From Deltaproteobacteria bacterium (GTDB taxonomy: Bacteria; Desulfobacterota; Desulfomonilia; Desulfomonilales; Desulfomonilaceae), in NCBI GenBank assembly GCA_016875095.1, contig VGSG01000001.1, positions 1-64,000 of the forward strand: a stretch of 64,000 nt of DNA, written 5' to 3'. Each line of letters opens with the position of its first letter. The first letter of the stretch is position 1. Below the pieces are notes generated by a model. That model saw only the letters and a list, made by a program, of their open reading frames with translations. It ran no database searches and was not told the origin of the DNA. Both the position numbers and the translations under genes were made by a program. Below, piece by piece: positions 1 to 64,000 of the stretch.

Positions 1-146
1 AAGTCTTGCAGACCTCTCTTGAAATGCGCCGCTCCGGTCATGACATCGGAAGGCTTGGGAAGCGCTTTCCTCACCACCAGAGTCATGGCGCCCGCAACAA
101 GAAAAGCCGCACCGACTAAACGAGTGACGATTCCATGCGATTCCAT
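1..146 (-). CDS. Partial membrane protein, N-terminus only
   Basis: The reading frame opens at an ATG at 146 preceded by GGAGAG and runs off the left edge, so about 48 residues are visible. Residues 7-26 form one hydrophobic helix (ending LVAGAMTLVV), followed by a basic stretch, so this is an N-terminally anchored protein or the first helix of a longer one. It begins only 12 bases after the stop codon of the ArsA-type ATPase, which suggests co-transcription. I do not recognise the family from this fragment. Confidence 0.6.
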   Translation of the reverse strand, partial: MESHGIVTRLVGAAFLVAGAMTLVVRKALPKPSDVMTGAAHFKRGLQD

Positions 147-158
147 GCTTCTCTCCGA

Positions 159-1361
159 TCATCCGAATTTGGGGAAGAATATGAGAAGTTGATCGTTCAC
201 GAGAGTGGCGCGCGAGGGCTTCCGCTTCAAGAGCGCCCTTGGAAGAAACACGTGGCGCTTGAACGATCCGATTCGAATCACCAGGTCCCCTTCTTCCTTG
301 AAGAGATCCACATATTCCTTGGACACGAAGGGGAGCTTTACCTTCAGTTGGTATTCCTCCACACCTTCGTAAAGGACATAGGGCGGCTCACGGTAAAAGA
401 CCCCTGCGGGATCGGAATCACCGTAAATGATGCCGCCCATTTCGGTCAACTTATCGATTCCAACGACTTCGTCTCTCAGGATGTTGATCTTGCGCACGGG
501 TATAGGCTCAAAGATCCGTTGGATCTGCTCCAAGCTCCGTTGCTGTGTTGAAAGCCAATCCTTCAAGTAATCGTCTTGGAGTCCGGGCGGGAACAACCGA
601 TTCACAATGACAGTATCCACCACCAGTCCATAAAGGCAGAAGTACATGAAGGCCCGCTGAGTTTCTCGCACCACCATCCTCTCGGCATTGGTCACCAACC
701 TGACCGATGTGATGTCGCGATCGAGCAGGACCTGCTCCACCCCGGAGAGTTTCTCAAAGAGGTCTCTAATAGCCGTGAAATACACATCTTCCGGCACAGG
801 AAGATCGGTTAGTCGTTTAGCGATAGGTCGAGCCACCTTCATCAAGGCGCGTTCAAGATTAAATACCTTGTTGATATACCATTCCAAGGTGGAGGGCATG
901 CTGATGAAGCGGAGCGATTCCCCCGTGGGCGCACAGTCCACCACAATCACGTCGTAGGTCTTGTCTCGAAAATACTGATTGATGTACAGGAGGCTGACAA
1001 CGTCTTCCATGCCGGGGACAATGGCCAATTCTTCAGCCAGCACGTTGGTTATGCCACCGGAACCGATAACCGCGGCAAGATACTTCGAAACTTCACCCCA
1101 GTGGCGGTCGAGTTCTTCTTGTACGTCCACCTCTTGTATCCACAGATTGTCCGCGACTTGCCGCGGCTGCCCCAGATGATGATCCTGAAGCGCGGCGTCA
1201 ACGGTGAAGGCATCTGACAGGCTGTGCGCGATATCAATGGAGATCACGATCGTCCTCAAGCCTCGCGCAGCGCATTGGAGGCCCGTCGCGGCGGACACGG
1301 TCGTCTTGCCGACTCCACCCTTTCCCGAAAATATAATGATGCGGGGTTCTTTTCCGACCAT
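159..1361 (-). CDS. ArsA/GET3-family ATPase with C-terminal HSP20-like domain
   Basis: The N-terminus holds the deviant Walker A loop GKGGVGKTT at residues 13-21 that defines the ArsA/GET3/MinD class. The first ~310 residues are a single ATPase unit, and the last ~75 residues resemble the small-heat-shock (ArsA_HSP20) domain often attached to bacterial ArsA homologues. No arsenite-binding Cys cluster, ArsB or ArsR is nearby, so an arsenic-efflux role is not supported. A cytosolic chaperone or membrane-protein targeting ATPase is more likely. The start is set by GGAGAAGG just upstream. A small TM protein precedes it by 31 bases and another membrane protein follows it, so the three genes look like one operon. 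Confidence 0.85.
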   Translation of the reverse strand: MVGKEPRIIIFSGKGGVGKTTVSAATGLQCAARGLRTIVISIDIAHSLSDAFTVDAALQDHHLGQPRQVADNLWIQEVDVQEELDRHWGEVSKYLAAVIGSGGITNVLAEELAIVPGMEDVVSLLYINQYFRDKTYDVIVVDCAPTGESLRFISMPSTLEWYINKVFNLERALMKVARPIAKRLTDLPVPEDVYFTAIRDLFEKLSGVEQVLLDRDITSVRLVTNAERMVVRETQRAFMYFCLYGLVVDTVIVNRLFPPGLQDDYLKDWLSTQQRSLEQIQRIFEPIPVRKINILRDEVVGIDKLTEMGGIIYGDSDPAGVFYREPPYVLYEGVEEYQLKVKLPFVSKEYVDLFKEEGDLVIRIGSFKRHVFLPRALLKRKPSRATLVNDQLLIFFPKFG

Positions 1362-1392
1362 TCCTTCTCCATGCCGACACGATGAGCAGCCG

Positions 1393-1611
1393 TTATTTTG
1401 AGATTTCGCCCTGCATATACCTTCTGCCTCGTGAGTACGCGGTGTACGACGCGATGAGGTGGCAGATCCATCCCAACATCCCTCCGCTACCGATCCAAAA
1501 GCCCGGAGTAACGATCAACCAAAAGATCCCTCTCAGGAAATCGCCGTTGTAGATCTGTCCGACCCCGGGGACAATAAGACTAAGAACCGCCGCCCATCCC
1601 GCTTGTGTCAT
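1393..1611 (-). CDS. Small two-helix membrane protein (TM2/DUF5683-like)
   Basis: The 72-residue protein starts at the ATG at 1611, which has GGGAGAT at good spacing; the longer frame upstream has no site. The sequence AAVLSLIVPGVGQIYNGDF followed by a second hydrophobic helix is typical of the TM2/DUF5683-like small proteins, whose PG.GQ.Y.G motif joins two membrane spans. The function of this family is unknown. It lies 31 bases upstream of the ArsA-type ATPase on the same strand and is probably its membrane partner or simply co-transcribed. Confidence 0.7.
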   Translation of the reverse strand: MTQAGWAAVLSLIVPGVGQIYNGDFLRGIFWLIVTPGFWIGSGGMLGWICHLIASYTAYSRGRRYMQGEISK

Positions 1612-1779
1612 GCAGCATCTCCCGTCCGCGTCCAGTGTTCTATACACAACTTGTCCATTCTTATCAGAAAAGCATGCCGCTGTCAGGGAAGGCAAAGGAG
1701 CTTGCAAGTGCGCTGATAGTAGACCGGCTTTTCCCCCATCCTCGTGAAATGCGTCTCGAACCTTGATCTCACAGTCGGC

Positions 1780-1809
1780 TTGACAGTGGGCGGACCGGGT
1801 TGGTACACT
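1780..1809 (+). promoter_or_regulatory. Candidate sigma-70 promoter
   Basis: TTGACA at 1780-1785 and TACACT at 1804-1809 are separated by 18 bases and lie 40-65 bases upstream of the hypothetical gene at 1875. The -35 box is consensus and the -10 box matches four of six positions. Confidence 0.45.
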
Positions 1810-1874
1810 TCACCTGAAATCCGAACTCATCAAGAAAGAATCGAGAGTTGGCCGCTGAAATCGGGAAAGAGGCG

Positions 1875-2231
1875 ATGAATCCTTTCGATCTGTTTCGATC
1901 GCCCGGGATCTACAAAGTGGCCGTGCTTTATTTCTCCCGATCTCGAGGCCTGGCGATTATCGGCCGCGGCATCCAAGACAACAACGTGGAAGTGCATCAG
2001 ATTTCAGGTGAGGTTGACCCTCGGACAGGGAACTTCACAGCCCTGGACTACCCGCCTCCCGAGAAGCGAAACTCCCACCCGGTGATTACCCGCAAAGACT
2101 TTGACAAGCTCATCTCATTTATCGCGTCCAGGATTGATGAACAGACCCGCATGAGCGTCATCGAACCGGCCGTGATGCAGTCCCTCATCGAAGAGGCGGA
2201 CGCCGGAGAACCGACTCCCTATCTTCATTAG
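1875..2231 (+). CDS. Hypothetical protein, 118 aa
   Basis: I do not recognise this protein. It has no signal peptide or membrane segment, and reads as a small soluble alpha/beta protein with a hydrophobic strand (KVAVLYFS) near the start and a predicted helix near the end. An in-frame TTG at 1848 would add nine residues; the ATG at 1875 is preferred although its AGAGG site is close to the start codon. It stands alone between two divergent or independent units, with its own candidate promoter. Confidence 0.6.
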   Translation: MNPFDLFRSPGIYKVAVLYFSRSRGLAIIGRGIQDNNVEVHQISGEVDPRTGNFTALDYPPPEKRNSHPVITRKDFDKLISFIASRIDEQTRMSVIEPAVMQSLIEEADAGEPTPYLH

Positions 2232-2403
2232 TGGGCCTCATCGTCGCCTCCGGGGTGGTTTACGGGCTATACGCCGAGGGTGGACATCCACGCGTTAGGC
2301 TATTCGGATCCTCTTTCCCGAGACGAACCAGAACATAGCATGGCATTACACAGCGTTAGCCTTGTTCGCTCAATCGATCTGGGAGGCTGTTGTAAGCAAA
2401 TTG

Positions 2404-2432
2404 TTGCATTCATACGATATATTTGATAATAT
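2404..2432 (+). promoter_or_regulatory. Candidate promoter in the 2232-2581 gap
   Basis: TTGCAT at 2404 and TAATAT at 2427 are 17 bases apart in a locally AT-rich stretch, about 150 bases upstream of the solute-binding protein gene. I see no other gene or repeat in the 350-base gap. Confidence 0.35.
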
Positions 2433-2581
2433 TTCCTTAGGCTCCTGTGATCCAAACCACCGATTAGCGTAGCGCAATCCACCTGAAGCAGTGGACTGCC
2501 ACGCGCGGCAGGCGCCTCGGGTTACGGGGCTTTGCCGGACGAGCCCTTATATAGCCCGATTTCCTGGACAGGGAGTCATAC

Positions 2582-3499
2582 ATGAGCCGAGTATGGGTAG
2601 GCGCTCTCTTACCGTGTGTTTTCTGTCTCGTGATCGGTCTTGTGGTCTTCTCGTACCAGGGGTCCTGGTCTGAACCCAAGCTGTCGTCCCCTCCGCACGC
2701 AACAAGCGCTGTCGTATCGGGAGGGCTTGAATCTCGCTTTCCCGCCCAGGGGACCCTGGATGTTATACGAAGCCGCGGGGAGTTGCGCGTCGGTATGCAG
2801 GCAGGATATATGCCCTTTCAGATCCCAGCCTCGGATGGCCGGCCAATCGGGCTGGAAGTGGATGCCGCGAGCCTCGTGGCTCAAGCGCTTGGCGTGAGGC
2901 TCCGGATCATCAGACAGGAGAACCGGGAACTGATCCCGTCGTTGCTCAGAGGAAAAACCGACGTGATCATGTCCGCGTTATCAATAACCCCGGAGCGCAA
3001 TGCGCAGGTGGTCTTCACACGGCCGGTGTTGGATACCGGCAGGGTGTTCGCGGTTCATCGGGATCACGCGGAAAGCTTGCAGCAGTTCAGGGACCTGAAC
3101 CGCACCGGCCTGCTCGTTGTTTCGGGGTTGGCCGGGTGCGGCAAATTCAAGACTAAGGAATCCCTACCGCTCGCCGCGTGTCGAGAACTGCCCGACAGCA
3201 GGAGCGCTCTCGACGAAGTTATCCAAGGAAGAGCGGATGCGTACGTGGATGAGGAATTCGCGGTGCGCATGGCGTGCGCCAAGCACCCGGATATTCTCGT
3301 CGGCAGATTTGAGCCTTTCACCTACGAGCCGATCGCATGGGGGATTCGGCCCGGTGACGTTCACTGGCTGAATTGGCTGAACAACTTCATCGACAGCATG
3401 CAGTACGACGGAACACTTGAGGCCTTGCGGAAGAAGTGGAGAAACATTTCACCGGAAGAGATGGGAATGAGTATTGCGCTGTTGAAAGGCGGTCGGTAG
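2582..3499 (+). CDS. Periplasmic amino-acid-type solute-binding protein (SBP family 3)
   Basis: A Lys-poor N-terminal hydrophobic segment (about residues 6-26) acts as a signal anchor or signal peptide. The rest is a family-3 periplasmic binding fold: DVIRSRGELRVGM opens lobe 1, DVIMSALSITPER is the typical substrate-pocket segment with Ser/Thr/Arg, and AWGIRPGD with the final helix closes lobe 1. Such proteins bind polar amino acids or related acids and deliver them to an ABC permease, but no permease or ATPase gene is adjacent, so it may serve an unlinked transporter or a sensor. The start at 2582 is an ATG without a strong ribosome site. Confidence 0.8.
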   Translation: MSRVWVGALLPCVFCLVIGLVVFSYQGSWSEPKLSSPPHATSAVVSGGLESRFPAQGTLDVIRSRGELRVGMQAGYMPFQIPASDGRPIGLEVDAASLVAQALGVRLRIIRQENRELIPSLLRGKTDVIMSALSITPERNAQVVFTRPVLDTGRVFAVHRDHAESLQQFRDLNRTGLLVVSGLAGCGKFKTKESLPLAACRELPDSRSALDEVIQGRADAYVDEEFAVRMACAKHPDILVGRFEPFTYEPIAWGIRPGDVHWLNWLNNFIDSMQYDGTLEALRKKWRNISPEEMGMSIALLKGGR

Positions 3500-3561
3500 A
3501 TTTGACCAAGGCGTAGAGACCTTACTGCGCCGCTTATCAGGGAGCGCTATCGGAATTTAAT

Positions 3562-4380
3562 ATGCTTCTGCCAATAGCTACAAGCCTGGTCAAACCGATC
3601 CTTGTCGATTCTCACGCGCACCTTGAGATGGAGCCCTTATTCCAGGATGCGGACGGGGTGGTCCGGCGGGCCCGTTCGGCTGGAGTTGCGGCCATCATCA
3701 CCGTGGGCATCGATTTGGAGGATGCGCGGCGTGCTCTGGAGCTGGCCGAACGATTCGACGATGTTTTCGTCTCCTTGGGGTACCATCCCCACAATGCCAA
3801 GAATGCCCGTGAAAAGGCCCTGAACGAAATGGCGGATCTCGCAACTCACCGGAAGGTTGTTGCATATGGCGAAATAGGGTTGGACTATTTCAGGAACTAT
3901 TCACCTCGATCCGCGCAGAAGGCGGTTTTTGCGGACCAGTTGAGCATTGCCAAATCGCTGGCCAAGCCTTTGGTTATTCATTTGCGCAGCGCATATGAAG
4001 AGGGCCTGACGGAACTTGAAAAGGCGGGGCCTTTCCCCGCAGGCGGCGTAATCCATTGCTTCTCGGGTGACGAACGGGATGCTCAACGGGCGCTGGATCT
4101 TGGGTTTCACATCTCCATCCCCGGCACGATTACGTACAGGAAGAATGATAAGTTCAGGGCCATTGTGAGCCGGCTACCTGAAGACCGGATACTGCTTGAA
4201 ACAGACTGCCCATTTCTCGCGCCCGAGCCAAAACGGGGAAAAGACAACGAACCCGCATACATCGTGTACACTGCCCAAACTGTCGCATCTGTGAGGAATA
4301 CGTCTGTGGCGGTGGTCGGCCAAACTACCACGGCCAATGCCACGCGATTATTTGGGCTCCCGTTGGAAGAGGCGCCTTGA
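3562..4380 (+). CDS. tatD: TatD-family metal-dependent hydrolase
   Basis: TatD proteins are TIM-barrel metal-dependent DNases or exonucleases linked to DNA repair and quality control. Metal ligands are visible: VDSHAHLEM near residue 16, GEIGLDYF with the bridging Glu in the middle, VIHLRSA and IHCFSG with two further His, and ETDCPFLAPEP with the last Asp. The length (272 aa) is slightly more than the usual 255-265 because of about ten extra residues at the N-terminus, so the true start could be a few codons downstream. Confidence 0.9.
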   Translation: MLLPIATSLVKPILVDSHAHLEMEPLFQDADGVVRRARSAGVAAIITVGIDLEDARRALELAERFDDVFVSLGYHPHNAKNAREKALNEMADLATHRKVVAYGEIGLDYFRNYSPRSAQKAVFADQLSIAKSLAKPLVIHLRSAYEEGLTELEKAGPFPAGGVIHCFSGDERDAQRALDLGFHISIPGTITYRKNDKFRAIVSRLPEDRILLETDCPFLAPEPKRGKDNEPAYIVYTAQTVASVRNTSVAVVGQTTTANATRLFGLPLEEAP

Positions 4381-4408
4381 AATCCGAACGTGTCTCGTGA
4401 GATTCTCC

Positions 4409-4876
4409 TCAGGGCTTCTTGCCTGTGCGACGACCGGGCTTGACCGTGAGCACGGGGCAGTTCGCGGTCCGGACCACGTTCTCCGCCGTGCTCCCCATGA
4501 TGATATGCTTCAAACCGGTCCAGCCATGGGTGCCCATTACAATCAGGTCAATGGAGTTTTCGTCCGCGAACGCGGCGATTTCGAACCCAGGGGTCCCGAT
4601 ACGGGTGTGGGTGGTCACGTCGGCAAGCACATGCCGACAATCGTCGGCCACTAATTGCAGGCCCTTGTCCACGGATTCTTGGATGTCGTCTAGCACGGAC
4701 TTGATGTCCACCGGCACAGGCTCGGCAAGCGACGGGTATCCTATCTGAACGGAATTGATTACGTGTAGCACCGCTACGTCCGCGCCGAAGGCCTTTGCGT
4801 AATCGAGCGCACACTGGAGGGCCGGCCTGGAATTCTCGGAGAAATCGGTACAGAATAGGATTCGTCGGGGGATCAT
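4409..4876 (-). CDS. Universal stress protein, UspA family
   Basis: The 155-residue protein has the single Usp alpha/beta domain. RRILFCTDFSENS is the first strand-loop and GTHGWTGLKHIIMGS carries the G-x2-G-x9-G-S/T ATP-binding loop, so it belongs to the nucleotide-binding (MJ0577-like) subgroup. Such proteins respond to starvation and oxidative or envelope stress in the cytoplasm. It is convergent with tatD and divergent from tilS, so it is transcribed alone. Confidence 0.9.
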   Translation of the reverse strand: MIPRRILFCTDFSENSRPALQCALDYAKAFGADVAVLHVINSVQIGYPSLAEPVPVDIKSVLDDIQESVDKGLQLVADDCRHVLADVTTHTRIGTPGFEIAAFADENSIDLIVMGTHGWTGLKHIIMGSTAENVVRTANCPVLTVKPGRRTGKKP

Positions 4877-5002
4877 TGTTCAAGCCTCCCCATAATGATT
4901 TGGTTGGGTGGGAACCTGATAGCGAATAGCCGGTGATATTCACTGTATGGTTTTGCGGAGGAAAGATCAAGCAGAGTTGATGTGTCTGAGACAGGTTTAC
5001 GG

Positions 5003-6397
5003 ATGCGTCTCCAAGAGAAGGTAACGCATACAATTCGTCGTCACCGCATGATCCAACCCGGAACCGCCGTGGTGGTAGGAGTTTCAGGAGGTCCTGATTC
5101 CGTGGCCCTTCTCCATCTCCTTGCGTCCATGCGCGAGGAGATGGATTTCCGATTGGTTGCGGCGCACCTGGACCACGCGCTGCGGGCCTCTTCGCAGGCT
5201 GAGGCTCACTTTGTTCGCAACGTGGCTCAGCAGCTCGGAATCGCGGCGCACGTGCGTCGGCAGGATGTGGCCGAGCACGCGCGATCGCACGGCATAAGTG
5301 TCGAAGAAGCAGGGCGGCGCATCAGATACGATTTCTTCGCGGACGTCCGGATCGCGTCCGGCGCCCACTCCATTGCGACGGCTCATCATCGGGAGGACGC
5401 GATCGAAACCTTCCTGCTGAGGATTTTCCGAGGTTCATCTCTGACGGGGTTGCGGGGGATCCTGCCGGTGCGTGGGCATATAATTCGGCCGCTCATAGAT
5501 GCGGCTCGCGCGGAAATCCTTGAGTATCTCCGGCATGAAAAAATCGACTATATACAGGACACGACCAATCTGGACAGCGAGACCGACAGGAATTTCATTC
5601 GCAATCGGCTCGTGCCGCTGATAGCCGAGCGCTTTCCTGGATACGCAGGGTCTTTGAAACGGACTATGGATCTGATCGCCGCCGAAGAGGCTTACTTGGA
5701 GCTGGCTTCGGATGCGCTCTATAGCGAGGCGATCTCGCCATGCGATCGGGGTCTCCACCTTGATGTGGAGAAGCTGTGTCAAGCGCCCGGGGTTATCGCG
5801 GGGAGATCGCTGCGGAAAGCCCTGTACGAGTTATCCGGCGCTGAAACACGCTGGAAACGTGTCCACATTGATACCCTGCTCAAAGCGATACGCGGGAAAA
5901 ACCCCTCCGCGCAATTGGATCTACCAGGAGGGTTGAAGGCTTTCAGGGAATACGGGACCCTCTTGCTGACTGCGTGTTGGCCCTCTCCTCCTGCGAACGG
6001 CTTGAATATCGTCGCGCGCGGTCCCGGTCGGTTGACGACGGGCGGCCGCGGCGTATTGGAGTTTGCCCTCCTTGACGCGTCCGCGGCAGAGTTCCCCGGG
6101 GCCGGAGAAACCAAGCGAGCAAGTTTTGACGCGGACAAACTGCCCTTTCCTCTGACTGTGCGAACCCCTCAACCGGGTGACAGAATTGAACTCTGGGGCG
6201 CGGCGGGCTCCATTAAACTGAAAAAGCTCTTTATTGACCTGAAGATTCCACGCACTCGCCGACGCGACCTACTCTTGGTGGTGAAGGACGATACCATCCT
6301 CTGGATTCCCGGCATCCGACGCGCCAAGATCGCTCCTGTCGGGTCCGAAACCCGCCGAATTCTTGAGATTCGCTGGGCCGGAAACCGTTCGGCGTAG
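5003..6397 (+). CDS. tilS: tRNA(Ile)-lysidine synthase
   Basis: TilS uses ATP to attach lysine to C34 of the CAU-anticodon tRNA-Ile, converting it to an AUA decoder. The N-terminal PP-loop SGGPDSVALLHLL and the following AAHLDHALR and ATAHHREDAIETFLLRI blocks are diagnostic. A substrate-recognition middle region and a C-terminal TilS domain ending near LWIPGIRRAKIAPV make up a full-length protein. An in-frame GTG at 4982 would add seven residues; the ATG at 5003 follows a modest AGG site. The gene ends 10 bases from the convergent histidine kinase. Confidence 0.92.
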   Translation: MRLQEKVTHTIRRHRMIQPGTAVVVGVSGGPDSVALLHLLASMREEMDFRLVAAHLDHALRASSQAEAHFVRNVAQQLGIAAHVRRQDVAEHARSHGISVEEAGRRIRYDFFADVRIASGAHSIATAHHREDAIETFLLRIFRGSSLTGLRGILPVRGHIIRPLIDAARAEILEYLRHEKIDYIQDTTNLDSETDRNFIRNRLVPLIAERFPGYAGSLKRTMDLIAAEEAYLELASDALYSEAISPCDRGLHLDVEKLCQAPGVIAGRSLRKALYELSGAETRWKRVHIDTLLKAIRGKNPSAQLDLPGGLKAFREYGTLLLTACWPSPPANGLNIVARGPGRLTTGGRGVLEFALLDASAAEFPGAGETKRASFDADKLPFPLTVRTPQPGDRIELWGAAGSIKLKKLFIDLKIPRTRRRDLLLVVKDDTILWIPGIRRAKIAPVGSETRRILEIRWAGNRSA

Positions 6398-6407
6398 AGC
6401 AAGCAAG

Positions 6408-9101
6408 TCAGACGGAGCGAGGAGTCTTTGTGAGGGCAAGGGCTGAAGCAATAGCTTGACTCAACTGGTCGACGGTGTACGGTTTTGGGACAAGTCCGGC
6501 TATGCCTTCGGCAAGCGCTTCCGTGACGGCTGTTTCAGCTCCGTAGCCCGTGGAGAGGAGAACCTTCACGGAAGGATTGATGCGCCTCATTTCGTTGAAA
6601 GCTTCCTTCCCGTTCATGCGTGGCATGATCATGTCCAGGATGACCAGATCGATCTCTTGCCACCGTCGGCGGTAAATATCCACCCCCTCCGAGCCGTCGG
6701 TTGCGGAGATCACGGCCATTCCCATTTCCTCAAGCATCTCCGACAGCATCTCGCGAACGGCCGCCTCATCGTCAACGAGCAGAATCGTTCCTGTGCGAGA
6801 TGTGATATCGAACTGCTGAGGAGCTTGGGCATTTGCAGAGGTCTCGGCCTTGGCAGGAATCAGTATCTCGAATTCAGTTCCTTGACGCGGCTCAGATTTT
6901 ACGCTCACGGCTCCCCCGTGACTCTTGACCGTGGCGTACACCATGGCGAGCCCCAGGCCCGTGCCCTTGCCGTCCTCTTTAGTGGTGAAAAAGGGCTCAA
7001 ATAGCCGAGCCTTCACCGCCTCGCCCATGCCTTCGCCCTCATCTTGGACAGTGATCCGCACATAGCGGCCCGGCGTGATTCCATCGTAGGTCTCAGCCAG
7101 GGCCTCATCCACCCGAAGCAGGTCTGTGCCGATGATGATGAGTCCTCCGTCGGGCATGGCGTCCCTTGAATTAAGGCACAGATTCATCAGCATCTGCTGG
7201 ATGCGCGCCGGGTCGCCAAAAATGACACTCCGCTCAGCCCGCTTGGAACATGTGACTCTAATCTTGCGATCCAAAATTCGCTCAAGGATCTCTTTGACTT
7301 CGTCGATAAGCTCGTGCACGTCCGTGTCTTGGAAGAGAGTCTTATCTTTTCGAGAGAAGGCCAAGAGTTGCCCGGCCAACGCTGCGCCTCGTTCCGCGCT
7401 CTTTTCCACCATTTCCGCGTAGTGACTCAACTGGGAGTCTGGGGCCGTTCGTTTCTTGATCAGAGACGCGTACCCCAATACGCCACTCAGTATGTTGTTG
7501 AAATCGTGCGCGATCCCTCCAGCCAGCGTTCCGAGGGCTTCAAGCTTTTGTGATTGCTGGAGTTGGGCTTCCAGCTTTCTCAGCTCGCTAACGTCGGTGT
7601 ATACGCCGAGCGCGCCCTTTACCTCGTCTGACGAATCGACATACGGGGTGCCGGTTACCACCATCTGGTGTGGCCGGCCTTGCAGATCGGTGAGCGTGAT
7701 ATAGTAGGTGGAACTGCGCCCCTGCCGTCTGATGGCCATGTTCTCTTCGAGGATCCGCCGGTTTTCCTCATCATAATAGTTCCCTAGTTGCTTTCCTTCC
7801 GGAGCGGGGTCTCCCAGGATCTCCTTCATACGCGGATTTGCAAACAGGATGGTCCCGTCGAGACCCACGTAAGTAATGCCGTCCTGAACAGTCTCCACAA
7901 AGATCTGGAACTTGGCCTCCGACTCTCTCAGCGCTCTCTTGGAGCGAATTTTTTCGGTGATGTCCCGCGCGACGCCGACGATGTATTCAGAGCCTCCGTC
8001 ATCCCTCACCAGGTCAGAGCGATATTCCAGATAATGAACTTCTCCGCTGATTGAGACAAACTGCGAGACACCTTGGGAGACCCCTTGTTCTCGCATGGTT
8101 TTCAGGGTCCCGGGTAGATTACCGCGAACAGATTCGGGCATGAGGTCGCCAATCGATTTACCGATCACCTCATCAGGCGCGTAACCGAAGGTTTTTATCC
8201 CGGCTTGGTTAATACCCAGGAGAATCCCTTGAGGGTCGAGCACAAAGACTACGTCCGTCAAGCTGTCGATGATGTTGCTGTATCTGTGGTCAAGCGTATA
8301 GAGCCTGTCCCGAGCAAAGACCAGATCCGATAATGCCTGGCAAATCAGAACCCGTTTGCGGTCACTCAAGTCAAGCGCGTGTATGAGCACGGACTGGGAT
8401 GAGCCATCCTTGTTCCGTATCCTAAACGAATTCTGCGATGTCTCGGTAGAATCCGAGGTGGGCGCGATGAGCAAATCCAGAGCTTTCCGCGGGCTCTTGG
8501 GATCGGGGAGTATCCTTGCCAGTATGTTTTCAGGTGTGGGAACCTCCTCGGGCGCGTACTCAAAAAGCGCATGGAATCGAGGATTCGCGTACTCAATCCC
8601 ATCCTGCTTGTCCAGGATGGCCACGGCCAGCGGAATTCTTTCCGCTAAAAGGCGGAAGCTCTCCCTGGTGGCGGCTAGATCCTCTTGAGCGCTGGCCAGA
8701 GCAGTCACATCCTCAACGATTGCAATCCCTTCCCGTGCGGCGCCCTTTCGCGCGCTGAGCGGATAGGCATTCACTTCCAGTGTGGATGTCTTGCCCCATT
8801 TGGAAAGATAGACAGCGCTGCACTGATGCGGCCGGCCCTTTTCAATGGCAAGCCTCAAAACGTCTGAAATGCCTTGCCGGACCAGATTCTTAAACGTGAA
8901 CAGATTGACGCTGCGTGTCGCCTCGAGAGAAGGAGACCCCAGAATCCGGAGCAGGTATTCGTTGGCCTCAAGCACTTGCCCCAGTTCGGAGTAGATAAGG
9001 ATACCCACCGGCGCGGAGCTAAAGAGAGCATCGAGAACACGCTCTTTGTCCAGCCTATGTAAGCTGCCCTTTGTGGGAGATGTTTTATCGGCGCGGCCCA
9101 T
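6408..9101 (-). CDS. Multi-PAS hybrid sensor histidine kinase with receiver domain
   Basis: This 897-residue protein has no membrane segment, so it is probably a cytosolic sensor. Four PAS-like modules occupy roughly residues 20-520 (the third and fourth end in the PAC-type phrases GVARDITE and GVYTDVSE). A HisKA domain follows with phospho-acceptor His532 in GGIAHDFNN, then an HATPase domain with the N box (NLCLNSRDAM), the G1 box (DEGEGMG) and GTGLGLAMVY. A C-terminal receiver carries the phospho-acceptor Asp823 in VILDMIMP. The H-D-F-N-N box is typical of the large-sensor class common in Desulfobacterota. No response-regulator gene is adjacent, and the ligand is unknown. Confidence 0.9.
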   Translation of the reverse strand: MGRADKTSPTKGSLHRLDKERVLDALFSSAPVGILIYSELGQVLEANEYLLRILGSPSLEATRSVNLFTFKNLVRQGISDVLRLAIEKGRPHQCSAVYLSKWGKTSTLEVNAYPLSARKGAAREGIAIVEDVTALASAQEDLAATRESFRLLAERIPLAVAILDKQDGIEYANPRFHALFEYAPEEVPTPENILARILPDPKSPRKALDLLIAPTSDSTETSQNSFRIRNKDGSSQSVLIHALDLSDRKRVLICQALSDLVFARDRLYTLDHRYSNIIDSLTDVVFVLDPQGILLGINQAGIKTFGYAPDEVIGKSIGDLMPESVRGNLPGTLKTMREQGVSQGVSQFVSISGEVHYLEYRSDLVRDDGGSEYIVGVARDITEKIRSKRALRESEAKFQIFVETVQDGITYVGLDGTILFANPRMKEILGDPAPEGKQLGNYYDEENRRILEENMAIRRQGRSSTYYITLTDLQGRPHQMVVTGTPYVDSSDEVKGALGVYTDVSELRKLEAQLQQSQKLEALGTLAGGIAHDFNNILSGVLGYASLIKKRTAPDSQLSHYAEMVEKSAERGAALAGQLLAFSRKDKTLFQDTDVHELIDEVKEILERILDRKIRVTCSKRAERSVIFGDPARIQQMLMNLCLNSRDAMPDGGLIIIGTDLLRVDEALAETYDGITPGRYVRITVQDEGEGMGEAVKARLFEPFFTTKEDGKGTGLGLAMVYATVKSHGGAVSVKSEPRQGTEFEILIPAKAETSANAQAPQQFDITSRTGTILLVDDEAAVREMLSEMLEEMGMAVISATDGSEGVDIYRRRWQEIDLVILDMIMPRMNGKEAFNEMRRINPSVKVLLSTGYGAETAVTEALAEGIAGLVPKPYTVDQLSQAIASALALTKTPRSV

Positions 9102-9417
9102 ATATCCCCTCTTGGCGTTGAGAGCGGGCGGATATCAACAATAATACCAAACATTCCGCGGCAATTACAGCGATTATTGAAAACTTCTTTCGGAGTCGCA
9201 AATAACCGACACAGTGACAAGTTCCAGAAGACCTTTGACGAACCAGGACAACTCCGTTCTTGTCCGCGCTCGTCACTCGTGTCATCATGAACAAGTAAAG
9301 AAGTTGCCCTTGTGGGGCGCCCGCCCGCGTCACAGGGACATGGCCCGTGGCGCGCTCGCGCGACGCGCACGGCAATTTCGGGAGCAAGTCACTTTGCGTT
9401 TCTGGCCCGTTTGTCGC
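9102..9417. other. Divergent intergenic region
   Basis: This stretch separates the divergently read kinase and S41 protease genes. The protease frame stays open upstream to 9214, but that extension is Arg-rich and precedes a clear signal peptide, so it is treated as non-coding. I see no strong promoter match or repeat. Confidence 0.4.
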
Positions 9418-10866
9418 ATGTCAGTGATTGGTCTGAAGAGCGGCTTCGTCGCGTCAGCGTTACTCATGGGCGCATTTGGCGTTTGTCCGGGGCCTGTAGC
9501 GACCGCCTCGACAACTGACGCATACGCCTATTTCGCGGACCGCTCCCGGCCCACCCTTGCCGCACACGCGGGGCGTCCGGCGCGGCCCGACTTCCAGCTT
9601 TTTCGGGACGTGATGGCCCTGGTGCGAACGAACTACGTTGAGGACATATCGAAGCGGGATCTGTTCCGCCCCGCGTTGCAGAGGCTCGCGCTTATGCTCT
9701 GGCCACTCCGCGAAGACGGAATTGACCCAATCCGGGAATGTGCGGAGAGCGACGAGGACTGCCTGTTGAAAGCCCTCCAGAGCCTGGCCGAGGCATGTGG
9801 CATGGAGCCTGAGCAGCTTCTCCGGAAGGCCCTGGACTCCATGTTGCATGAGCTCGATCCTTACAGCGGCCTCATGAGCAGCGCTATGCTGGAGGAACTC
9901 AAAGTCAGCACCACCGGCAAGTTCGGAGGGTTGGGGATGGTGGTGGCGCCCCGATCAGGGGATTTTGTGGTCATATCCTCCTTTGAAGGCTCGCCCGCGC
10001 ACAAGGCCGGTATTAAAGCCGGTGACTCCGTTCTGGCAATCGACCATATTCCGATCAATGGATTGCCCCTTGCGGAGGTGCTCCGCATGGTGCGAGGGCC
10101 GGCCGGGTCCAAGATCACCGTAACGATGAAGGAACGGAACTCGGAGAAGGTGAAGACCCTTGCGCTCCGTCGAAGCCTTATCCGCATCAACCCTGTTCGC
10201 AGCGCGGCGCTCGACAACCGTATCGGGTACGTGCGCATTGTGAATTTCCAGGAGACCACTGCGAAGGATGTCTTGCGCGCGGTGCGGCAGATATCCCGGT
10301 CAATTCCCGGCGGCCCCCAAGGCATGGTTCTGGACCTGCGGGACAATCCCGGCGGATTGTTCGATCAGGCGATAAAAGTCGCGAACCTTTTCGTGGATTC
10401 AGGGGTGATCACCATTATCCGAGGTCGGAAGGAGAACCTGAACAGAACTTTTGAAGCCACATCGGGTGACAAAGCCCCGCCTCTGCCGATAGCCGTGCTG
10501 ATCAATCGGGGCACGGCCAGCGCCGCGGAGATCCTGGCGGCTGCGTTTACCGGTCGGCCCGCATCGGTGGTGATCGGTGAGACAAGTTTCGGCAAGGCTT
10601 CTGTGCAGGGGGTCTTTCTACTGCGAAACGGGATGGCCCTGAGGCTTACCACGGCCCACTATTACACGCCGGACAACTCGGACATAGAAGGCAAAGGCAT
10701 AGAACCGGACCACCGATACGTCGGCCCGACGGAGGAATCGGACACACAAGATGCGGCTTTGCGTCGCACAGTTGACCATGAAGAGGATCCCTTAATCCGC
10801 TTCGCCGCTTCACAGTTACTTTCCTTAAGCGCTTCCGCGCAGAATCCTTTTTCCAGCCTGTACTGA
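9418..10866 (+). CDS. S41-family carboxy-terminal processing protease (CtpA-like)
   Basis: The start at 9418 is chosen because the sequence from there forms a signal peptide (LKSGFVASALLMGAFGV, then a PVATAS cleavage region). A helical N-terminal region is followed by a PDZ domain (FGGLGMVVA through VRGPAGSKITVTM) and the TSPc protease domain. The Ser-Lys dyad is Ser368 in GTASAAEIL and Lys393 in SFGKASVQG, 25 residues apart as in Tsp/CtpB. Such proteases act in the periplasm on C-termini of envelope proteins. The final ~45 residues are a short charged tail. No operon partner follows within 600 bases. Confidence 0.88.
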   Translation: MSVIGLKSGFVASALLMGAFGVCPGPVATASTTDAYAYFADRSRPTLAAHAGRPARPDFQLFRDVMALVRTNYVEDISKRDLFRPALQRLALMLWPLREDGIDPIRECAESDEDCLLKALQSLAEACGMEPEQLLRKALDSMLHELDPYSGLMSSAMLEELKVSTTGKFGGLGMVVAPRSGDFVVISSFEGSPAHKAGIKAGDSVLAIDHIPINGLPLAEVLRMVRGPAGSKITVTMKERNSEKVKTLALRRSLIRINPVRSAALDNRIGYVRIVNFQETTAKDVLRAVRQISRSIPGGPQGMVLDLRDNPGGLFDQAIKVANLFVDSGVITIIRGRKENLNRTFEATSGDKAPPLPIAVLINRGTASAAEILAAAFTGRPASVVIGETSFGKASVQGVFLLRNGMALRLTTAHYYTPDNSDIEGKGIEPDHRYVGPTEESDTQDAALRRTVDHEEDPLIRFAASQLLSLSASAQNPFSSLY

Positions 10867-11097
10867 ACATATCTCGGTAGCGAATGACGTCTGGTCCTGT
10901 AAGGAGCAATCCGACCCGCCAATTGAACGGCACACCATTGAGAAGCTCTTACTCTCATTCCGGCTGAAGATGGAATCGATCCCGCGTCCCGCGAGCCTCT
11001 CACTGGCGGTCTTTCCCCGAGTAACTGAATGGTTGCTGGAGCGTAAACAGTTACGTGCGTCACAAAAATGGCTCCACGGGGGGTCTTATCGTTTCGG
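10867..11097. other. Intergenic, no gene seen
   Basis: No coding frame with a ribosome site or recognisable homology is visible between the S41 protease stop codon and the REP-like element at 11098. Confidence 0.4.
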
Positions 11098-11173
11098 AAA
11101 TCCCCCTGCGTCCCCCTTAAAAAAAGGGGGAGCGCTGCATACCGCCCTTTCCTAATGTGGGCAGGGGGGATTT
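11098..11173. repeat. REP-like nested inverted-repeat element
   Basis: Outer arms AAATCCCCCTGC (11098-11109) and GCAGGGGGGATTT (11161-11173) are complementary apart from one extra G. Just inside the left arm is a second perfect hairpin with 8-base arms TCCCCCTT/AAGGGGGA around five A residues (11111-11131). Nested C-run/G-run intergenic elements like this are common as dispersed repeats in Desulfobacterota and other genomes. No coding content is seen. Confidence 0.6.
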
Positions 11174-11373
11174 GCGCGCGGATAACTGAAAGCACACACA
11201 GGAGCGGCCATTTTCGGCTTGACGAGACCACTCCGTTTGTGGCAATCGTATGGGCTCCAATTCATGAGGCCCGATTTTGACTGACCGAGTCGCATGCGCC
11301 GCCGAAATGATTTCTTGTCGCGGCACATTGCGCGATTTTCTTATTCGTGAGCGACAGAAGTTTATCTTATCGC

Positions 11374-11402
11374 TTGCTTTTACTCCGATTTTTTTGTATA
11401 GT
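11374..11402 (+). promoter_or_regulatory. Sigma-70-type promoter for the VOC protein gene
   Basis: TTGCTT at 11374-11379 and TATAGT at 11397-11402 are exactly 17 bases apart, with the start codon 68 bases beyond the -10 box. The gene also has a consensus AAGGAGGT ribosome site at 11451-11460. Confidence 0.6.
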
Positions 11403-11469
11403 CAGGAGGCCTCTGCTGGAGAGCATTCGGGAATTTCCCCTTGAGGCTAGGTAAGGAGGTCACGCGAGC

Positions 11470-11964
11470 ATGAACGTGCTGGCCGCACACGCTAAGCGGC
11501 TTTTGGTGGGATTCATCTGTGCAATCGGTTTCCTCGCTCTGTTCGCTATTTTGGTGGCTTATAACTCGGAGGCGGAATCCTCCAACTACGCGAGATCCGC
11601 AGTGGATGATTACCCGTTAACCATAGCGATCCCCACGGCATCGCCTCAGGAGACCATCCAGTTCTATCAGAAACTGGGGTTCAAGACCTCAGCGGGAATT
11701 ACCGGCGGATTCGACGTGGTTTCAATGGAAAAAGAGGGTAGTCCGTACAAGCTGGAGATTTGTCACAACAGATCTTCCACCACGGCCCGGGTGGACGGCG
11801 GCGTCTCCGCCATGAGTTTTCCTGTTTCGAGTCTTCCCCAAGCAGTGGAAAGCCTTCAAGCAAAGGGCCTTTCGTTCTTGGAAACATCAGCGGAGCGAGA
11901 CGGAGTAGAGTACGCGTCCCTGGCGGATCCAAACGGCATCAGCATCAAGCTTTTTCAGCGGTAA
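11470..11964 (+). CDS. Membrane-anchored VOC (glyoxalase/bleomycin-resistance) family protein
   Basis: Residues 11-30 form an N-terminal hydrophobic helix (LLVGFICAIGFLALFAILVA), after which the protein is a single VOC domain. PLTIAIPTASPQETIQFYQ opens the domain and YASLADPNGISIKLFQ closes it, with the metal-site-type Glu or its replacement at LEICHN. VOC proteins include glyoxalases, dioxygenases and drug-binding proteins. The substrate cannot be named here. An exported, anchored VOC domain is unusual, since most are cytosolic. The gene is monocistronic, with a good promoter, a strong ribosome site and a terminator at 11993. Confidence 0.75.
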   Translation: MNVLAAHAKRLLVGFICAIGFLALFAILVAYNSEAESSNYARSAVDDYPLTIAIPTASPQETIQFYQKLGFKTSAGITGGFDVVSMEKEGSPYKLEICHNRSSTTARVDGGVSAMSFPVSSLPQAVESLQAKGLSFLETSAERDGVEYASLADPNGISIKLFQR

Positions 11965-11992
11965 CAGGGCTGATACGCTCTGAGAAAACAAA

Positions 11993-12019
11993 GGCGGGTT
12001 ACGCGAGAACCCGCCTTTT
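11993..12019 (+). terminator. Rho-independent terminator of the VOC gene
   Basis: GGCGGGTT and AACCCGCC form an 8-bp stem around a 7-base loop, followed directly by TTTT. It begins 28 bases after the VOC stop codon. Confidence 0.85.
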
Positions 12020-12123
12020 CGCGTTCTGCGACAGACTGGTTTTCCGCTTCCGCAAGAATGACGCGAATTCGCGGTCCGCAATGGCTTCGAAATTCGACTT
12101 ACTTGCCGTAGTCTCGGTGCGCC

Positions 12124-13185
12124 CTACTCGCTCAATTCCCTGATAATGCCTTCGAGATCCTCGTCATCCGGCGGAAAGGGAAAATTCCGTATATCCGCGC
12201 CGGGCTTTTCATTGCCGTATGGACGATTGCACGCGGTCTTGCCGTCAGGCCCCGGGCATCCGGATGTTTCAAAGGGCTCGCGGCAAAGGATGGCTTCGTC
12301 CAGTTGCGCGGCGGTAACGCCGAAATCGAGAATGCGGCCTGATCCACTGAACGCCATCCGGTCAGGGACGGTCAGGTCGTGGTCGATGAGCCACCGAGCC
12401 AATTGGATTCGGCGGTAATTTCCGATGGGCGGTGGCGCCTGGCTTTCCAGCGCGGAACCCTTCTCGGGAAAGAACGAGAAAAGATGCGTGGAACCCCCGA
12501 GCGCGCGTGCGCGATAGATGGCCCCAACCATCTCTCGTTCGGTTTCACCCAGGCCGCAGATTAGATGGGCCCCAGCCATTCCTCGGCCAAAGACCCGGAT
12601 GCTCTCCTCATAGATCTGCCAATAGCGGTCCCATCGATGCGGCCCATTGACCGGCTTACCCCGGAATCGATCGAAGATCTCCGGGGTAGCGCCATCGATA
12701 GCCACGCCGATACGGTCCGCGCCGGCCTCTTTCATAGCCAAGAGATCCTCGCGAGTGATGATACTGGGTGAGATCAGGAGCGACACGGGCAGACCGGTTA
12801 CTTGCGCCACCTGCTTGCACACAGCGAGCACATCGTCCCGACATCGCGGATGAGTGATCATGGAAATACAGACCCGTCCCACATGGCTGGGCCCGCGCTT
12901 GATCGCTTGCACGACGTCCGGCGTAGGAAACGTCTTCCAAGGAACACGGATGAATTTTTTCGCGGTCCAAGTCGCGTCCTTTTCTCTTGCCAGGCCGCAG
13001 AACGCGCAGCTTGCCTTGCATCCATCCTCATAGGTAAGGAGCAGGTTCACGCAGCGGAGCTTTGCATTCCGATGAAACCACCCCGGGACAAACCCCAGAG
13101 TCATGGCCGCGGCAAGGGAAAGCCTCACATAAGCGGGGCTTTCATGATGGACTTCCCGGAGCGCGCCTTCGTCTGCACACTGCAT
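12124..13185 (-). CDS. Radical-SAM protein of the split lipoyl synthase type (LipS1/LipS2-like)
   Basis: The 353-residue protein has the radical-SAM cluster motif CKASCAFC (Cx3Cx2C) near residue 55 and a BioB-like C-terminus with TSGCPGPDGKTACNRP. Proteins of this shape were long labelled biotin-synthase-like. In Thermococcus two of them together insert both sulfurs into octanoyl-protein (LipS1 and LipS2). The extra C-terminal cysteines fit an auxiliary iron-sulfur cluster as sulfur donor. It is the last gene of a run that also holds a second such protein, a flavoprotein and a lipoate ligase, which is the main reason for this call. I cannot decide by eye which is LipS1. The start has GAGGT eight bases upstream. 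Confidence 0.75.
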   Translation of the reverse strand: MQCADEGALREVHHESPAYVRLSLAAAMTLGFVPGWFHRNAKLRCVNLLLTYEDGCKASCAFCGLAREKDATWTAKKFIRVPWKTFPTPDVVQAIKRGPSHVGRVCISMITHPRCRDDVLAVCKQVAQVTGLPVSLLISPSIITREDLLAMKEAGADRIGVAIDGATPEIFDRFRGKPVNGPHRWDRYWQIYEESIRVFGRGMAGAHLICGLGETEREMVGAIYRARALGGSTHLFSFFPEKGSALESQAPPPIGNYRRIQLARWLIDHDLTVPDRMAFSGSGRILDFGVTAAQLDEAILCREPFETSGCPGPDGKTACNRPYGNEKPGADIRNFPFPPDDEDLEGIIRELSE

Positions 13186-13338
13186 AAGGATTTACCTCAT
13201 TTCGATCGATAAACACTTCCGGCGTTTTTTGAAGCCGGGGCCAATACTCCAGCGCCTTCACGATAAAGAAAGCAGCCGGACGGGTTATTGGGTGGTTTCG
13301 TGTCCGGTCGCAGGATCGGAAAAGCGCTTCTCACGGGC

Positions 13339-14367
13339 TCACACGACCGAGCAGCATGTTTCTCGGAAGCTGATCGCCAACCCTCTGCTGCGGGCTTCCT
13401 CCAGACACTGGTCTGAAGGCAGGGCCACGCTGTTTATCCCTGCGCGCACGGCAAGGACGTCCAACTCCCGTCGATACTTGCCTCGAGGCCGCGCGCAGCC
13501 CAGGCCCGCGTGTAGGCCGGGTAGTTCGAATCTGGCCCGGGCCAGAAAAGCAGCCACCTGTTCGGCCGCGGGCGCGTGAACCCCCTCCATGGGTGTGCCT
13601 TTTGCCGGCATGAGCACAACCACCACGTATTGCTTTACCGGATAGTTCTTGAGCAATTCCAGCGCGGCCTGTTCTCCGCGAGGGCGACCATAGTGAATGC
13701 CGAAGACGATATGGGGCACAATCTCCAAATCGACCTCAGTCAGCGCATCAAGCGTCTGTCTTACGGTCGCGGCGCCTTTTGGGAGGTGATACACCTCTCT
13801 CGCGGTGCGATCGTCTCCGATCACATCGACAAGAACTTGGTCCACACCGGCCGCCTTCAAGCCGCGGGCTGTTGACAGATCGATCTGGCCTGAATGGACT
13901 GAGATGGCTAGATCGGTTTCGGCTTTCAAGGTCTCGATGGCAGATATGAACTCATTCCATGGGAGCCTTCCCAGCTCATCGCAGCCACCGGTGACGAGGA
14001 TCCCACGATCGCCCCGTGCCGAGGCTTCTCGTCCCAGCTTCATAAGCGCCTCCGCGTCAAGCGCGTGGGCCATGGTCTTGAGGAGCGATCCCTTGCAGTG
14101 CTCGCAATTCAGGGCGCATGTGTCACCCGTAATCGAGACCGCACGATACTTACCGCGGCGGCCGTCAACCACAAACATGCCCGGAACGTGCGCCGTGAGC
14201 AGCCATCCATGCGACGCCCGGGAGATGCTCCAGGCCCGCTCCAGAAGTCCAGGCAAGGAACCGGGCAAGACCGATCGGTCATGTGAACGTTGAGCGTCTC
14301 CCCTTTCCGGAGGCGGCGCCGCAGGGCTCTTGACTTCAGAATTTGCTGCGCGGGGCTCTTTTCTCAT
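13339..14367 (-). CDS. Second radical-SAM protein of the LipS1/LipS2 type
   Basis: The start at 14367 overlaps the stop of the upstream flavoprotein gene in an ATGA, showing translational coupling; a longer frame to 14403 is unlikely. After a ~35-residue low-complexity leader comes a radical-SAM barrel with CALNCEHC (Cx3Cx2C). The C-terminal region has GLGCARPRGKYR and a final ETCC, positions where the partner protein also carries cysteines, consistent with an auxiliary cluster. It pairs with the protein at 12124-13185. Together they would replace LipA in lipoyl assembly. Being next to a lipoate ligase argues against a biotin-synthase role. Confidence 0.75.
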   Translation of the reverse strand: MRKEPRAANSEVKSPAAPPPERGDAQRSHDRSVLPGSLPGLLERAWSISRASHGWLLTAHVPGMFVVDGRRGKYRAVSITGDTCALNCEHCKGSLLKTMAHALDAEALMKLGREASARGDRGILVTGGCDELGRLPWNEFISAIETLKAETDLAISVHSGQIDLSTARGLKAAGVDQVLVDVIGDDRTAREVYHLPKGAATVRQTLDALTEVDLEIVPHIVFGIHYGRPRGEQAALELLKNYPVKQYVVVVLMPAKGTPMEGVHAPAAEQVAAFLARARFELPGLHAGLGCARPRGKYRRELDVLAVRAGINSVALPSDQCLEEARSRGLAISFRETCCSVV

Positions 14368-15461
14368 CGAACACGTCGCCGATATTCCTTGAAGCCGATC
14401 CACCAGCTCCTGCTCGTTCGCTCGAAATCAGCCTCGCGCCAGCCAGCCATCATCAGCTCTCTCTTGGCCAGCGCATGGGCGAGGACGCCGCGGTACCGGC
14501 CGCCTATTTCGTCTTCATAGCCCTTCAAGCGCTCCTGATCGCGGCCTTTCAATGCCGCGGCTATAGCCCTACCCGCAAGGTCGCCGGACAAAACGGCCTG
14601 AGGAATGCCCGCTCCCGTAATAGGATGAGTGAGCCCCGCCGCGTCGCCGCAGAGAACCACGTTGTCGATCACCAGCTTTGATCTCATGCCCGATACGGGA
14701 ATCAACCCCGCGGTTCGGCTGAGCATTCCCGGCCCGATCAGACCTTGTGACACCAACATGTTTACCAACTTTTCCAGCAGCTTCCTCGGGCTCAGGGTCG
14801 GTTCAGCAGCCACCCCCAATCCCACGTTGGCCACATTTCCTTTCGGGAAGAGCCAGCCGTATCCCCCCTTCAGATCGCGGGAGAGAAAAATCATCGTCTT
14901 ATTCAATGGATTTGTCAGCGGAGCTTCGATCTGCGCGCCTCTGAGATACACGGGTTGATCCATTCCTAAGGTAGAGGCCACAGTTGATACAGCGCCGTCT
15001 GCCGCAACAACGAACCGAGCCCGGACGAAATTCTCTCGACCGTCAATCCCAATGATCCAGGATTCGCCCTCCCGGCCTTTCAGCCGTGCTCCGGACAAGA
15101 CGATCGCTCCGGCCGCCGCTGCTTCACGGGCAAGGCGCCGATCAAAACGCGCTCGATCTATGAGAAAGCCTGGGGAGCGCTGCTCTGTTCCCGGACGCAG
15201 CGGTTCACCCTGCGGCAAGTTCAGGTCTATAACCAGAGTTTCCATACTTTCCACCGTCTGGACTATGGAAACCCTGTCCAGGTCGCATTCGACAAAGAGC
15301 CGCTGCGGAACGAACTCGCCGCAGTGAGGCTGTTCGCCGATTCTGGGTTTCGCATCAATCAGGAGCGTCCGAGCGCCCGCGGCTGCCGCGGCGGTCGCGG
15401 CGCGCGAGCCGGCGGGGCCTGCGCCCACGACGAGCGTATCCCAATCATCCTGCAAGAGCAT
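14364..15461 (-). CDS. FAD-dependent geranylgeranyl-reductase-family oxidoreductase (LipT-like)
   Basis: The N-terminal DTLVVGAGPAGSRAA is a Rossmann FAD-binding motif, and LCGDAAGLTHPITGAGI is the second FAD motif typical of the geranylgeranyl reductase/PHBH superfamily. In lipoate-binding-protein gene clusters of sulfur oxidisers, a flavoprotein of this kind (LipT) sits beside LipS1, LipS2 and the ligase and is thought to supply electrons. The same neighbourhood is seen here, so that role is inferred, while archaeal-lipid reduction is the alternative annotation. The start overlaps the ligase stop by 17 bases and the stop overlaps the next start by 4, so these genes form one tight operon. 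Confidence 0.75.
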   Translation of the reverse strand: MLLQDDWDTLVVGAGPAGSRAATAAAAAGARTLLIDAKPRIGEQPHCGEFVPQRLFVECDLDRVSIVQTVESMETLVIDLNLPQGEPLRPGTEQRSPGFLIDRARFDRRLAREAAAAGAIVLSGARLKGREGESWIIGIDGRENFVRARFVVAADGAVSTVASTLGMDQPVYLRGAQIEAPLTNPLNKTMIFLSRDLKGGYGWLFPKGNVANVGLGVAAEPTLSPRKLLEKLVNMLVSQGLIGPGMLSRTAGLIPVSGMRSKLVIDNVVLCGDAAGLTHPITGAGIPQAVLSGDLAGRAIAAALKGRDQERLKGYEDEIGGRYRGVLAHALAKRELMMAGWREADFERTSRSWWIGFKEYRRRVR

Positions 15462-17016
15462 GAAGGCGCCTAAGGGTCTTTTCGATCAATGCCACATTGA
15501 GGCTGGTCTTGTTGTCAAAATGTCCTTGATAGGCTTGCATCCCCTTACCCAGGTCGTAGCAGGTGGTTGAATCCAGGTTCACAAGGAGACCTTTGGCCTT
15601 AACTTGCTCCATCTCCTGCTGATGCTTCGCATAGAATGCCTCACAGCACGAACCCACGTACAGTCCGTCCCGATGCTCACATTGCGAGCGCAGCACATAC
15701 ATGAGATGCTCGAAGCTTTGAACGGTGATGGGGGTCATCTGAAAGGAGCGCGCCAGCCTGCAGCAGTCCCCGATTTCGCACTGGCCGCACTCGTCGCACC
15801 TCGGCACATGCCGGAATTCGCAGTCAAGACTCTTTGAGCAATAGGGGAGCAGCAACCACCGCGGTCTGTGCGTCCCCAGCTCCTGCGGGCTCACGTTGAT
15901 GAGGAAAAGTTCATTGACTTCGCTGAGCGTGAATCCGCCTTTGGCGAGTATTTTCCGTTCAGCGGCCGCTCCCACAGCCCGACTCACCTGTTCGTGCTCG
16001 ATGCCCAGGAAACGACCGTTCGTAGATGCGAGAAAGGAAAGAACAGCCTTCTCCAGCGCTTGCTTTTGGAAGAGTTGGCCGACCAGGGAAGCTTCCAAGT
16101 CGTGAACGAGCCTCGCGGGCATGGCAAAAAAATCGCCTGCGATGAGGGCCTGGCTCACTCTCTTGCCCCCCGGAGAAGCCCACAAGTGAATTCGCATGGT
16201 TCCCGCGTCGGTTTGCGCGATAGAGCGGGTCGGCTCCCCTTCCCACTCGGGCCTGGATTGAGCCCTGATCCATTCCGGACTCCGGAAAAAGCTCACCTCT
16301 TCTCGGAGCCGAGACTGCTCCCTTGGAGTCAATGACCCGGGGATAATCTCAATATCCAGGCCGGATGAGAACTCAGCGACCAGCGCCTCCTTGAGTTCCT
16401 GAACGGTGGGTGTCGGATGAAGAAGGTCAGAGAGGAAGCAGATCCGTTCCATGAGCGATTCGATTTCCCGCTTTTTCAGCTTTTCCACAGGAACCCGAAG
16501 CGCTTTGAGGAACTGCTCGACCTCGTTCTCCACCAGCACCGTGCCCTGGAACATGAAGCCACCGGAAATGGTAACACCTCCGGTTCCCGAGATTTTTCTG
16601 CCGTCCACTTCGATATCATTGCGGGGTCTGAATCGAGCGCGGATCCCGAGACGCGACAGACCCGCGGCCGCTACGGAACAGATCCGATGGAGGATAGTTT
16701 CAAATGAATCGCGAAACGGCCGCTCGCCCTGAACACCGAAGATCTCCCATCCGAGCGCGGACTCCTGAAATAATATGGCGCCTCCTCCGGTAATCCTGCG
16801 GTTGATATCGATTCCGTGAGTTCGGCAGTAGTCTGAGCGGATTTCCAGGTCCACGTCTTGGTGGTATCCCACGAGAGCCGCGAGCGGCGAAAACTGCAAG
16901 AAACGCAGGGTGAGCGGGCTCTTCTTTTCAGCGACCTCTTCGAGAATAATTTGGTCCAGGGCCATGTTTTCGGCCGCGGTCATATGGCCTGTGTCGAGGA
17001 GTCGGAAGTCGGTCAT
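15445..17016 (-). CDS. Lipoate-protein ligase fused to a DUF116-like Cys-rich domain
   Basis: Residues 1-250 are a lipoate/biotin ligase catalytic domain: RRITGGGAI begins at residue 73 and NDIEVDGRKISGTGG holds the catalytic Lys141. Residues ~280-365 resemble the LplB accessory domain needed to activate lipoate or octanoate. From about residue 390 to the end is a DUF116-like domain with clustered cysteines (393, 399, 407, 410, 413, 418, 419, then 446, 457, 458, 486), which could hold an iron-sulfur cluster or zinc. The enzyme would attach octanoate or lipoate to an acceptor lysine, and the radical-SAM pair downstream would then add sulfur. At 523 aa it is much longer than an ordinary LplA (~330). 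Confidence 0.82.
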   Translation of the reverse strand: MTDFRLLDTGHMTAAENMALDQIILEEVAEKKSPLTLRFLQFSPLAALVGYHQDVDLEIRSDYCRTHGIDINRRITGGGAILFQESALGWEIFGVQGERPFRDSFETILHRICSVAAAGLSRLGIRARFRPRNDIEVDGRKISGTGGVTISGGFMFQGTVLVENEVEQFLKALRVPVEKLKKREIESLMERICFLSDLLHPTPTVQELKEALVAEFSSGLDIEIIPGSLTPREQSRLREEVSFFRSPEWIRAQSRPEWEGEPTRSIAQTDAGTMRIHLWASPGGKRVSQALIAGDFFAMPARLVHDLEASLVGQLFQKQALEKAVLSFLASTNGRFLGIEHEQVSRAVGAAAERKILAKGGFTLSEVNELFLINVSPQELGTHRPRWLLLPYCSKSLDCEFRHVPRCDECGQCEIGDCCRLARSFQMTPITVQSFEHLMYVLRSQCEHRDGLYVGSCCEAFYAKHQQEMEQVKAKGLLVNLDSTTCYDLGKGMQAYQGHFDNKTSLNVALIEKTLRRLHALAG

Positions 17017-17062
17017 CGGAAATGAACTCAGTCAAAAGAACGTGATTAGAAGTGAACAGGAA

Positions 17063-18475
17063 TTATTGCAGGACCGGGAACAGCTTGGTCCTGGGGGCCG
17101 CGTGAATCGGTCCGTCCTGCAAACCCATCGCGGCTTCCCGCACTGCTTCAGACAACGTCGGGTGCGGATGCATGGTTTCAACAATATCCGACGCGGACAT
17201 GCGCGCGCGAATCGCCAAGGTCAGTTCACCAATCAATTCCGAAACCTGCGGACCCAGGAGATGCGCCGCAATGAGCCTCTTGGTCTCCGCGTGCTCGATG
17301 AGCTTCACCCACCCGAGCGATTCTCCCATGGCCATGGCTTTACCGCTAGCCGAGAGCGGAAATGTGCTTGTTCGGAAAGGAAAACCCGCCGCGGCCGCTT
17401 CTTGTTCAGTGGGCCCTACCCATGCGATTTGGGGCAGCGTGAAGACGCAACAAGGGACAAGCTCGTCTTCTGACGGCCTCTCGAAGCCCGCGACGTTTTC
17501 CGCTACCACCTCACCTTGATATGAGGCTACATGGGCAAGCATTCTCTTGCCCAGCGCATCTCCGATCGCATATACGTTTTCTAGGGAGGTGCGCAGGTAA
17601 CGGTCCACCTGGAGAGCGCCGTTCACCATGGTGGCGCCCAGCTCATCCATCCCCGATCCCTCATAGAATGGACGCCTCCCTGTGGCCAGAAGCGTCAGGT
17701 CCGTTTCCGCGGTCTTTTCTTGAGAGCCTTTTTCGTAGAGCACCCGGAGCCCGCTCCGATTCGATTCGATCGCCCGTACTCGTACCCCGGTTTCGATCCG
17801 GACACCTTGCGGCTGGACAAGCGAAGCGTACTTCCGCGCGAGCTCGCCGTCCACTCCGGGAAGTATCCTGTCCAGAAGCTCAAGAACGGTCACCTTCGCG
17901 CCCATGCCCGCGAAGAGCGCGGCAAACTCCTGCCCGATAATACCGCCGCCGATGATAATCAGTCTTTTCGGAGGCTTCTCCAGCATAAGCATGTGCCGAG
18001 TGGTGAGCACCCCCGGAAGGTTCGCGCCCGGAATCGGAGGCCGGATGGATCGAGAACCGGTTGCAATGACAATGTTTTTCGCGTGAAGATTCTCCCCTTG
18101 ATCGGTAAGGGCAACACCGGGTTCCGCCACTCTCGCGTGCGTCTTAACTGTGCGGATCCCCAGCGTGGCAATCTGTTTTTCCAGACCGGAAACGAGCTTG
18201 TCCACCACAGCGTTTTTTCGGCTCATCATGCGGCTGAAATCGAGGTTCGGCGCACTGTCCAAAATCAGGTCTTTGGCCGCGCGCTTCACCCACGAATAGC
18301 CCTCCAGATCGGATAAGAGGGTTTTTGTAGGAATACACCCGTGATTCAAGCAGACCCCGCCGATCCGTTCCTTTTCCGCCAGAACCACGCTAAGTCCCAA
18401 TTGACGCGCGCGAATTGCGGCCACGTACCCTCCGGGCCCCCCGCCGATCACAGCCACATCGTAGGTTTCAGCCAT
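17063..18475 (-). CDS. lpdA: Dihydrolipoamide dehydrogenase
   Basis: This FAD enzyme reoxidises dihydrolipoyl groups with NAD+ in the 2-oxoacid dehydrogenase or glycine cleavage systems. The FAD motif is VIGGGPGGYVAA, the redox-active disulfide is GGVCLNHGCIPTK, the NAD motif is IIGGGIIGQEFA, and the C-terminal HPHPTLSE carries the catalytic His-Glu pair. The start at 18475 matches the family (MAETYDV). A frame with a good AAGGTG site extends to 18535 and could add 20 residues. It is the first lipoate-related gene of the run, 46 bases before the ligase. No lipoyl-domain protein is present in the window. Confidence 0.92.
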   Translation of the reverse strand: MAETYDVAVIGGGPGGYVAAIRARQLGLSVVLAEKERIGGVCLNHGCIPTKTLLSDLEGYSWVKRAAKDLILDSAPNLDFSRMMSRKNAVVDKLVSGLEKQIATLGIRTVKTHARVAEPGVALTDQGENLHAKNIVIATGSRSIRPPIPGANLPGVLTTRHMLMLEKPPKRLIIIGGGIIGQEFAALFAGMGAKVTVLELLDRILPGVDGELARKYASLVQPQGVRIETGVRVRAIESNRSGLRVLYEKGSQEKTAETDLTLLATGRRPFYEGSGMDELGATMVNGALQVDRYLRTSLENVYAIGDALGKRMLAHVASYQGEVVAENVAGFERPSEDELVPCCVFTLPQIAWVGPTEQEAAAAGFPFRTSTFPLSASGKAMAMGESLGWVKLIEHAETKRLIAAHLLGPQVSELIGELTLAIRARMSASDIVETMHPHPTLSEAVREAAMGLQDGPIHAAPRTKLFPVLQ

Positions 18476-18555
18476 TCTTGCTGTTCCCGGACGGCGCCTG
18501 CCGGCAAACGGCTCGCCGCTGAGACATTCGGACACCTTGAGCCGAGGTTTAATCC

Positions 18556-19122
18556 CTATTTTTGGTCCGATTGCTTCGGTTCTTCGGCGGGTTCCGGCTT
18601 GGCGTCCATGGCCTTGATCACATCCGAAGTAAGGTCCCGCACGCCTCTGGAATAGAGAAACATCTGATCTTTGACCACCACGGTGAACCCCTCTTTTTCC
18701 GCAAGGCTTTTCACGATTTCGTCTATTTCTTTTGTAAACCGGGTTCGCTCGTTCCTCCTGCGGAATTGCAACGTGACTTCGAGGGTTTCTTTCTCGGTCT
18801 GGCGCTCCTCTCGCTTAGAAGTCAGGGATTCTTCCAGCTTTCTTTTCTCTTCCGCCGTGAGAGCTTTTTCCTCGTTCTTCAGTCGATCTTCAAGAGCCTT
18901 GATCTCCGAGTTGAGGCCGAGGAGTTTTGCCTTCCCGTCCACTTCAACTTTCTGCAAGGCGGTGAGGGCGGTCCGTATTCTGGCAGATCCTCTGTAAACC
19001 TGGTCCAGGTCCACCTTTGCGATCTTGAGCTCTTGAGATTGGGCTATTCCGATCCAAGCCGCCATGATCAGTGCGACCAAAATGAGCTGCGCGAGGGAGG
19101 TTCGCACACGAGCGAGCCTCAT
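18556..19122 (-). CDS. OmpH/Skp-family periplasmic chaperone
   Basis: A signal peptide (LILVALIMAAWIGIAQSQ, cleavage before ELKIAKVDL) leads into a long Lys/Glu-rich coiled coil from about residue 55 to 130, and the protein ends with the strand that closes the Skp trimer body (VVVKDQMFLYS). Skp/OmpH proteins hold outer-membrane proteins in the periplasm. At 188 aa it is close to the family length. It lies 80 bases upstream of lpdA on the same strand, so co-transcription with the lipoate locus is possible though functionally unexpected. No bamA or lpxD lies nearby, which is the usual context. Confidence 0.8.
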   Translation of the reverse strand: MRLARVRTSLAQLILVALIMAAWIGIAQSQELKIAKVDLDQVYRGSARIRTALTALQKVEVDGKAKLLGLNSEIKALEDRLKNEEKALTAEEKRKLEESLTSKREERQTEKETLEVTLQFRRRNERTRFTKEIDEIVKSLAEKEGFTVVVKDQMFLYSRGVRDLTSDVIKAMDAKPEPAEEPKQSDQK

Positions 19123-19233
19123 AATCCTCTCCTTTCCTCAACGGGGGATCAGAGGATAGCGGAAATAGGCCGGAGTGTCCACGATGTAGGGTGATGGCGG
19201 AAATTCCTGCGCCATTCGTGACGGCTGTTTGGC

Positions 19234-19334
19234 GTCATTCCTGGGGAAGCAGGAACCGAGTCCGGAGGGATTGGCGCAGGGTCTTCCGACGTCAGCTCGT
19301 TGCGTTTCCGGATTCCCGCCGGCGCAAGAATGAC
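19234..19334. repeat. REP-like inverted repeat with GTCATTC ends
   Basis: The element begins GTCATTCCTGGGGAAGCAGG and ends with an imperfect inverted copy, CGCCGGCGCAAGAATGAC. It is related to the widespread GTCATTCCCGCG-type intergenic repeats. A half-copy ending in GCAAGAATGAC occurs at 12051-12062. The rest of the 19123-19637 gap has no gene I can support. Confidence 0.55.
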
Positions 19335-19637
19335 TGAACAAACGCCTATCAGGAGACTTTCTCAGAAGTTGCGGCCCCGCCTCGTCATGCCGCCATGAAT
19401 GGCCAGGACGTTCCCGCGGGACGTGGGATCTCGGTCCCGAAGGCACATGAAGCGTTCTTGGTGTGAAGAGCCTAATCGCGTATTTGGGTGGTAGCCGCAT
19501 GGACACGGGATTCAATATGGGGAGTAGTCGTTGCGCCCCTAATAATATGTGCAAGGAAAGTCAATTCTGGAACAGCTAACCGACACAGAGGCTTCTCTTG
19601 AGTCTCTCTGTCGCTTTCTTAGCGCTACCAATACTCT

Positions 19638-20123
19638 CTAGTGTTCGGGGAACCTCTTTTCGATCTCGCTTAATCGTCTGTCGATCAAGTCGAGCTTTTT
19701 CCAGATTCTCTTAAGTATATTCTCGAGCGAACTAAAGTCTATGCGCGACGAGGGTCCGAAAGGTCCCTCGTGGGGCGCCTCCTCTTCGAGTTCCGGCGGG
19801 CTCGAAGGGAGCGGATCGCGCTCCGGAACAGCCGCGGCCACATGTTCCTCGGGGACTATTTCCGGTCCGATCTCCAGGGCCGCAGCTACCGCCATCTCCT
19901 GCGTTTGGGAAACGGGCTCCTGCGTACGTTTGACCCGACGTCCTTGAAAGAAATCGTTGAACTCATCCTTAGTCAGCTCCCCTTTTCGATAAAGAGGAAG
20001 CAGGATCATGGCCAGTTCTTCATCCGAGATCTTGTAATCTTTCGCGAGCTCGCCCTTGAGGGCGCCGGCCTTGACGCGCTCCACGAGCTCTTCAGGGTCT
20101 ACCCGATCTTTGAACAGCCCCAT
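19638..20123 (-). CDS. Hypothetical protein with helical ends and acidic Pro-rich linker
   Basis: I do not recognise this 161-residue protein. The first ~55 residues (DPEELVERVKAGALKGELA and on) look like a small helical domain. Residues ~75-115 are an acidic, Pro/Ala-rich low-complexity linker, and the last ~30 residues (NILKRIWKKLDLIDRRLSEI) look like an amphipathic coiled coil. There is no signal peptide, so it is cytosolic and may be a scaffold or oligomer-forming adaptor. GGAGAT six bases upstream supports the start. It is transcribed away from its neighbours. Confidence 0.65.
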   Translation of the reverse strand: MGLFKDRVDPEELVERVKAGALKGELAKDYKISDEELAMILLPLYRKGELTKDEFNDFFQGRRVKRTQEPVSQTQEMAVAAALEIGPEIVPEEHVAAAVPERDPLPSSPPELEEEAPHEGPFGPSSRIDFSSLENILKRIWKKLDLIDRRLSEIEKRFPEH

Positions 20124-20559
20124 GACTTATCTCCGACGGCGGTCGTCCCTTTTCCCCTCATATAAGAAATTCTTGCGGAACTCAATCGAAAAACTGAACG
20201 ATCAGCAACGGTTGGCCTGTAGGGGGGCGTTTTGGGCGACGTGTCATTGGTTCGCGCCGCGCGGATCACGGGGTGGGCTCGGGCTCTTGCCTGAATAAGG
20301 GACAAGAGCGCGACTGCAGTATTTGTATGTTCAGTTGTGACCGGTAGATTCTGGGCGTTCGCCGGAATGGCGACAATAGCATGCGAATAATGGACGGCCT
20401 TGCCGAGTCAACAACCTTGGGCGCCGACCCCAGCGTAACCCAATCGCCGCAACTATCCATCTTTATGCACATGCAGCTTGCGCGCTTTTCCTCTAACTGG
20501 TATCAGAAGCTCCCAACTCATCGATGCAAGGATTGCCCGACATGAGGGGCCGGCACAGA
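20124..20559. other. Divergent intergenic region
   Basis: A possible minus-strand promoter lies at 20157-20185 (TTGAGT, 17-base spacer, TATGAG) for the hypothetical gene ending at 19638. A 7-bp inverted repeat GCTCTTG/CAAGAGC spans 20283-20309. No coding sequence is evident. Confidence 0.35.
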
Positions 20560-21300
20560 ATGTATAAAGCAGCGGTTTCTTCGGATTGGAGCGAATGCCT
20601 TTCACCCAACGGCCCGTTTGATCCCCTTGCGTTCGCGTATCCTGAGCTTGAAACAGAGCTGTCTTCCATCTTTCGGGAGTACACGGGCAACCGGATCTCG
20701 TTGACTGAAGCCACCCAACGCATCGAGACGCTGCTGCCCGCGCCGCTGACCGCGGCAAAGATGGACGAGTATCTCGACCGACGCTTCCGCACGTACCGAG
20801 GAGTCCGTGAACTGATCGAATGGTGCGCAGGTCGTGACATTCTGTTCATGTTCAATACCACAGGCGCCCAAGGGTATTTCCAGCGGGCTTTGGCCAAATG
20901 CCTCATACCGGCGGTCCCTGTGGTGGCGTGCAATCCCCTGGTCCAATTCAACGACGGATCGAATCCGGAGCGCTATTCTTGCCAGGTGCTCGAAATCGAA
21001 CATAAGGCAAGGTGCTCCCAATATGCGCTGGAAACTTTCGGCATCCCTCCCGCTCGCCTCGTGGTCATAGGAGATAGTGGCGGCGACGGTCCCCATTTCA
21101 ACTGGGCCGCTGGAGTCGGAGCATTTCGGATCGGCAGCATGACCAAGCAATCTCTCCGTAACTATTGCGCGGCTAAAGGAATAACCATCGATCACTGTTT
21201 CGGGATTTCCTATGCGTCAGGGGAACCCAGGGACCTGAAAAGGGAAATGCAGGTCGATTTTATGGAGCTTACCGACATCATTCAACGGGCAATTGCATAG
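20560..21300 (+). CDS. HAD-superfamily hydrolase-like protein
   Basis: The fold markers of the HAD superfamily are present: VSSDWSECLSP near residue 6 at the motif I position, LFMFNTTGA as the motif II Thr/Ser strand, a Lys in EHKARCSQ for motif III, and VVIGDSGGDGPHF for motif IV. Motif I reads DWS, so the usual second Asp (general acid/base) is Ser. A Trp after the nucleophile recalls phosphonoacetaldehyde hydrolase. A phosphatase with altered chemistry is likely, but the substrate is unknown. The ATG at 20560 is preferred because GAGGGG lies upstream; the frame is open to 20524. The next gene starts 17 bases later. Confidence 0.7.
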   Translation: MYKAAVSSDWSECLSPNGPFDPLAFAYPELETELSSIFREYTGNRISLTEATQRIETLLPAPLTAAKMDEYLDRRFRTYRGVRELIEWCAGRDILFMFNTTGAQGYFQRALAKCLIPAVPVVACNPLVQFNDGSNPERYSCQVLEIEHKARCSQYALETFGIPPARLVVIGDSGGDGPHFNWAAGVGAFRIGSMTKQSLRNYCAAKGITIDHCFGISYASGEPRDLKREMQVDFMELTDIIQRAIA

Positions 21301-21317
21301 AAGGGAAGCCGAAGAAG

Positions 21318-21779
21318 ATGAGGAAGTTGATCGCAGGTATGATCGGATTAGCCGGACTCTGTGTCTTGGCGTATGAGCCGGGGGCGGCTCAGGAGTTTCC
21401 AACCCCGGAATATGCGCTTCGAGATGCGAAGGCCATACGGTACGAAAGTGTGTACACAAGGATCCCTTCAACCGGGAAGCTTGCAACCATCAAAATCACG
21501 GATAGCGGACGGATTTATTATGTCTGCCGGGAGAAGTCGGGCTACGCCATCTACCATGTGGAATTTAGACCCGCGGAGCGATTCAAGGCGCAAATGGAAA
21601 AAGAATTGAGAGACCTGGCAGCCAAGTGGGACCGTGTCAAACCGGACGAACTCCTCTTTACCAAAGAAACTTACGAACAGGAGAGGCTCAAATGCATCCA
21701 GCGATACAGCGAAGCGGTCTGGGTGAGGAACGAAATCGTGATGTCCAAACCTGCCAAGTCCTCGGAAGAACAGCAGTAG
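21318..21779 (+). CDS. Hypothetical exported protein
   Basis: A signal peptide (LIAGMIGLAGLCVLAYEPGAA, cleavage before QEFPTPE) leads a ~130-residue soluble domain with two cysteines (VCREKS, LKCIQRY) that could form a disulfide in the periplasm. I recognise no family. The gene sits 17 bases after the HAD-like gene and 47 before tmk, so it is probably co-transcribed with both. Confidence 0.65.
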   Translation: MRKLIAGMIGLAGLCVLAYEPGAAQEFPTPEYALRDAKAIRYESVYTRIPSTGKLATIKITDSGRIYYVCREKSGYAIYHVEFRPAERFKAQMEKELRDLAAKWDRVKPDELLFTKETYEQERLKCIQRYSEAVWVRNEIVMSKPAKSSEEQQ

Positions 21780-21826
21780 CGGACGCGTTTTCGTCGATCC
21801 TCTTCTTGATCTCCTAGCGGTTCAAT

Positions 21827-22486
21827 ATGAATCCGCGCATGGAAATCTGGCAAGATCGCTACTCCAAGAGGTTCGCGAGGGGAGGGGCTTTCTTTGTCTT
21901 TGAAGGCATAGACGGGTCGGGCAAGACCACCCAGGCGCGGCTCCTGGCCGATCGTCTGGAGGCCCTAGGTCTCACGGCGCTCCGTACTGCTGAGCCGTCC
22001 GACGGACCGGTGGGGCGGTTGATTCGGTCCGCTTCCACAAGGCCTGGGCCGCACGAGGAAGCCCGACTTTTTGCCAAGGACCGCAATTACCATGTGGAAC
22101 AGATTATCATTCCTGCGCTTCGGCGCGGGGTGACGGTCATCTCTGACCGATATCTTTACTCATCAGTCGCATACCAAGGGGCCAGGGGAGTGGCGATCAA
22201 GGAGATTCTGTCTCTGAACAGCGGTTTTCTCGTCAAGCCCGATATAATCTTTCTGCTATTGGCGCCTGTAGAGACGGCCTTGGCTCGCATTAAGTCGGAG
22301 AGGACTGAGGGATACTCTCAGTTCGAAGCGGTGGATTATCTTCGGGCGGTGGACCGAATATACCGGTCCCTTGACGATCCTCTGATATGCCCCGTATCGG
22401 GGGAAGGGCCTGCGGATCTGGTCCACGAGCGAGTATTCGCCGCATTGAGGGAGCGGGGCTTACTAGACCTCCTCTCAAACCAGTAG
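21827..22486 (+). CDS. tmk: Thymidylate kinase
   Basis: This enzyme phosphorylates dTMP to dTDP. The P-loop is GIDGSGKTTQARLLA near residue 27, RTAEPSDGPVGRLIR carries the substrate site, and DRYLYSSVAYQGARG is the DRY motif region. The length (219 aa) is normal, with about ten extra residues before the usual start (the first ATG is at 21827; a second Met at 21839 is also possible). It probably belongs to the same unit as the preceding two genes. Confidence 0.92.
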   Translation: MNPRMEIWQDRYSKRFARGGAFFVFEGIDGSGKTTQARLLADRLEALGLTALRTAEPSDGPVGRLIRSASTRPGPHEEARLFAKDRNYHVEQIIIPALRRGVTVISDRYLYSSVAYQGARGVAIKEILSLNSGFLVKPDIIFLLLAPVETALARIKSERTEGYSQFEAVDYLRAVDRIYRSLDDPLICPVSGEGPADLVHERVFAALRERGLLDLLSNQ

Positions 22487-22523
22487 CCCTGCTTCAACCG
22501 ATGCATCATATGTTCGGGATATC

Positions 22524-22553
22524 TTGACAAAATATCAACGACTTTGGTATTAT
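22524..22553 (+). promoter_or_regulatory. Consensus sigma-70 promoter
   Basis: TTGACA at 22524-22529 and TATTAT at 22548-22553 are 18 bases apart. A transcript would start near 22560 and have a ~30-base leader before the exported protein gene at 22591. Confidence 0.7.
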
Positions 22554-22590
22554 TAACGGTGGAGGCTGAAGGTCCCTCCGCGGAGGCACA

Positions 22591-22914
22591 ATGTCTATTC
22601 GCTCCATCCTCGCTGCCGTCTGCTGCTTAAGCATTCTTCTGTTGTGCGCCATTTCGGACTCCCGGGCTCGCGATTACAATTCTCGCTTTATTCGCAACTA
22701 TCCGCCCGGCTTCCACGGTATGTGGTATTCGGCCACACGTTTCTTCGAAACACAAAAAGACAATGCCCCTCCCGTGGAACTGCACCGCTGGGACAAATTC
22801 ATGATGCAGGTTACAGGAGTGTCGTACCCGTTCTATCCGGTTCCGTATGAGTGGGACTACGGCACGGGCCGCACATTTAACCTACCGAATTACAACACCA
22901 ATGACTGGCGGTGA
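22591..22914 (+). CDS. Hypothetical exported protein, aromatic-rich
   Basis: The 107-residue protein has a signal peptide (SILAAVCCLSILLLCAISDS, cleavage near SRA-RDYN). The mature part is rich in Tyr, Trp, Phe and Asn (FRNYPPGFHGMWY-like segments) with no family I know. A strong promoter precedes it and the ribosome site GGAGG lies within a 12-base palindrome (22575-22586). It appears to be a single-gene unit. Confidence 0.65.
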   Translation: MSIRSILAAVCCLSILLLCAISDSRARDYNSRFIRNYPPGFHGMWYSATRFFETQKDNAPPVELHRWDKFMMQVTGVSYPFYPVPYEWDYGTGRTFNLPNYNTNDWR

Positions 22915-23105
22915 CCTCAGAGAGAAGATCGGCGCTCCGCATGTCGGCTAATTGAGCTTATCCTTTAGAATAAGACGGATTAAGCATGGAGCGCGGCAGA
23001 TTTCGGGCACATGGCCGATGTTTGTCCCGATTCTCTTGTCGGGGTAAGGGATGAGCCGAAACTGGAGAGCCGGCGTAACGCTAACCCCTGTGGATGTGTC
23101 GTTTC

Positions 23106-23199
23106 TGGCGGAGAGAGAGGGATTCGAACCCTCGGAACACCTTTGTGGGCATTCACGCGATTTCCAGTCGCGCCCCTTCAGCCGCTCGGGCATCTCTCC
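23106..23199 (-). tRNA. tRNA-Ser, anticodon GGA
   Basis: On the minus strand the gene starts GGAGAGATGCCCGAGCGG, with a 7-bp acceptor stem GGAGAGA/TCTCTCC, an anticodon loop CTGGAAA giving GGA, a long class II variable arm and a T arm GAGGG-TTCGAAT-CCCTC. The 3' CCA is encoded (positions 23106-23108, after discriminator G). The anticodon reads UCC and UCU. Confidence 0.95.
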
Positions 23200-23406
23200 G
23201 CAAGATGAGTTATACTATTTTGCGCTACTTCTCACAAGCTCGGGGCTATACCCTCCGCTTCGGACGGCGATCCCGCGTTCTCCGAAGGGGTATCAACCCT
23301 TCAGAGACATGGTTCCGAGCCGCCTCACGATATATGGTTTTCCTCGAAATGGAATTTGACGGATATGGGACGACTCATCTCAAGCTATCAAGGAGAATCC
23401 GGGAGT

Positions 23407-24312
23407 ATGGCGGCCCAGCATGAATCGGATTTCAGGAGCGGTTTCGTTGCTGTCGCGGGCAGGCCCAATGTTGGGAAATCAACCCTGGTGAACCGCATCC
23501 TGGGTCAAGAATTGAGCATTGTTACGCCGAAAGCTCAAACCACTCGCAATCGCATCACCGCTATTCACCATACGCCCGGCTGCCAAATGATTTTGATCGA
23601 CACCCCGGGGGTTCATACGCCGAATACGCCACTCAATCGCACTATGGTGAACACCGCGGTAAGGAGCCTCGAAGAAGCCGACCTTGCCCTGATGATCACG
23701 ACGCCGTCCGAAAAGATCCACGATGAAGACCTCTTATTGATGAACCTTCTCGGACCAGCGGGTTCTCCCGCAGTCCTGGCCATAAACAAAATAGATACGG
23801 TCCAGCCGCAGTTTCTGCTTCCCGTGATCGATGTCTATTCCAAGGCGCACAGCTTTCGAGAAATCGTGCCCATCAGCGCGCTCACCGGCGCCGGGGTTGA
23901 TGAACTGGTCGAAGTGCTTGTCAAAATGCTGCCCGTAAGCCCGCCGCTCTTCCCGGAGGACGACGTCAGCGATATGCCGGTCCGTTTCTTTGTAGCGGAA
24001 ATCATAAGAGAAATGGTGACGAAGATGACCGGCGAAGAAATCCCGTACAAGACCGCGGTGGTGGTGGAAGCCTTCAAGGAAAGACCCTCGTCCGTTTTGA
24101 TTCAGGCTGATATCCACACGGAACGGGACAGTCAGAAAAAAATCCTAATCGGAAAAGGCGGGCAGATGATCAAGAAGATCGGGACCGCGGCGCGACATAA
24201 GATAGAGGCGTTTCTGGGCCAGCCTGTCAGGCTGGAACTCTTCGTGAAGGTTTCACCCCACTGGACCCGCGATGCCAGAAAACTCGCCGAGTTCGGGTAC
24301 TTGAAGCAATAA
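23407..24312 (+). CDS. era: GTPase Era
   Basis: Era is an essential GTPase that binds the 3' end of 16S rRNA during 30S assembly. Motifs are G1 GRPNVGKSTLVN, G3 DTPGVH, G4 NKIDTV and G5 ISALTG, followed by a C-terminal KH domain with ILIGKGGQMIKKIG. The start at 23407 (MAAQHESDF) follows GGGAGT and AAGGAG, whereas the longer frame from 23356 is 17 residues too long for the family. Confidence 0.93.
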   Translation: MAAQHESDFRSGFVAVAGRPNVGKSTLVNRILGQELSIVTPKAQTTRNRITAIHHTPGCQMILIDTPGVHTPNTPLNRTMVNTAVRSLEEADLALMITTPSEKIHDEDLLLMNLLGPAGSPAVLAINKIDTVQPQFLLPVIDVYSKAHSFREIVPISALTGAGVDELVEVLVKMLPVSPPLFPEDDVSDMPVRFFVAEIIREMVTKMTGEEIPYKTAVVVEAFKERPSSVLIQADIHTERDSQKKILIGKGGQMIKKIGTAARHKIEAFLGQPVRLELFVKVSPHWTRDARKLAEFGYLKQ

Positions 24313-24774
24313 ATGCGGTTGCAAAGCCTAAGAGGCTTTCGGAGAGTCTCCGGGGAAGCCCCTTTTACAAGAAGAGTCTCCCCGCCTTGCTTGCCTGAGG
24401 ACACATTCCTCTAAACGGCCACACTATAACAACCGCCATAGCCGGAGAGCTACGACGAATCATGAAAGTCCCGGGTTTCGGCTAGCACTCCGTGGCTTCG
24501 CCTCGGAGGCTGGCAGCAAGAGCGCATCGTTATGCAATAATTTGGAGGGGAGACTCATCTCCCCTCCAAACCATCCCATACGCAAAACCGAACAGGGGTG
24601 CTTCATTCCGACGCCTTTTTATAGGATCGCTCGTCATCGGCCGCGCGATCCAAACGATCCTGAGCACGCGGCCAGAGGCCGGCATGGATCTAAACAGAGA
24701 CTCCCTGGCCGACGTATCCGCGGAACGCGCGCAGGTCCTCTCGCGGATTCCATCGACCACTCGGGCCGTCCATG
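24313..24774. other. Intergenic region with hairpins
   Basis: Just after era, AAAGCCT/AGGCTTT (24323-24339) and GGGG-AAG-CCCC followed by TTTT (24352-24366) are weak terminator candidates. A perfect 13-bp stem with a 4-base loop lies at 24541-24570 (TTTGGAGGGGAGA and its complement), without a T-run. I see no gene. Confidence 0.45.
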
Positions 24775-25122
24775 TCAATTGAGTCGGCCACCCGTGAAGG
24801 AGTCGTAGCAATTGTATTCAAAGCCACTCCAGACACAGACCTTATTGCCTTCTTGGTAAGTTCCCGTCCCCCCACCGTAGTAGCCCCCGTATCCGGAGCC
24901 GTACAGGCCTCCGTGAAAGAGGAGCCCCGGGCCATACCAGGAACGATAGCCATGCCCCTTGTAGCCACTCTTATGGGCCAGGATAATCTGTGGCTCAACG
25001 GAGGTTGACAGAAGCGAGAACGCGGTATCCACGGTCTGATCCGAATACACGGGAACAGACAGGAACAACCCCGCGGCGAAAGCGGTCATTACGATTACTG
25101 ATAATGCTATTGAAGTTCTCAT
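24775..25122 (-). CDS. Small exported Gly/Tyr-rich protein
   Basis: The start at 25122 has a consensus AAGGAGGAAAGG site; the frame extends 22 codons further upstream without one. A signal peptide (IALSVIVMTAFAAGLFLSVP) is followed by a ~80-residue mature part with a Gly/Tyr-rich stretch (GLYGSGYGGYYGGGTGTYQ) and two cysteines near the end (VCVWSGFEYNCYDS). Proteins like this are often surface or periplasmic structural components, but no family is recognised. Confidence 0.7.
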   Translation of the reverse strand: MRTSIALSVIVMTAFAAGLFLSVPVYSDQTVDTAFSLLSTSVEPQIILAHKSGYKGHGYRSWYGPGLLFHGGLYGSGYGGYYGGGTGTYQEGNKVCVWSGFEYNCYDSFTGGRLN

Positions 25123-25441
25123 CAGCCTTTCCTCCTTATGTGAAAAACGGATAAGAGAGACAAAATGGTTCATCACCTTCAGGCTCAATTGCCCTTTTCA
25201 TTTTGATGCGCCGGAGACGTTTTGGATTCGGTGCAGCCGAGGGAAGGGATCGGTAGGGGGGAAGTGACTATTCGGATTCCTACCCTATCTTTTCACGAGA
25301 GGAAGTAATCCGGTTGCTCGGATGAAAAGCCAGACGCAGGACGATTCCGAACCCGAGAAGCGAGCAGCCGAACTCGGGAGCGGGTCTACTGTAAGTCAAG
25401 CGCAGGCTTGAGCGCTGGCTTTAGTTTCCGGCCCTTTGCTT
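25123..25441. other. Intergenic, no gene seen
   Basis: Between the small exported protein and the protease gene, both read leftwards, I see no convincing coding frame, repeat or promoter. Confidence 0.35.
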
Positions 25442-26704
25442 CTATCTCTTTTCGAGGCCGGATTCGTCGCCGGTGTCAGGCTTGGGTTTGTCCGCGCCCG
25501 AAGGCTTGGCCGCGCCTTCTCGTGTCTTCTCAGGGCCGGCTTCCTCTATTCTTACCCCGGCTCGTTCCAAAAATTCTCGAATGATTGAGACCGGGACTAT
25601 GAAATTGCCGCCCTGAACTTTCTCTCCGGCTTCAAGAGAGCCAAAGGTTTGAATTCCGATCACTTTTCCCGAACTGTCTAGAGCCGGGCCTCCGCTGCTT
25701 CCTTTGGAGGTTGCAGCGTCGTGCTGCAACAAAATCCAACCGCCGTGGGCCGTTTTCTTGGCGCTTATGATGCCTCGCGTCAGGCTCGCCTCGGCAACAC
25801 TTGTTCTGGCAAGCCAGGGATTGAATGTGGCGGCCGCAGGATAGCCTACAACATATATTTGGTCGCCCACACTCAGGCTGGATTCATCACCCAAAGGCAG
25901 GCATGCCGGGAGCCGTGGGACATCTATTTTCAGAACCGCAACATCCTTGCCCGGAGCTGAACGCCCGACTTTTATCACTTCTGCCGGATAATCTCTGAGC
26001 TGCACGTCCGAATTCGCATCTACAAATCTCATCACGGCTCGGCAAGTTCGAGTCCACTTAAGTTGCGTATATTTCTTGTAGAACTTCTGCATGCCGGGAA
26101 ACATTACCTCGATCATGGTCTCCGTCTGGCTCTTCGTCATATCGTTAAGTTCGCGGAACTGGGATTGCATTTGCCTAATTAATCGTAGGCAATCCCGCGC
26201 CATATATTTGTTCTTGACCAAATCCAGCACGTCGGCCCACTGGAGATTGACCACATGGGCATTGGTAATGATGTGGCCGCGCGACGTTGCGAGAAATCCA
26301 GAACCGCCCCCTTTAAAAGTAGCCTCAAAATCTCTCAGATTCGGCGATCTTTCTATGTACGCGCTCGGCTTGCGCTTGAATTCTTGCGTTATAGCATCGG
26401 ATATAGTTCGAGCGGATTTCTTTTCCCCGCTTTTCTTCAGCGCACTCTTGACTTGATCAAACAAGTCGTCATCCACGTTGACTCTTGGAACTGTTATCGT
26501 GCACTTGAATTCCCTGGAAACCATCAATACCGCGGGCCTAGCTCGCTCGTACAGGTCCTTGGCCTTGACTTCTTCCGCGCACGCGGGAGGAAGGGAATAG
26601 AAGAGAAGCCACCCAACAATCGCTACGGACATGGAGATCATAATCGGCCCAATGCCCTTGCCGACCATCAACCACAGACAACCGGATCTTCTGTGACGAG
26701 ACAT
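25442..26704 (-). CDS. Trypsin-like serine protease (S1C, HtrA-like, no PDZ)
   Basis: The protein starts with a hydrophobic segment (ISMSVAIVGWLLFYSLPPACA) giving a signal peptide or anchor. The catalytic triad can be read as His in IITNAHVV, Asp in GKDVAVLKID and Ser in TSKGSSGGPAL, the HtrA/DegP pattern. Between His and Asp is an unusually long insertion of about 95 residues, where HtrA has about 30. The C-terminus is a charged Lys/Pro/Glu-rich tail instead of a PDZ domain. It would act in the periplasm. AGGAGGCGGAG precedes the ATG at 26704. Confidence 0.82.
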   Translation of the reverse strand: MSRHRRSGCLWLMVGKGIGPIMISMSVAIVGWLLFYSLPPACAEEVKAKDLYERARPAVLMVSREFKCTITVPRVNVDDDLFDQVKSALKKSGEKKSARTISDAITQEFKRKPSAYIERSPNLRDFEATFKGGGSGFLATSRGHIITNAHVVNLQWADVLDLVKNKYMARDCLRLIRQMQSQFRELNDMTKSQTETMIEVMFPGMQKFYKKYTQLKWTRTCRAVMRFVDANSDVQLRDYPAEVIKVGRSAPGKDVAVLKIDVPRLPACLPLGDESSLSVGDQIYVVGYPAAATFNPWLARTSVAEASLTRGIISAKKTAHGGWILLQHDAATSKGSSGGPALDSSGKVIGIQTFGSLEAGEKVQGGNFIVPVSIIREFLERAGVRIEEAGPEKTREGAAKPSGADKPKPDTGDESGLEKR

Positions 26705-26847
26705 CTCCGCCTCCTATTTGCTGGTGGTTAACCTCCTAAAGGCCGAAGTGACAGGATTAGCTGCCGCTACTCCCCCTTAGAGACACTAATCTAACATTTT
26801 TTCAAGCATGGGAGCACAAAAATTTTGGGCCCCAAACCCACAACGCG

Positions 26848-27592
26848 GGGTGCCGCTACTTCTTGTCAGGAGTTATGCGGCACCCCCCTCCTTGTCAACA
26901 GTCGCTACCGTCACCGCAGCATCCAGACAGACTTCCGGTGGCGCCTTTTCCTCGTAGAATCTATCCACGTCATCGCACAGGTCTCCAACAATGCTCTCCA
27001 AGGACCGAATAGGAATCTTCACCGGAAAGAAGGAGTTCAGAATTTCTTGGGCATCCTCGTAACTCATCGTGACTGCCAGCCTGGAAGAGAACTCCTGAAC
27101 CACGTAGGAATAGCCTCTCTCGGGCATGTTCAGCTCGCCATCCAAAGGAAAGACCCCCGGTGAACCCGGAGTGTAATAGTAGGCTCGCCGGATGCTGACC
27201 GTTCCGAAGATGGACCGATACGAACAGCTCCTGTCACGGACATACGGGCACCAGCTACCCTGGGCATCCACGATCTCCTTGCCTGCATATCCGGTCCCTT
27301 TCTCGGTCACAAATTCCTCAAGAGCCGCTCTACCGACCGCCATCACAAGGGAAAGGAGATGCCGCTCAACTTCTCCGATCACCATCCCTTGCGCCTCACG
27401 ACGCACAAACGTGAGAATCTCATTGACCATCGAGGCCATGTCCGATATTGGTCTTTCCATCTCCGGTCCTCCTCATGGATACATCGTTTCGCACACGCCA
27501 TGTACCCCATTCGAGGGCCGGAAACCACTCCTTTCTCATTGCTATCTGCCCGGTATCACTCAATTCATCTCTGACAGGAAATCGCGGCACCC
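26848..27592. mobile_element. Internally deleted insertion sequence, ISKra4-like
   Basis: Terminal inverted repeats begin GGGTGCCGC at both ends and match at 19 of 22 positions (left 26848-26869, right 27571-27592). The 9-bp direct repeat CACAACGCG flanks the element at 26839-26847 and 27593-27601, as expected for a target duplication. Inside is only the N-terminal part of a transposase. The left end also has an internal inverted copy of the terminus (GCGGCACCCC at 26877-26886). The family name is inferred from the transposase N-terminus, the G-rich ends and the duplication length. Confidence 0.75.
26873..27460 (-). pseudogene. Truncated transposase, N-terminal 195 residues (ISKra4-like)
   Basis: The frame begins at an ATG with GAGGAGG upstream and keeps the N-terminal and zinc-finger-like part of an ISKra4-type transposase: IFGTVSIRRAYYY, PLDGELNMPERGYSYVVQE and TMSYEDAQEILNSFF are typical phrases. 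It stops after VTVATVDKEGGAA, which runs directly into the left terminal repeat. The DDE catalytic core, about 250 further residues, has been lost by a single internal deletion, so this product cannot transpose by itself. Confidence 0.75.
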
Positions 27593-27601
27593 CACAACGC
27601 G

Positions 27602-28456
27602 CGGCTCTGAGGAAGAGATCGTCAAAAACAGAGCGGCTGTTCAAGCAAGTGAGAAATTGTATATAATTGTTTCAGCAGAATCTGAGGCACCCTGGCCTAC
27701 AGACACACGAATTCGAGCCTACGCCCAACCCCTACCAAAAAGACCAAAAGGTTTGCAAGGGTTACGCACATCAGACCCCCCCGGAGCATATCGCGTCTTC
27801 TGGTGCTACGGCCCCCGAAAGGGCGAAAGAACTATAATCGCTATAACCCCGCATCTGTGGATCAGCTTAGCGCGGCCGTTCCTGCCCTACCGTCACCGAG
27901 CTCCTTGCCGCGGGAGTTCCTATCCTCGCGTCTCACCAGCTCTTGTTGAGAGTCTTGCCCTTCACCAGTGAATAAACCAGTTGTTTCTTTCTTCTTGTCA
28001 CTCCCTTCCAGCCTCTCACCGTCTCAAAACGAGTCAGGGGTCGACGTGACCCCAATCGCAGATCTCAGCCTAGAAATGACCTTCTGCTCGGTTTGGCAAA
28101 GTATTTTCCTTGACAGAGGGCCTTTTGGTAGGTGAGACGCTTAACCTAGGTATCGGAAGAGGCGTGATTACGTTTTCCGGTTGGAGCGACCGACTCTTTA
28201 CTTATCCACAAGATAGGGCTTCAGTGGCTAGAGATAGGACCCTGCTCGACCTCAGCCTATGGAAAAGCGCGTGAGCTGAGAGTTCGCCGGCCACGCAGTT
28301 GTGGCCGTGGGCGGCGCTTACCCGGAGGAAAGGTTCATTATACGCCGGGCCTGCCGGGGTCTGCGATCCGGGGTTTGCCGCCGTGAGGGAGTAGCTCGGC
28401 GATTGCTTTTGGTGAACGCTATAGCAGGAAGAATTCTGACCGATTAGGAGGTCCGC
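27602..28456. other. Long stretch without a recognisable gene
   Basis: Frames here are short or lack homology and ribosome sites. It lies between an insertion sequence and a decayed gene, so it is probably degraded accessory DNA. A strong TTAGGAGG site at the right edge belongs to the pseudogene that follows. Confidence 0.5.
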
Positions 28457-29126
28457 ATGATGAGACGCCCTTCAACGTGGATCCGGTTAATGAGTAGCAT
28501 GGCTCTCTTGAGCCTTGTGTTCGCAACTGCGGTAGCCATGGGTGACGGATCTATGAACTCGGCCTTCACGCGTGGCCTGCGCGGAGCGTAGCAGTCGGCG
28601 GGAGCGTCCCCAGCGCCTGCGACCGTTTACACCGCTAAGAAGATCCTGACCATGGAGCGCAGCAACCCGGAAGCCACGGCCGTGGCCGTAGCAGCGAAAC
28701 GTATCTTGGCCGTCGGTTCCTTGCAAGAGGTGAAGGCCGCTCTCGGTGAGCGGCAGTTTACCGTGAACGCTATCGCGTGCTCCGATCGGCCGGTGATAAA
28801 TCTTCAGGGAGACGGCAGCGCAATGTACACGGTCCAAGCCCTTTGGACCCACGCGCGCGAGCCTCAACGTGACGACGCTCATATGTTCTAACCGGAGTTA
28901 CAATATCCTCAAGCTCGAAATGGCCTGAGGGGGATACCTGCCCTTGGGATCCAGCGCGCAGGCGTTAACGGACTTGCTGGGACCGCCTCTTGATTGGGCG
29001 CAACTCAGCAGAAGCATGGGCGTGCCCGGCGCCTCTGTTGAGACCGCTGAAGACCTCGCCAAAGAATTGAAAAAGGCCTTGGAAGAACCGGGCCCGCACC
29101 TCATAGAAATGAAACTGAGAACATAA
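28457..29126 (+). pseudogene. Decayed chimera: amidohydrolase start joined to TPP-enzyme end
   Basis: A good ribosome site (TAGGAGG) and a signal peptide (MSSMALLSLVFATAVAMG) open the frame, which is cut by TAG at 28589. Reading on in the same frame gives the start of a YtcJ-like amidohydrolase ([17 protein letters not shown], then [19 protein letters not shown]). At about 28768 it changes without frame break to the C-terminal part of an acetolactate-synthase-type thiamine diphosphate enzyme ([16 protein letters not shown]). A frameshift follows at about 28862 ([18 protein letters not shown]), then a TGA at 28926, and the last ~65 residues end EEPGPHLIEMKL. A large deletion must have joined two genes, and later mutations broke the result. 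Confidence 0.8.
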
Positions 29127-29203
29127 GTTCCTGGGCGCATTCAGTGAGGGCCTTAAGGCGGTCAAGGCGCTCTATACGTTAGCGCATTAAGATTGGGCCG
29201 ATT

Positions 29204-29252
29204 TCCCCCTCCCCTGTCCCCTCCCCTGGCGGGAGGGGACAGGGGAGGGGGA
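29204..29252. repeat. Perfect 22-bp-stem hairpin repeat
   Basis: Two 22-base arms made of C-runs with a central TGT (left 29204-29225, right 29231-29252) are exactly complementary and separated by the 5-base loop CTGGC. There is no T-run, so it is more likely a mobile or REP-type repeat than a terminator. Confidence 0.7.
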
Positions 29253-29696
29253 TGGCTGGGCACGGACAAAAGGCTCGGATTCAGTACGCGGCGGTATATA
29301 GCAAGTGTCAAAAAGCAATGTCCGATTGCCGCTTTGGCTTTGGTAGGCGCCGGCCTCTGTTCCGGCATATTTTTTTAAAAAATATCAACCAGCTCGGACC
29401 GGCAGAGCCTGCCCCGGACTCGATCCGGGGGGCGCCGGCCCCTACCGGTTTCCTTCAGGCGCGGGCTGTCCAAGAAGCCATGCATTTTGACAAACGGTAT
29501 AGACCAACTCTCACAGCCGATAAGCTTCAACAAATTATGAAAGCGCTCGATTTCGGCATGCTCTCCGAGGCGAAGCCCTAGAGAGCGGTGGCAAGAGCGC
29601 ATCCCACGAAACGCGGGACAGAATTCCGGTTTCCGGTCGAATTACCGCATCCGGCTTCCCGGAATCTGAGAAAACTTTTGGCGCGGGGTATATCTC
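29253..29696. other. Repeat-rich non-coding region
   Basis: It contains two GGCGCCGGCC boxes (about 29346 and 29431), a CCCCGG/CCGGGG hairpin (29412-29430) and one copy of the 72-base dispersed repeat. An imperfect CAGAATTCCGG/CCGGAATCTG inverted repeat lies at 29623-29668, after the end of the minus-strand operon. No gene is supported. Confidence 0.45.
29431..29502 (+). repeat. Dispersed 72-base repeat, copy A
   Basis: It matches 56894-56965 at 61 of 72 positions without gaps. Shared blocks include CGGCCCCTACCGGT and GGGCTGTCCAAGA. It is found in non-coding DNA in both cases and in the same orientation. Confidence 0.7.
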
Positions 29697-30749
29697 CTAG
29701 AGCCCTTTGTGGCGATCGATGTTTTTGAAGTACTCGTCCTGGCTTAAGCAAAGTAGGTCTTCCAGGAGGCCGGTTTCTCCAGTGATCGCCTCGATCTCCG
29801 CGGCAAAGAACTGGCGGAGGATTCTGTTTCTCGTAGAACTTCTCTTGTCTTTGTTTTTGTAAAAGGCTTTCACGTAGATGTGTATACGAGCGTAGCAGTT
29901 TTCGAGCTGATGGAGGTCTTCCGCGATCATCTGCCGATACATTTCCGACCGTGAGAGCTGGGGATTGGCTTCCAATTGTTCTCTCTTTTGCCGGATCCGT
30001 TCTCCCCTGCTCACGATATGTTCAACATAATGACTGATCTCGCTGAACGTATCCTCGTCCGCAATAACGCTCAGTATGTTGTCCTCGGATCCTCGCCGCC
30101 CATCCTTTGTCTGACGCTCGCGGGCAGCGGGCCCGGTAGGATGCTCCTCTCCCCAGGGATCCAGCTCTTCAGACGGCTTTGCGAGGAGCAGTCTTTCGAG
30201 TTTCGCTTTGAGTTCATCCCATATGAGAGAAGGCGCGCGATTCAACATTCTTTGGAGCTGATTGCCGTAGAGGGTGGTCAGGATACGATAGCCGACGTCC
30301 AGCGACGAACTGAGCATGGAAAAGATCGCGATGGTGCGGCGATCTTCTAGAGAAATGAGTTGCAGGAGAATTTCATGGACCCCGGGCGCGAGGTAGAATT
30401 TGAATTTCGCGCCGTCTTCGAGTGTCTTCCAAACGAAGCAACGGAAGTTTCCCTCCATGCCTTGCGCCTGGGCTTCAAACTGAAAAGCCGTGCCCATTCG
30501 GCCCGGGGCCCTGAGGACCTTTTCCGCAAGAGAAGCGGTGAGTGATGTCTTCTGGAGCGTGAAGAGTTCCGGAAGGCGCTGATTCCGGAGAGCGTTGTCC
30601 GCAAAAGACTTGATCCGCGCCTGCGCGTCCTGAATGATGGAAGCATACTTCTCATCAATCGTCAGATCGGGAATGATCTGCACCGCAAGGCTGCCGGCAT
30701 CCGGCAGACCGATTTTCGGTCCGTGCGCAGTAATTGAAGGGTCTTTCAT
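29697..30749 (-). CDS. Hypothetical protein coupled to the PAC2 protein
   Basis: This 350-residue soluble protein is mainly helical with no family I recognise. The middle has a hydrophobic domain (KFYLAPGVHEILLQLISLED) and residues ~190-225 are a charged low-complexity linker. The C-terminal third is a long helical region rich in Arg, Gln and Glu (RGERIRQKREQLEANPQLS). Its ATG overlaps the stop codon of the PAC2 gene in an ATGA, so the two are translated together and probably act together. Confidence 0.7.
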   Translation of the reverse strand: MKDPSITAHGPKIGLPDAGSLAVQIIPDLTIDEKYASIIQDAQARIKSFADNALRNQRLPELFTLQKTSLTASLAEKVLRAPGRMGTAFQFEAQAQGMEGNFRCFVWKTLEDGAKFKFYLAPGVHEILLQLISLEDRRTIAIFSMLSSSLDVGYRILTTLYGNQLQRMLNRAPSLIWDELKAKLERLLLAKPSEELDPWGEEHPTGPAARERQTKDGRRGSEDNILSVIADEDTFSEISHYVEHIVSRGERIRQKREQLEANPQLSRSEMYRQMIAEDLHQLENCYARIHIYVKAFYKNKDKRSSTRNRILRQFFAAEIEAITGETGLLEDLLCLSQDEYFKNIDRHKGL

Positions 30750-31663
30750 GATCCCGGATCTTTGGTCGGATCGCGCCTGAGAAACTCGTCGATTCGGATC
30801 ACTTTTTCCCCCTGAGTGGGGGACGGCGTCGGTCGCCGCTTGCTCTCTATACTCTCCACAAACTCCCGAAGGTTGGGGTCTTTGGCCAGGGCTTCACTTA
30901 TCTTTCTGTCCAGTTCGATGGACTTCTGCAGCAAGCCTTCCACTGGACAACGGGTCCCGATGACCGTATTCAAGACCGTGACAAGTCTCGCCACGAGTCG
31001 GGGATTCCGTTGCAAGTAAGCCGGTGAATGACCCCAGAGACTTACTGCGTCCACATCATTGCTCCGGCATGTGTGCAGCAGAAATGAGTGTATGCTCACC
31101 GGGCCATAGTATTCGGACGTCCGGAGTCCGGGGTCCGCGGAGAGCGCATCCGCGATGACGGATTCCGATGTCCCCACAATCGATATCTGAGGCGGAGTCG
31201 TATGAGAAATCGTGTCCTGGACTCCACCGATGGTGAAGACTTTCTTCACTGCCAGTCGTTCCAAGAGATCAAGGATGACCCGGCAATAGAGCTGCCAATT
31301 CAGTTGAGGCTCTTTTCCCAGGCCCATGATCAGGTCATGTTTGCCCGAAGGGTTGCGCCGGCACCTGAACTGCGTGATCGGGGACTCCAGGTCAAGAATG
31401 ATCCCGTCCTGAATCCGCCCCAACGGCCGATCCAGCGTGTAATGCATGAAGGGCTCATTCTTGAGCGTGGCAAACACCTCAGGATGGAGCACATCCATAA
31501 GGTGCTCAAGGGTGTCACTGGCCACACTTCCCGCGTCGGACCAGCCATGGAATCCGAGAAGCAGGCACGGATTCCTCAGCTCCGGCACGAGGTCCCAATC
31601 AAGCGGCATGGTTGTTGAATTCCGATTCACCGACCGACTCGCGGTTTGGACATCCGTCAGCAT
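30746..31663 (-). CDS. PAC2-family (proteasome assembly chaperone 2-like) protein
   Basis: PAC2-family proteins occur in archaea, eukaryotes and actinobacteria and relate to proteasome assembly chaperones, but most bacterial members have no known role. Family features include NPCLLLGFHGWSDAGSVA at the start, KKVFTIGGVQDTISHT in the middle, and SIHSFLLHTCRSNDVDAVSLW later. The C-terminal ~45 residues are a charged tail. It is the third gene in a run mnmA-larE-PAC2-unknown. No proteasome subunit or AAA unfoldase gene is visible. The start could alternatively be the Met at 31609. Confidence 0.8.
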   Translation of the reverse strand: MLTDVQTASRSVNRNSTTMPLDWDLVPELRNPCLLLGFHGWSDAGSVASDTLEHLMDVLHPEVFATLKNEPFMHYTLDRPLGRIQDGIILDLESPITQFRCRRNPSGKHDLIMGLGKEPQLNWQLYCRVILDLLERLAVKKVFTIGGVQDTISHTTPPQISIVGTSESVIADALSADPGLRTSEYYGPVSIHSFLLHTCRSNDVDAVSLWGHSPAYLQRNPRLVARLVTVLNTVIGTRCPVEGLLQKSIELDRKISEALAKDPNLREFVESIESKRRPTPSPTQGEKVIRIDEFLRRDPTKDPGS

Positions 31664-31727
31664 TCTATTCCGCTTGGGTCATCGAGATCAAGGAAGAGCG
31701 CGTCACCGAATGAATATTGGCCTCCTC

Positions 31728-32552
31728 TCAGCCATATTCGACGAGATCCAGGGTGACGTGCTGATAGCCAAGCTCGGTCAAGCCGTGCACAATCTTGACG
31801 CGCACGGTGTCGCTCTCCAGGAGATACTCCATCCCCTCACTGTTCGTGGCAATTCGGGCAAGCGGGTGGTGATCTCTGAGGCGAAAGACCGTCAACCCGC
31901 ACTCTTTCAGAAACCCTTCACCGTGGCGCAGCCGCTCCAGCGCCGTGGGTGTGATGGGATAACCGGTTGGTATCCGTGTCGCAAGGCATGATTGAGAGAT
32001 CTTGTGGGCAAGAGCCGGGAAACCCGCGGCGCGCAGCAGTTCCTTGACCTCGGCTTTTGCCACCCCCGCTTCGGCCAGCGGAGTGCGGATGCCGAGTTCC
32101 TCAAGGGCCCTCATTCCCGGGCGCTCTTCAGGTTTATCGTCCGCTTGGGTTCCGTCAAAGACCACGGATATGCCGAGTTCCTGACCCAGACCTCGCATCA
32201 TCTCATACCGAATGCGTTTGCAGACGTAGCACCGCTCCTCGGTGTTGGCCAGGAATGCCGGATCTTGACATTCTCCTGTCGGTGCTACGAAGTGTTTCAC
32301 CTTCAGAGACCCCGCGAACGCCTTGCCGGATTCCAGCTCTTCAGGAAAAGATGTGAGCGACGTTGCGGTCACCGCGGTCACTCGCTCGGGCCCGAGCGTC
32401 TGAACGCTCTCCCAGAGGAGAAGGCTCGAATCCATGCCCCCCGAAAAACCGACCAGAACTCGATCAGGTTGCGCGGCCTCTCGGATGATCTCGCGAATTC
32501 TGTCCTCTTTCGCCTGAAGATCACTGACTTGAGTTACTGTTGTTTTTGTCAC
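31728..32552 (-). CDS. larE: LarE-type ATP-dependent sacrificial sulfur transferase
   Basis: LarE adenylates the pincer precursor of the nickel-pincer nucleotide cofactor and donates sulfur from its own cysteine. The PP-loop SGGMDSSLLLWE, the block NTEERCYVCKR, and QSCLATRIPTGYPI with the donor-type Cys are all present. The GTG start at 32552 lies 1 base after the mnmA stop and has AAGGTGAT upstream; an ATG at 32591 inside mnmA is an alternative. LarB and LarC are not in the window, so the pathway role is inferred and a wider tRNA- or cofactor-thiolation role remains possible. Confidence 0.82.
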   Translation of the reverse strand: MTKTTVTQVSDLQAKEDRIREIIREAAQPDRVLVGFSGGMDSSLLLWESVQTLGPERVTAVTATSLTSFPEELESGKAFAGSLKVKHFVAPTGECQDPAFLANTEERCYVCKRIRYEMMRGLGQELGISVVFDGTQADDKPEERPGMRALEELGIRTPLAEAGVAKAEVKELLRAAGFPALAHKISQSCLATRIPTGYPITPTALERLRHGEGFLKECGLTVFRLRDHHPLARIATNSEGMEYLLESDTVRVKIVHGLTELGYQHVTLDLVEYG

Positions 32553-32553
32553 A

Positions 32554-33627
32554 TCACCTTCTTTCCGAGCCAGGTGTGGAGGCGGGCGCAAGGGCCGCCG
32601 AATGTTCCGCTATCCAACCGCCTCCCACCACTCGCTCACCCAAATAGAGCACTGCGGCCTGTCCAGGCGCGACTCCGGACTGCGGTTCGTCGAGCCGCAA
32701 TTCCAGACGGTCACCCCAATAGCCGACCACCTGGCAGGGAACGCTGGGCGAAGTGGACCGCACTTTTACCTCAAAGCGCGACCCTGTCCGCGGCGCGGGG
32801 GAAAGGAGGAAATTCGCCCCGGATATCATTACCTTTTCCACATAGGTCTCTTCCTTTGTCCCCACGTAGACGGTCTGATCCGATGGATCGATGCGCACCA
32901 CGTAGAGCGCGCGAGGAGCTGAAATGCCCAATCCTCGGCGTTGTCCCACGGTGAAGAGGCAAAATCCGTCATGTCGGCCCATAACTTTGCCGTTGAGATC
33001 TTTAATGAAACCGGGACGAGCCTCGACCCCGCGTTTCTTGAGAAAAGCTCGATAATCATCTCGGGGAACAAAGCAGAGTTCTTGTGATTCATCGGTTTCC
33101 GCCACAGAAATAGCTTCTTTTCGGAGCAGCTCACGCACACTTGCCTTTGTCATCGCGCCCACCGGAAAGATCACCCGGCCCAGCATCTCCTTAGTCAACA
33201 TAAAAAGGAAGTAGGACTGGTCCTTTCTCTTGTCCGCGCCTTTCAAGAGATGGGGCTCTTCGGGAGCGCCTTCTAGACGAGCATAGTGCCCCGTGGCAAG
33301 CCTCTCACAACCGAGCGCAGCCGCGGCCTCCCACAGAGCGGTCATCTTGATGAATCGATTACAGAGCGGACAGGGTGACGGGGTCCGACCTGAACAATAC
33401 TCGTTCACAAAGGGCTCTATGACGTGTCGGTTGAATTTTTCGGTCAGATCCACTTCACGGATAGGCACGCGGATTTCTGAGGCAGCAGCCTTGGCCTTTT
33501 CCCATGAGCTTTGTGAGCCCGCGTGCAAGCGCATGTGCAGGCCCACCACCTCATACCCTCGCCGCTTGAGCAGCCAGGCTGATGCAGTGCTGTCCATGCC
33601 GCCGCTCATGGCTATTGCGACGTACAC
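32554..33627 (-). CDS. mnmA: tRNA-specific 2-thiouridylase
   Basis: MnmA makes 2-thiouridine at position 34 of tRNA-Lys, Glu and Gln using a persulfide relay. The PP-loop AMSGGMDSTASAWLL is near the start, and the two catalytic cysteines are in SPCPLCNRFIK and DESQELCFVP. The C-terminal beta-barrel RNA domain is intact (ending AVLYLGERVVGGGWI), so this is a full-length 357-residue enzyme. It sits directly upstream of larE. Confidence 0.93.
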   Translation of the reverse strand: MYVAIAMSGGMDSTASAWLLKRRGYEVVGLHMRLHAGSQSSWEKAKAAASEIRVPIREVDLTEKFNRHVIEPFVNEYCSGRTPSPCPLCNRFIKMTALWEAAAALGCERLATGHYARLEGAPEEPHLLKGADKRKDQSYFLFMLTKEMLGRVIFPVGAMTKASVRELLRKEAISVAETDESQELCFVPRDDYRAFLKKRGVEARPGFIKDLNGKVMGRHDGFCLFTVGQRRGLGISAPRALYVVRIDPSDQTVYVGTKEETYVEKVMISGANFLLSPAPRTGSRFEVKVRSTSPSVPCQVVGYWGDRLELRLDEPQSGVAPGQAAVLYLGERVVGGGWIAEHSAALAPASTPGSERR

Positions 33628-33736
33628 TGTCTTCCCTCACGCGCGCGTTAGCTTCGTAAATTATATATAATACATCACCAAACAGGCGCGGTTTCAGTGC
33701 GCGCATCCGGGCGGAACTCAAAATTCTTCATGAGGG

Positions 33737-36730
33737 TTACTCGTCTTCTTCCGGCACGGGCGGGTACAGAGCGGAAGGGGCGAGACGAGGCGGAACGTAC
33801 GGCGCTGCCGGCCGCCCTGGTTCCTGGGCGACCGGATAGAAACGCTGGACAGTGGTCGAGGGTCCGACCTGCGTTGGGCCGCCGGGTTCCGGAAACCGAG
33901 GGTAGTGCGGGCCACTGGGGCTCGCGGCGCCGTACGACGGCGAGCCACCAGGTGCGACGTATCCCTGGCCCTGGGAGGACTGCGGCTGCGGAGGACGCAC
34001 TGGGCCCGGCTGGGGTGGTTGAGTCGGCGCGGCGTATGGTTGCGGGGGAGCCGCTGGACCTTGCGTTCGCGGGTACAGCAGATGGACAGGCCCCTGGGGC
34101 GGCGCGGGAGCGCCTGGAGGACGCTCAACGTGCCCGGACACGGATTCCTGGGGGACAGGTCTTTGGCGCCACCGCAAGGTTTCCGGAGGATCGAGGGGGG
34201 AGAGGATAAGGGTGCGCCCGAGAAATGGCTTGTAGATGGGCTCTCTCACGTCCGAGGGGCCGGAGCCCTCGCTGCTGGGCCCCGTGTAGGTGGTCATCTC
34301 GGCGAAAACGATGTCCGGAGGAACTGGGAACTGCCGTTCGGGTTTTCCCTCCAGGGCCTCCTTCATGAAATAGGCCCAGATGGGCAGGGCGGATCGTGCG
34401 CCTTCTTCGCGGCGACCTAGAGGGCGCTTTTCGTCAAAACCGACCCAGACTCCCGCTGTGAGCTCAGGATTGAAGCCGATGAACCATGCGTCCGCGGCCT
34501 GGTTCGTTGTGCCGGTCTTACCTGCCACGTCGCGTCGCTTTAGGTACTGGCCCAAGCGCGAGCCGGTGCCGGATCGGACGCCTCCCATGAGGAGGTCCGT
34601 CATGATATAGGCGGTTTGCGGGGAAAGCGCCGCGGTCACGGCTCGAGGTTCTTCAGGGTCGCGTACGCCACGAGTTCCCAGCCGCTCTTCCGGGAATTTC
34701 TCCGGTTTCGTCGTGGGCCGCGGTCGCGCTGGTTTGTCGAATTCAGCTTGTGATGTATCTTCGCCCGCGGGTTCGTTCTCATCATCCTCAGTTTCCTCTT
34801 CGGTCACGGCCGTTGGTCTCGGATAGCTCAGTCTTGTCTGGACTTCTTTCAGTTCCTCCCTCGGAGTCGGATGAGGGATTTGATCTTCGTCCAGCACCGG
34901 GATTTTGGAGTTGTCTTCAAGCACGTTCCCGAAGCGATCTTCAATGCGCTTGATTAGGGTGGGCTGCACGTGAATCCCGCCGTTGGGGAAGACCGTGTAC
35001 GCGGACGTGAGCTCCAGCAAGGTGAGTTCGGAAGTCCCCAAGCTCAAAGAGAGGTTTCGGCCCAGCCGCGATGAGACACCCATCTTTCTCGCTGTTTCAA
35101 TAACCGGATCAAGACCCACGTCCATGAGGATCTTAATGGTGCAGATGTTCCGGGAAAGCTCCAGGGCTCTTCGAAGACTTAACGGGCCCAGGACGTTTCC
35201 GCCGGCGTTCTTGGGCGCCCAAAGTCGGTCTTCCCGTCCCAGGTCAACTTCGATTTCTTCGTCCACAATTATCGTGGCTGGACTGTAGCTTTTTTGCTCG
35301 ATGGCGGTGGCGTAGATGAATGGCTTGAATGCGCTCCCCGGTTGACGCCTGGCCTGAATGGCCCGGTGAAACTTGAATCGCTCCTCCGAGGTTCCCCCCA
35401 CTAGGGCCCGGACATATCCTGTCCGGTTCTCCACCACCACCATCGCAGACTGAAGGACCGGATCGTCGTCCGGCGTGAAGTAGGGAATTCCGTTCATAAA
35501 GCCTTCGAAACGAACGGCCAGCACATGACCGACTTTGAAGTCGTCCGTCTTACCTTCCAGCGTGGCCCTTCCCACCAGCTTCTTGCTCAACGCGATGTCA
35601 AGGACGGTGTCGCTCTTGGAAGCTGTCACACGCGTCACCACCCCTTGATAGATCCTGCCTTCCTTGAGCTTGGGGGTGGCTCGCTCTTCAAGAAGTCCGG
35701 CGATATCGGTTCGATCCACGGTTCTGATAATGGCAAAATGCTTGTGCCGAGCCTTGATCTCCGCCACGCCTTTTCTCGCGGCTTCAAGGGCATACTTCTG
35801 GTAATCCACGCGGCACGCGGTAAAGACCTTCAGACCTTCATTGTACAATTTGTCCTCACCATACTTGGCAACGATGTATCTGCGGACGGCCTCGGCGTAG
35901 TCCGGAACCAGATCGAACGGTCGAGGGGCCTCCTTCCTGAACTGCAGGGTTTGAGATGCTGCTCGGTCAAATGCTTCTTGGGTAATGAACCCGTACCGAA
36001 GCATGTTGCGTAGCACCAATTTTTGTTTGAGCGAGGCTAAGTTGGCGTTCTTAAAGGGGTTATACCGTGAAGGCGAGGAAACCAGTCCCGCTAGGAGCGC
36101 GGCTTCCGCCAAGGTAAGGTGTTCCACGGGCTTATCGAAATAGTTGCGGGCGGCAGCTTGCACGCCGTAGCAGCCGTCGCCGAGGTAGATCTCGTTGAGA
36201 TAGATGTACAGTATCTTTTCCTTGCCCCACATCCGTTCCAAGCGTCGAGCAAGGATCATCTCTTTGAGTTTACGGGCGATCCGTTTTTCTTTGGTGAGCA
36301 TGAAGTTCCTGGTGACCTGCATGCTGATCGTGCTCCCGCCCTCGGCCATTCGGCCTGCCTGGAGGTTCCGGATCATGGCCCTGGCGAGCCCGGGCCAGTC
36401 AACACCGGAATGCTCATAGAATCGGGCGTCCTCCACGCCTACGAACGCCTTCACCACGTGCGTCGGGATCTGTTGCAGGTCCACAACGAATCGCTTCTGT
36501 TTGTAGAAGATACCGATAACCGTGCCGTCTTCCGCGAAGAAGGTGGAGACGGTTCGAGGCTGGTAGTTGGCGAGCTCCGGGATTTCGGGGAGCTTGTGGG
36601 AATAGGCCAGGTATGTTCCCAGAACCGCGCCCGCCACAAAGAAGGGAACTACCAGGACGAGAGAGAGCGGAATCACGAAAAGTAGGTTCCACAAAGCCCT
36701 TGGCACGGCTGATCCGATGGCGTTTTTCAT
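33737..36730 (-). CDS. mrcA: Bifunctional penicillin-binding protein 1A
   Basis: This class A PBP polymerises and cross-links peptidoglycan. An N-terminal TM helix (LLFVIPLSLVLVVPFFVAGA) precedes the GT51 domain with EDARFYEHSGVDW and GGSTISMQVTRN. An OB-like insertion follows, then the transpeptidase domain with the active Ser in GSAFKPFIYA, SRNICTIKI and KTGTTNQ. After the catalytic region, around residue 845, the last ~150 residues are an extended Pro/Gln/Gly-rich tail, far beyond the normal PBP1A end. At 997 aa it is longer than usual (~800-850). It starts 16 bases after the RNase Z-like gene. Confidence 0.92.
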   Translation of the reverse strand: MKNAIGSAVPRALWNLLFVIPLSLVLVVPFFVAGAVLGTYLAYSHKLPEIPELANYQPRTVSTFFAEDGTVIGIFYKQKRFVVDLQQIPTHVVKAFVGVEDARFYEHSGVDWPGLARAMIRNLQAGRMAEGGSTISMQVTRNFMLTKEKRIARKLKEMILARRLERMWGKEKILYIYLNEIYLGDGCYGVQAAARNYFDKPVEHLTLAEAALLAGLVSSPSRYNPFKNANLASLKQKLVLRNMLRYGFITQEAFDRAASQTLQFRKEAPRPFDLVPDYAEAVRRYIVAKYGEDKLYNEGLKVFTACRVDYQKYALEAARKGVAEIKARHKHFAIIRTVDRTDIAGLLEERATPKLKEGRIYQGVVTRVTASKSDTVLDIALSKKLVGRATLEGKTDDFKVGHVLAVRFEGFMNGIPYFTPDDDPVLQSAMVVVENRTGYVRALVGGTSEERFKFHRAIQARRQPGSAFKPFIYATAIEQKSYSPATIIVDEEIEVDLGREDRLWAPKNAGGNVLGPLSLRRALELSRNICTIKILMDVGLDPVIETARKMGVSSRLGRNLSLSLGTSELTLLELTSAYTVFPNGGIHVQPTLIKRIEDRFGNVLEDNSKIPVLDEDQIPHPTPREELKEVQTRLSYPRPTAVTEEETEDDENEPAGEDTSQAEFDKPARPRPTTKPEKFPEERLGTRGVRDPEEPRAVTAALSPQTAYIMTDLLMGGVRSGTGSRLGQYLKRRDVAGKTGTTNQAADAWFIGFNPELTAGVWVGFDEKRPLGRREEGARSALPIWAYFMKEALEGKPERQFPVPPDIVFAEMTTYTGPSSEGSGPSDVREPIYKPFLGRTLILSPLDPPETLRWRQRPVPQESVSGHVERPPGAPAPPQGPVHLLYPRTQGPAAPPQPYAAPTQPPQPGPVRPPQPQSSQGQGYVAPGGSPSYGAASPSGPHYPRFPEPGGPTQVGPSTTVQRFYPVAQEPGRPAAPYVPPRLAPSALYPPVPEEDE

Positions 36731-36746
36731 CTGAGCCGTTCCCTGC

Positions 36747-37508
36747 TCATGGCCGAATTACCATAAGGTCCTCTGCGCGCACAATTTTCCCGGAAAACGT
36801 TCTCGCGGCTTGGGCAACCACATCTACCTCTTCGCAGGGAGGGTAGAAATGAGTCAGCGCCAGCTTTCCGACGCCGGCTCGAGACGCGATTCGGCCGGCT
36901 TCGGAAGGAACAAGATGTCCGAGAACCTTGTGCCCGTCGGGGAGAGAGCACTCACAGATCAAAATATCCGATTGCGCTGCGAGTTCCACCAGCGCCTCGG
37001 ACACGTCCGTGTCACCGGAAACGGTCACGGAGGCGCCGTCCGCGTCGATCCGATAGTGGAGCGACGCGCCTGTGTGAACCGAAGGGGCGGAATGAATTTC
37101 AGCGCGCCCGATTCGTAACCTGTCACGCTTCCGGGAATTCATCTCTCTCTTTATCAGTCGGTTTCCCCGAGGCACAATCCAGTCATTGTACACTGCGACC
37201 AACCCGCTGAAATATTGTTCCAGTCCTTCAGGCCCGATGAGGTGAAAGGCTTCCTCTCGCACCGGGCCGAACGCATAGTTGGACGCAAAGAGGAAAGGCA
37301 CGAGGTCGGAGACGTGGTCCGGATGGAAGTGGGTCACCAGGATGGCGTCCACGAGCCTGGTGTCTATCCCCGCTTCCATCATTCGACGCAGCGTGCCGGG
37401 ACCCATATCCACAAGGATCAACAGATCGGCGGCCCGAACGGCAATCCCCGAGGCGTTGCGTTCCAGCGCCGGCGTCGCGGTTCCGGTTCCGAGTATGGTG
37501 ACTTCCAT
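36747..37508 (-). CDS. Metallo-beta-lactamase-fold hydrolase, RNase Z-like
   Basis: The HxHxDH zinc motif THFHPDHVSD, a later SGDTDVSEA and LTHFYPPCEE give a complete dinuclear zinc site of the RNase Z/arylsulfatase-like MBL group. VTILGTGTATP is the typical first strand. The start at 37508 matches that strand; the frame extends nine residues further. At 253 aa it lacks the long flexible arm of true tRNase Z, so an uncharacterised phosphodiesterase or sulfatase activity is equally possible. It is co-oriented with and 16 bases upstream of the PBP1A gene. Confidence 0.8.
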   Translation of the reverse strand: MEVTILGTGTATPALERNASGIAVRAADLLILVDMGPGTLRRMMEAGIDTRLVDAILVTHFHPDHVSDLVPFLFASNYAFGPVREEAFHLIGPEGLEQYFSGLVAVYNDWIVPRGNRLIKREMNSRKRDRLRIGRAEIHSAPSVHTGASLHYRIDADGASVTVSGDTDVSEALVELAAQSDILICECSLPDGHKVLGHLVPSEAGRIASRAGVGKLALTHFYPPCEEVDVVAQAARTFSGKIVRAEDLMVIRP

Positions 37509-37774
37509 CCATGCCCCCGTGAAGTGGGTTAGCATCTCATGCGCCGAAACTCAATGACAAGTTGCGCTCCAAGAGTGACCGTGCCATCTTCCCTTCTTTT
37601 CCAAAACACCCCATACGTAGAGGTGACGAGAGATTTCCCTAGACGACAACTTACTTGAGGACGATGCCTCATGCGCATGACCTCCAAGGGGTGTGTATGA
37701 GGGCTTATTTTGGTATACTTCTTCTGCGGAGACGGCCTCATACTAAAAATCATAAGTGATTTAAGGAAAATCTG

Positions 37775-39055
37775 GTGAACTATATAGCGCTCCTTATCGC
37801 ATCCCTGGTTCTCGTGTGGTCTGTCGCTTTTTGGGCGCTCAGGATCAGGGACGCTGTCCAGAATTACTACAAAGTCCCTGTCATTGATCCGGAGGAGACC
37901 GTTACGCTGCGGGACGGCGCTCCTTTCATTTCGGTGATAGTTCCGGCGCACAACGAACAGGGGCATATAAAAGGGTGCCTCGAGTCCGTGCTTGCTCAGG
38001 ATTATCCACACTTCGAGCTTATCCTCGTGGACGACAGATCCGAAGACCGGACCGCGTCCATAGCGAGAGAGCTTTGTAAGGAGGGGGACAAGTTCAAGAT
38101 CATATCCCTCAAGCAGAGACGTGAAGGATGGACCGGCAAGTGCAACGCGCTGGATGTGGGAGTGCGCCATGCCAAGGGATCGTGGCTGGCGTTTCTCGAT
38201 GCGGACAGCCGCCTGCAGCCTTCGGCTCTCAGGCAGTGCTACCATACGGCCGTGGCCTGTTCCGCGGGCATGATAACTCTGAGCCCTCGCCTCATTCTGA
38301 AGGGTTTTTGGGAGAAAGCTCTCCAGCCGGTCTTTGCGGGCATGTCCTGCATCCTTTATCCCTTATACAAGGTGAACGATCCGACAAGTCCGGTTGCTTC
38401 AGCGAACGGCATGTTCTACCTAATCGATCGAAACGCTTACGACAGAATCGGCGGGCATCACGACGTAAGAGATCTTGCGGTGGAAGACATAGGGATCGGG
38501 AAGAGAGTAAAGGCTGCAGGCATGGGACTACTCTTTGCAAACGGAAGAGAGGTCTTGCAGACGAGGATGTATACCGGCCTGTCGGATATTCTTGTGGGGT
38601 GGACCCGCATTCTGTCGGCTTCAATGAATTACGAGGTCGGGGCTGTGCTGAGGCGGCTGGCCGAGCATTTCCTGATCAGCCTCCCCGTAGTTGCAGTTGC
38701 GCTCTGGGTGTACGTTCCCTTTGCCAAGGAAACGTGGCCGCATACGTGGTTTATCCTGCCGGCCGTTCAGTTACTGGAAGTGGCGGTCGTGTCGCATTTG
38801 TACTATTTGCAGGTTGGAGTTCCTCGCAGGTACGCGGGCTTTCTTTTTATAGGGAATTTGATGCTCGTGTGCGTACTGGCCCTGATCGTGAAGAAGGTCT
38901 TGTTTCGAGACGCGCTCCAATGGCGCGGCACTACTTACACGGCGAATCGCTATATGCCCCGGAACCTGGATCCTGTTCCCGCCGACTCGCGAAATACCCG
39001 CGCCTCTTTGTGGAGCGGCCGGTCATACGCGTGCACGCCCCAGGGAAGGAAATAA
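37775..39055 (+). CDS. Membrane glycosyltransferase family 2 (HpnB-like)
   Basis: The protein starts at a GTG with TAAGGAAAA upstream. It has one N-terminal TM helix (YIALLIASLVLVWSVAFWAL), a GT-A domain with SVIVPAHNEQG, LVDDRSEDRT and FLDADSRLQP as nucleotide-sugar and metal motifs, and NGMFYLIDR near the acceptor site. Three C-terminal TM helices follow (from about residue 310). This layout matches the HpnB-type enzymes found near hopanoid genes, but no squalene-hopene genes are in the window, so the acceptor lipid is unknown. Confidence 0.82.
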   Translation: MNYIALLIASLVLVWSVAFWALRIRDAVQNYYKVPVIDPEETVTLRDGAPFISVIVPAHNEQGHIKGCLESVLAQDYPHFELILVDDRSEDRTASIARELCKEGDKFKIISLKQRREGWTGKCNALDVGVRHAKGSWLAFLDADSRLQPSALRQCYHTAVACSAGMITLSPRLILKGFWEKALQPVFAGMSCILYPLYKVNDPTSPVASANGMFYLIDRNAYDRIGGHHDVRDLAVEDIGIGKRVKAAGMGLLFANGREVLQTRMYTGLSDILVGWTRILSASMNYEVGAVLRRLAEHFLISLPVVAVALWVYVPFAKETWPHTWFILPAVQLLEVAVVSHLYYLQVGVPRRYAGFLFIGNLMLVCVLALIVKKVLFRDALQWRGTTYTANRYMPRNLDPVPADSRNTRASLWSGRSYACTPQGRK

Positions 39056-39285
39056 TTCCACTCCTTGCGCGCGGTGACTCATCAAACGATTACGCGGCGC
39101 CATTGTGCGCTGAATCGGCAAGTTCCTTGGCGCATTGGCAGGAATGACTGCGTCACCCCGGATCAAGTGCGTGGTGACGGACAGTCAATAGGCCATCACT
39201 TTTGGCAAATACTATAAAGAGCCCTCCGGGGTGGTCCATCTCCGATGGGAAGAGGGATTCCCTGAAGTCCTCGTTCCCCAATCGT

Positions 39286-40518
39286 CTATTCGTAGATCTT
39301 TTCGTCTTCCGCGAACGCTTCTTCCGCGTCGCCTTCCAGGTCACGGATTGTTGGGGTCTGTCCAAGAACCTGTCGGTAGTACTCGTGCTGGATGATGAGG
39401 TTCATGATTTCGCTGGTTCCGGTCCATATCATCATGAGTCTCGCGTCTCGGAGGTATTTCTCGATGGGGTAGACGGTGGTGTATCCGATGCCTCCCATGA
39501 TTTGCATGGCATCATTGATGACTTCCCAGCAGGCTTCGGTGGCGTATTTCTTTGACTCAGATACGAGTCGTCGAGTGTAAGGGGTGCTCCCCAGCTTATC
39601 CACCGCCACCGCGGTGGCATAGGTCAGGGCGCGGGCCGCGTCCAATTTGGTGATGCTGTCAGCCACTTTGAAGCTCACGCCTTCGAAATCGCGGATCTTC
39701 CTGCCAAACGCTTTGCGTCGATCGCTGTACTTCAGAGCGATGTCGAGCGCGGCCTGCGCCAGGCCGATCGAACCGGCTGCGGAAGTCATGCGTTCCGGAA
39801 TCATCATCTGGTGGAAAACATCTCCGCCCCGGTTTTCGCCCAGGATGAGGTTCTCGACGGGGACGCGAGTGTCTCTGAATACGATGCGGCCGGCGCCGCC
39901 TCCTCTTGTTCCCAGGAGGCCGTATACGTACTTGACGTCCACGCCCATGTCTCGTTCCACAATGAACGCGCTGATGGCGTCCTTTTGAGACCCGTCGCCG
40001 GTCCTGGCGTACACGAGAAAGATGTCCGCGCCTTCAGCGCCCACGACGAAACGCTTCTGACCATTGAGAACATAGAAATCTCCGTCTCGTTTGGCCGTGG
40101 TTGTCGCTCCGAAGAAGTCCGAGCCTCCTCGTGGCTCGGTGAGCGCCTCCGCGCAGTACGCTCGACCCTTGAGAATCGGTTCGAGGTATTTCTTTTTCTG
40201 CTCTTCGCTCCCGAAGACGTGGATCGCCTCGCCCACTATGGTGACGAGCGAGTAAAGGCAGGTCAGTGACGCGCCCAGCACCGCGATTTCTTGGAGCGCG
40301 ATGATCTCGTCCACCCATTGCAAGCCGCGGCCCCCGTAGTCGCGCGAAAAGCGCAGTCCGAGCAGCTTCTCTTTTGCCGCGTCCACCAGGTACTCTCGCG
40401 GGAAGAGCACCTTGTTCGCGTCCATGTCAAGAAGCAGTTGCCTGGGAACGCTCTTCGCGAAGTTCCTCGCTTCTTCGCGGAGAGATTTCTGTTGCTCGGT
40501 CATCAGTGTTTCAAACAT
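39286..40518 (-). CDS. Acyl-CoA dehydrogenase family protein
   Basis: This 410-residue flavoprotein has the complete three-domain fold: [18 protein letters not shown] and [16 protein letters not shown] form the FAD/substrate middle, [18 protein letters not shown] starts the C-terminal bundle, and [21 protein letters not shown] is the FAD-adenine contact. At the usual catalytic Glu site (GTS of WTGTSEIMN) Thr precedes Gly-Thr, so the base may instead be the Glu of PERMTSAAG, as in isovaleryl- and long-chain-type enzymes. It lies 45 bases after a B3/4-domain protein read in the same direction. Confidence 0.88.
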
Positions 40519-40563
40519 TACCGGTTGCCCCCTATAAGATATGGTTCGTTGTACAAAGCGCTG

Positions 40564-41244
40564 TCAGTCGGGTCGATAGACGTGGAGGTGTTCGACAAGC
40601 GCCTCGGGCGCGACGAGGCGCACATTTGACGCAATGCCTTCCAAGTGCTGCCGGAGCGCCTGGTCACCGACTCCGGGCACGCCGTACGTCGTGAAAAGGA
40701 CGCGACGAGTTTTGTCGGTGATTCTGGTGCGACGGTCAGGCCCGTAGATGATACTTGATATGATTGCCTCGGCATCGGAGATGATCATGTCCCCTTGCTT
40801 GGTGATCTGTGTCTCGCCATTCAGTTTCACATAGGTCTCCTCGCCTGTGGCTACGCTGAGTGTCAGGGGGGGCGCTATAGCGTCCAGGTCGTGTCCGGCG
40901 GTGAGCAGCATATTATTCAGTTCCGCCATGAACATGGCCTCGACAAGAGCAGCGACAACAGGAATCGGTTTCCCTTTGAAGACCACCGACTCGAGCTGAT
41001 GGAGCACATGATAGCTTTTCTTGAAGCGCTTGTAATACTCCCGGTACGCCACAATGGGCCGGAGAGACTTAAGCTCCTCGGGACTACGGAAGAGGCTTCG
41101 GAGATCCTGTTCCAGTTCCTCTTTTCGTTTGTCCAGGGCCGCATGAGTCTTGGGATTGGAAACGTTGCTCATGGCCAAGGCGCCCATCAGCGCCCCTGGA
41201 TACATGCTCTTCCATGTGTCGGAGATAGTAAACATGGCGTCCAA
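40564..41244 (-). CDS. B3/4-domain protein (PheT editing-domain-like)
   Basis: The 226-residue protein resembles the stand-alone B3/4 domain of the phenylalanyl-tRNA synthetase beta chain. SVVFKGKPIPVVAALVEAM, LLTAGHDLDAIAPPLTL and TRITDKTRRVLFTTYGV are the family's typical blocks. Stand-alone members may bind tRNA, hydrolyse mischarged tRNA or bind a small ligand. It is followed by an acyl-CoA dehydrogenase on the same strand, which is unexpected for an editing protein. A role in metabolism cannot be excluded. Confidence 0.72.
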   Translation of the reverse strand: MDAMFTISDTWKSMYPGALMGALAMSNVSNPKTHAALDKRKEELEQDLRSLFRSPEELKSLRPIVAYREYYKRFKKSYHVLHQLESVVFKGKPIPVVAALVEAMFMAELNNMLLTAGHDLDAIAPPLTLSVATGEETYVKLNGETQITKQGDMIISDAEAIISSIIYGPDRRTRITDKTRRVLFTTYGVPGVGDQALRQHLEGIASNVRLVAPEALVEHLHVYRPD

Positions 41245-41325
41245 ACCTTTTCTGCGGCACGAGCAAAGGTGTGTGGCGATGCGACGCTCTTGATATTAAA
41301 GATTCTCGCGCGATTGCGCCACCCC

Positions 41326-41361
41326 AAAAAAAACCGAGGACGGAATGGCAGGCGTCCTCGG
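41326..41361 (-). terminator. Rho-independent terminator (minus strand)
   Basis: CCGAGGACG (41334-41342) and CGTCCTCGG (41353-41361) form a 9-bp stem with a 10-base loop, and on the minus strand the hairpin is followed by eight T residues. It follows the 90-residue hypothetical gene. Confidence 0.8.
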
Positions 41362-41524
41362 AAATTGCGCAGGGGTGTGGGGTCACCCGCCGGAGGGGCG
41401 AGTGACCGGTTGATGTGCCTCTTTCTCCATACGGAGACTCATGATGCCGCAGAGGGGGTGGTTGGATGTGGTTAAGGTTTCCTCCTGAGCGTTCTATATG
41501 CTCGCAGGACCTCGGTGAGGGCGC

Positions 41525-41797
41525 TTAAGCTTGCCCCACTACGTTAGTGTTGGGTCGAGGACCGGACTGTTCGAGCTTTATTTCTTCAATCAAGGACGCG
41601 ATTTCCGCGTGAAGAATCTCGAGCTGCCAGTTGAAGTAAATGTCCTCGCCGAAATCCCGAATGAGTTGTTTTTGCGCGTTGATATAGTCCCGTGGAGAGA
41701 CCGCGCCGGAAAATACATGAATGGGATTGATCAGGGTTGCGATGATTTCTTCTTGGCTGTCGGCAAGAGGTTCGAGCTTTTCCGGATTTTGACTCAT
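41525..41797 (-). CDS. Hypothetical protein, 90 aa
   Basis: The small soluble protein has an acidic N-terminus and a long helix near the C-terminus (LEILHAEIASLIEEIKLE). I recognise no family. It has its own downstream terminator at 41326 and starts just right of a divergent tatA promoter region, so it is a single-gene unit. Confidence 0.55.
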   Translation of the reverse strand: MSQNPEKLEPLADSQEEIIATLINPIHVFSGAVSPRDYINAQKQLIRDFGEDIYFNWQLEILHAEIASLIEEIKLEQSGPRPNTNVVGQA

Positions 41798-41998
41798 GTC
41801 ACCATCCTTTTTTTCTATTCATGCTCGTACTTGAAGCAAGCGCGGCGCCAACTGAATGCGCAACCCTCTATATTATGCAATAACAAGCCCTTACGGCATA
41901 CGCCTCTCGCAGGTGGCCTCGCGAGTCTGTCCGAGATCGGACATACTCAGCCTCGAGATGGAGCGTAATCGGTCTCCATCTCCTGGGAATGAGGAAGC

Positions 41999-42033
41999 GC
42001 GCGAAATCGGACACACGCGGTCGGATTTCGCGC
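41999..42033. repeat. Inverted repeat upstream of the tatA promoter
   Basis: GCGCGAAATC (41999-42008) and GATTTCGCGC (42024-42033) are perfectly complementary around a 15-base loop, 23 bases before the -35 box of tatA. It may be an operator or a terminator stem without a T-run. Confidence 0.5.
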
Positions 42034-42055
42034 GGTTTCCGTTGAGCGGTTATGT

Positions 42056-42084
42056 TTGACGCCTCAATGTTTCTCCCATATAAT
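42056..42084 (+). promoter_or_regulatory. Near-consensus sigma-70 promoter of tatA
   Basis: TTGACG at 42056-42061 and TATAAT at 42079-42084 are 17 bases apart. The -10 box is perfect. Confidence 0.85.
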
Positions 42085-42150
42085 GACCCCAAGGTAACCG
42101 GAAAGTTCACTAAAAGTGAGGAGCCCGTTAGGGGCTTCGGAGGAGCGCCC

Positions 42151-42381
42151 ATGGGATGGCCAGGCCCCTGGGAATTGATCGTCATTCTTCTGATCGTGGT
42201 GATGCTCTTCGGCGCCAAGCGCATCCCTGAAATTATGGGAGGCGTCGGAAAAGGCATAAAGACTTTCAAGAAGGCGATGGACGGTGAAGATGTCTCCGCG
42301 GCATCGTCCGGCGAAGGATCGGAAGGGGCCGCGAAGGAAACCAAGAGCGAGCCGCAGAAAAGCGAGACCACCAAGACCTAG
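42151..42381 (+). CDS. tatA: Sec-independent translocase subunit TatA
   Basis: TatA builds the twin-arginine translocation pore. The start at 42151 has GGAGGAGCG upstream; 33 codons of open frame before it are promoter and leader. Residues 4-20 are the short TM helix (GPWELIVILLIVVMLFG), followed by the hinge AKRIPEIMGGVGKGIKTF, an amphipathic helix and a charged, Ser/Lys/Glu-rich tail. It is a single-gene unit with a strong promoter and terminator; tatB and tatC are elsewhere. Confidence 0.9.
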   Translation: MGWPGPWELIVILLIVVMLFGAKRIPEIMGGVGKGIKTFKKAMDGEDVSAASSGEGSEGAAKETKSEPQKSETTKT

Positions 42382-42515
42382 GGCCGCCGGGACTTCGAGG
42401 ATGCGGATCTCAAGCCGGCGATCTTTCCACGGCTCATGTCAACGTCAACCCTGGTCCGAACTCGGGACCGCGTGATGGTCCCACTCGATCATTTTCCTTT
42501 GCGTAGTGGTATCCG

Positions 42516-42539
42516 AGGAGCGCAGGTCCGCTCCTTTTT
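42516..42539 (+). terminator. Rho-independent terminator of tatA
   Basis: AGGAGCG (42516-42522) pairs with CGCTCCT (42529-42535) over a 6-base loop, followed by T residues to 42539. Confidence 0.8.
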
Positions 42540-42599
42540 GTGTTCTCCGGGCGGACCTGACAAGAGGATTGCCTATCACTGCGCGCCAACGCGTGTCAC

Positions 42600-43955
42600 A
42601 TGCCCAACGCTGATGTGAAGGAATCCGATGGGGAGCAGGCGGCCTGCGTGTACGTCTTCTACGGGGACGAGTTCCTCGTGAAGGAAGCGGTTCAAGCGCT
42701 TATTGCTCGAAGTCTCGACTCGGATTTGCGCAACACGAATCTTATCGTCCTGGATGGAGGCTCTCTTCGTGTGGGAGATCTCGTGTCCCACGCGCTCACC
42801 CCTTCTCTCTTTCCCGGGCCACGAGTCGTCCTGGTGGAGCAGACTGCGCTCTTCATGGGCAAAGTCGAACGGAGCCACGTTCTGCAGAATCTTTTTGAAG
42901 CCTGGTCTCAGGAACGGCGCGACGCGGCTTTGACCGCGTTTGGGCGGCTTTTGGCCTTGAGCGGCATAGAGAGCGCGGCCGTGACTCGTGAGCCGGAATG
43001 GGTCCATGAAGTCGCAGGAGAAAAGCTCGACGCCGACCAAATGACTGCGCTCCAGCAAATCGCGCAGGCCTTTCTCGAGTCGGGCAAGCGAGTGGAGGGC
43101 CCAACTGATGAAGCCACGGTAGAAGAGCTGGTGAGCGGGTCGTTTCCTGAAGGAACAGTCGTCGTGTTCACAGCCGCAGCCATCGATCGACGGAAGAAGC
43201 TCGTCAAGGCAGTGGAAAAGCACGGCCGCTTGGTGGAATGCGCTGTGGGCAAGGACCGACGCGGAGTAGGTATGGAGAGGGCTTTCTTTGACCAGCGCGT
43301 CAGGGAAGAGCTTGGGAAGGCGAACAAGAAGATTGCGCATGGGGCTCTGGAGGCCATGTATGCGCGATGCGGCAAAGATATGCGACAACTCCATAGCGAA
43401 CTGGAAAAACTTGCAGCGTACCTCGGATCGCGGGTGGAAGTCACGAGGGCTGATGTGGAGGAGGTTTTCACTGATTTCCATGAATCAGTGTTCTACGAGC
43501 TGACGGGCGCGATTCGCGCGGGCGACCTGCCGCGGAGCCTGATAGCGCTCCATGAAAACCTGAGTGGGGGGGCTCATCCGTTGCAAATAGTGGCGGCAAT
43601 CGCCAATGAATTCCGACGCCTCACCGTGGCGCGAGAGCTGCTCTTCACCGTCTTCAGGCCTTATTGGAAGCCGGGGATGAGGTATGAGAGCTTTATAGAG
43701 GTCCTCGGGCAGGTGCGGGACGAGCGGCGCCCCAAGAAGAGCAAGGAGAAATTGGATCTCCTGGCGCTTAAGGAATACCCGCTCTATCTATACATGCGCG
43801 ACGCGCAGAGATTCCCCATAGACAAACTGATCGGCATCATGGAAGCGATTCTCGAAGCCGACGTAAGCCTCAAGTCATCTCGCCTGAGCAGGACCGCGCC
43901 CGGCGCCATCCTGGAGAACCTCCTTTTCCGAATCTGTCCTCCGTCGCGAACCTAG
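42600..43955 (+). CDS. holA: DNA polymerase III subunit delta
   Basis: HolA is the wrench subunit of the clamp loader that opens the beta clamp. VYVFYGDEFLVKEAVQAL at the start, KDMRQLHSELEKLAAYLG and DVEEVFTDF in the middle, and HPLQIVAAIANEFRRL near the C-terminal third are characteristic. At 451 residues it is about 100 longer than the E. coli protein; the extra length lies mainly in an insertion at about residues 85-165 and in a long segment before the C-terminal domain. No clear ribosome site marks the start at 42600. It is convergent with the TrpF homologue. Confidence 0.85.
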   Translation: MPNADVKESDGEQAACVYVFYGDEFLVKEAVQALIARSLDSDLRNTNLIVLDGGSLRVGDLVSHALTPSLFPGPRVVLVEQTALFMGKVERSHVLQNLFEAWSQERRDAALTAFGRLLALSGIESAAVTREPEWVHEVAGEKLDADQMTALQQIAQAFLESGKRVEGPTDEATVEELVSGSFPEGTVVVFTAAAIDRRKKLVKAVEKHGRLVECAVGKDRRGVGMERAFFDQRVREELGKANKKIAHGALEAMYARCGKDMRQLHSELEKLAAYLGSRVEVTRADVEEVFTDFHESVFYELTGAIRAGDLPRSLIALHENLSGGAHPLQIVAAIANEFRRLTVARELLFTVFRPYWKPGMRYESFIEVLGQVRDERRPKKSKEKLDLLALKEYPLYLYMRDAQRFPIDKLIGIMEAILEADVSLKSSRLSRTAPGAILENLLFRICPPSRT

Positions 43956-43957
43956 GC

Positions 43958-44689
43958 TCAGTGGATTTGGCGGAACGCTTCGTTTGCGGCCTGCGCGAAG
44001 GCTTTGATCCTATCGAAATTCCGTGAGCCGTCCTCATTTTCCACCCCTGAATGCGCATCCACACCCGCGGGACGGACTGTAAGAATAGCCTGAGCAACAT
44101 TTTCGGGGGTAAGGCCTCCTGCGAGAATGACAGGCGCTTTCGCAACCTTGACGATTAGCGCGCTTACGGCCCAATCGTGTGTGACGCCCGTGGCTCCAAG
44201 CCTGCCGGTTGCAGGATCGTACGAATCAAGAATAACCGCGTCCCAAAGAGGAGGCAGAAATAGGCCCACCATATCCACAGAGGATCGATCGATGACCGTG
44301 ACGCGGCCGATGGTCTTGACCGCGGGCACGGCGCTGCGGAAGCGCTCGAGTTCTTTTGGAGTTATTCCACCATGAAACTGTATGGCCTGGCCACGGACTT
44401 CTTGAACTAGAGCCGCAGCGTCCTGCGCAGTGTCGAGATACGTAATGACCACAGGAAGCACAACAGATGGGAGCGCCTCAATGATCCGCCGCGCAGTCGC
44501 CCGGTCAAGGCCGTCGTGGATGCCGGTGGGGAGTTCCAAGGTGAGGCCGAGCGCGTCCACTCCCACGGATGCGCAGAAGAGCGCCTCTTCCAGCGAAGAG
44601 ACTCCGGCCACCTGAATGCGGGGGGGCCAGGGCAGGCCGTGAGGAGCGCGATTGTTTCGGAGCGCGGATGGGTGATCGCAATTTCGCAT
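43958..44689 (-). CDS. TrpF-family (phosphoribosylanthranilate isomerase-like) protein lacking the catalytic Cys
   Basis: The TIM barrel is clear: GVDALGLTLELPTG, IQFHGGITPKELE, VILDSYDPATGR and VILAGGLTPENVAQA correspond to the TrpF strands with phosphate-binding loops. The catalytic Cys of the usual K-I-C-G motif is Ala28 (IQVAG) and the SPR-type Arg after strand 2 is missing, while the general acid Asp (ILDSYDP) is retained. It stands alone, with no other trp gene nearby. A change of function is therefore likely, or this is a relaxed paralogue; calling it trpF would be unsafe. Confidence 0.75.
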   Translation of the reverse strand: MRNCDHPSALRNNRAPHGLPWPPRIQVAGVSSLEEALFCASVGVDALGLTLELPTGIHDGLDRATARRIIEALPSVVLPVVITYLDTAQDAAALVQEVRGQAIQFHGGITPKELERFRSAVPAVKTIGRVTVIDRSSVDMVGLFLPPLWDAVILDSYDPATGRLGATGVTHDWAVSALIVKVAKAPVILAGGLTPENVAQAILTVRPAGVDAHSGVENEDGSRNFDRIKAFAQAANEAFRQIH

Positions 44690-44831
44690 AGGTTCGGTGA
44701 TGCGCTTGGAGGCCTATCGAGAGTAGACATGAGAATATAAATTCTTGAGCGGCAAAGCAAGAAGGGCTTGCGCAAAATAACGTGGAAGTAGTAAAAAAAG
44801 AGGTTAACGTAGGTCGGTCAGAGGTGCGTTG

Positions 44832-45740
44832 ATGGGAATTTTGGACTTGGTGGGAAACACTCCTCTCGTAAACATAGCTTTTCCGAACGGCGATGGGGCA
44901 GTGCGCATTCTGGGAAAGATGGAGGGCTGCAACCCAGGCGGTTCTGTCAAAGACCGGATCGCGTTTTATATGATCCGAAAGGCCGAGGAGGAAGGGCTGC
45001 TCACCCCCAATAAGATCATTCTGGAGCCCACTTCGGGCAATACGGGCATAGGGCTGTCGATGGTGGCCGCATGTCGAGGATTCCGTTGCCTGCTCACACT
45101 GCCGGAGTGCGTGAGCGTAGAAAGACGAAACACCCTGCGCGCGTATGGAGCGGAACTGGAACTCACCCCGCCGGAGTTGGCCACAGACGGCGCGATCCGT
45201 CGGGCGCACGAAATTTACAATGAAGCTCCCGAGCGGTACTTCATGCCGAATCAGTTCGAAAACATGTACAATGTGGAGGCCCACTATATGACCACCGGGG
45301 TTGAGATCCTGGAGCAGACCCGCGGGGATGTGGACGTTTTTGTGGCCGGCATGGGCACCACGGGCACGCTTATGGGTGTTTCTCGACGACTTAAGGAGCA
45401 CAACCCAAAGATCGTTATTGTGGGGGTCGAGCCGGTGGAGGGTCACGCGATTCAAGGGTTGAAGAATATGAATGAGGCAATTGTTCCTAAGATCTACGAT
45501 CGCTCCCGAGTTGATGAAATAATCCAGGTGAACGATGATCAGGCTTATGATACGGCTCGATGGCTTGCTCTCAGCCAGGGGATATTCGTCGGTATGAGTT
45601 CGGGAGCCGCGGTTTACGGAGCGATTCAGGCTGCCAAGAATCTCCGAAAAGGCTCGGTGGTGGTTATCCTGCCTGACCGGGGCGATCGGTACCTGAGCAC
45701 GACCTTATTTAAATCTATCTGTGCGAAGTGCCCTCCCTAA
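44832..45740 (+). CDS. Cysteine synthase-family PLP enzyme
   Basis: This fold-type II PLP enzyme has NPGGSVKDRIA with the PLP Lys near residue 40, EPTSGNTGIGLSMVAA with the PLP-ring Asn and substrate loop, GTTGTLMGVSRRL for the phosphate, and SSGAAVYGA at the C-terminal phosphate/pyridine site. It makes cysteine from O-acetylserine or a similar activated serine. CysK and CysM types cannot be separated surely by eye; its 303 aa fit both. The ATG at 44832 follows GAGGTGCG. No serine acetyltransferase gene is adjacent. Confidence 0.88.
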   Translation: MGILDLVGNTPLVNIAFPNGDGAVRILGKMEGCNPGGSVKDRIAFYMIRKAEEEGLLTPNKIILEPTSGNTGIGLSMVAACRGFRCLLTLPECVSVERRNTLRAYGAELELTPPELATDGAIRRAHEIYNEAPERYFMPNQFENMYNVEAHYMTTGVEILEQTRGDVDVFVAGMGTTGTLMGVSRRLKEHNPKIVIVGVEPVEGHAIQGLKNMNEAIVPKIYDRSRVDEIIQVNDDQAYDTARWLALSQGIFVGMSSGAAVYGAIQAAKNLRKGSVVVILPDRGDRYLSTTLFKSICAKCPP

Positions 45741-45824
45741 GGACTTGGCGCCCGGTTCGGCGGGGGAGTTTCCGGACACAGGGGGCCGGGAGCGGTCTGC
45801 GCTTATGCAGCGCGGCGCGGTTCA

Positions 45825-46247
45825 TCAGAAGAACTCGTAGCATTCGCCGGGCTTGACTCTGTCGTGATCGTATCGAAATATCTTGCTTCCGTTCTGGTCC
45901 GGGAGTGAGAACTTTACTGAGTTTCTTGTTCCGGAATTGAGCAAGCGAGCAGCCCAGAGCAAACGGTACGCGGTGAGTCGGCCCTGCTCATAAATGGGCT
46001 GGGCTTCCACACCCGATCCATTTACGGTCCAAACGGGCCGTGGGATGAAGAAAGAATACACCGGGTATGCGCCCGGAGCGAGAAGGTGAGGGTCAAGATT
46101 GCCTCGCCAGTCCCGGCACACCTTGACGCTGGTCACTTGCCATTGACTGGGAAGTCGGCCGCCGTCCACCGAGTAGGAGAGAGAGACAAGGCTCACGAGG
46201 GCAAGGGCAACCAGAGCGACGAGCAGAACGATGCCAGGCCGAGACAT
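45825..46247 (-). CDS. Hypothetical exported or membrane-anchored protein
   Basis: The start at 46247 has AAGGAT seven bases upstream and begins a TM or signal segment (IVLLVALVALALVSLVSLS); the open frame extends 139 codons further without a site or sense. The ~110-residue outer part has two cysteines (VKVCRDWRGN, PGECYEFF) and several Trp and Tyr residues. I recognise no family. It is divergent from gapA. Confidence 0.65.
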   Translation of the reverse strand: MSRPGIVLLVALVALALVSLVSLSYSVDGGRLPSQWQVTSVKVCRDWRGNLDPHLLAPGAYPVYSFFIPRPVWTVNGSGVEAQPIYEQGRLTAYRLLWAARLLNSGTRNSVKFSLPDQNGSKIFRYDHDRVKPGECYEFF

Positions 46248-46484
46248 AAGCGATCCTTGTGGGGCGACGGCGTGCCTGGTGGGAGACCGATCTCTCTTGT
46301 GCACAGCTCCGCTAGAAAAAGTGAAGACGCGGCAAGATCGGACAAGGCCGAGTTTGTGAACCGCGCGCATTAGGTTATATCTGATATTGCTTGAAAATAC
46401 AAGACAATAAATGCTCCGGGGCGCCACCGATTTGGAGAAGACCATGCTGGCGCTGCATTCTTCGAGTGATGTGGGAGGCGGACT

Positions 46485-47495
46485 ATGGCAATCAGGGTAG
46501 CGATAAACGGATTCGGGCGAATCGGGCGCACTGTTATGCGGAACGCGGTCGGGCGCCCGGAAGTGGAAGTGGTTGCAATCAACGACCGAATGGATTCCAA
46601 GCTCATGGCGTTTCTCTTGAAGCACGACTCGGTCCACGGGAAGTATCCCGGGGACGTTTCGCACACTGCGGAGGCCCTTTTGGTTGACGGCAAGGAGATT
46701 CGAGCGTTGAACATCACGGACGATCTGCTCAACCTTCCGTGGGCTGACCTAGGCGCGGACGTAATCCTCGAATGCACGGGGATCTTCAGGGATCGAGAAA
46801 AGGCGGGAAAACATTTGCAGGCGGGGGCCAAGAAGGTCATCGTATCAGCCCCGGGGAAGAAAGTAGACGGCACCTTTGTGATCGGGGTGAACGAAGAAAC
46901 GTATGATCCGCTCAACCACAATGTGATCTCCAACGCCTCATGCACTACCAACTGTCTTGCGCCTGTAGCCAAGGTGCTGTTCGATGAGTTCGGGGTGGAG
47001 AAGGGATTGATGACCACCATCCACTCCTACACGATGGACCAGAGTCTCTTGGACACTGTGCACAAGGATTATCGGCGGGCGCGCGCCGCGGGCATGAACA
47101 TGATACCAACCACCACAGGCGCCGCGGTTGCGGTGGGTCTTGTGATCCCCGAGCTGGCCGGCAAGTTGGATGGGATGGCCATCCGAGTGCCCACGCCTAA
47201 TGTGTCGCTTGTGGATTTGACCGCGGCGCTCCGAAGAAAGGTTACCGTGGAGGAGGTCAACACGGCCATGAAGAGGGCCTCCGAGGGGAGGATGAAGGGG
47301 ATATTGGATTACAGTGAAGAACCCCTGGTGAGCATTGATTTCGTCAATAGCACGTACTCTTCGACGTTCGATGCTCCGTCCACATTTTGCATCGGGGACG
47401 ACCTGGTCAAAGTGATAGCCTGGTACGACAACGAATCGGGCTATTCGGCCCGGATGGTGGACCTGGCGGTGTATATTGGGGAGAAGTTGGTCTGA
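46485..47495 (+). CDS. gapA: Type I glyceraldehyde-3-phosphate dehydrogenase
   Basis: NAD(P)-dependent glycolytic and gluconeogenic enzyme. The Rossmann motif is INGFGRIGRTVMRN at the start, and the catalytic Cys is in SNASCTTNCLAPV. The sequence NDRMDSKLMAFLLKHDS begins the S-loop region, and the C-terminus DNESGYSARMVDLAVYI is complete. Its ribosome site is GGGAGGCGG. It heads a glycolytic run of gapA-pgk-tpiA. Confidence 0.95.
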   Translation: MAIRVAINGFGRIGRTVMRNAVGRPEVEVVAINDRMDSKLMAFLLKHDSVHGKYPGDVSHTAEALLVDGKEIRALNITDDLLNLPWADLGADVILECTGIFRDREKAGKHLQAGAKKVIVSAPGKKVDGTFVIGVNEETYDPLNHNVISNASCTTNCLAPVAKVLFDEFGVEKGLMTTIHSYTMDQSLLDTVHKDYRRARAAGMNMIPTTTGAAVAVGLVIPELAGKLDGMAIRVPTPNVSLVDLTAALRRKVTVEEVNTAMKRASEGRMKGILDYSEEPLVSIDFVNSTYSSTFDAPSTFCIGDDLVKVIAWYDNESGYSARMVDLAVYIGEKLV

Positions 47496-47596
47496 TTTCT
47501 GAGGTCGCGGGCGGCATTGGCAATGCAACCTACGCGGAGCGGGTTCCAGTGGTTCTGTTGTTTGAAAGGGGCGGTTTTGCCCGGGGAGGAACTGGG

Positions 47597-48781
47597 ATGG
47601 CTGTCAAGAGCATCAAGGACGTGGTCATCAAAGGGAAGAGGGTGTTCATCCGGGTCGATTTTAATGTTCCGCTGGATCAGGCAGGAGCTGTGAGAGACGA
47701 CACGCGCATCCGTCGGTCGCTTCCTACCATACGGTACGCGGTCAAAGAGAGCGCGAGGGTTATACTGGCATCGCATCTGGGAAGACCCAAAGGTGAGCGA
47801 AAGCCTGAGATGAGCCTCAGGCCGGTGGCCGCGCGATTGGGGGAACTCTTGAGCTGCGCAGTGGCGTTTGTCGATGACTGCGTCGGCCCGGCAGCTCGTG
47901 AAGCGGTGGCAGCCTTGCCTGAGGGAGGCGTGTTGGCGCTGGAAAACCTGCGTTTCCATGAAGGAGAGACCAAGAATGACAGCGGTTTCGCTCGAGAGCT
48001 GGCTGCGCTGGCGGATGTGTATGTGAACGACGCGTTCGGAACGGCGCACCGCGCTCATGCATCGACCGTGGGGATAACCGAATTCGTGAAGGAAAAGGCC
48101 GCGGGACTGCTCTTGAAGGAAGAACTGGAGAACCTCGCCAAGGCGTTCGGCAATCCGAAGAGGCCTGTGGTGGCGCTCTTTGGTGGAGCCAAGGTTTCGG
48201 ATAAATTGAGAGTTCTGCAGCATTTAGTTCGCGAGATGGACTCGATCCTCATCGGGGGGGGCATGGCAAACACGTTCCTCAAGGCCCAAGGGATAGACGT
48301 GGGCGCGTCCAAGGTCGAGGAGGAGATGCTTCAAATCGCCCGAGACATACTTGATGAGGCTGCGAAGGCAGGCAAGCCTCTTGTCTTGCCGTCGGACGTG
48401 GTGACCGCGGAAAAGATGGAACCGGGCGTGCGAAGGCAAGCGGTGGAAGTGGGCGCAATCCCTGATGGTGAGATGGCGCTGGACATCGGCATTCGCACGG
48501 TGGATCGCTTCTCGGAGGAGATAGGAAGAGCGGGGACGATAGTGTGGAACGGTCCTATGGGAGTATTCGAGATGGAGCCGTTCAAGATGGGCACGCTGAT
48601 GATATCTCGGGCGGTTGCCGGTTCACCGGGGTTCTCGGTTGTGGGCGGTGGTGACACAATACGGGCCGTGGAACAGTTCGGTGTAGCGGACCGGATCTCG
48701 TACATTTCCACGGGTGGCGGGGCGTTCATGGAGTTTATGGAAGGCAAAACGCTTCCCGGGGTGGCTGCCTTAGAAGAATAG
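47597..48781 (+). CDS. pgk: Phosphoglycerate kinase
   Basis: The enzyme transfers phosphate between 1,3-bisphosphoglycerate and ADP. RVFIRVDFNVPLDQAG, ASHLGRPKGERKPEMSL and ALFGGAKVSDKLRVL are N-domain and hinge motifs, and GGGDTIRAVEQFG with STGGGAFMEFMEG is the ATP-binding C-domain. The start at 47597 has GGGGAGGAACTGGG upstream; 70 earlier codons of open frame overlap gapA and are not real. It lies 101 bases after gapA. Confidence 0.95.
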   Translation: MAVKSIKDVVIKGKRVFIRVDFNVPLDQAGAVRDDTRIRRSLPTIRYAVKESARVILASHLGRPKGERKPEMSLRPVAARLGELLSCAVAFVDDCVGPAAREAVAALPEGGVLALENLRFHEGETKNDSGFARELAALADVYVNDAFGTAHRAHASTVGITEFVKEKAAGLLLKEELENLAKAFGNPKRPVVALFGGAKVSDKLRVLQHLVREMDSILIGGGMANTFLKAQGIDVGASKVEEEMLQIARDILDEAAKAGKPLVLPSDVVTAEKMEPGVRRQAVEVGAIPDGEMALDIGIRTVDRFSEEIGRAGTIVWNGPMGVFEMEPFKMGTLMISRAVAGSPGFSVVGGGDTIRAVEQFGVADRISYISTGGGAFMEFMEGKTLPGVAALEE

Positions 48782-48979
48782 ACCGGTTGATGGATCTTTC
48801 GCGGTTTGGAGGAACGGGTGGCGATACCTGCGAGATTGAGTAAGGCGGCTTAATCACTTAAGGATGTTTCCAGCTTTGTAGGCACGCGTTTCAAAGCGGC
48901 TCCCTAGCGGTGGCGGGGAAGGGAGAACTTGGGAGCGGGCAGCCTCCTCGAAGCGACACGAGTGGCGGAGCAAAGGATC

Positions 48980-49738
48980 ATGCGGCGAAAAATAATCGCG
49001 GGCAACTGGAAGATGCATAAGACCTCATCGGAGACGGGGGAGTTCATTGGAAGATTGTGGGACGCGATGGGGCGCAAAGAAGCGCACTGCGAAGTGATAG
49101 TGGCGCCTCCTTTCACTTCGATCGCGGCGGCGGTTGACGCGACCCGAGGGGGCGCGGTCAAAGTAAGCGCTCAAGATGTTCATTGGGAGAATCAGGGCGC
49201 ATACACAGGGGAAGTCTCGGGCGCCATGGTGAAGGATTCGGGTTGCAGTCACGTGATCGTCGGGCACTCGGAGCGGCGACAGTGGTTCGGCGAGACGGAC
49301 GAAAGCGTCAACCTGAAAATCAAAGCTGCGCTGCGGCATGGGCTGATACCGATTTTTTGCCTCGGAGAGTCCTTGGAAGAGCGAGAGGCCAGCAAGACCT
49401 TTGAGGTGCTCGAACGGCAGGTATCGCGAGGGTTGGATGGCGTTCAGATCGCATCTCCAGATCGGCTTGTGATTGCGTACGAACCGGTGTGGGCGATAGG
49501 AACCGGAAGGACGGCGTCTCCGGAGCAGGCTCAAGAGGCGCACGCGTTCATCCGGGGAGGGGTGGGGTCGCTGTTTGGGCGGGAGTTGGGGGGAAATGTG
49601 CGAATACTTTACGGTGGAAGCGTAAAGCCTGAAAATACCAGGGGGCTTATGAGCCGCGGTGATATCGACGGAGCGCTGGTGGGCGGAGCGTCATTGAAAA
49701 TCGATGACTTCATGGGTATAATCACCGAGTCGGCTTGA
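48980..49738 (+). CDS. tpiA: Triosephosphate isomerase
   Basis: It interconverts dihydroxyacetone phosphate and glyceraldehyde 3-phosphate. The catalytic residues are Asn-Lys in AGNWKMHK, His in VIVGHSERR and Glu in AYEPVWAIGTG; loop 6 and the C-terminal YGGSVKPEN are intact. The start at 48980 is the family position; the frame extends 17 residues upstream. A 198-base gap separates it from pgk, and secG follows after 21 bases. Confidence 0.95.
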   Translation: MRRKIIAGNWKMHKTSSETGEFIGRLWDAMGRKEAHCEVIVAPPFTSIAAAVDATRGGAVKVSAQDVHWENQGAYTGEVSGAMVKDSGCSHVIVGHSERRQWFGETDESVNLKIKAALRHGLIPIFCLGESLEEREASKTFEVLERQVSRGLDGVQIASPDRLVIAYEPVWAIGTGRTASPEQAQEAHAFIRGGVGSLFGRELGGNVRILYGGSVKPENTRGLMSRGDIDGALVGGASLKIDDFMGIITESA

Positions 49739-49759
49739 AGTGCGAAGGAGTAAGACAGG

Positions 49760-50206
49760 ATGCTCATAACGCTGGTAATTATCGTCCACGTGCTCGTGTG
49801 CACTATGCTGGTGCTTACCATACTTCTGCAAAGCGGCAAGGGCGCGGATATCGGCGCGGTGTTCGGAGGAGGATCAAGCCAGACGCTCTTCGGCGCGACC
49901 GGCGCGACGACCTTTCTGCACAAAGTGACTGTGGCCGCGGCGATCGTTTTCATGGTGACCTCAATCGGGTTGACCTATTTTGCCGGGAAGGCCGTCCCTG
50001 TGGAGCGCTCGATCATGAGCGGCGAAGGTGTGACAGGCGCTCCAGCCGGACCTACAGATCCGGCGGCGGCTCCTGTGGAAACCAAGTCGGAGGCGCCTGC
50101 GCAAGATCCCGGGGAACGACCTGCGAAGCCGGCGCTTCCTGAAGCTGAGAAGCCCGCGCAAGCCCCTCAGCAAGCGGTTCCCGCTCCGAGTCCGGAGAAG
50201 CAATAA
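49760..50206 (+). CDS. secG: Preprotein translocase subunit SecG
   Basis: SecG is a two-helix partner of SecYE. TM1 (LVIIVHVLVCTMLVLTILLQ) is followed by the conserved loop SGKGADIGAVFGGGSSQTLFG and TM2 (VTVAAAIVFMVTSIGLTYF). The C-terminal ~65 residues form an Ala/Pro/Glu-rich tail, which is longer than in E. coli. It is co-transcribed with tpiA, 21 bases upstream, a common arrangement. Confidence 0.92.
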   Translation: MLITLVIIVHVLVCTMLVLTILLQSGKGADIGAVFGGGSSQTLFGATGATTFLHKVTVAAAIVFMVTSIGLTYFAGKAVPVERSIMSGEGVTGAPAGPTDPAAAPVETKSEAPAQDPGERPAKPALPEAEKPAQAPQQAVPAPSPEKQ

Positions 50207-50238
50207 CTTCCTAACGCCCCATAATCCTGAAATAAAAC

Positions 50239-50268
50239 GGCCCGATGTTTCACGTGAAACATCGGGCC
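50239..50268. promoter_or_regulatory. 30-bp perfect palindrome containing a consensus parS 16-mer
   Basis: The centre, 50246-50261, is TGTTTCACGTGAAACA, which fits the ParB-binding consensus TGTTNCACGTGAAACA exactly and is itself palindromic. Arms GGCCCGA and TCGGGCC extend the dyad to 30 bp. It lies 32 bases after the secG stop codon. It could also act as a terminator stem, but only TT follows on the plus strand; on the minus strand GTTTTATTT follows. No parA or parB is in the window. Confidence 0.7.
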
Positions 50269-50374
50269 TTATCGCGATTGCCCGGCCTCGTCCCGGGAGA
50301 AGAAGATCGCCGACCCGCGGCCCACGAACTATACGGGTTCGCTTTCAAACCCGTAGCATTTTGTGCCAAGCATC

Positions 50375-50481
50375 GTGGGACAGGCGTCTGAGACTGTCTC
50401 AAAACCTCGCTCCCAATCGAGATCGTGCCGCGATCTGTTCCGTTCCAAGACTTTTGAGACAGTTTCATCCGTCTGTCCCAC
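50375..50481. repeat. Two-tier imperfect inverted-repeat element, 107 bp
   Basis: Outer arms GTGGGACAG (50375-50383) and CTGTCCCAC (50473-50481) and inner arms ACTGTCTCAAAA (50393-50404) and TTTTGAGACAGT (50452-50463) are each perfectly complementary, so one long stem with a ~47-base apical part can form. This resembles a small non-coding mobile or REP element. A further GGGGACCT/AGGTCCCC dyad lies at 50554-50585. Confidence 0.6.
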
Positions 50482-50637
50482 CGTCACACATCGATTTACG
50501 TCCTTGAAAGCGCAATGGCGCTACTTGCCTCCTATAGTAGCTTTCGGATTGGGGGACCTTTGTTCACCTATGGGGAGGTCCCCATACGCAGTTTCGAGCG
50601 CCGGAACCCGGTGACAGTCCGTTCGACGAAAAGACGC

Positions 50638-50682
50638 AAAAAAAAACGCCCCGGAGTTCCGATGCGTCGGTTTCCCGGGGCG
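50638..50682 (-). terminator. Rho-independent terminator of acsD (minus strand)
   Basis: CGCCCCGG (50647-50654) and CCGGGGCG (50675-50682) form the stem, with nine A residues at 50638-50646 that read as T on the minus strand. It lies about 50 bases beyond the acsD stop codon. Confidence 0.8.
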
Positions 50683-50729
50683 CAACCCATATTCGCAGTC
50701 CACAAACAGGACCGCTACCATACCCCCTA

Positions 50730-52016
50730 CTATCTGGGGGGATTCTGGATTAGTTTGGCAAGGCCGCCGAACATATTCTTAACGGCTCTGAACATGGCCA
50801 CCATCTCACGCAACGCCTGCACTTCTTCTTCGGTGAGTTCCAGCTCGCCCTCCTCCGTGGCCGCCGTAGGCGCCTCCTTCATGGGCACGACCTTGGGTTT
50901 GGGAGGTACGGCCTTTGCCGGGGCTTCCACCTTCTCCGCGGGCTTCGGCGCCGCTGCTACTTTGGGAGCAGGTTTTTCCGCCTTCGGGGCTGCTGCGGGT
51001 TGGGGCGCCGCGGCCGCAGGCTTGGCGGCCTCCGCAATCAACGAGAGGTCCACCTTCATAGAATCAAGGTCCGTGGGGGCCATGATTTCCCCCAGATACT
51101 TCCGAATATGCTCCAAAGACCGGGGATGCCGGAGGATCAGCACGTCCGAACCGGCCTGCAAGGAGCTGATGGCCGTTATCACTTCCAAGTTGACTCCGCG
51201 GACCGCCGCGTCCCCCAGTTTCGGGTCTTCGCCGTTTGGCAGCTTGGCCTCCTTGGTTTTCCAAACTTCTTCCGCAATGTTATTGATGATCGGGTACTGG
51301 AGCTTGTCATCGTTCTGAGTCAGGGCCGCTTGTCGAATTCGTTCCATAATCGAGTAACAGTATTCGAGGCCGTAACCTACCCCGCCGGTGGTAGGATCGA
51401 TAAGGACTCTGTCATTGGGCACGCCCAGATTTTCCAGCAAGATGTTGAGTTGCTTGGCCAAGTTGATATCGATGGGGGTGTTGGCTGCCACCACATGCTT
51501 GTACGCGATGGCCGCCGCGCCTACCTGCTTGTAGTTATGCTCCGTCACCGGCCCAATGACCAGATTCTTCCCTTCGCAGGCCTCGCAAATCGCCTTAAGC
51601 GTTTCGGTGTTCTTCTCGTCGTTCGACACTCCCCAGACGATAAGCGGAAGATTGATCGCGTCCGCAACCTTCTTGGCGACCTCTGCCGCGTGATCCGCCG
51701 ACAGGTTCTTGCCGTTCGGGTCGGTTCCGGTCAACCAAAGGCAAACCGCGTCGGCTTTGTATACCTCCGCGCACTTCTTTGCCCAGGCAACCGGGTCCTT
51801 GACCGCATCTTTAAAGGGCTCGATGGCTTCGGCCGCCCACTCTTCCGGCTCGATGTCAAGAACTTGCAGCGCCAGAACAGGCGCATGAGGCATCTTCCCT
51901 TCAAAGGAGTAGAAGTTGTACGCCGTCTCGCCTCCGACAACCACCTCTGAACCTGGCTTACCGAACTTGATTTCTCTTATCTTTCCCGTGTACTTCACCT
52001 GCGGTAGTGCAGCCAT
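50730..52016 (-). CDS. acsD: Corrinoid/iron-sulfur protein small subunit AcsD (CdhD-like) with C-terminal extension
   Basis: Residues 1-325 match the CFeSP small subunit, a TIM barrel that with AcsC carries the methyl-corrinoid between methyltetrahydrofolate and acetyl-CoA synthase. VVGGETAYNFYSFEG, HKHVVAANTPIDINLAKQL, LIDPTTGGVGYGLEY and LILRHPRSLEHI are conserved blocks. After the barrel comes a ~65-residue Ala/Pro/Lys linker and then a C-terminal helix around EMVAMFRAVKN, which is absent from typical ~320-residue AcsD proteins and resembles the start of CooS in this window. The gene is on the opposite strand and 6 kb away from cooS-acsB-acsC. GGAAGGTGG precedes the start. Confidence 0.9.
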   Translation of the reverse strand: MAALPQVKYTGKIREIKFGKPGSEVVVGGETAYNFYSFEGKMPHAPVLALQVLDIEPEEWAAEAIEPFKDAVKDPVAWAKKCAEVYKADAVCLWLTGTDPNGKNLSADHAAEVAKKVADAINLPLIVWGVSNDEKNTETLKAICEACEGKNLVIGPVTEHNYKQVGAAAIAYKHVVAANTPIDINLAKQLNILLENLGVPNDRVLIDPTTGGVGYGLEYCYSIMERIRQAALTQNDDKLQYPIINNIAEEVWKTKEAKLPNGEDPKLGDAAVRGVNLEVITAISSLQAGSDVLILRHPRSLEHIRKYLGEIMAPTDLDSMKVDLSLIAEAAKPAAAAPQPAAAPKAEKPAPKVAAAPKPAEKVEAPAKAVPPKPKVVPMKEAPTAATEEGELELTEEEVQALREMVAMFRAVKNMFGGLAKLIQNPPR

Positions 52017-52471
52017 ACGCCACCTTCCTTCATATCGAGATTAGTAGCCCTCTTGCCCGGCCAACAAAGAACCGCTCGCCTTCCGGGTCCCTGAACCTCG
52101 GCGAGTGGCTGGAGCCTACATCGACCCGTCGGACACACTTCTTTGCTCAACCCCGCCACGATACGGGAAGTGAATCCGCGTACGCAACCCTTTTTCAGCC
52201 ATTTTGGATGTGGAGGGCGCTTGGGAGGCGTTCGCCTCCCCGCTTGCCCGACCCTTTGCTTCCATGAGCTCTTAACGCGTCACGCCGGTCAGGCAAGTCC
52301 TCAACCCATACTCTCATACCATACATCCCAGTTGTCATACAAGCGTTCTCTTATGCCTGCATTCTTAGCCGGAGCACCGGCCCCCGGCGCGTCGCGGGGA
52401 ACGGACCGGCTTGAATTCTGCGCGCTCCGCTGCAGGCTGCTCGCCCCGGCCATGCCCCGGACTGCCTGAGC
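52017..52471. other. Upstream region of acsD
   Basis: A GGGAGGCG/CGCCTCCC hairpin with a 2-base loop lies at 52223-52240, flanked by GGGC/GCCC. No gene is supported, and no strong promoter was found for acsD. It probably contains the acsD leader. Confidence 0.4.
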
Positions 52472-52909
52472 TTAGTCGTCCGAAGTCAGTTCTGCCCGAC
52501 CTCGAGCTATGATTCGCCCTATTTCCGCGGCGACGTGGAAACTCACTGAGATCGTGTTCCCGACCGCACGCGACCCCGTCATCGTCTCTTCCACTATGCC
52601 TTTGAAGGTAAGGTTTTCCTTGAGAAACGCGTGAGACAGGTGTTGGAGCCGGACACTCCTCACTCGCGCGCCGCGGGCCTGCCTCTCCAGGGCCGCGCAA
52701 GCCAAAGTCAGTATCCACAACGGATGGAGAGGGACCCGTGACTCCCCCACGCGCTCCGCCTCCTCTGTTACCAGGTAACGCGGATTGAAATCCCGCGCCA
52801 CCCGCGCTATTCGGAGGGAATGGTCTTCGAGCAGCGGGCCGATAGACATGGGAGCCAGATGATCCCCATCCCGGAAGGCGTCAGTCTCGAGTTTGGTCTG
52901 TCGCGCCAC
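52472..52909 (-). CDS. MaoC/hotdog-fold dehydratase-like protein
   Basis: The GTG start at 52909 has a well-spaced AGGAG; the open frame extends 13 codons upstream without a site. The sequence LAPMSIGPLLEDHSLRIARV, then ARDFNPRYLV and VPLHPLWILTL follow the hydratase-2 (MaoC) hotdog motif D-x4-H region, but the Asp/His pair is not clear (DFNPRY has no His), so catalysis is doubtful. The rest is a beta-strand-rich second half. It could be an inactive thioester-binding protein. Confidence 0.6.
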   Translation of the reverse strand: MARQTKLETDAFRDGDHLAPMSIGPLLEDHSLRIARVARDFNPRYLVTEEAERVGESRVPLHPLWILTLACAALERQARGARVRSVRLQHLSHAFLKENLTFKGIVEETMTGSRAVGNTISVSFHVAAEIGRIIARGRAELTSDD

Positions 52910-53001
52910 TTGACCACTCCTTTGCTTTTCATCGAAATCATACCACAAGACCCTTGGAACTCATCCAACACCGCAAAGCAAAGGCCGTGGTCTACCCTTT
53001 G

Positions 53002-53030
53002 TTGACAATTCCCTGTCATCTCCGTATAAA
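53002..53030 (+). promoter_or_regulatory. Consensus sigma-70 promoter
   Basis: TTGACA at 53002-53007 and TATAAA at 53025-53030 are 17 bases apart, with the gene beginning 44 bases later. Confidence 0.8.
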
Positions 53031-53073
53031 TCTGATTGCGCAAGTGGGAAAACACGCTGTTGAGGGCCCCCGA

Positions 53074-53316
53074 ATGGAACAGAGAGAGCTTGAACTTATA
53101 GAGGAGTGGCAAGAGAAGCTCCCCGAATTGAAGAAGCTGTGGCAGGAGCACCTTGAGCTTGAGGAACAACTCGACCGGTTCAATAAGCGCCTATATCTTT
53201 CCACAGCCGAGGAGATCGAGCGAAAAACCCTCCAGAAAAAGAAACTTAAGGGCCGAGACCAGATTGAACGCATCCTGACAGAAATTCGTGGCGGCGCTGT
53301 TTCCTTGAAGAGATGA
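53074..53316 (+). CDS. DUF465/YdcH-like small coiled-coil protein
   Basis: The 80-residue protein starts at the ATG at 53074, just after a good promoter; the open frame extends upstream to 52954, before that promoter. The sequence ELKKLWQEHLELEEQLDRF and then TLQKKKLKGRDQIERIL matches the DUF465 pattern of an antiparallel helical hairpin (EH...LE..L...KK.KL..KD.I). Its role in the cell is unknown. Confidence 0.72.
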   Translation: MEQRELELIEEWQEKLPELKKLWQEHLELEEQLDRFNKRLYLSTAEEIERKTLQKKKLKGRDQIERILTEIRGGAVSLKR

Positions 53317-53401
53317 CTCTCCTATGAGCGCGCGAGGAGTCTGCGCGGCGTCTATCCGCGTGGACCGCTCTCCCAACCGAGGATAATACCCTAGGGTGTC
53401 T

Positions 53402-54061
53402 ATGGCGGCGGGTACCAATCATAAAGAGCCGATAGCGCGAGAAGCTTTCCCGTATATGCTCGCTCCAGCCTTGTTGGCGGCCGTCTTGTGGTGGTGGGAT
53501 CTTCCGTGGCTCGCCCTCTTCTTTCTCGTGGCCACCATCGCGATAGCCCTCTTTTTTCGGAATCCCGACCGCAAGTCTCCCGAAGCCGACGGGCTGGTAG
53601 TCTCACCGGCCGACGGAACGGTCGTTGAAATAGCGGAAAACGCCCGTTCCACCAATTTGGATCGGGCCCCCCTTAAGCGGATCAGCATCTTCATGTCCGT
53701 GTTCAACGTGCATGTGAATCGTAGCCCCATGACAGGCAGAGTAGAGAAGATTACCTACTCAAAAGGCAAGTTCCTCGATGCTCGAGAAAAGGACGCGTCC
53801 GGCGTGAACGAACAGAACTCGCTCCTGCTCAAGTCGGGCGAGGACACGATAGAAGTGGTTCAGGTGGCCGGAAAAGTGGCGCGGCGCATCGCTTGTTGGG
53901 TCTCAGAAGGTGACGAAATGGCCCGGGGCGAACGGTTCGGCCTGATCCACTTCGGCTCCCGGCTCGATGTCTACCTCGGGCCGGAGTTTGAGGCACGGGT
54001 AGCCGTGCGAGCGCGCGTCAGGGCGGGAGAAACGGTCATAGCGGAAAAAAGGTCGTCTTAA
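53402..54061 (+). CDS. psd: Phosphatidylserine decarboxylase, short (archaetidyl) type
   Basis: The enzyme makes phosphatidylethanolamine from phosphatidylserine. Two N-terminal hydrophobic segments (LAPALLAAVLWWWDLPWLAL and the next ~20 residues) anchor it; VVSPADGTVVEI and FNVHVNRSPMTG are catalytic-domain motifs. The self-cleavage site is HFGSRLDVYLG, where Ser of GS becomes the pyruvoyl group. The length (~220 aa) fits the short family. The ATG at 53402 is taken; a GTG at 53396 is possible. pssA follows after 108 bases, as expected for one pathway. Confidence 0.92.
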   Translation: MAAGTNHKEPIAREAFPYMLAPALLAAVLWWWDLPWLALFFLVATIAIALFFRNPDRKSPEADGLVVSPADGTVVEIAENARSTNLDRAPLKRISIFMSVFNVHVNRSPMTGRVEKITYSKGKFLDAREKDASGVNEQNSLLLKSGEDTIEVVQVAGKVARRIACWVSEGDEMARGERFGLIHFGSRLDVYLGPEFEARVAVRARVRAGETVIAEKRSS

Positions 54062-54169
54062 GCCGGGGCCCCTTGTGGCTGCGAATTCTCTTGAATGTAG
54101 CCTTTTGGAGGCTGTAGAATCACAATAAGCGTAGTCGGCCTTTAGCCAATCGGGCGCGGGCGGTGATCC

Positions 54170-55027
54170 ATGGCGCACAAGAACACGCGAAAACGGCCTT
54201 TTTTCAGACGACGTCCCAGAGGCGAAACCGGGGATGAGCCTCGGGAGCGAGGCGCTCGGATTCGGCAGATGAAGAAAAGCATCTTTATCCTGCCCTCCCT
54301 GCTCACCCTGACAAGCGTCTTTTGCGCTTTCTATAGTATTGTCTGCGCCATTAAGGGCGCCTTTGTGCTCTCCGCGGCCCTTATTCTCGTTGCAGGCTTC
54401 TTCGACGGCTTGGACGGACGGGTTGCTCGTCTCACCAAGACTACCACTCGCTTCGGAGTGGAGCTGGATTCGCTTGCGGACGTGATTGCTTTCGGCGTAG
54501 CGCCTGCCCTACTTATGTACCAGTGGGCGTTGGCTCCATATCCTCGCGTAGGTTGGGTGAGCGCGTTTGTGTTTGTCGCTTGTGGGGCCCTTCGCCTAGC
54601 CCGGTTCAATGTTCAGACCGGCAGCATCGATCCGAAACGCTTTATCGGCCTTCCCATTCCCGCGGCCGCGGGTATGGTTGCGACTACAGTGATATTCTTT
54701 GACCACGTGGGCCTGAATCCAGCCGATTACGGTGTGCCGTTGCTGATACTTGTCTATGCGCTCTCTTTTCTCATGGTGAGCGGTGTCAGGTATCATGCGT
54801 TCAAGGACCTTGCGTTGGTCAAACAGAAGCCCTTCAGCTCGACAGTGGCTTTTGTCTTACTTCTTGCGCTGATTGCTGTGGCCCCGTTTGTTGTGCCTTT
54901 CTTTCTTTGCGCCGGCTATGTGATCTCCGGGCCTGTGCTGATGCTTGTTACGTATGTCCGTCCGAAGCGTCCCGAAGCCTCCAAGGCGCCGGCCGCGGAA
55001 GAAGCCGATGCTCCGGCCCCGTCATGA
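54170..55027 (+). CDS. pssA: CDP-diacylglycerol-serine O-phosphatidyltransferase
   Basis: This inner-membrane enzyme makes phosphatidylserine for Psd. The CDP-alcohol phosphotransferase motif is complete: DGLDGRVARL followed by FGVELDSLADVI, giving DGx2ARx8Gx3Dx3D. Several TM helices surround it (IFILPSLLTLTSVFCAFYS onwards). The first ~34 residues are Arg-rich and not seen in most homologues, so translation might start at the Met at 54269 instead. The last ~20 residues are an Ala/Pro-rich tail. The operon order psd-pssA-leuA recurs in many proteobacteria. Confidence 0.92.
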   Translation: MAHKNTRKRPFFRRRPRGETGDEPRERGARIRQMKKSIFILPSLLTLTSVFCAFYSIVCAIKGAFVLSAALILVAGFFDGLDGRVARLTKTTTRFGVELDSLADVIAFGVAPALLMYQWALAPYPRVGWVSAFVFVACGALRLARFNVQTGSIDPKRFIGLPIPAAAGMVATTVIFFDHVGLNPADYGVPLLILVYALSFLMVSGVRYHAFKDLALVKQKPFSSTVAFVLLLALIAVAPFVVPFFLCAGYVISGPVLMLVTYVRPKRPEASKAPAAEEADAPAPS

Positions 55028-55276
55028 AATAGGAATGATGAAGCCCTGCCCTGTGCAGTGATCCCTGTTTCGCCCGAAGAACCGCGTATCTCCGAGGGTG
55101 ACCCCCCAACGCCTCCACGGGCTCTGGCAGCGCTGATCGGTCTGTGTCAGAGACACGCCGCTTCCTCCGAGGTTCAACTCCGAATGCGAACATCTATGAC
55201 ACCTTTCAGGATGTCACAGACGGGAAGAGCGGTTGTGTCGCAAATCGAACTTCGGTGCATCGAGTAGGAGCCTGTC

Positions 55277-56812
55277 ATGTCCGAACGCGTGCTGATCTTT
55301 GATACCACTCTGCGCGATGGCGAGCAGTCCCCAGGCGCGAGCATGAACCAGCAGGAAAAAATGCAAATTGCCCGTCAACTGGAACGGCTCGGTGTAGACA
55401 TAATAGAGGCCGGCTTCCCCGCCAGCTCGGAAGGTGACCGCGAAGCGGTGGCAGCCATAGCCAAAGAAATAAAGAAAGCCCGGATCGTCGGTCTTGCCCG
55501 TTCAAACGCCCTTGACATTGACACCGCGTGGAAGGCGGTGGAAGGGGCGGAAAAGCCGGGCATTCACACCTTCATTGCCACCAGCGAGATCCATATGAGC
55601 CACAAGCTCAGAATGTCGCCTCAGGAAGTTATCGACCTGGCCGGTGAAGCGGTGCGGCTTGCGCGGTCGTACTCCGACTGGGTTGAGTTTTCCTGCGAAG
55701 ACGCCACCCGGAGCGATCCCGCGTTCATGTGTCAGGTTATTCAAGCCGCAATGGACGAGGGCGCCTGCACAATCAACATCCCGGACACCGTAGGATATGC
55801 GTACCCGGACGAAATGGCCGACCTTGTCAAGCACGTCCGCGCGAATGTCCGCGGAATCGAAAACGTTATCCTCTCCGTGCATTGCCACAACGACTTGGGC
55901 CTTGCGGTGGCAAACTCTCTCGCCGGGATTCGTGCCGGCGCGCGGCAGGTGGAATGCACGATTAACGGAATCGGAGAGCGAGCGGGCAATGCTGCGCTTG
56001 AGGAAATCGCGATGATCCTCAAGACGCGACGGGAGGCGCTCCCCTTCCACAGCGGAATAGTCACCAAGGAGATCTTCCATACCAGCCGCTTGGTCAGCTC
56101 CATCACCGGCGTGTCGGTTCAGCCCAACAAAGCGGTTGTGGGCTCCAATGCTTTCGCTCACGAAGCAGGGATCCACCAGCACGGAATTATTCAAGAGCGA
56201 AGCACGTACGAGATCATGGACCCTGAATCCATAGGTATGGGCAAATCGTCCCTTGTCCTGGGAAAGCATTCCGGACGACACGCATTCGGCGAGCGGGTGA
56301 AAGCTCTGGGATACACCCTTTCCGATGGGGAAATCGATCGAGCCTTCCGACGTTTCAAGAATGTGGCTGACAACAAGAAGACGGTTTTCGATGAAGACAT
56401 AGAAGCAATCATAGCGGACGAAATACTCCGGATCGCGGAAACGTACAAGTTGCTCTCCCTAACGGTCATGTCGGGTTCAGACGTGGTCCCTACCGCCACG
56501 GTTCGTATGGAAATCGAGGGCGCGGAGTACCACGGCGCGGAACTGGGGAATGGGCCGGTGGACGCCGCGTACAACGCGATTATGAAGCTCACAGGCCGCA
56601 AACCTACGTTGCGCCGGTTCTCCATTAGCGCCATTACCGGCGGCACGGACGCGCTTGGAGAGGTGAGCATCCAACTGGAGGAGGATGGGAACGTGGCGCA
56701 TGGACAAGGCAGCCACGAGGACATTATTGTCGCCTCGGCCAAAGCAATGGTCAATGCGTTGAACAGATTGCATTACATGGCCGGGAGGCCCCGCACCAAA
56801 GCTACCCTTTGA
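55277..56812 (+). CDS. leuA: 2-isopropylmalate synthase
   Basis: LeuA condenses acetyl-CoA with 2-ketoisovalerate, the first committed step of leucine synthesis. DTTLRDGEQSPGASM carries the metal Asp and base Arg, HCHNDLGLAVANSLAG the metal His pair, and NGIGERAGNAALEE the HMGL-like signature. The C-terminal ~120 residues form the LeuA regulatory domain that binds leucine. The start has TAGGAGCC upstream. It follows pssA by 249 bases, where I see no gene or leader element. Confidence 0.94.
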   Translation: MSERVLIFDTTLRDGEQSPGASMNQQEKMQIARQLERLGVDIIEAGFPASSEGDREAVAAIAKEIKKARIVGLARSNALDIDTAWKAVEGAEKPGIHTFIATSEIHMSHKLRMSPQEVIDLAGEAVRLARSYSDWVEFSCEDATRSDPAFMCQVIQAAMDEGACTINIPDTVGYAYPDEMADLVKHVRANVRGIENVILSVHCHNDLGLAVANSLAGIRAGARQVECTINGIGERAGNAALEEIAMILKTRREALPFHSGIVTKEIFHTSRLVSSITGVSVQPNKAVVGSNAFAHEAGIHQHGIIQERSTYEIMDPESIGMGKSSLVLGKHSGRHAFGERVKALGYTLSDGEIDRAFRRFKNVADNKKTVFDEDIEAIIADEILRIAETYKLLSLTVMSGSDVVPTATVRMEIEGAEYHGAELGNGPVDAAYNAIMKLTGRKPTLRRFSISAITGGTDALGEVSIQLEEDGNVAHGQGSHEDIIVASAKAMVNALNRLHYMAGRPRTKATL

Positions 56813-56893
56813 CCGCGGCATCGCCGCGCTCGTGAAATAGAGCGCTTTACATCAGTTGCCGGAATTTTCTCCGATTACTGCCCGGATATGGTA

Positions 56894-56965
56894 GGCGTCG
56901 GCCCCTACCGGTCTTCTTCAAGCGTGGGCTGTCCAAGAGGCCAAGAATGGTGACAACCGGTATAG
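56894..56965 (+). repeat. Dispersed 72-base repeat, copy B
   Basis: It matches 29431-29502 at 61 of 72 positions without gaps, in the same orientation, and is also in non-coding DNA. Nothing else is seen in the gap from 56813 to the promoter at 57225. Confidence 0.7.
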
Positions 56966-57224
56966 GAGTCCTAATTGAAGAGGTTGGGCGAAGCCTGGAA
57001 CGTTGGCCGAAGCCACGGACTTTCAAGATCCGCTGTAGCTTGTCAGCTATCGAAGTTCCTATTACTCACGAACTACGTGAGAAAGCATTGCGGCTTCTTG
57101 ATTAGTTCGATGAAGATCTATTATACTAAAGGCGGGTTGGGTCGCGCGCTCGGTCAGCATTAGTAGCACGTCACGAGCTATCTTTTGCGTTTCGTGCCAT
57201 ATGTGGAAAAATCTAAAAAAAGTA

Positions 57225-57253
57225 TTGAAACCGGATGTACACTGCTTCATAAT
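57225..57253 (+). promoter_or_regulatory. Candidate promoter of the CODH/ACS operon
   Basis: TTGAAA at 57225-57230 and CATAAT at 57248-57253 are 17 bases apart, about 105 bases before the first gene of the operon. Confidence 0.55.
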
Positions 57254-57357
57254 ATTTAGGCTCACCCATCGCGTTCCCTGTCCCATTATGCATGAGCGAA
57301 AGCCGAGGCACACGAGTGCCAGCGAGAGATAATCGCGAAGAAGAGAGGAGTCTCACG

Positions 57358-57588
57358 ATGGCGGACAAGTACGAGGAGAAACAGCGATTTGACGGAAAAA
57401 AGGTGAAAATTCTTCTGCCTGAGTATGGTCCCAATCCGGATGAGGAGCGATACCAGTGGCGGAGAAACATTACCGCGGTCAACCTAGCCGAAAGCGCTGA
57501 TCCGGTGCACAAGTATCTGGAGACCGCTGAAAGATACTTCTACTCCCAGGAGTGGTTTGGGAGCGAGAAGCGCAAGAACCCCGCGTAA
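57358..57588 (+). CDS. Hypothetical 76-aa protein at the head of the CODH/ACS operon
   Basis: The start at 57358 has GAGGAG at good spacing; 22 earlier in-frame codons lack a site. It is a small, charged, soluble protein (RFDGKKVKILLPEYGPNP, then HKYLETAERYFYSQEWFG) without cysteines or membrane helices. I recognise no family. It lies 167 bases before cooS, behind the only clear promoter, so it is likely co-expressed with CODH and could be an assembly or accessory factor. That is inference from position only. Confidence 0.65.
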   Translation: MADKYEEKQRFDGKKVKILLPEYGPNPDEERYQWRRNITAVNLAESADPVHKYLETAERYFYSQEWFGSEKRKNPA

Positions 57589-57755
57589 GCCCCTATGTGT
57601 TCCGTCCGAGCAAGGCAAATGTGCGCTCGGCGCGCCGAACATGGCTTTGACCCGGGCCATAGGGCTGACGCCGAGCCTGATGGTCTCAACCACAAATACC
57701 TGACGAAACGGCTGGAGCTCAAGCGTTTCGGCAGATGTAGAAAAGGAATGACAAT

Positions 57756-59906
57756 ATGGCCACACTGAGCAGGGAAGAAATTGAAGGTTTGAAGGAAATG
57801 GTAGGCGTTTTCAGGGCGATCAAGAACCTGGCCCAGGGCTTGGGCGGCATCGCGGGCGGAGAAGCCCCTGTTGCGGCTCCGGCGGAGGGACTTCCGGTGG
57901 TCGCCCCCCCGCCGAGGAAGAAGGAGCTGGGTCCGGTGGACTGGACGCAGCATACTATCGACCCGGTCACCTTGGAGGGCCTCAAGAGAGCCGATCAAGA
58001 AGGGTACAAAACCACATTTCATCGTGCGCTCACCATGACGGCATGTCCGATTGGCAAGGGCGGCACTTGTTGCAAGATCTGCAACATGGGCCCCTGCCGG
58101 GTGCTTCCTCCCAAGGGCAGAGATGAGACTCCCGAAGAGCGTAAGAAGAGAACCGGCCTATGCGGCGCGACTCCCGAGACCATCGCGGCTCGAAACTTCG
58201 CCCGCATGGTCGCGGCAGGCACCGCGTCTCACAGCGATCATGGCCGGCACGTAGCCCACACGTTTCTGCACGCGGCCAAAGGCGAGCTGCCCGACTATCA
58301 GATCAAGGACGTGCCAAAACTGCTTGCGTTGGCCCTGGACTTCGGAGTGGAGACCCAGGGTCGCGAGATTAAGGATATCGCTACTGAAATCGGCGAGAAG
58401 GCGCTCGCCCAGTACGGCCAGCAGGACGGCGAACTAACCTACGTCAAGAGAGCCCCCCTGAAGCGACAGGAGATCTGGCGCAAGGAAGGCGTGACCCCGA
58501 TCGGAATCGACAGATCCGTTGTGGAAGTTATGCACATGAGCTCCATGGGCGTGAACCAGGATATGGAACACATTATCCGCCTGGCCACCAGGTGCGCTCT
58601 TGCCGACGGTTGGGGCGGATCCATGATCGCCACCGATTTGTCGGACATCCTCTATGGAACGCCGGTGCCCATTCTGGGCAAAGTCAATTTGGGTTGCTTC
58701 AAGGAAGACACGGTGAACATAGTGGTGCATGGGCATGAGCCGTCCCTTTCAGAGATCATCGTCCAGGCGGTTCAGGATCCTGAAATGGTCAAGTACGCCA
58801 AGAGTAAGGGCGCGAACGGCGGTATCAGCCTGGGCGGCATTTGCTGCACCTCCAATGAGATTCTCATGCGGCACGGTATCCCAGTTGCGGGCAACTATTT
58901 GCAGCAGGAAATGGCCGTCATTACCGGCGCGGTCGAGGCCATGGTGGTGGATGTGCAGTGCGTCATGCAGGGTCTGGCGGAGCTGGCAAAGTGCTACCAC
59001 ACCCAGATCGTGACCACGAGCCCCATCGCCCAGATGCAGGGCGCATACAAGCACTATGCGTTTGACGAACATCATGCGCTCGAAACCGCCCGTGCGATCG
59101 TCAAGGACGCGATCGACAACTTCCCCAACCGAGACAAGAACAAAGTAGCGCTCCCCACCGAGCAGCAGGACATGGTGGTCGGGTTCAGCCACGAGACCAT
59201 CAATTACATGCTCGGCGGTATGTTCCGGGCCAGCTACCGACCGCTGAACGACAATATCATTAACGGCAAGGTCCGAGGCTTGGCAGGCATCGTTGGATGC
59301 GGGAATGCTCGTGTGAAGCATGATGAGCTCCATGTGACCCTGGCCAAGGAATTGATCAAGAACGACGTGTTGGTCCTCACCACCGGATGCTCGGCCATTG
59401 CTCTGGGCAAGGCGGGATTACTTACGCCTGAAGCCGCCCAAAAATACGCCGGAGCCGGTTTGGCCGAGGTATGCGACGCGGTGGGAATCCCGCCTGTGTT
59501 ACACATGGGCGCCTGTGTGGATAATTCCCGGATCCTTATGGCAGCCACGGCTGTGGTGCGGGACGGCGGACTTGGTGACGACATCAGCGACATTCCTGCC
59601 GTGGGTGTGGCTCCGGAGTGGATGAGCGAGAAAGCCGTTGCCATTGGGCAATACTTTGTTGCTTCGGGAGCTTACGTCCTCTTCGGAGTTGGGTTCCCGA
59701 CCATCAACGAGGACGTGTGCACCAATTACCTCTTCAAGGACATTGAAAAGGTTTATGGCGGCCGATGGGACTTCGTAGAGAAGGATCCTATGAAGATGGC
59801 CAAGAGGTGCCTCGCGCAAATCGATGCCAAGAGGAAAGCCCTCGGAATAGACAAGGCCAGGGAGCGGGTGCTGGCAGACATGGCCATGAGACGCGACCTG
59901 GGTTGA
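57756..59906 (+). CDS. cooS: Carbon monoxide dehydrogenase catalytic subunit CooS/AcsA
   Basis: The enzyme interconverts CO2 and CO at the nickel-iron C cluster and passes CO to AcsB. CCKICNMGPCRVLPP with the upstream Cys gives the D- and B-cluster ligands, GGICCTSNEILMRHG, GCGNARVKHDEL and TTGCSAIALGKAG give C-cluster residues, and GACVDNSRILMAA is also conserved. The first ~60 residues are an extra helix (EMVGVFRAIKN) and an Ala/Pro linker not found in typical ~630-residue CODH proteins. They resemble the C-terminal tag of AcsD. The overall length is 716 aa. Confidence 0.95.
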   Translation: MATLSREEIEGLKEMVGVFRAIKNLAQGLGGIAGGEAPVAAPAEGLPVVAPPPRKKELGPVDWTQHTIDPVTLEGLKRADQEGYKTTFHRALTMTACPIGKGGTCCKICNMGPCRVLPPKGRDETPEERKKRTGLCGATPETIAARNFARMVAAGTASHSDHGRHVAHTFLHAAKGELPDYQIKDVPKLLALALDFGVETQGREIKDIATEIGEKALAQYGQQDGELTYVKRAPLKRQEIWRKEGVTPIGIDRSVVEVMHMSSMGVNQDMEHIIRLATRCALADGWGGSMIATDLSDILYGTPVPILGKVNLGCFKEDTVNIVVHGHEPSLSEIIVQAVQDPEMVKYAKSKGANGGISLGGICCTSNEILMRHGIPVAGNYLQQEMAVITGAVEAMVVDVQCVMQGLAELAKCYHTQIVTTSPIAQMQGAYKHYAFDEHHALETARAIVKDAIDNFPNRDKNKVALPTEQQDMVVGFSHETINYMLGGMFRASYRPLNDNIINGKVRGLAGIVGCGNARVKHDELHVTLAKELIKNDVLVLTTGCSAIALGKAGLLTPEAAQKYAGAGLAEVCDAVGIPPVLHMGACVDNSRILMAATAVVRDGGLGDDISDIPAVGVAPEWMSEKAVAIGQYFVASGAYVLFGVGFPTINEDVCTNYLFKDIEKVYGGRWDFVEKDPMKMAKRCLAQIDAKRKALGIDKARERVLADMAMRRDLG

Positions 59907-59995
59907 TCGTTCGGAGAGTGTAGTAAAACCCGGTGAGGTTGCGACTCACCTCTCCGGATCTAAAGTTATCACTTTTCCCCAGGAGGATATGCACA

Positions 59996-62203
59996 GTGTC
60001 GAAGATAGTAGCAGCCAATGTCATAGCCGGCGCTCACAAGATTTATGAGCAAACGAGAAAGAAGTACGAGAAGGCTGTCAAGAAATACGGGAAGAAGAAG
60101 GAGATCAGCTTCCCCAATACCGGCTATTATCTGCCGGTCATTTACGGGATCCTCGGTTTTCCGGTGAAGAATCTCGGGGACGCGGGAGTGGTGCTAGATC
60201 GGTCAGAACAGCTCATTCCTCCGCAAGTCCGGGAGAAACACCACCTTCCCTATCTCGGCCCCGTGTTGGACGCGGGCATGGCCACTCTATTCAACTTCGA
60301 GATTTTCGAGGCCATACGGTACCTGGAAAACTCGGATTTTTATCTCCCGGCCGAAGAGCCCAGCGATGAGAAGCTCTGGCTCGGCGCGGCCGACGACGTG
60401 ATCCTGCGTAAGAGAGGCGTGGAGTTCGTTGACGGGACCGCGCCCGGCTTTGCCGCGGTGGTGGGTTCCGCGCCGTCAAAGGAGATCGCAGCCGATATGG
60501 CGTTGGAGCTTCAGAAGAAGAATCTTTACGTCTTCATGGCCGCGAACTACAACGGAACCACGTTCGCCCAGCAACTCATCGACGCGGGAGTGCAGATTGG
60601 ATGGAACACCCGTCTGGTTCCGTTCGGATCGGACATTTCTGCGGCGGTCTTTGCGGTGGGGTTCGCCACCCGGGCGGCCTTGAGCTTCGGCGGTATCCAG
60701 CCCGGGGATTTCCGCAAAGTGCTGATCTACAACAAGGACCGTGTGTTCGCGTTCGTGCTGGCTCTCGGGGACGTGACCGACGAGTGGTATGCGGCCGCGG
60801 CCGGCGCGATCAACTATGGGTTCCCAACCATAGCGGACACGCCTATTCCCGAAATCCTACCGACAGGGGTCTGCACGTACGAGCATGTGGTCTCCAATAT
60901 TCCACACAGCGAAATCGTCTCTAGAGGCGTGGAGATCCGAGGCCTGAAGGTCACGGTCACCGAAGTCCCGGTTCCTGTGGCGTACGGGCCCGCGTTCGAG
61001 GGCGAGCGCATCAGGGGTGAGGATATATACATTGAAGCCGGCGGCGGCAAGACGCAGGCCATCGAGTTGACCGTTATGAAGGAAATGGATCAGGTCGAGG
61101 ACGGTAAGGTGGAGCTTATCGGGCCGGACCTGAAGGACGTGGAAGCAGGGTCCAGGATACCGCTCGGAATTCTCGTCGAGGTCGCCGGTCGCAAGATGCA
61201 GAGCGACTTCGAGCCGATTCTGGAGCGCCAGATCCATCACCTGATCAACTATGCCCAGGGCCTGATGCACATAGGTCAGAGAGACATTGCGTGGGTCCGC
61301 ATCGGTAAAGGCGCTGTGGAAAAAGGCTTCAACCTCTCCCACATAGGATCGATCCTCCATGCCAAGTACCATCAGGATTTCGGCAATGTGGTGGACAAGG
61401 TCCAGGTGAAGATCTTCACGGACAAGACCAAAGTCGATGAGCTGTTGGCCCAGGCGCGGGGTGTCTACGCGAAGAGGGATGCGCGGGTCGAAGGCATGAC
61501 CGACGAGGATGAAAATACCTTCTACTCTTGCACATTGTGCCAGAGTTTCGCGCCTTCCCACGTCTGCGTGGTAACTCCCGAGCGCACCGGTCTGTGCGGC
61601 GCCTATAACTGGCTCGACTGCAAGGCGTCATTCGAGATCAACCCCACGGGCCCCAACCAGCCCATTGAAAAGGGGGCGGTCCTTGACGAACGCCTGGGTC
61701 AGTGGCAGGGAGTCAACGCCTTCGTCCAGCAGGCTTCCCGCGGTAAGGTGGAGAAGTACAACGCATATTCGATCATGGTTGACCCTATGACCTCCTGCGG
61801 TTGCTTCGAGTGCATCGCGGCCGTGCTCCCGGTGGCTAATGGCGTGATGTCCGTTGACCGCGACTACAAAGGCATGACGCCGTGCGGGATGAAGTTCACC
61901 ACCCTCGCGGGCAGCGCGGGCGGCGGAAATATCACCCCCGGCTTTGTGGGTCACAGCAAGCTCTACATCGCGTCCAGGAAATTCGTCGCCGCTGAAGGCG
62001 GCATTTTGCGGCTCGTCTGGTTGCCCAAGGCCCTCAAGGAACAACTGAAGGATAAGATCAACCAAATAGGCGCTGAGATGGGCGTTCCCGATCTGGCGGA
62101 CCGGATCGCTGACGAAACCGTGGGGACGACGGAAGACGAGATTCTGCCGTTCCTGCAGGAAAAGCAGCACCCCGCGGTGAACATGGAGTCGATTGTCGGT
62201 TAA
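59996..62203 (+). CDS. acsB: Acetyl-CoA synthase (CODH/ACS) subunit AcsB
   Basis: AcsB joins CO, a methyl group and CoA at the A cluster. The start is the GTG at 59996 with AGGAGGATAT upstream. The A-cluster ligands are all present at Cys512, Cys515, Cys524 and Cys534 (CTLCQSFAPSHVC onwards), and Cys601-Gly602-Cys603 (TSCGCFECI), each 6 residues later than in Moorella. The N-terminal CODH-binding domain is complete, making this the bacterial 735-residue form rather than the shorter archaeal CdhC. It starts 89 bases after cooS. Confidence 0.96.
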   Translation: MSKIVAANVIAGAHKIYEQTRKKYEKAVKKYGKKKEISFPNTGYYLPVIYGILGFPVKNLGDAGVVLDRSEQLIPPQVREKHHLPYLGPVLDAGMATLFNFEIFEAIRYLENSDFYLPAEEPSDEKLWLGAADDVILRKRGVEFVDGTAPGFAAVVGSAPSKEIAADMALELQKKNLYVFMAANYNGTTFAQQLIDAGVQIGWNTRLVPFGSDISAAVFAVGFATRAALSFGGIQPGDFRKVLIYNKDRVFAFVLALGDVTDEWYAAAAGAINYGFPTIADTPIPEILPTGVCTYEHVVSNIPHSEIVSRGVEIRGLKVTVTEVPVPVAYGPAFEGERIRGEDIYIEAGGGKTQAIELTVMKEMDQVEDGKVELIGPDLKDVEAGSRIPLGILVEVAGRKMQSDFEPILERQIHHLINYAQGLMHIGQRDIAWVRIGKGAVEKGFNLSHIGSILHAKYHQDFGNVVDKVQVKIFTDKTKVDELLAQARGVYAKRDARVEGMTDEDENTFYSCTLCQSFAPSHVCVVTPERTGLCGAYNWLDCKASFEINPTGPNQPIEKGAVLDERLGQWQGVNAFVQQASRGKVEKYNAYSIMVDPMTSCGCFECIAAVLPVANGVMSVDRDYKGMTPCGMKFTTLAGSAGGGNITPGFVGHSKLYIASRKFVAAEGGILRLVWLPKALKEQLKDKINQIGAEMGVPDLADRIADETVGTTEDEILPFLQEKQHPAVNMESIVG

Positions 62204-62248
62204 TGTGGCGCCGGCTATCGATTCGTGATAAAATCCTATCATAAGACG

Positions 62249-62272
62249 GGGGCTCCATATCCCCGGAGCCCC
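62249..62272 (+). terminator. Hairpin between acsB and acsC
   Basis: GGGGCTCC (62249-62256) pairs with GGAGCCCC (62265-62272) over an 8-base loop, followed by a T-rich run with interruptions (TTCGCTTTCTCCTTTTT). It may be a partial terminator or a processing/stabilising stem that lowers acsC relative to acsB. Confidence 0.6.
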
Positions 62273-62347
62273 TTCGCTTTCTCCTTTTTCAAGTGAAATC
62301 AAAGAGGTGCTTCGCGGGGGCTCAGCCGCGAAGGGAGGTTTTATTCT

Positions 62348-63691
62348 ATGGCGCTTTCGGGAATTCAGATCTTCAAGATGATGCCCAAGAAGAATTGTGG
62401 GGAATGTGGCGTGCCCACATGCCTCGCGTTTGCGATGAATCTAGCCGCAGGTAAGGCGGAGCTGGATTCCTGTCCGTATGTTTCAGACGAAGCCAAGGCA
62501 GCTCTTGCATCCGCCTCCGCGCCTCCGATACGAACCGTAGAGATCGGCGTGGGCGAAAAAATGGTGAAGACAGGCGGAGAGACAGTGCTGTACCGCCACG
62601 ACAAGACATTCAACAATCCCACGGCGCTTGGGTGCCTGGTCTCCACTTCCGAAAATGACACCACGGTGGACTCCAAGCTCAAAGCGTTCAAGGAGCTAAG
62701 GTACGAGCGTGTTGGCTTAACGCTAAAGCCTGAGATCATCGCAATCAAAGACGGCGGTGATGCCGGGCGCTTCGCCCAGCTCGCCAAGAAGGCATCCGAT
62801 GCGGGCGCGGCCCTGATCTTAATCAGCGATAATGCCGACACCATGAAAGCCGCATTGGCCGAAGTGGGAAAAGAGAAGCCGCTCATTTACGCTGCGACCG
62901 ATGCGAACGCGGATGCGTATGCGGACTTGGCCAAAGAATTCAACTGCCCTGTGGCGGTGAAATCCGACGGTGTGGGCAATATGGCCAAACTCAGCGCGAA
63001 GCTCATGGACAAAGGTCTCAAGGACATCGTGCTTGATTCGGGGAACAGGAAGATCTCGGAGCTTCTTCGGGACAACGTGATGATCCGAAGACTGGCCCTG
63101 GAGAGCCTGTACCGGCCTCTGGGTTTCCCCACGATCGTTTTCCCGTGCGAGATGGCGGATAACCCTGTGGATGAGGCGATCGTTGCGGGAACGTTCGTGT
63201 CCAAGTACGGCGGTATGGCAATTCTCAGCGATCTTCGCGGCGAAGTGCTCTTCCCGCTGCTTTTGCAAAGGCTGAACATCTTTACCGATCCGCAGAGGCC
63301 CATGACCACGGAGCAGGGGATCTACCCAATCAACAATCCGGGCAAAGATTCCCCTGTCCTGATTACGAGCAACTTCTCGCTCACGTACTTCATTGTTTCC
63401 GGCGAGGTCGAATCAAGCCGTGTGCCGTCCTGGTTATTGGTGCTCAACACGGACGGTCTCTCGGTGCTCACCGCGTGGGCAGCCGGAAAGTTTGTCGCCG
63501 ACCTGATCGGGCCCTTTGTGAAGAAGAGCGGCATAGAAGACAAGACCGCAACGAGAACGATCGTGATACCGGGCGCAGCCGCGATCATCAGCGGCGACCT
63601 GGAAGAAGAGCTGAGCGGGTGGCGGGTGGCTATCGGCCCGCGGGAAGGCGCCCATATCCCGGCCTACCTGCGACAGAACTACGCTAAGTAA
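62348..63691 (+). CDS. acsC: Corrinoid/iron-sulfur protein large subunit AcsC
   Basis: AcsC carries the [4Fe-4S] cluster and, with AcsD, the corrinoid that shuttles the methyl group to AcsB. The cluster ligands Cys17, Cys20, Cys25 and Cys42 follow the Cx2Cx4Cx16C pattern (KKNCGECGVPTC). The barrel with LGCLVSTSEND, VVALDSGN-type phrase IVLDSGNRKIS and the C-terminal corrinoid domain (ITSNFSLTYFIVSGE) are full-length at 447 aa. It is 144 bases after acsB, behind a hairpin. Confidence 0.94.
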   Translation: MALSGIQIFKMMPKKNCGECGVPTCLAFAMNLAAGKAELDSCPYVSDEAKAALASASAPPIRTVEIGVGEKMVKTGGETVLYRHDKTFNNPTALGCLVSTSENDTTVDSKLKAFKELRYERVGLTLKPEIIAIKDGGDAGRFAQLAKKASDAGAALILISDNADTMKAALAEVGKEKPLIYAATDANADAYADLAKEFNCPVAVKSDGVGNMAKLSAKLMDKGLKDIVLDSGNRKISELLRDNVMIRRLALESLYRPLGFPTIVFPCEMADNPVDEAIVAGTFVSKYGGMAILSDLRGEVLFPLLLQRLNIFTDPQRPMTTEQGIYPINNPGKDSPVLITSNFSLTYFIVSGEVESSRVPSWLLVLNTDGLSVLTAWAAGKFVADLIGPFVKKSGIEDKTATRTIVIPGAAAIISGDLEEELSGWRVAIGPREGAHIPAYLRQNYAK

Positions 63692-63813
63692 GAGAGCGCA
63701 GCGAACTGATTCTTATGCGCTCTGGAGGCTTGCTTGGCGGGATTGACGCCCGCCTCTCGATGATGATCGGACGATTCGAGGATCGGTTCCTCGTTATGGG
63801 CTTTTCTATAGTG

Positions 63814-63833
63814 ATCCCGCTGTGCGGGATTTT
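63814..63833 (+). terminator. Weak hairpin between acsC and acsE
   Basis: ATCCCGC (63814-63820) pairs with GCGGGAT (63824-63830) over three bases, followed by TTT. A second 8-bp stem AGAGCGCA/TGCGCTCT lies at 63693-63723, right after acsC. Confidence 0.45.
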
Positions 63834-63872
63834 CTTGGAATTACAGGGAGTCGTACCAGGAGGAGTATTTCC

Positions 63873-64000
63873 ATGATCAACGTGGTGGCTGAGAATATCA
63901 ACATTATGTCGAAATATACCGGCAACGCCATGCGGGAACGAAATGCCAAGCCGATCCAGGAATGGGCGGAGAAACTCACCGAACGGGGAGCCGATCTCCT
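63873..64000 (+). CDS. acsE: Methyltetrahydrofolate:CFeSP methyltransferase AcsE, partial
   Basis: The frame opens with AGGAGGAG upstream and runs off the right edge after ~42 residues. NVVAENINIMSKYTGNAM and IQEWAEKLTERGADLL match the first beta-alpha unit of the pterin-binding (DHPS-like) methyltransferase AcsE, which transfers the methyl group from methyl-THF to the corrinoid protein. Its place after acsC is the standard Wood-Ljungdahl layout. Confidence 0.75.
   Translation, partial: MINVVAENINIMSKYTGNAMRERNAKPIQEWAEKLTERGADL

Follow-up and report, generated by a model that had tools for sequence, protein, structure and literature searches.

Cys-less relatives of TrpF: a widespread family that probably acts in another role, on ribose phosphates or nucleotides

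A TrpF-like gene without the catalytic cysteine

The window (the whole stretch of 64,000 nucleotides analysed here) carries on its reverse strand, at positions 43958–44689, an open reading frame that starts with ATG and encodes a protein of 243 amino acids. Based on the ORF call, the match to the phosphoribosylanthranilate (PRA) isomerase family PF00697 (PRAI; 67.7 bits, gathering cut-off 22.7), the position in a phylogenetic tree and a structural model, we describe it as a Cys-less, Ala-type paralogue of TrpF. The protein matched PF00697 only, with no match to PF00977 (His_biosynth; HisA/PriA) at E ≤ 0.001, in which it differs from HisA, PriA and AdeK, sharing with them a barrel of the phosphoribosyl isomerase type. 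Against the NCBIfam equivalog model NF002298 (cut-off 215 bits) it scored 116 and the canonical TrpF of its own genome 248.3; a haloarchaeal TrpF encoded in a trp operon, at 170.8, also fell below the cut-off.

At the place of the canonical RVKICG the window protein reads RIQVAG, so that lysine is replaced by Gln26 and cysteine by Ala28 (codons of Gln26-Val27-Ala28, in place of Lys-Ile-Cys, at 44606–44614, reverse strand like all codons given here). The arginine of the SPR motif, equivalent to Arg36, is absent, the segment there being LELPTGIHDGL. On the other side of the balance sheet, Asp155 (44225–44227) aligns with the LLDT/LLDS aspartate of canonical sequences and with the general acid Asp126 of Thermotoga maritima TrpF, and the GATG, AGGL and D-x-H-S-G motifs are retained, the first within GATGVTH (residues 165–171, 44177–44197), which comprises the phosphate-side loop and His171, and the last as DAHSG (residues 211–215, 44045–44059), which includes His213. 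The original prediction had named these features, i.e. an alanine for the catalytic cysteine, a missing SPR-type arginine, and an aspartate general acid and phosphate loops left in place. Alignment bore out each of them, and for the alanine so did the codons.

The gene converges on holA (DNA polymerase III delta; 42600–43955, forward strand), with which we infer no functional link, and diverges from a cysteine-synthase family gene of the CysK/CysM type (44829–45740, forward strand); as predicted, it lies outside any trp operon. The match of the HolA protein (451 amino acids) to its family model is split into three segments, as if there were an insertion behind residue 101 or thereabouts. A stand-alone B3/4-domain protein is encoded at 40564–41244, less than 5 kb away from the TrpF-like gene, and a look-alike, recognised by eye, lies within the same distance of that gene's counterpart in genome G013 (L105:1872–2543).

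Canonical TrpF in the same genomes

A second PRAI match in the genome of the window (165.9 bits) has both K-I-C-G and SPR. It starts 29 bases after the end of a TrpC-family match, in a run that we read by eye as trpE-trpD-trpC-trpF-trpB-trpA-trpG and that is supported by TrpB, TrpD and TrpE matches. The second, canonical trpF that the original prediction proposed to look for is thus present, in a trp operon. The Cys-less protein was found in 7 of 18 genomes of the Desulfomonilaceae. Its orthologues in the six other genomes are 59–64% identical to the window protein and all have Q-x-A-G, which rules out chance or decay as the origin of the changed motif. In all seven carriers, moreover, there is a second PRAI match with K-I-C-G and SPR, with TrpB, TrpD and TrpE within 6 kb, and in none of them is the Cys-less gene the only trpF.

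The strongest single result for a role outside tryptophan synthesis came from genome G287, a draft of about 80 contigs with an estimated completeness of 100%. Here the Ala-type protein is the only PRAI match, and neither a TrpC-family match nor a canonical TrpF was found; the organism is therefore apparently unable to make tryptophan, yet the Ala-type gene is kept. The TrpC search covered ten genomes (that of the window and nine of the 24 searched for PRAI), six of which had a match. No TrpC was found in the genomes G248, G644 and G332, which carry Tyr-type relatives (see below), completeness being shown for G248 only (97) and G332 having a second, unclassified PRAI match. G685 has TrpC and only a Cys-less PRAI match. 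Actinobacteria usually have TrpC and no canonical TrpF, provided that PriA takes over the step.

Two Cys-less clades

Further Cys-less proteins came to light in searches of 297 genomes from the phylum of the window, 251 from the phylum to which a Chloroflexota locus belongs, 296 from that of an Actinomycetes locus, and a plasmid collection. Five of the 251 genomes had matches at a strict threshold of 1e-45 and five of the 296 at 1e-42 (the centre genome counted each time), and so Cys-less proteins look sporadic in those two phyla. Three of these ten proteins (from G531, G605 and G751) keep the cysteine.

In a tree of 68 sequences, a phylogeny of Cys-less homologues having been proposed beforehand, two such groups were recovered, with support values that are rough because the bootstrap had not settled: an Ala-type clade of 18 sequences that includes the window protein (98/99) and a separate Tyr-type clade of 27 (100/99). 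The other 23 sequences are of the Cys type. Two sequences had been removed before the tree was built, L114 for being in the wrong frame and L145 for being truncated, and L072 was placed in the Tyr-type group by hand, the motif search having matched a false place. Represented in the Ala-type clade are the Desulfomonilaceae and further members of their phylum, together with two genomes of the Chloroflexota search and three plasmid gene clusters, from C. striatum, A. vitis and S. lavendulae. The three plasmid copies form a single clade (99/95), and thus stand for one recruitment. They share Q-x-A-G, His171 and VDAH with the window protein, to which they are 36–37% identical, and differ from it in being part of a biosynthetic cluster.

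A conserved site on a TrpF fold

All 18 Ala-type sequences have Gln26, Ala28, Gly29, Tyr84, Gln104, His106 and Asp155, and also Gly165-Ala166-Thr167-Gly168, His171, Asp172, Ser176, Asp211, His213 and Glu217. Aspartate occupies the position of Asp155 in every one of the 68 aligned sequences. The Cys-type sequences have both the lysine and the cysteine throughout (23/23), serine at position 213 in 14 cases, and most commonly Phe (11) or His (5) at position 171. The Tyr-type proteins resemble the window protein in having Gln for Lys, no Cys, the aspartate and the phosphate loops, as well as His171 in 20 of 27 sequences, and differ from it in having Tyr at the cysteine position and VDS at strand 8.

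T. maritima TrpF (1nsj/1lbm) is the best described point of comparison. Its catalytic residues are Cys7 and Asp126, Arg36 pairs with the anthranilate carboxylate, and His83 is named as a residue of the template that one design reconstituted (PMC2667513). The window protein shares with it the fold, PF00697, the acid aspartate, the phosphate loops and an equivalent of His83, which we take to be His106, within a QxHG segment. In contrast to the T. maritima enzyme, it has Gln for Lys, Ala for Cys7, no equivalent of Arg36 and no adjoining trp genes, while Tyr84, His171 and His213 are new invariant residues. That Gln26, Ala28, Tyr84, His106, Asp155, His171 and His213 are common to all Ala-type sequences suggests that the active site has been rebuilt and that the enzyme is not dead.

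Not every departure from the textbook motifs has the same diagnostic value. The TrpF of the haloarchaeon Natronorubrum, annotated inside trpD-F-E-G, has HDW (for FDW) and no SPR, yet keeps Lys-Val-Cys-Gly, and for this reason neither HDW nor a missing SPR shows that PRA isomerase activity has been lost. We accordingly gave up HDW as a mark of the family; besides the haloarchaeal TrpF, HD occurs in a solved archaeal TrpF and His in 5 of the 23 Cys-type sequences. It is the loss of Cys and Lys that separates the families. The residue argument of the original prediction for a lost PRA isomerase is informative in the part that concerns these two residues and weak in the part that concerns SPR.

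A structure predicted from the single sequence (pLDDT 42.9) was discarded. The model from an alignment of eight proteins reached a mean pLDDT of 86.4, with a mean of 56 in the loop 161–170. Placing residues by alignment and DSSP, we found Gln26, Ala28, Asp155 and His213 to lie in strands of the prediction, with Tyr84 and His106 each just past the end of one; His171 is the sole one of the seven invariant residues that is neither in nor directly after a barrel strand of the model. In a Foldseek search with the model, the top 11 matches were PRAI or PRAI fusions. The nearest fold is TrpF 1nsj (VIA Z 25.4, rmsd 2.1, 201 aligned residues, 29% identity), and among the matches listed the best one outside TrpF (Z 20.8) is level with the weakest TrpF, 7etx. 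HisA is absent among the 50 structure matches listed, which carries no weight.

Given that TrpF is the nearest fold and family, that Asp155 and the presumed His83 equivalent are kept, and that SPR can be absent from a TrpF of a trp operon, one might regard the window protein as a second TrpF that still isomerises PRA, His171 or His213 perhaps replacing the cysteine. This we consider very improbable: a canonical trpF sits beside trpB, trpD and trpE in all seven family carriers, G287 keeps the gene with neither TrpC nor any other TrpF match, and both Cys and Lys are replaced in 18 of 18 Ala-type sequences.

Genomic neighbourhoods

In loci lacking annotation, gene names are a reading of the translations by eye, save where a profile supports them. 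The neighbours of Cys-less homologues, which the original prediction had suggested as a line of enquiry, set them apart from TrpF proper: trpB lies within 6 kb at none of 18 Ala-type and none of 24 Tyr-type sites, against 17 of 20 Cys-type sites, flanks being shorter at some (e.g. L004, with 129 bases downstream). No trp match was found at L163, with 214 bases on one side. The 24 Tyr-type sites are 23 of the 27 sequences of the tree plus L140 (L072, L079, L081 and L085 came without a longer stretch); Cys-keeping odd sequences (L053, L071, L077, L078, L129, L135 and L138) were left out of the count.

Among the seven Ala-type sites of the Desulfomonilaceae, a cysteine-synthase gene is nearby at four (the window and three further loci, within 6 kb) and a GH57-like gene at five; no mechanism suggested itself, and these neighbours were set aside as a functional clue. 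No neighbours shared by G073, G203, G178, G227, G287 and G057 could be recognised by eye, and the window locus shows no nucleotide gene as an operon partner. Matches to PsuG (PF04227) or to nucleoside hydrolase (PF01156) were found in none of the 18 family genomes, some of them incomplete, and on this basis we rejected the idea that in the Desulfomonilaceae the window gene is tied directly to one of the two. Among further Ala-type relatives, the gene of G463 precedes purA.

In each of the three plasmid clusters the Ala-type gene stands just before upp (uracil phosphoribosyltransferase, UPRT), and each also carries AMP-binding/NRPS, tautomerase, YeiN-type pseudouridine-5'-phosphate-glycosidase and EamA transporter genes, and they resemble minimycin clusters. 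The UPRT MinD and the transporter MinT have been described as self-resistance parts of minimycin producers (PMC8724604). A further copy, orf20 of a C. aurimucosum plasmid, was recovered in our plasmid search; a genome paper had already described it as homologous to PRA isomerase and as a neighbour of an indigoidine-like NRPS, the available part of that text reporting no activity for it (PMC2830990). Near the showdomycin cluster a trpF has been noted, and AdeK is described as a phosphoribosyl isomerase recruited into a nucleoside cluster (PMC13055916). The open-access literature matches listed include no paper on a Cys-less TrpF family.

These surroundings bring up an enzyme of C- or N-ribonucleotides, which would open or cleave a C-nucleoside 5'-phosphate (e.g. 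pseudouridine or minimycin 5'-phosphate) in repair or self-protection. It would fit upp and the EamA transporter directly after the gene in A. vitis and S. lavendulae, and the PsuG role that seems vacant in the 18 family genomes. On plasmids of Mesorhizobium and Aminobacter, a Tyr-type relative is found near genes for beta-RFAP synthase, SAICAR synthase and purH, and this too would fit. Such an enzyme is nevertheless rather unlikely for the window gene, since the plasmid clusters represent one recruitment only within the Ala-type clade, in C. striatum upp follows and the EamA gene is further off, and Desulfomonilaceae have no such context. To our knowledge there is also no biochemical precedent. 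The two plasmids just mentioned (L056 and L143), which carry BtpA/SgcQ genes as well, look like formycin-type C-nucleoside clusters.

At Tyr-type sites, genes for a PfkB kinase (8/24), nucleoside hydrolase (5/24), hisA and hisF (3/24), efp (3/24) and guaA (2/24) are found, counts that are descriptive and not a test, because the queries came from the same loci and two of the sites share L124. The count missed PfkB-type kinases beside L006 and L136, which were found in a separate check that also confirmed examples of the counted genes. Best NCBIfam models for the PfkB proteins include ribokinase and ribose-1-phosphate kinase, none passing its cut-off. Tyr-type genes with nucleoside-hydrolase context occur at L124 (3539–6252 and 6497–10572), L128, L137 (4521–7167) and L144 (8001–10578); in the Chloroflexota and Actinomycetota loci among them the gene adjoins a nucleoside hydrolase and PfkB (in L124 also BtpA), and in the haloarchaeal one there is a nucleoside hydrolase near it, together with what looks by eye like an ABC transporter of the nucleoside type. 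The link to nucleoside hydrolase and PfkB belongs to the Tyr-type clade and not to the Ala-type clade of the window. In three Chloroflexota his runs (L007:7995–8666, L008:7995–8684 and L009:7995–8669), the Tyr-type gene stands between hisA and hisF, with a purA match nearby.

An aldose-ketose isomerase of phosphoribose would share its class of chemistry with TrpF; it would turn ribose 5-phosphate or 1,5-bisphosphate into the corresponding ribulose compound and thereby supply or deplete the pools of PRPP and ribose. The nucleoside hydrolase and ribokinase-like or ribose-1-phosphate kinase-like PfkB genes beside Tyr-type genes point the same way, as do PRPP synthetase, upp and the YeiN-type gene of the S. 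lavendulae cluster. We see it as a possible, minority reading, given that the window locus has no comparable neighbours and that the PfkB assignments stay below cut-off; ribose-5-phosphate isomerisation in particular was demoted as a main role because RpiB is already present in the genome of the window.

Tyr-type genes are also found in rhizobial sugar loci, where they stand behind the gene of a regulator of the MurR/RpiR type. Taken with the loss of the catalytic cysteine, this could indicate a non-catalytic, phosphosugar-binding or regulatory protein. Such a role is improbable, as an Asp that has been retained and has newly invariant His and Tyr residues next to it is rather what one expects of a functioning active site.

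A proposed function

The explanation we favour, though we put it no higher than an even chance as a whole, is that the window gene encodes an active, TrpF-derived (beta-alpha)8-barrel enzyme of ribose phosphates or phosphoribosyl compounds that is no longer a PRA isomerase. Its parts differ in strength. That the protein is catalytic is quite likely; a ribose phosphate or a nucleotide as its substrate is somewhat better than an even guess; and the roles given to individual residues are tentative. The switch to another phosphorylated substrate that the original prediction called plausible is supported as far as sequences go, and a new substrate is well motivated by the canonical trpF in its trp operon, the two Cys-less clades, the lack of trpB nearby and the case of G287.

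The mechanism that we propose starts from a TrpF fold in which the phosphate loops and the acid Asp155 have been retained and the canonical Lys, Cys and Arg lost, with Gln26, Tyr84, His171 and His213 now invariant. The kept loops would bind a 5-phosphoribosyl or ribose-phosphate compound and Asp155 may help to open the ribose ring. With the cysteine base gone, His171 and/or His213 would be the likely proton shuttle, and the reaction could be an isomerisation of the aldose-ketose type or a related one at the ribosyl bond. Its product may be a ribulose form, a free base or another compound. In Desulfomonilaceae, where the partners of the relatives are missing (as seen from the lack of PsuG and nucleoside-hydrolase matches), the role is perhaps a housekeeping step of nucleotide or ribose-phosphate metabolism.

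More broadly, Cys-less TrpF relatives are a widespread family that probably serves another function than TrpF, with ribose phosphates or nucleotides as substrates. A bolder version, which we regard as a long shot, sees in them an unrecognised family that cleaves or isomerises C- or N-ribonucleotides (e.g. a pseudouridine 5'-phosphate lyase unrelated to PsuG), recruited once for self-protection in minimycin-like clusters and serving housekeeping repair in Desulfomonilaceae. Cys-less proteins go under the name phosphoribosylanthranilate isomerase in public plasmid entries, a label that would mislead pathway predictions. The Ala-type and Tyr-type clades, which occur beside nucleoside, histidine and C-nucleoside antibiotic genes, also show a textbook barrel in which the catalytic cysteine has been swapped in two distinct ways while the acid and phosphate sites are unchanged, and since these are small single-domain proteins the question in enzyme evolution that they pose is directly testable.

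Further TrpF relatives

Four TrpF relatives have K-[IV]-C and HDW and lack SPR (L053:10004–10678, L129:4646–5329, L138:6409–7056 and L135:6810–7457). They form a third non-canonical group, which may likewise not be TrpF. Within the Tyr-type clade, L100, L101 and L102 encode longer proteins that have CDW in place of HDW; their genes adjoin efp and, in two of these three cases, guaA as well.

Follow-up and report, generated by a model that had tools for sequence, protein, structure and literature searches.

Why do two enzymes encoded apart, on opposite strands, carry the same helix at opposite ends? The window, a 64,000-nucleotide stretch of DNA from a Desulfomonilaceae bacterium, encodes all four catalytic and corrinoid subunits of CODH/ACS, with CooS, AcsB and AcsC adjacent at 57756-63691. 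AcsD and CooS do not form one open frame; their genes lie 5.7 kb from each other, on opposite strands. AcsD is present as a single copy in the genome (one family match). The features that matter here are the following.

50730-52016, minus strand: AcsD (CODH/ACS delta, corrinoid protein small subunit), 428 aa; PF03599 E=1e-43, NF040759, NF003377
50841-51080, minus strand: Ala/Pro/Lys/Glu linker of AcsD, residues 313-392, beyond the PDB matches and unconserved in the alignment
50745-50840, minus strand: C-terminal helix tag of AcsD, residues 393-424, ELTEEEVQALREMVAMFRAVKNMFGGLAKLIQ, with an acidic position 3
57292-57588, plus strand: orf98, a small conserved gene that precedes the fusion in relatives (synteny)
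57589-57755, plus strand: gap of 167 bases where relatives have the AcsD half of the fusion, with its own ribosome-binding site
57756-59906, plus strand: CooS/AcsA (CODH catalytic subunit), 716 aa; PF03063 E=6e-164, TIGR01702 612 bits
57765-57851, plus strand: N-terminal helix tag of CooS, residues 4-32, LSREEIEGLKEMVGVFRAIKNLAQGLGGI, from the pair alignment; fusion subtype
57855-57935, plus strand: Ala/Pro linker from the CooS tag to the core, up to about residue 60, a low-confidence region of the model
59933-62203, plus strand: AcsB (acetyl-CoA synthase), without the tag; NF040764 1103 bits
62348-63691, plus strand: AcsC (corrinoid protein large subunit), without the tag; NF003195 586 bits

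Both tails lie outside the standard enzyme folds, as a sequence-only reading of this DNA had stated. The AcsD fold ends at about residue 312, where the matches to PDB 2h9a, 4djd and 9fzy stop (312-313), and the last 116 residues are linker and helix. The TIGR01702 match begins at CooS residue 70, and the 60-70 or so residues before it are the helix and an Ala/Pro linker. The CooS model has a predicted helix at residues 6-32 (pLDDT about 40), low confidence over residues 8-57 and a confident core from about residue 61. An AlphaFold model of AcsD (six rows) had a pLDDT of 44 and was too poor for use. The amphipathic moment of the helix has no significance on its own (p 0.07-0.3).

The AcsD and CooS helices align without a gap over 26 residues, and the recount returns the 14 identities claimed earlier (LTEEEVQALREMVAMFRAVKNMFGGL versus LSREEIEGLKEMVGVFRAIKNLAQGL, 14/26). 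The BLOSUM62 score of this pair is 78, versus a mean of 20.6, a standard deviation of 4.2 and a maximum of 48 among 20,000 shuffled pairs. A resemblance at the DNA level extends over 53 bases of the two genes. The tails do not belong to two distinct known families; Pfam gives weak DUF matches for some tags and nothing else, and the plasmid and viral collections hold nothing relevant to the helix. One PDB match, 6h9l, was set aside as a repeat protein that matches TKEDIEALRE-like stretches only.

AcsD and CooS are the only carriers of the helix, both in the window's genome and in the Desulfomonilaceae. A profile of the helix pair, searched against the 4.7 Mb genome, returned these two with E values of 4e-22 and 3e-21, and the next match was at 1.0. 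The earlier reading had suggested looking for the same tag on AcsB, AcsC or MetF proteins, but no copy on these or other proteins was found in the genome profile search, in the Desulfomonilaceae or in the phylum search of 395 genomes. The five MetF-family matches in the genome are frames of ordinary size (308-357 aa). In the phylum, strong helix matches are limited to Desulfomonilaceae, and five weak ones lie outside. The two of the five other than L090-L092 were opened and taken as chance, one Lon-type protease-like and one ScpA-type-like as named from sequence. As far as sampled, the helix is confined to the Desulfomonilaceae.

The relatives hold the two enzymes in one chain. A search for CooS relatives reached Desulfomonilaceae-type genomes at 79-87% identity. 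In 10 other Desulfomonilaceae genomes a single open frame encodes AcsD, an Ala/Pro/Lys linker, the helix, an Ala/Pro linker and CooS, in this order. The fusion frame is complete at 1108-1150 aa in seven genomes (G009, G011, G013, G014, G015, G016 and G017) and cut by a contig end in three (G001, G005 and G007). The AcsD-helix-CooS fusion is the usual form of the enzyme in the family, occurring in every other family genome with an assembled CooS 5′ region, and these fusions make a physical AcsD-CooS link in Desulfomonilaceae well supported. In the window, the helix and a linker are on each separate half, though not between both cores in one chain.

The helix is found in 12 of 18 Desulfomonilaceae genomes. 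Whether the tag is conserved in close relatives had been named as a point that could undo the tag proposal, and it is kept in all eight well-assembled genomes of good quality (completeness of 90% or more, contamination of 5% or less). Six genomes (G001, G003, G005, G007, G009 and G011) also carry a standalone AcsD with the helix at its end.

The gene order places the window genes within this pattern. In the relatives, pgk-tpiA-secG is followed by the standalone AcsD, which is read from the other strand, then by zf120, psd, pss, leuA and orf98, and finally by the fusion, AcsB and AcsC. G013 and G017 lack the standalone AcsD at this point, and G011 carries it elsewhere. The window order matches that of the relatives except for the fused AcsD half. 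Its sole AcsD occupies the standalone place, beside secG and on the opposite strand to it, as in G001, G005 and G009 (and, by the tail, G003 and G007). Upstream of CooS, no AcsD remnant is detectable in the 167 bases between orf98 and CooS.

Two earlier arguments held in part. The opposite ends and strands had been read as evidence against chance or simple duplication; the similarity is indeed far above chance, but the layout is accounted for by an AcsD-helix-CooS fusion together with a second, duplicated AcsD-helix gene, the fused AcsD half being missing from the window. The helix had also been taken as a recombined tethering tag. The AcsD-CooS tether is real in the relatives, being one chain there, but the tag is not freely recombined.

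The window CooS starts where 10/10 fusions keep an ATG, just before the helix. A purine-rich, ribosome-binding-site-like stretch precedes this internal ATG in the fusions. The duplex energies at it range from -5.9 to -11.9 kcal/mol, where 306 other in-frame ATGs average -2.5. They suggest that it may be a translation start, which is a suggestion and not a result because glutamate codons by themselves might account for some of the duplex signal.

Where fused and free AcsD coexist, they are alike in all but the end. In G001, G005, G007 and G009, their DNA is about 90-100% identical over the covered core into the linker, and the identity drops to about 40-60% before the helix. The two AcsD cores of G009 have 99.7% protein identity. 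Gene conversion (or recent duplication) thus keeps the AcsD parts alike, without reaching as far as the helix.

The helices nonetheless form two cross-species subtypes, with K/Q at position 3 in the fusions and D/E in the standalone proteins. The window has R on the CooS helix and E on the AcsD helix at this position. Its CooS helix scores +10.95 bits toward the fusion subtype. Its AcsD helix is weakly of the standalone subtype at -1.54 bits, versus -9 to -37 for the other standalone tags, and is acidic at position 3 as they are. The helix pN/pS is 0.03-0.28 with synonymous sites near saturation, and the linkers, unlike the helix, are unconserved in the alignment. These comparisons show that the helix is under purifying selection, with two separately maintained subtypes.

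Our main reading, to which we give a probability of about 0.6, is that a helix of the AcsD-CooS fusion type keeps the separated AcsD and CooS together as a split tether. The helix is the one that lies between the two linkers in the AcsD-linker-helix-linker-CooS fusion. With the enzymes encoded apart in the window, each keeps its own helix copy on a flexible Ala/Pro linker. The helix would tether the methyl-carrying corrinoid protein (AcsC-AcsD) beside the CODH/ACS core, covalently in the relatives and via helix-helix association in the window's organism.

We infer direct helix-helix pairing of the AcsD and CooS tails. The helix is the sole thing common to both separate proteins, so their association through it would be the simplest means of preserving the tether. 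The corrinoid protein has to reach both the methyl donor and ACS, and long flexible linkers thus fit a tether; they would let the corrinoid protein move between the methyl donor and the acetyl-CoA synthase. The pairing of the helices would then raise methyl transfer. Against this reading stand the low confidence of both models, the non-significant amphipathic moment, the weak subtype score of the window's AcsD helix and the restriction of the helix to one family.

The history may have run the other way, with split, tagged AcsD and CooS first and the fusions made by recombination inside the helix, which would leave the same working mechanism. In the tree of CooS+AcsB+AcsC the window branches at the family base, in a fork that is not resolved, so polarity is not settled by it, and the presence of AcsD2, the standalone tagged AcsD, varies among genomes. 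We consider this order doubtful, however, as the window pairs with the fused G015 in the AcsD tree (92/93) and all other lineages whose locus is assembled have the fusion, which makes losing one AcsD half the simpler course. The loss could itself be an artefact if misassembly of two near-identical AcsD copies dropped the fused half. The assembly consists of 202 contigs, and such copies in the relatives can break assemblies, several contigs ending inside AcsD. But this is very improbable, because both genes are on one 169,686-base contig, the genome has just one AcsD, and CooS in the window is preceded by a 167-base leader of its own, with an ATG and a ribosome-binding site, and not by a truncated linker.

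Each helix might instead bind a third partner, such as another subunit, a membrane or a scaffold, and not the other helix, with the fusion being incidental. A helix is kept on the free end of the standalone AcsD in six genomes, as a third partner would have it, and a common target explains the two similar yet distinct subtypes equally well. We judge this unlikely, since the helix is on no other protein, no candidate scaffold was identified and the genome has no PF00936 microcompartment shell gene. Microcompartment targeting in particular was rejected on the absence of PF00936 from the 100% complete assembly. The helices could also be functionless leftovers of the fusion in the window's genome, alike still through recent loss. 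Wherever else in the family the CooS 5′ region is assembled, the genes are fused, so the split may be recent. But the standalone tags are kept in six genomes at a pN/pS of 0.25-0.28, with near-saturated synonymous sites and diverging linkers. With a pS of 0.85 between them, the window's two helix copies are an old pair, and the motif is still kept in both. Mere leftovers are thus quite improbable, and the split tether remains our preferred reading.

By its parts, the window enzyme is like the Moorella-type bacterial CODH/ACS. All four subunits, AcsA, AcsB, AcsC and AcsD, are there by family match, and the AcsD core matches the PDB entries 2h9a, 4djd and 9fzy. The acetogen corrinoid protein is described as standalone (PMC11474084), whereas here AcsD and CooS share a helix and are one chain in the relatives. 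In the methanogen ACDS, the corrinoid protein is held stably with CODH and ACS (PMC11474084). It is held there by subunit assembly, whereas the window subunits are of bacterial type, and we found no description of the helix or of an AcsD-CooS fusion for the methanogen ACDS.

The Desulfomonilaceae fusions (L008, L009, L010, L013 and L017) have the same helix, linker kind and gene order, but the window halves are separate genes. Microcompartment encapsulation peptides are short terminal helices behind an Ala/Pro linker. The window helix is analogous in lying behind an Ala/Pro linker at a terminus, but it is also mid-protein in the relatives, and the genome is without PF00936.

Among the papers searched on the pathway, none was found to describe an AcsD-CooS fusion. 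A 2026 survey of the pathway in Desulfobacterota leaves fusions unmentioned and had sequences with unexpected domain make-up removed (PMC12827605). The supplement of a 2019 CODH survey lists CODHs fused to other proteins, and some AcsD fusions may already be catalogued in it (PMC6344411). The parts are ordinary, all known enzymes, and the new element is their arrangement as a split form of the fusion tether.

AcsD frames elsewhere in the phylum are often long, and fifteen were inspected. There is an AcsD-CooS fusion with another helix (L157), three AcsB-AcsD fusions in a sister family (L158-L160) and six MetF-AcsD fusions (L152-L156 and L166), one confirmed with TPR repeats. L163-L165 have AcsD with a long charged tail. 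Pfam covered one or two of each fused kind, and the remaining fusions were assigned from reading the sequences. As in the Desulfomonilaceae, AcsD is tied to a pathway partner through an Ala/Pro/Glu linker, but the linker helices are not detectably related to the Desulfomonilaceae helix. Common ancestry of these helices was rejected, the best score of -2.2 bits being inside the shuffled range.

Judging by the AcsD-CooS, AcsB-AcsD and MetF-AcsD fusions of the phylum, tethering of AcsD to partners in the pathway seems to have evolved several times, and these independent fusions suggest repeated selection for it. How the corrinoid protein delivers methyl to ACS while CODH supplies CO is a structural question. 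The three kinds of natural fusion and the split version that keeps the helix hint at selection for proximity in bacteria, and they would offer ready-made stable complexes for structure work.

It is possible, as a more tentative extension, that tethered assemblies of the Wood-Ljungdahl pathway have been built repeatedly in the Desulfobacterota, with docking helices on flexible linkers connecting the corrinoid protein to CODH, ACS or MetF. The Desulfomonilaceae helix pair might then join fused and free AcsD and CooS in one complex, with the internal start (the ribosome-binding-site-like stretch and ATG) yielding helix-CooS beside the fusion.

The two remaining long frames, L161 and L162, have AcsD with an orf98-like domain. 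The orf98 of the window has no match in Pfam, and is homologous to the C-terminal AcsD domain of other families (BLASTP E=3e-10 to the L161 AcsD tail).

The near-identity of the AcsD copies (corrinoid protein small subunit) within one genome, seen in the locus pairs L068/L069, L077/L078, L079/L080 and L081/L082, suggests gene conversion between them. In three genomes with such copies, the contig end falls within the fused or free AcsD.

In the window, as in seven relatives, a parS-like site (a putative ParB-binding sequence) adjoins secG/the standalone AcsD; in several cases it makes the stem of the terminator-like repeat 3′ of AcsD.

50246-50261 (window), TGTT(T/C)CACGTGAAACA, parS-like site
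Same site in the relatives' loci: L069:7305, L077:17593, L079:445, L082:1352, L083:15763, L073:19226, L074:19426

The AcsD-CooS fusion of relatives is preceded by a homologue of a small window protein, for which a Pfam search gave no match.

57292-57588 (window), orf98, small conserved protein

The AcsD C-terminal domain in L161 and L162 is homologous to orf98. The end of orf98 is GSEKRKNPA, and the AcsD tails of L163, L164 and L165 finish with a similar short motif; these tails are long (about 150-200 residues), charged and rich in Lys, Ala and Glu.

AcsD is also fused elsewhere. It forms a single frame with MetF in L152, L153, L154, L155, L156 and L166, where the linkers are long with likely helices, and the L155 fusion carries TPR repeats (Pfam). 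An AcsB-AcsD fusion occurs in the sister family within the same class (L158, L159 and L160), its AcsD part being divergent at about 40% identity. Another AcsD-CooS fusion, from a different family (L157:1816-5184), has a linker helix with no detectable relation to that of the Desulfomonilaceae.
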